A stretch of DNA of 10,631 nucleotides, from contig JAFQVC010000177.1 of NCBI GenBank assembly GCA_017408205.1, positions 1 through 10,631 of the forward strand. The letters are read 5' to 3'. Origin of the DNA: Clostridia bacterium. Its GTDB lineage: Bacteria; Bacillota; Clostridia; Monoglobales; Firm-18. This document shows, piece by piece, positions 1-10,631 of this stretch (position 1 is its first letter; each line of letters starts with the position of its first letter). Below the pieces are notes generated by a model that saw only the letters and a program-made list of their open reading frames with translations, made no database searches and was not told where the DNA came from. The position numbers and the translations under genes were made by a program.

Positions 1-277
1 CGATGCAATTCTGTATGAAAAACTTGGTCTTGACAGAGCAGTTGACTACAGCGGTGATGCAATAGGAATTATAACAGTAAGTCCTGCAGAAACTGCAATC
101 ATTGCGGCAGACGTTGCAATGAAGGCATCGGGCTCCGACCTTGGTTTTGTTGACAGATTCAGCGGGACACTTATTGTAACGGGAACAGTTTCCCAGGTGC
201 AGTCGGCAGTAACTGCAGTGTGTGATTACTGTAAAGAATCTCTCGGCTTTACAGTTTGCCCCGTAACTAAGACATAA
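1..277 (+). CDS. eutS: EutS/PduU-type microcompartment shell protein, 5'-truncated by window edge
   Basis: The reading frame is open from base 2 to a TAA at 275-277, giving 91 visible residues. They contain the BMC-fold segments typical of the circularly permuted EutS/PduU hexamer family: GIITVSPAETAIIAADVAMK, then GFVDRFSGTLIVTG, ending in the family-like C-terminus CPVTKT. EutS and PduU are about 110-116 residues long, so roughly 20-25 N-terminal residues are probably missing upstream. The family forms hexagonal shell tiles in which a small beta-barrel caps the central pore. The stop overlaps the next start (TAATG), so this gene is translationally coupled to the EutP/PduV-type gene, a pairing also seen in eut and pdu operons. 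EutS and PduU cannot be separated confidently from this fragment. Confidence 0.9.
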   Translation, partial: DAILYEKLGLDRAVDYSGDAIGIITVSPAETAIIAADVAMKASGSDLGFVDRFSGTLIVTGTVSQVQSAVTAVCDYCKESLGFTVCPVTKT

Positions 278-741
278 TGAAAAGAATAATGCTGGTGGGC
301 AGAAGCGAGGCGGGTAAAACCACACTCCTGCAAGCCCTCATGAACAAAGAAATCAAATACGAAAAGACACAAAGCATCAGTTATGATGACGTTGTTATTG
401 ACACACCCGGTGAGTACATACAGACGAAACAACTTGGAAGCGCACTTGCGGTATATGCTTATGAATCGGATGTTGTCGGTCTTCTGGCAGCGTCGGATGA
501 ACCGTTTTCGTTATATCCTCCCTGCATAGTGGGGATGTGTAACAGAGAGGTAATCGGGATTGTAACAAAAATCAATGACGAGAGAGGCAATCCTAGTCGT
601 GCTGAAAACTGGCTTAAACTTGCAGGTTGTAAGACGATTTTTAAAGTAGATTCCAAAACCGGCGAGGGAATACCGGAACTTAAAGAGTATTTAGAGAGAA
701 AAACAACAAAAACAAAGAAAAACCAACAAAAAACAAGTTGA
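277..741 (+). CDS. eutP: EutP/PduV-family microcompartment GTPase-like protein
   Basis: This 154-residue protein has the small P-loop GTPase pattern. Walker A/G1 is GRSEAGKT at residues 8-15, G3 is DTPGEY at 42-47, a G4-like TKIND lies at 97-101 (Thr replaces the usual Asn of NKxD), and a G5-like DSKTGEGI lies at 125-132. Length and motifs fit EutP/PduV, which accompany EutS/PduU in many BMC operons. PduV has been linked to microcompartment positioning or movement, and some EutP proteins have been reported as acetate kinases, so the role here is open. The ATG overlaps the upstream stop by one base. The last 14 residues are a Lys/Thr/Gln tail whose A-rich codons coincide with phased A-tracts just upstream of a promoter. 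Confidence 0.9.
   Translation: MKRIMLVGRSEAGKTTLLQALMNKEIKYEKTQSISYDDVVIDTPGEYIQTKQLGSALAVYAYESDVVGLLAASDEPFSLYPPCIVGMCNREVIGIVTKINDERGNPSRAENWLKLAGCKTIFKVDSKTGEGIPELKEYLERKTTKTKKNQQKTS
699..736 (+). repeat. Phased A-tracts and CAACAAAAA(A)CAA direct repeat
   Basis: Runs of A are centred near 701, 710, 720 and 730, about one helical turn apart, directly upstream of the -35 box at 738. Overlaid on them is a direct repeat, CAACAAAAACAA at 704-715 and CAACAAAAAACAA at 724-736, offset by 20 bases. Phased A-tracts are known to bend DNA and can act like UP elements; the repeat could also be an operator. Both lie inside the last codons of the EutP/PduV-type gene. The function is inferred. Confidence 0.5.
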
Positions 742-766
742 CTTTTGTTGAAAAACGTGGTAAAAT
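738..766 (+). promoter_or_regulatory. Sigma-A-type promoter for the aldolase/shell block
   Basis: The -35 box is TTGACT at 738-743 and the -10 box is TAAAAT at 761-766, separated by exactly 17 bases. TGG at 758-760 supplies an extended -10 element. The -35 overlaps the stop of the preceding GTPase gene. Transcription would start around 772-775, leaving an A-rich leader of about 45 bases before the AAAGGAG ribosome binding site (804-810) of the aldolase. No terminator is visible between the two genes, so readthrough from upstream is also possible. Confidence 0.7.
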
Positions 767-819
767 AAAGATATAACAAAGAAAAAACAAAAAATAATAT
801 ATAAAAGGAGAAATGAAAC

Positions 820-1635
820 ATGGCTTCAGAATACGAAATCAAGAAACAGATTTGCGAAATCGGTAAAAGAATTTATGACAGAAACATGGTTGCTGCAAAT
901 GACGGTAACATTTCAGTAAAAATTTCTGACAATGAATTCCTTTGCACACCTACAGGCGTAAGTAAGGGCTTTATGACACCTGATTACATCTGCAAAATCG
1001 ATGGAGACGGCAAAATCCTTCATGCAAACCCCGGCTTCAAACCATCTTCAGAAATTAAAATGCACTTAAGAGTTTACAAACACAGACCTGACGTAAAATC
1101 AGTTGTTCACGCTCATCCAATCTATGCAACAAGTTTTGCTATCGCAGGTATTCCTTTGACACAGCCAATTATGCCTGAAGCAATTATCGCTCTTGGCTGC
1201 GTACCGATTGCTGAGTACGGCACACCTTCAACAGATGAAATTCCTGATGCTGTTGAAAAATACTTACAGTATTATGATGCAGTATTGCTTGAAAATCACG
1301 GTGCACTAACTTATTCAGATTCACTTCTTGCTGCATACCACAAAATGGAATCAGTTGAATTCTATGCTGAATTGTTATTTAAAGCAAAACAACTTGGCGG
1401 ACCAAAAGAATTCTCAAAAGAACAAATCGAAAAATTGTATGAAATCAGAAGAAAGTTCAACTTAAGCGGTAAACACCCTGCAGACCTTTGTGCTAAAGTT
1501 AATAACGGTAAAGTTTCTTGCCACGGTTGCGGCGGTACATGCAAAGGCGACTGCAAAAGCACAGTAATCGGCAACGCTGATGCTGATTTGGTTTCTGCAA
1601 TTACTAAAAAAGTTATTGAACAATTAAACAAATAA
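820..1635 (+). CDS. fucA: Class II (zinc) ketose-1-phosphate aldolase, FucA-like, with C-terminal encapsulation peptide
   Basis: The first ~215 residues form a class II aldolase/adducin domain that cleaves L-fuculose- or L-rhamnulose-1-phosphate to DHAP and L-lactaldehyde. Probable zinc ligands are H97 and H99 (HAHP) and H160 (ENHG), with the catalytic E78 in PSSE and the phosphate-binding ANDGNIS loop at 26-32. At 271 residues it exceeds E. coli FucA (about 215). The extra C-terminus has a flexible segment with a cysteine cluster (C234, C237, C241, C245, plus C224) and then an amphipathic helix, DADLVSAITKKVIEQLNK, that looks like an encapsulation peptide. The ATG has AAAGGAG nine bases upstream and is the first gene after the promoter. 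The nearby rhamnulokinase gene suggests rhamnulose-1-phosphate as one substrate, and BMC aldolases of this type are thought to serve both sugars. Substrate preference cannot be read from sequence. Confidence 0.9.
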   Translation: MASEYEIKKQICEIGKRIYDRNMVAANDGNISVKISDNEFLCTPTGVSKGFMTPDYICKIDGDGKILHANPGFKPSSEIKMHLRVYKHRPDVKSVVHAHPIYATSFAIAGIPLTQPIMPEAIIALGCVPIAEYGTPSTDEIPDAVEKYLQYYDAVLLENHGALTYSDSLLAAYHKMESVEFYAELLFKAKQLGGPKEFSKEQIEKLYEIRRKFNLSGKHPADLCAKVNNGKVSCHGCGGTCKGDCKSTVIGNADADLVSAITKKVIEQLNK

Positions 1636-1645
1636 GGTGATATAG

Positions 1646-2125
1646 TTGGAAAACGAAAAATTGTCCAATATAGTAGCCGAGGTTTTAAAACAGGTAAGAA
1701 ACGAGCAAAATAAGAAACTTACTTTGGAAATTGCCGACAAGTTAATTGATGCGGTAAATGAAAAAGCAAAGGAAATGGGCGTAAACGCAGTTTGCGCAGT
1801 GTCCAACAGCGAGGGAAACATAATCGCAGTAAAATGTATGGACGATTCTTACATTGCAAGTTACGATATAGCAGTTAATAAGGCCTTTACGGTTACGGCA
1901 CTTAAAATGTCCACAAAAACTCTTAAGCCAATGGCTCAGCCGGGACAGCCCCTTTACGGAATACAGTTTACTAACAACGGTAAAATTGTTATTTTTGGCG
2001 GAGGAGACCCGCTATACCATAACGGCAAAATAGTGGGAGGTCTTGGAGTAAGCGGAGGCACAGAGGAACAGGACACAATTCTCTCAGAGTATGGCAGTAA
2101 AATATTTAACAATATATATAAATAA
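1646..2125 (+). CDS. GlcG/HbpS-family (Haem_degrading, PduO C-terminal-like) protein with N-terminal encapsulation peptide
   Basis: This 159-residue protein matches the GlcG/HbpS fold, also found as the C-terminal domain of PduO: LTLEIADKLIDAVNEKAKEM, then AVSNSEGNIIAVKCMDD, AFTVTALKMST, and the Gly-rich end GGGDPLYHNGKIVGGLGVSG. Some members bind heme, and the PduO C-terminal domain has been reported to do so. The start is TTG at 1646, preceded by AAGGTGAT (1634-1641). The next in-frame ATG is at residue 44 and would remove both the first helix of the fold and the N-terminal stretch. That stretch, ENEKLSNIVAEVLKQV, is an amphipathic helix like the encapsulation peptides of the neighbouring enzymes. 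No adenosyltransferase domain is attached, so it is not a full PduO. The role is unknown; a cofactor or redox function inside the shell is inferred. Confidence 0.8.
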   Translation: MENEKLSNIVAEVLKQVRNEQNKKLTLEIADKLIDAVNEKAKEMGVNAVCAVSNSEGNIIAVKCMDDSYIASYDIAVNKAFTVTALKMSTKTLKPMAQPGQPLYGIQFTNNGKIVIFGGGDPLYHNGKIVGGLGVSGGTEEQDTILSEYGSKIFNNIYK

Positions 2126-2142
2126 ATGACGGAGGTGTAAAA

Positions 2143-3333
2143 ATGGATTCACAGCAAATAGAACTATTGGTAAAACAGGTTCTTGAGGGCATGGCATCTG
2201 CATCATCTTCTGCACCAAAAGCAAGTGGGGAAATCCCTGCAAAAACCCGCGTGGCAGTTTTAACAGGACTTGAAAAGGTAGAAATCAAAGAATACCCAAT
2301 TCCTGAAATCAGCGACGACGAAATTTTGGTTAAAGTAGAAGGTTGCGGTATCTGCGGTACAGATGCTCATGAGTACAAAAGAGATCCATTCGGACTTATT
2401 CCTGTAGTGCTTGGCCACGAAGGAACAGGTGAAGTTGTAAAAATCGGTAAAAATGTTAAAAAAGACAGCGCAGGTAAACCTTTAGGCGTTGGCGACAAGG
2501 TTGTTACAAGTATGATGTTTGATGACGACCCCGATATTACAATGTATGATTTAAACAAACAGAACGTGGGCAGCGGCGGTGTTTACGGTTTGCTTCCCGA
2601 TGACGACATTCACTTAAACGGCTGGTTTGCTGACTACATAATACTAAGAAAGAACTCAGTAGTATTTAACGTTAGTGACTTAGACCTTGACTCAAGAATT
2701 TTAATTGAGCCCTGCGCAGTTTTAATTCACGCAGTTGAGAGAGCAAAAACAACAGGTATCCTAAGATTCAACTCAAGAGTTGTAGTTCAGGGTTGCGGAC
2801 CTATCGGTCTTATCTGTATAGCAGTTCTTCGCACATTGGGTATCGAAAACATAGTAGCAGTTGACGGCGAAGAAAAACGCCTTAACTTTGCTAAAAAGAT
2901 GGGTGCAGGAAAAACAGTTAACTTTAAAGATTTTAAAGGAATTGAAAATCTTGCAGGTGGCGTAAAAGATGCATTCGGCGGATATTTGGCAGACTTTGCT
3001 TTCCAGTGCACCGGCTCACCGGTTGCTCACAGTAACATTTATAAGTTTATAAGAAACGGTGGCGGTTTATGCGAACTTGGCTTCTTTATAAACGGCGGTG
3101 ACGCAACAATTAATCCCCACTTTGACTTGTGCTCAAAAGAAATCACATTAGTTGGCTCATGGGTTTACACTTCAAGAGATTACGCTACAACATTTGATTT
3201 CTTAAAGAGAGCAAAAGGCATCGGATTACCAATTGATGAATTAATTACTCACAAATACAAATTAGAAGAAATTAACGAAGCATATCAAACCAACCTGAAA
3301 ATGGAAGGTTTAAAGATAGCAATAATTAATTAA
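2143..3333 (+). CDS. Zinc-dependent medium-chain alcohol dehydrogenase, microcompartment-targeted
   Basis: This 396-residue medium-chain dehydrogenase probably reduces an aldehyde (lactaldehyde or propionaldehyde) with NADH, regenerating NAD+ for PduP inside the shell. The catalytic zinc site is visible as C71 in CGTDAH, H92-E93 in GHEGTGEV and E189/C191 in EPCAV. The Rossmann motif GCGPIG is at 217-222, and D241 at the end of the next strand favours NAD over NADP. Residues 1-18 form an amphipathic helix (MDSQQIELLVKQVLEGM) followed by an Ala/Ser-rich linker, the usual encapsulation-peptide layout. The lobe that normally carries the four structural-zinc cysteines (about residues 118-150) has none. 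The ATG has GGAGGTG at 2131-2137. BMCs more often use iron-type PduQ/EutG for this step. Substrate and direction are inferred. Confidence 0.88.
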   Translation: MDSQQIELLVKQVLEGMASASSSAPKASGEIPAKTRVAVLTGLEKVEIKEYPIPEISDDEILVKVEGCGICGTDAHEYKRDPFGLIPVVLGHEGTGEVVKIGKNVKKDSAGKPLGVGDKVVTSMMFDDDPDITMYDLNKQNVGSGGVYGLLPDDDIHLNGWFADYIILRKNSVVFNVSDLDLDSRILIEPCAVLIHAVERAKTTGILRFNSRVVVQGCGPIGLICIAVLRTLGIENIVAVDGEEKRLNFAKKMGAGKTVNFKDFKGIENLAGGVKDAFGGYLADFAFQCTGSPVAHSNIYKFIRNGGGLCELGFFINGGDATINPHFDLCSKEITLVGSWVYTSRDYATTFDFLKRAKGIGLPIDELITHKYKLEEINEAYQTNLKMEGLKIAIIN

Positions 3334-3347
3334 GGAGGATATAAAAA

Positions 3348-3623
3348 ATGGCATTAGAAGCATTAGGTATGATTGAAACAAGAGGTTTGGTTGCAGCAAT
3401 CGAGGCAGCAGATGCAATGGTTAAAGCAGCAGAAGTAGTACTAATCGGAACAGAAAAAATCGGTTCAGGTTTAGTAAGCGTTATGGTTAGAGGCGACGTT
3501 GGTGCTGTTAAAGCAGCAACAGAAGTTGGCGCTAACGCTGCTCAGAAATTAGGCGAATTGGTTGCTTCACACGTAATCCCAAGACCACATTCAGACGTAG
3601 AAAAAATTCTGCCAAAGTTATAA
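3348..3623 (+). CDS. Hexameric BMC-H shell protein, PduA/PduJ/EutM-like (copy 1)
   Basis: This 91-residue single BMC-domain protein ([20 protein letters not shown]..., ending [17 protein letters not shown]) is nearly all canonical domain. The pore loop reads KIGSGL, as in PduA/EutM-type hexamers whose central pore passes small polar metabolites. Such proteins are the main facet tiles of the shell. It has a very strong Shine-Dalgarno, AAGGAGGA at 3332-3339, eight bases before the ATG, fitting high expression, and it ends in tandem TAA stops. The next gene is a near-duplicate: bases 3440-3518 match 3875-3953 with one mismatch. Confidence is high for the family; the choice between PduA, PduJ and EutM names is arbitrary. 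Confidence 0.95.
3440..3518 (+). repeat. Near-identical direct repeat in BMC-H genes, copy 1
   Basis: These 79 bases match 3875-3953 at 78 positions; the only difference is C3494 versus T3929. They encode the segment from [10 protein letters not shown] to AVKAA. Silent third positions are preserved too, indicating recent tandem duplication or gene conversion rather than protein-level selection alone. Confidence 0.9.
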
Positions 3624-3638
3624 TAACGGGTGATTGTT

Positions 3639-4061
3639 ATGGCAGAGAAGAAAGTAAGTAAAGTGTCAGCAGGTCAGGTAAAACCTGCAAAAGCGGAAGC
3701 GAAAGCAGAAGCAAAACCCGAAGTTAAAGAAGAAACAAAAAAAGAAATAAAAAAAGAAATAATTAAGGAGGAAGTAAAAATGACACAAAAAGAAGCATTA
3801 GGTATGGTTGAAACAAGAGGTTTAGTAGCAGCAATTGAGGCAGCAGATGCTATGCTTAAAGCCGCTAACGTTGAACTAATCGGAACAGAAAAAATCGGTT
3901 CAGGTTTAGTAAGCGTTATGGTTAGAGGTGACGTTGGTGCTGTTAAAGCAGCAGTTGAGGCAGGTAACGCTTCAGCTCAGCGTCTTGGCGAAATCATCGC
4001 TACACACGTTATTCCAAGACCTCACAGCGATGTTGAGAAAATTTTACCTGCTATTAAATAA
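3639..4061 (+). CDS. Hexameric BMC-H shell protein with Lys/Glu/Ala-rich N-terminal extension (copy 2)
   Basis: The ATG-3639 frame encodes 140 residues: a 47-residue charged extension (14 Lys, 10 Glu, rich in Ala, no Cys or aromatic residues) and then a complete 93-residue BMC-H domain almost identical to copy 1, with the same KIGSGL pore loop and [15 protein letters not shown] end. ATG-3639 is preferred to an in-frame GTG at 3630, because that GTG lies within the GGGTGAT ribosome binding site (3628-3634). A second, stronger start exists inside the frame: AAGGAGGA at 3765-3772 and ATG at 3780, giving a normal-sized 93-residue shell protein. Both products may be made, as with PduB and PduB' in Salmonella. 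If only ATG-3780 is used, the upstream part is leader. The BMC-H identity is certain; use of the long start is probable. Confidence 0.85.
3765..3782 (+). promoter_or_regulatory. Internal ribosome binding site and ATG for a short BMC-H isoform
   Basis: AAGGAGGA at 3765-3772 is followed after seven bases by an in-frame ATG at 3780-3782, which would start a 93-residue canonical shell protein ([14 protein letters not shown]...). It is the same sequence element as the one before copy 1: 13 bases, 3327-3339 and 3760-3772, are identical. Within the long frame these bases encode Lys-Glu-Glu. It is a better match to the anti-Shine-Dalgarno than the site serving ATG-3639. Confidence 0.75.
3875..3953 (+). 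repeat. Near-identical direct repeat in BMC-H genes, copy 2
   Basis: This is the partner of 3440-3518, offset by 435 bases, with 78 of 79 bases identical. It lies in the same codon register of the second shell gene, so the unit marks a tandem gene duplication. Confidence 0.9.
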
Positions 4062-4076
4062 TAGTGCATTATTAAA

Positions 4077-4110
4077 AGGACTGTGTCACAGTTAACTGTG
4101 ACACAGCCCT
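4077..4110 (+). other. Long palindrome / RNA hairpin between BMC-H and BMC-P genes
   Basis: Bases 4081-4106 are a perfect 26-base palindrome (half-site CTGTGTCACAGTT), extended by three more pairs around one A-C mismatch to 4077-4110. As RNA it can form an 11-pair stem with a UUAA loop, plus the outer pairs. No run of T follows (the next bases are AGATAATAAT), so it is not a canonical intrinsic terminator for the + strand. It sits 15 bases after the second hexamer gene and 26 before the vertex-protein gene. An mRNA stability or processing element, a partial terminator, or a protein-binding palindrome are all possible. Confidence 0.75.
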
Positions 4111-4136
4111 AGATAATAATGAAAGGAGAGATATAA

Positions 4137-4385
4137 ATGATAATCGGAAAGATTACCGGAAGTATTGTCTCAACAAGAAAAAATGAAAGATTGTTAGGAA
4201 ACAAATTTCTGATTGTAGAGCCAATGGAAAAAGGTCAGAGTTCCTTTATAGCAATAGATAATGTAGGTGCAGGTATAGGTGAAACAGTACTTGTTGCAAC
4301 AGGAAGTGCCGCAAGAATTGGCTGCGGTATGGAAGAGGCGCCTATTGATGCGGCAATTGTGGGAATTGTTGACGAAGAAAACTAA
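4137..4385 (+). CDS. eutN: EutN/CcmL/PduN-family pentameric vertex protein (BMC-P)
   Basis: This 82-residue protein has the BMC-P pattern: MIIGKITGSIVSTRKNERLLGNKFLIVEP at the N-terminus, AIDNVGAGIGETVLVATGSAAR in the middle, and the terminal segment PIDAAIVGIVDEEN. BMC-P proteins form pentamers that close the twelve vertices of the shell, so few copies are needed compared with BMC-H. The size is typical (80-100 residues) and the start is supported by AAAGGAG at 4122-4128, eight bases before the ATG. It is the only vertex gene in the window. A hairpin separates it from the upstream hexamer genes. There is no sign of truncation. Confidence 0.95.
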   Translation: MIIGKITGSIVSTRKNERLLGNKFLIVEPMEKGQSSFIAIDNVGAGIGETVLVATGSAARIGCGMEEAPIDAAIVGIVDEEN

Positions 4386-4407
4386 ACCCTAAAAGGAAGG
4401 TAATACA

Positions 4408-5748
4408 GTGGCAGATATAATTTCTTTAGCAGAACTACTTAAAAAACACGGTGTTGTAGGTGCCGGTGGCGCTGGCTTTCCGTCATATGCTAAATTGAAT
4501 AAAAAGGCAGATACTGTTATATTAAACTGTGCCGAGTGTGAGCCACTGTTTAAAGTACACAGACAGGTTCTTGCAATGTATGCCAACGAGATTTTGTATG
4601 CTTTAGACCAAGTTGCAAAAGCAGTTGAGGCAGAGCAGGTAATAATTGCAGTTAAAGATTCATATAAAAACACAATTACAGCCCTGTACGAGCACATTGA
4701 CAAGTACAAAAATTTCTCTATTAAAAAATTGCCTGAGGTTTATCCGTCAGGTGACGAAGTGGTAACAATCTACGAGACCACGGGAAGAGTTGTTCCTCAG
4801 GGACAGATTCCTATTTCAGTAGGCGTTATAGTTTATAATGTTGAAACAATGCTGAATGCGTACTACGTTTTAACAAAGAATAAACCTGTTACTTTAAAAT
4901 ATGTTACAGTTGCAGGTGAAGTAGAAAATCCCCAGACCTTTTTAGTGCCTGTAGGTACTGAAATTTCAGAACTGATTGAAGCGGCAGGGGGAGTAACCAG
5001 AAAAGACGTGGCTTATTTAAACGGCGGAATAATGACGGGTAACATTACCAAAACCAATATGCCTGTAACAAAAACTACAAATGCAGTATTGGTACTTCCT
5101 AAAGACCACGTAGCAATACAAAGAAGGCAAACGAAAACAAGTATTAATTTAAACAGAACGAAAAGTGCATGTTGTCAGTGCAGAATGTGCACAGACCTTT
5201 GCCCAAGGTATTTGTTAGGGCAGGACTTACAGCCCCACAGCATTATGTACGGTGCATCAAACGGAAATACAAAGAACGTTGATATATTTGTTAATTCGGC
5301 GTTTTGTTCTCAGTGCGGGTTGTGTGAACTGTATTCGTGCCATCAGGGATTATCCCCTAAAATGATGATTAACGTGTTTAAAACTGAGTTGGGCAAAAAG
5401 GGTATAAAACCCGAGCCAATAAAGGAAACACCGAAAGTTCATCCTGCAAGAGAATACAGATTAGTTCCCATGGAACGTTTAATTACAAGATTAGGACTTA
5501 ATGTTTACGATGTTAAAGCACCGATAAACGAGAAAGTCTTTAAGCCAAAAAAAGTGAAAATAATGCTTAACCAGCATATCGGCGCACCTGCTGCGGCAGT
5601 CGTTAAAACAGGCGACAAAGTAGTTGCAGGTCAGGTAATCGGAGAAGTGGCACAGGACAAATTAGGAGTTAATATCCACAGTTCCATAGACGGTGTTGTT
5701 GGTGAAGTTAAAAACGGATATATAATTATAGAAAGGACTGACAGTTAA
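4408..5748 (+). CDS. pduS: PduS-like flavin/iron-sulfur oxidoreductase (RnfC-related)
   Basis: This 446-residue protein resembles PduS and the RnfC/NuoF family. The Gly-rich GVVGAGGAGFPSYAKL (15-30) and NCAECEP (40-46) belong to the FMN/NADH-binding N-terminal domain. A soluble-ligand-binding (SLBB) segment spans about 165-215. Two [4Fe-4S] motifs follow: C255-x2-C258-x2-C261-x3-C265-P and C300-x2-C303-x2-C306-x4-C311. The C-terminal 385-443 looks like a barrel-sandwich hybrid (GDKVVAGQVIGEV, SSIDGVVGEV). In Pdu systems PduS is a cobalamin reductase and binds PduT; with no B12 enzyme seen here, a general role moving electrons from NADH to or through the shell is more likely (inference). The start is GTG at 4408 with AAGGAAGG upstream. 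The gene overlaps pduT by one base (TAATG). No membrane segment is seen. Confidence 0.92.
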   Translation: MADIISLAELLKKHGVVGAGGAGFPSYAKLNKKADTVILNCAECEPLFKVHRQVLAMYANEILYALDQVAKAVEAEQVIIAVKDSYKNTITALYEHIDKYKNFSIKKLPEVYPSGDEVVTIYETTGRVVPQGQIPISVGVIVYNVETMLNAYYVLTKNKPVTLKYVTVAGEVENPQTFLVPVGTEISELIEAAGGVTRKDVAYLNGGIMTGNITKTNMPVTKTTNAVLVLPKDHVAIQRRQTKTSINLNRTKSACCQCRMCTDLCPRYLLGQDLQPHSIMYGASNGNTKNVDIFVNSAFCSQCGLCELYSCHQGLSPKMMINVFKTELGKKGIKPEPIKETPKVHPAREYRLVPMERLITRLGLNVYDVKAPINEKVFKPKKVKIMLNQHIGAPAAAVVKTGDKVVAGQVIGEVAQDKLGVNIHSSIDGVVGEVKNGYIIIERTDS

Positions 5749-6296
5749 TGGGCAAATCAATAGGTATGATTGAATATACAACTGTTTCTGCAGGTATTAA
5801 GGCAGTAGATACTATGGTGAAGACATCAGCCGTTGAGGTTATTGAAGCCCAGGTTGTTTGTCCCGGTAAATACATAGCATTAATCAGCGGTGAGTTAAGT
5901 GCAGTAAAAGCGGCAGTTGAAGCATCAGTTTCTTTATGCGGAAACAAACTGATTGACAAGTTTGTTCTTGGAAATCCCCATGAAGCCATCTTCCCTGCAA
6001 TTTACGGTACGACTCAGGTAGAAAACCCAAGAGCACTTGGGGTATGCGAAACATATTCTGCTGCCTCAATTATTGTTGCGGCAGATGTAGCGGCAAAAAC
6101 CGCTATGGTAGATTTGATTGAACTAAGAATTGCAAGAGGTATGTGCGGTAAATCGTATATGCTTATAACAGGCGAAGTTGCTGCAGTTGAAGCGGCAATT
6201 GAGAAAGTTAAAAAAGACCTTGCAGAAACGGGAATGTTCTTAGACAGCGAAGTAATAGCAAGTCCTGATATGAAAATCTGGAAAACTATATTATAA
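5748..6296 (+). CDS. pduT: PduT-like tandem BMC-domain trimeric shell protein with iron-sulfur pore cysteine
   Basis: Two BMC domains lie in tandem in this 182-residue protein: residues 1 to about 85 (SIGMIEYTTVSAGIKAVDTMVK) and about 94-182 (RALGVCETYSAASIIVAADVAAK). C38 in VVCPGKY is at the same position as the cysteine of characterised PduT proteins, which coordinates a [4Fe-4S] cluster at the threefold pore. A second pore-loop cysteine, C133 (GMCGKSY), is also present. The ATG overlaps the pduS stop, with AAAGGA at 5732-5737. Close coupling to pduS fits the known PduS-PduT interaction, suggesting electron transfer across the shell. Length agrees with the family (about 184). Confidence 0.93.
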   Translation: MGKSIGMIEYTTVSAGIKAVDTMVKTSAVEVIEAQVVCPGKYIALISGELSAVKAAVEASVSLCGNKLIDKFVLGNPHEAIFPAIYGTTQVENPRALGVCETYSAASIIVAADVAAKTAMVDLIELRIARGMCGKSYMLITGEVAAVEAAIEKVKKDLAETGMFLDSEVIASPDMKIWKTIL

Positions 6297-6305
6297 GGAA
6301 TGGAG
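6297..6305 (+). promoter_or_regulatory. Ribosome binding site deciding the pduP start
   Basis: GGAATGGAG at 6297-6305 serves the ATG at 6315, with GGAG (6302-6305) nine bases upstream. The in-frame ATG at 6300 lies inside this element and has AAGGA directly against it with no spacer, so it is a poor start. Confidence 0.65.
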
Positions 6306-6314
6306 ATAATAACA

Positions 6315-7703
6315 ATGGTAGATGAAAAGTACATAAGCGAAATAGTTGAAAGTGTTATTAAAAGTATTAAACCGGAATTACCTGAAAAACAGTTAAAAGG
6401 CGTATTCCCTACAATGACAGATGCCTTGGAAGCAGTACAAAAAGCGTACAAGGAATTAAAGGGTTACACTGTTGAACAACGTGAAAAAATGATAGAAAAA
6501 ATAAGAGAATTTACACTTAAAGAAGCAGAAACAATGGCTGTTATGGGTGTAGAAGAAACAGGTATGGGTAACGTTCCTCATAAAATCATAAAGCACCAAC
6601 TTGTTGCAAACAAAACTCCCGGTACTGAAGATTTGTCTGCAAAGGTTATGACAGGTGACTGCGGTATGACATTGGTTGAAATGGGACCTTACGGCGTAAT
6701 CGGAAGTATTACTCCATCAACAAACCCCAGTGAAACTGTACTTTGTAACTCAATGGGTATGATTGCTGCAGGTAATGCGGTAGTATTTAACCCTCACCCC
6801 AACGCAAAAAATGTTGCAAACTACGCAGTTGACCTTGTAAACAGAGCAGTTTTAGAAGCAGGAGGTCCTGAAAACCTTGTTGTTTCAGTATATAAGCCAA
6901 CTATGAAAACATCTGACGAAATGGTTAAATCACCTATCGTTAAACTGCTTGTAGCAACAGGTGGCCCCGGCGTTGTAAAAATGCTGTTGTCATCAGGTAA
7001 AAAAGCAATCGGTGCAGGTGCAGGTAACCCACCTGTTATCGTTGACGAAACTGCAGACGTTGCTAAAGCCGCAAAAGATATAGTTGACGGTGCAAGTTTT
7101 GATAACAACTTACCTTGTATCGCTGAAAAAGAATGTTTTGCAGTTAAGTCTATTGCAGACGAACTGATTTCAAATATGACAAAACATGGCGCTTACCTTA
7201 TTAAAGGTCAGGATATTGAAAGACTTAAAAACTTCTGTCTTGTTCAGAAAGACGGCAAGTACAGTATCAATAAAGACTGGGTAGGTAAAGATGCAAAATT
7301 GTTCTTAAAAGAACTTGGAATTAACTCAGACGCAAAACTTATTATCTGCGAAGTTGATAAAAACCACCCATTCGTTCAGGTTGAAATGATGATGCCTGTA
7401 CTTGGTATTGTAAGAGTAAACAATATTGACGAAGCAATTGATCTGGCAGTAAAAGCAGAACACGGAAACAGACACAGTGCACACATTCACTCTAAAAACG
7501 TTGACAACTTAACTCGTTTTGCAAGAGAAGTGGAAACAACAATCTTTGTTAAAAACGCACCATCTTATGCAGGTATCGGTGCAGGCGGCGAAGGTTACAC
7601 AACCTTTACTATTGCAGGTCCTACAGGTGAGGGCTTGACTGCGGCTCATTCCTTTACACGTCAGCGCAGATGCGTATTGGTTGACGGTTTCCATATTGTA
7701 TAA
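6315..7703 (+). CDS. pduP: CoA-acylating aldehyde dehydrogenase, PduP-like
   Basis: This 462-residue aldehyde dehydrogenase-superfamily enzyme oxidises an aldehyde (propionaldehyde or lactaldehyde) with NAD+ and CoA to acyl-CoA. The catalytic cysteine is C268 in NNLPCIAEK. Other PduP/EutE signatures are GPYGVIGSITPSTNPSE (124-140), AIGAGAGNPPVIVDE (231-245), the MMMPVLGIVR segment near 358-367, and EGLTAAHSFTRQRRC near the end. Residues 2-18 (VDEKYISEIVESVIKSI) form an amphipathic helix joined by a Pro-containing linker, matching the encapsulation peptide described for PduP. ATG-6315 is chosen over ATG-6300 on ribosome-binding-site spacing and because the shorter form begins at the helix. Its length equals that of known PduP (about 464). 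It works with PduL downstream, which recycles CoA, and with the alcohol dehydrogenase upstream, which recycles NAD+. Confidence 0.95.
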   Translation: MVDEKYISEIVESVIKSIKPELPEKQLKGVFPTMTDALEAVQKAYKELKGYTVEQREKMIEKIREFTLKEAETMAVMGVEETGMGNVPHKIIKHQLVANKTPGTEDLSAKVMTGDCGMTLVEMGPYGVIGSITPSTNPSETVLCNSMGMIAAGNAVVFNPHPNAKNVANYAVDLVNRAVLEAGGPENLVVSVYKPTMKTSDEMVKSPIVKLLVATGGPGVVKMLLSSGKKAIGAGAGNPPVIVDETADVAKAAKDIVDGASFDNNLPCIAEKECFAVKSIADELISNMTKHGAYLIKGQDIERLKNFCLVQKDGKYSINKDWVGKDAKLFLKELGINSDAKLIICEVDKNHPFVQVEMMMPVLGIVRVNNIDEAIDLAVKAEHGNRHSAHIHSKNVDNLTRFAREVETTIFVKNAPSYAGIGAGGEGYTTFTIAGPTGEGLTAAHSFTRQRRCVLVDGFHIV

Positions 7704-7718
7704 AAGAGGTGTAATTAA

Positions 7719-8360
7719 GTGAAGGCACTTGGATTAATAGAAGTTTACAGTTTTACAACAGCGGTATGCGTAGCCGATGTTATGGCAAAAGCAGCAGACG
7801 TAAAAGTAATTGCTTTTGACAGAAACAGACCTATAAGAACTGACGTTCCTGCTCCCCTTGTTATGGAAGTAAAAATCGAGGGTGTTGTAGGTGCAGTAAA
7901 TGCGGCAATTGAAGCAGGTGTAAATTATGCAAAAGAAAAGGGCAAATACATTGTTTCCCACGTAATTGCAGCACCTGACGAACAAACGGACAAAATGGCA
8001 TACCTTCTTGATATTAACAGAGATAAATACAACAAAAAATTGCCTAAGAATTTAATAGATTATCCCGAAGAAAACATTAAGGAAATTGACGGTGCCTTCG
8101 GTATTCTGGAAATAGAAGGTCTGGTTGCGGCAATAGAGGGACTTGATGCTATGGTAAAAGCAGCAAGTGTAAATATTGTCCACACTGAAAAACGCTTAGG
8201 CGGTCGTCTGGTAACACTTATAGTAAAAGGTAATGTTTCTGCAGCAAGAGCGGCAGTAGAGGCAGGAATGAGTGCAGCACTTAAAATCGGTAAAATATTT
8301 GGTGCTGAAGTAATAGCAAGACCGTCTAGTGAACTAAGTAAATTTTTTGATATCGAATAA
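7719..8360 (+). CDS. Tandem BMC-domain (BMC-T) shell protein with divergent first pore loop
   Basis: The 213-residue product has two BMC domains in ordinary, unpermuted order, so it is unlike PduB or EutL. Domain 1 (1 to about 85, ALGLIEVYSFTTAVCVADVM...) has, where the pore loop normally lies, a longer Arg/Pro-rich segment, AFDRNRPIRTDVPAPLV (32-48). Domain 2 (about 125-213, GAFGILEIEGLVAAIEGLDAM...) is PduA-like with KRLGGRL at the pore. A charged linker of about 38 residues (86-123) joins them, longer than in PduT. It should form a pseudohexameric trimer. The start is GTG at 7719 with AGAGGTG at 7705-7711. It lies between pduP and pduL. The exact subfamily is not recognised. Confidence 0.88.
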   Translation: MKALGLIEVYSFTTAVCVADVMAKAADVKVIAFDRNRPIRTDVPAPLVMEVKIEGVVGAVNAAIEAGVNYAKEKGKYIVSHVIAAPDEQTDKMAYLLDINRDKYNKKLPKNLIDYPEENIKEIDGAFGILEIEGLVAAIEGLDAMVKAASVNIVHTEKRLGGRLVTLIVKGNVSAARAAVEAGMSAALKIGKIFGAEVIARPSSELSKFFDIE

Positions 8361-8369
8361 GGTGATTTT

Positions 8370-9005
8370 ATGTTATTAGTAGATGAAAAGAAAATAGAAC
8401 AAGCCGTTAAAAATGCTATTGCAGATGCTAACGGAGAAATAAGAATAGGCGTTTCTCAACGTCACATTCATTTGTCCGAAAAGGATTTATATACTCTTTT
8501 CGGTGAGGGATATCAGTTGACAAAAAAGAAAACTTTAATGGGCAGAGAATTTGCTTCTGAAGAAGTTGTAACTTTGGTAGGTCCCTCTTTAAAATCAATT
8601 GAAAATGTGCGTGTTTTAGGTCCTGTAAGAAAAAACACACAGGTTGAAATTTCTAAAACTGATACATTTATTTTAAAAGTAAGTCCTCCTGTAAGACCGT
8701 CAGGTGAAATTGCAGGTTCTGAACGCCTTGTAGTTGTAGGTCCCAAGGGAAGCATATACTTAAACGAGGGCGTAATCATCGCAAACAGACACATTCACTT
8801 AACTCCTGATTACGCAAAAAGACACAATATTAAAGACAACGACTATGTAAACGTAATGGTTGACGGTATTAAGCCTACAAAATTCTTTGATGTTCAGGTC
8901 AGAGTAAGAGATGACTTTAATGTTGAAATGCATATAGACACAGACGATGCAAACTCAACAGGACTTAAAAACGGAGATTTGGTAAAGATTATCGACAAAG
9001 AGTAG
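8370..9005 (+). CDS. pduL: PduL-family phosphate acyltransferase
   Basis: This 211-residue enzyme converts acyl-CoA plus phosphate to acyl-phosphate and CoA, recycling CoA inside the shell; a kinase would then make ATP. Two tandem PduL beta-barrel domains are visible with their metal-binding histidines: H32 and H34 in SQRHIHLS, H141 and H143 in ANRHIHLT, and H188 in EMHIDTDDAN. E61 (GREFAS) and the PPVRPSG segment (106-112) are also conserved in the family. Residues 1-20 (MLLVDEKKIEQAVKNAIADA) form an amphipathic helix typical of the PduL encapsulation peptide. The AAGGTGAT ribosome binding site (8359-8366) overlaps the upstream stop, so translation is coupled to the BMC-T gene. The stop is TAG. 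Confidence 0.95.
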   Translation: MLLVDEKKIEQAVKNAIADANGEIRIGVSQRHIHLSEKDLYTLFGEGYQLTKKKTLMGREFASEEVVTLVGPSLKSIENVRVLGPVRKNTQVEISKTDTFILKVSPPVRPSGEIAGSERLVVVGPKGSIYLNEGVIIANRHIHLTPDYAKRHNIKDNDYVNVMVDGIKPTKFFDVQVRVRDDFNVEMHIDTDDANSTGLKNGDLVKIIDKE

Positions 9006-9023
9006 TATTGAGAGGTGTAACGG

Positions 9024-9788
9024 ATGTTTGCTTTAGAAAGGCAGAAGAAAATCCTTGAATTACTGAAAACCGACGGGGCAGTATGGGTTAGTAAACTTGC
9101 AGTAGCACTTGATGTTACTGAAGAAACTGTCCGTCGCGATTTGGAAAAATTGGAAAAACAGTCCTCCTTAAAGCGAACACACGGAGGGGCGGTTCCTGCA
9201 GACGAGGGGACTTACGAATTATCTCTTGAAATAAGAAAACACACAAACGTTGAGGCCAAAAAGAAACTTGCAGGAATTGCACTTAAGTTTGTTGACCCCG
9301 GTGACACAATATTTTTAGATGCGTCAACTACCACATTCTTTATGGCAAAAGAAATAAAGAATATGCACAACGTTACCGTTATTACCAATTCACTAAGAAT
9401 TATTGCAGAACTTGAGGGTGCAGAGAATATAAAGGTTATTGCAATTGGCGGTATCGTAAGCCAGAATCAGTCTTTTGTAGGAAGTAATGCAGAAAACAGT
9501 ATAAGCGAAAATTACTTTGCAAGTAAAATGTTTTTCTCAAGCAAAGGTATTGAGGAAAACATAGGACTTATGGAAAGCAACGAGGGCGAGTGCGGAATTA
9601 AAAGAAAGATGATTAAAAATTCCACAAAGCACTTTTACATTTGCGACAAGTCCAAAATAGGCAAAATTGGTTTTGAAAAACTTGCAGATTTTGATGCAGT
9701 AGATTATTTTATAACAGATGCAGAACTTGATAAATCATTGAAAAACAAGTTTGACGAATTAGGGATTGAGATTATTAAGGAGGATTAA
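9024..9788 (+). CDS. DeoR-family transcriptional regulator
   Basis: The 254-residue protein has the DeoR layout. An N-terminal winged helix-turn-helix covers residues 3-57 (ERQKKILELL, VSKLAVALDVTEETVRRDLEKLE, LKRTHGGA). A sugar-phosphate sensor domain follows, with DPGDTIFLDASTTT (91-104), ITNSL (120-124), GGIVS (142-146) and CDKSKIG (207-213). Family members usually repress catabolic operons and release DNA when a phosphorylated sugar intermediate binds; here the likely ligand is rhamnulose- or fuculose-1-phosphate or DHAP (inference). It has AGAGGTG at 9011-9017, lies 18 bases after pduL, and is three bases from rhaB, whose ribosome binding site is in its last codons. It probably controls this operon; the promoter near 738 is the visible candidate target. 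Confidence 0.93.
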   Translation: MFALERQKKILELLKTDGAVWVSKLAVALDVTEETVRRDLEKLEKQSSLKRTHGGAVPADEGTYELSLEIRKHTNVEAKKKLAGIALKFVDPGDTIFLDASTTTFFMAKEIKNMHNVTVITNSLRIIAELEGAENIKVIAIGGIVSQNQSFVGSNAENSISENYFASKMFFSSKGIEENIGLMESNEGECGIKRKMIKNSTKHFYICDKSKIGKIGFEKLADFDAVDYFITDAELDKSLKNKFDELGIEIIKED

Positions 9789-9791
9789 AGT

Positions 9792-10631
9792 ATGAAAAAA
9801 GTACTTGCTTTTGACCTTGGCGCATCAAGCGGCAGAGGTATAGTTGCAACACTTGATAACGGAAAAATTACACTCCAGGAAGTTCATCGTTTTCCCAATA
9901 ACGGAGTAAGCGTAAGAGGTACCCTTTACTGGGACGTATTATATTTGTTTGACCAGATTAAACAGGGTATAGTAAATGCCAAACTTGCAGGTGGTTTTGA
10001 CTCAATCGGTATCGACACCTGGGGCGTTGACTTTGGTCTTGTAGATGAAAACGGCGACTTAATAGGCAATCCCGTGCACTACCGCGATGCAAGAACTGAA
10101 GGTATGCAGGAAGAGGTTTTCAAAGTAATCAGAAGAGAATCTCTTTATGAAAAAACAGGTATCCAGTTTATGGACTTTAATACCTTGTTCCAACTTTATT
10201 ATCTTACAAAATATAAGAGCGATTTGTTGAAACGTGCAGACAAAATGTTGTTTATGCCTGACCTTTTAAGTTATTTCTTAACAGGGGTTAAAAGAAACGA
10301 GTTTACTATTTCTTCAACTTCACAGATGCTTGACCCATATAAAAAGCAGTGGAATACAGAAATTCTTGATACTTTGGGCATCCCAAAAGACCTGCTTTGT
10401 GATATTATTAAAACAGGTGAAGTTCTGGGTACAGTTACAGATGATATCTGCGAAGAACTTGGAATTAATCCCGTTCCCGTAATTGCCGTTGGCTCACATG
10501 ATACTGCATCTGCAGTAGTGTCAGTACCTACAACTGCAGACGATTTTGTGTATATCAGTTGCGGTACATGGTCATTATTCGGTACAGAATTAAAAGAGCC
10601 GCATATTAACGAAAACAGTCTTAAATCTTCA
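9792..10631 (+). CDS. rhaB: Rhamnulokinase (FGGY family), 3'-truncated by window edge
   Basis: 280 N-terminal residues of an expected ~470-490 are present. The FGGY sugar-kinase phosphate loop FDLGASSGRG is at 7-16, and the rhamnulokinase-type substrate motif GIDTWGVDFGLVD is at 73-85. HYRD lies at 96-99 and FNTLFQL at 129-135. GSHDTASA at 234-241 has the probable catalytic base D237, and GTWSLFG begins the C-terminal lobe. The enzyme phosphorylates L-rhamnulose to L-rhamnulose-1-phosphate with ATP in the cytosol, supplying the aldolase at 820-1635. The ribosome binding site AAGGAGG (9777-9783) lies within the end of the DeoR-type gene. Related kinases may also accept L-fuculose. The gene continues beyond 10631. 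Confidence 0.94.
   Translation, partial: MKKVLAFDLGASSGRGIVATLDNGKITLQEVHRFPNNGVSVRGTLYWDVLYLFDQIKQGIVNAKLAGGFDSIGIDTWGVDFGLVDENGDLIGNPVHYRDARTEGMQEEVFKVIRRESLYEKTGIQFMDFNTLFQLYYLTKYKSDLLKRADKMLFMPDLLSYFLTGVKRNEFTISSTSQMLDPYKKQWNTEILDTLGIPKDLLCDIIKTGEVLGTVTDDICEELGINPVPVIAVGSHDTASAVVSVPTTADDFVYISCGTWSLFGTELKEPHINENSLKSS

Follow-up and report, generated by a model that had tools for sequence, protein, structure and literature searches.

To our knowledge, dual-start shell proteins are known only for PduB, to which CcmM can be added among carboxysome parts. CcmM, of the beta-carboxysome, has an internal translation start that yields a short isoform from which the N-terminal part is missing, although it is a Rubisco linker and not a shell hexamer. 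PduB and PduB′ are made from a single gene with two in-frame starts, the long form carrying a 37-residue N-terminal extension (PMC3836489, PMC10100840), and the N-terminus of PduB is reported, in the title of Lehman 2017, to bind the enzyme core. For pduK, which encodes a C-terminally extended BMC-H protein, two possible starts ∼20 bp apart have been offered as alternatives (PMC3836489). In Clostridium (Lachnoclostridium) phytofermentans, PduA was aligned to residues 73-161 only of Cphy_1182, a BMC-H protein of the fucose/rhamnose locus (Petit 2013, PMC3557285); the table in that paper thus implies an N-terminal extension of about 72 residues, but its accessible text discusses neither the extension nor a second start. 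BMC-H extensions of up to 200 residues, most often C-terminal, are described in Sutter 2021, where dual starts go unmentioned in the accessible sections. Among the open-access literature matches listed, we found no report of a dual-start BMC-H gene with two products.

Here we describe such a candidate, the second of two adjacent BMC-H genes in the window, by which we mean the whole 10,631-nt stretch of DNA that was analysed. Its features, and those of its neighbour, are:

3348..3623, + strand: first BMC-H gene, 91 aa, a short paralogue without the extension (PF00936, 2.7e-29)
3628..3634, + strand: GGGTGAT, putative Shine-Dalgarno (SD) sequence of the long form, read from the sequence, 4 nt before ATG-3639
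3639-3641, + strand: upstream start ATG, 15 nt past the first BMC-H gene's stop codon (TAA 3621-3623)
3639..4061, + strand: second BMC-H gene, predicted long isoform of 140 aa; the frame is open, homologues share the layout, and the stop ends at 4061
3639..3779, + strand: N-terminal extension, 47 codons, K/E/A-rich and predicted to be disordered
3765..3772, + strand: internal SD sequence AAGGAGGA, read from the sequence, which doubles as K-E-E codons and is supported by codon bias and conservation
3780..4061, + strand: predicted short isoform, a canonical 93-aa BMC-H protein, with a start region (3745-3800) predicted to be unpaired

A preliminary description of this DNA held that the gene is open from ATG-3639 for 140 residues, that AAGGAGGA stands seven bases ahead of an internal ATG-3780 (93 residues), and that the upstream start has a GGGTGAT of its own. 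Coordinates, translation and sequence bear this out: the spacing between AAGGAGGA and the ATG at 3780-3782 is 7 nt (3773-3779), and GGGTGAT begins four bases after the stop of the first BMC-H gene. Both ATG starts had been listed correctly, but an in-frame GTG at 3630, which overlaps GGGTGAT and also opens an ORF (143 aa), had been overlooked; we take ATG-3639, and not GTG-3630, as the start of the long form.

At the level of sequence the likeness to PduB/PduB′ lies in the two in-frame starts with separate ribosome sites. The proteins themselves differ. PduB is a tandem-domain BMC-T trimer of the propanediol microcompartment, whereas the long isoform matches PF00936 once (residues 53-128, 2.5e-30) and, having one BMC domain rather than two, is not a PduB but a single-domain subunit of the PduA/EutM type. 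The short-isoform core resembles PduA and EutM in both sequence and fold, these being the closest Foldseek matches to the modelled core (TMt about 0.9), and the translation contains LKAAN and PRPH, motifs named in the accessible part of PMC8217296. The N-terminus of PduB is reported to bind the core, whereas here a low-complexity charged tail would be expected in the cytosol. PduK shares with this gene the combination of a BMC-H domain and two candidate starts, but its candidates are not presented as two products and it has no long N-terminal tail. The first BMC-H copy, 81% identical to the second, has its own SD sequence, AAGGAGG, 9 nt before its ATG. No NCBIfam match was obtained for the extension (3639..3779).

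By domain and family matches, most of a microcompartment operon lies in the window. An EutS-like shell protein (partial, at the 5′ end) is followed by EutP/PduV, a class II aldolase, an HbpS-like protein, a Zn-alcohol dehydrogenase, the two BMC-H genes, BMC-P, a PduS-like protein, a two-domain BMC protein, a PduP-like aldehyde dehydrogenase, a second two-domain BMC protein, PduL, a DeoR-family regulator and a rhamnulokinase whose gene is truncated by the window end. Two of these assignments stand below family cut-offs: the ORF at 4408-5748 has PduS-like domains with RnfC as its top NCBIfam match (229 bits, cut-off 246), and PduT is the best match of the two-domain BMC protein at 5748-6296 (108 bits, cut-off 250). 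The class II aldolase (pfam00596) and the Zn-type lactaldehyde reductase (pfam00107 and pfam08240) belong to GRM5 loci as these are defined, along with PduS and PduT homologues and a glycyl radical 1,2-propanediol dehydratase, in the accessible text of PMC6325248, and the locus fits a GRM5-type fucose/rhamnose microcompartment operon in that sense. There is no glycyl radical enzyme within the window; the 203-contig assembly to which the window belongs has one on a separate contig, C108, and a sibling, G001, has one (TIGR01774, above cut-off) together with an activase upstream, on the same contig and strand. The class II aldolase (820-1635) has a Cys-rich segment (SCHGCGGTCKGDC) and then a C-terminal tail that by eye resembles an encapsulation peptide.

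We propose that translation of the second BMC-H gene begins at two in-frame starts on a single mRNA. The upstream site (GGGTGAT, ATG-3639), being weaker and partly structured, would give a minor 140-residue form, and the internal site (AAGGAGGA, ATG-3780), stronger and unstructured, a major 93-residue form. The long form may co-assemble into hexamers with short subunits, and perhaps also with the neighbouring paralogue, its disordered lysine/glutamate-rich tail projecting from the concave, cytosol-facing side as a sparse decoration of the exterior; since internal initiation would leave most subunits tail-free, the facets could still pack. Such a tail might prevent shells from sticking, stacking or aggregating, limit assembly, or bind a cytoplasmic partner. 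We give this reading as a whole, two-start translation with a minor long and a major short form and an outward tail decorating the shell exterior, a probability of roughly 0.85. The two starts, their SD sequences and their conservation in relatives can be read directly from the DNA, and from them we infer the existence of both proteins: both starts are very probably used, and the 93-aa form is probably more abundant than the 140-aa form.

Homologues were drawn from genome_contigs, as the best 80 of 414 confirmed relatives' loci, to which the window and G001 were added. Genes in which an in-frame ATG lies 20 codons or more upstream of an internal ATG were retained, giving 62 distinct genes (the window, G001 and 60 of the 80 loci) after removal of L089 and L092, which are fragments of G002, of the first-copy ORFs of L009 and L058 (by hand), of masked-stretch rows (the L023 first copy) and of duplicates with identical extensions. 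Because loci were ranked by similarity to the long protein this set favours extensions, and because homologues are related the counts within it are non-independent. The preliminary description had pointed to homologous loci as a check, and frame and internal SD proved to be conserved at 60 of the 80 scored.

The alternative that survives best also has both forms made, but places the tail in the lumen, where a PduB-like long form would tie the shell to the enzyme core. PduB/PduB′, a known dual-start shell protein, is its precedent (PMC3836489, PMC10100840). Set against it is published BMC-H geometry, which is also the source of our own placement of the tail, rather than this protein: according to the accessible text of two papers, N- and C-terminal extensions of BMC-H lie on the concave side (PMC5534457) and the concave side faces the cytosol (PMC10902431), so that the tail should lie outside the shell. 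The tails themselves have no amphipathic-helix character. Variable in length, from 20 to 114 residues (median 47), the 62 extensions have K (20%), A (15%), E (14%) and T (11%) as their main residues; Cys and Phe are absent, and Leu occurs only 19 times in total. An AlphaFold2 model built from 40 aligned sequences, of the monomer only, has a mean pLDDT of 68, residues 1-42 scoring below 50 and the remainder adopting a BMC fold, from which the extension is predicted to be disordered; the modelled extension contains no helix, which at such pLDDT is weak evidence. An encapsulation-peptide-like tail, that is, an amphipathic helix of 15-20 residues, was considered and found to be unsupported by a composition rich in K, A, E and T, poor in Leu and devoid of Phe and Cys. 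In our judgement decoration of the outside is therefore to be preferred to a link with the core, which we regard as unlikely. In 51 of the 62 extensions the N-terminal half is the more basic, the charge being near neutral towards the shell.

A less probable alternative is that the 93-residue form is the sole product, the upstream frame being a non-functional leader that lacks stops by luck. It would accommodate the stronger internal SD (47 of 62 genes, where the upstream start was picked as the best-scoring ATG per gene and upstream SD strength is thereby flattered), the partly folded upstream start of the window, and the at least 13 of 80 loci with no ATG-started extension on the second copy. 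The extension nevertheless looks coding. Frame 0 is open in 62/62 by selection, but shuffles predict that only 8.1/62 frames of these lengths would be open by chance, and the other two frames are open across the extension in 3/62 each. Synonymous change is in excess within the extension: pN/pS is 0.38 there and 0.06 in the core for 19 close pairs, which share members and were taken from 87 extension genes at ≥90% core and ≥70% extension identity, the latter choice biasing the ratio downward. G001 has a 12-nt in-frame deletion inside the extension, and is identical to the window from before the SD through the first short-form codons. The N-terminus recurs among the 62, with A2 in 48, D/E3 in 42 and K5 in 45, and all three in 27. 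At the upstream ATG a number of homologues have GGTGAT- or GAGGTGAT-type sites and others have different SD-like matches, accompanied by a dip in predicted mRNA structure. On open frame, pN/pS and in-frame indel together we reject a spurious upstream ORF.

That dip is the smaller of two. The mean MFE over 45 nt is -3.8 at the upstream ATG and reaches its minimum in magnitude, -2.2, at the internal ATG, most other positions sampled more than 15 nt away falling in the range -5.6 to -11, the vicinity of the gene end (-3.9) excepted; these values carry no composition control, and the internal start sits in an A-rich stretch. In the window, 3610-3660 folds at -7.1 kcal/mol and 3745-3800 is predicted to be unstructured (MFE 0), a difference between the two sites that hints at production of the short form in excess.

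Could the internal SD instead be a by-product of a required K-E-E motif beside the shell domain, with the 140-residue form as the only product? In its favour are the abundance of K and E throughout the extensions, the fact that AAGGAGGAA can be spelled by KEE codons, and the 50 of 62 single-locus synonymous tests that are non-significant. In each of the 62 extension-bearing homologues, however, the internal ATG is preceded by an SD match of at least 6 nt; within the preceding 20 nt GGAG occurs in 62/62 and GGAGG in 57/62, as against 5 occurrences of GGAGG per 8,401 positions in the remaining extension sequence. Synonymous recoding with the codon usage of each locus gave a mean match of 5.03 nt where 7.26 is observed (combined p 3e-14), the individual tests reaching p<0.05 in 12/62 and each being weak by itself. 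The internal SD is in excess of chance. The wobble bases are near-fixed: at -5/-4, K is encoded by AAG in 54/55 cases and by AAG in 177/598 (30%) elsewhere in the same extensions (Fisher 2e-25), and E by GAG in 60/60 and 80/396 (20%), respectively (Fisher 3e-36). The bias persists when each 95%-identity cluster contributes a single gene (37 clusters; Fisher 2e-15 and 1e-20), and it is smaller when set against the genome, because coding sequence of the loci at large uses both codons more than the extensions do (AAG share 0.49, GAG share 0.40). Nucleotides are retained even where residues change, GGAGG being read through VRE, TEV, PEV, REV or EEE; L055, with KKE, keeps GGAG but not GGAGG. Given this codon bias and the survival of the SD through residue changes, we reject a chance AAGGAGGA within K/E-rich coding sequence.

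In strength the internal SD resembles those of further BMC-H starts. Its mean energy over the 62 genes (-11.6 kcal/mol) matches the value for 102 such starts elsewhere in these loci (-10.85 kcal/mol); the remaining in-frame ATGs of the core average only -4.3 (191 sites), and codons of the extensions -3.3 (2,325 codons). With the minimum of mRNA structure at the internal ATG, these observations leave the long form as sole product very improbable. All 40 aligned sequences share Met48, an internal Met having been an inclusion criterion. Proteolytic removal of the tail, easy enough to imagine for a disordered K-rich segment, is the least credible origin of the short form, as it leaves a conserved nucleotide-level SD before the internal ATG unexplained.

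To survey the layout more widely we used the 93-aa core as query, which avoids selecting for extensions. Of 51 genomes in the window's order, 19 gave a match, and every one of these has a long second copy (stop-to-stop frame of 126-159 aa) beside a short neighbouring copy. In one of them, the sibling genome G002, the extended BMC-H gene is interrupted by an assembly break, the parts lying on contigs C40 and C42. Class-wide, 84 of 391 genomes match the core, and for at least 40 of these a listed match has an open frame of at least 115; sequence was examined in 24 of those 40, all of which have the extension and the internal SD (24/24), and the remaining 16 may include other locus types. Order and class fetches, best-scoring first, comprised 54 loci from 43 genomes and partly overlap in organisms with the 62-gene set. 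Extension with internal SD is present in 37 of the 43 genomes, while two are cut at contig ends and four are without an extension at the locus fetched. By locus, a script flagged 49 of the 54 as extended, of which L151, with an 18-residue hydrophobic stretch, was judged spurious to leave 48; contig ends truncate L150 and L160, and L148, L149, L151 and L158 are without an extension. Among named relatives the layout is present in, for example, Anaerocolumna, Mobilisporobacter, Lachnotalea, Robinsoniella, Konateibacter and Anaerobium.

The original proposal of a dual start predicting long and short isoforms thus gains strong comparative support, but the arrangement is not universal, as 20 of the 80 loci fall outside the set. 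Thirteen of these have a second copy with no ATG-started extension and four have a single BMC-H start. In L049 an open frame of 28 codons lacks an ATG, and the extension of L036 looks intact with a TTG start that the ATG rule missed. In L068 (about 4914-5930) an extended BMC-H gene has no internal Met and stands beside two extra plain short copies, possibly a case in which the two products have been split onto separate genes. In L042, L054, L055 and L056 the extended BMC-H gene is followed by a third, unextended copy. Upstream of non-extended second copies we saw no clear case of a frameshifted extension remnant.

A tree of 164 BMC-H domains (86 columns, with only 3 starred inner branches) places the extended copies mostly among second copies, with short ones scattered, and requires 23 label changes as opposed to ∼51 when labels are shuffled, at least 5 of them forced. 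This counts against a clean single origin of the extension; repeated loss appears likely. The at least 13 of 80 loci lacking an ATG-started extension imply that those lineages can do without the long form, and the comparison suggests that the short product is what must be kept, the tail appearing to be an add-on that some lineages drop.

If two-start translation with an outward tail is correct, a dual start conserved over many genera in a canonical shell tile would be a simple genetic setting of the fraction of decorated subunits. The function of the outer face of a microcompartment would become directly testable, engineers would gain a natural stoichiometry control for the display of tags on shells, and annotating the long or short product alone would miss half of the gene's output. 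More tentatively, clostridial fucose/rhamnose shells might use this translation-level mixing from one hexamer gene to carry a sparse, tunable brush of polyampholyte tails on the cytosolic face, controlling dispersion, size or positioning. We know of such a tail-brush system for no other BMC-H.

One further element lies downstream, in the gap between the second BMC-H gene and BMC-P:

4081..4106, + strand: strong hairpin (MFE -28 kcal/mol, z -6.95 over 4062-4136)

The hairpin is formed by a 26-nt palindrome, CTGTGTCACAGTTAACTGTGACACAG, within 4062-4136 and has no T-run; the dual start does not require it. It may set the hexamer:pentamer stoichiometry via mRNA stability, and it is retained in G001 despite substitutions (MFE -25.7).
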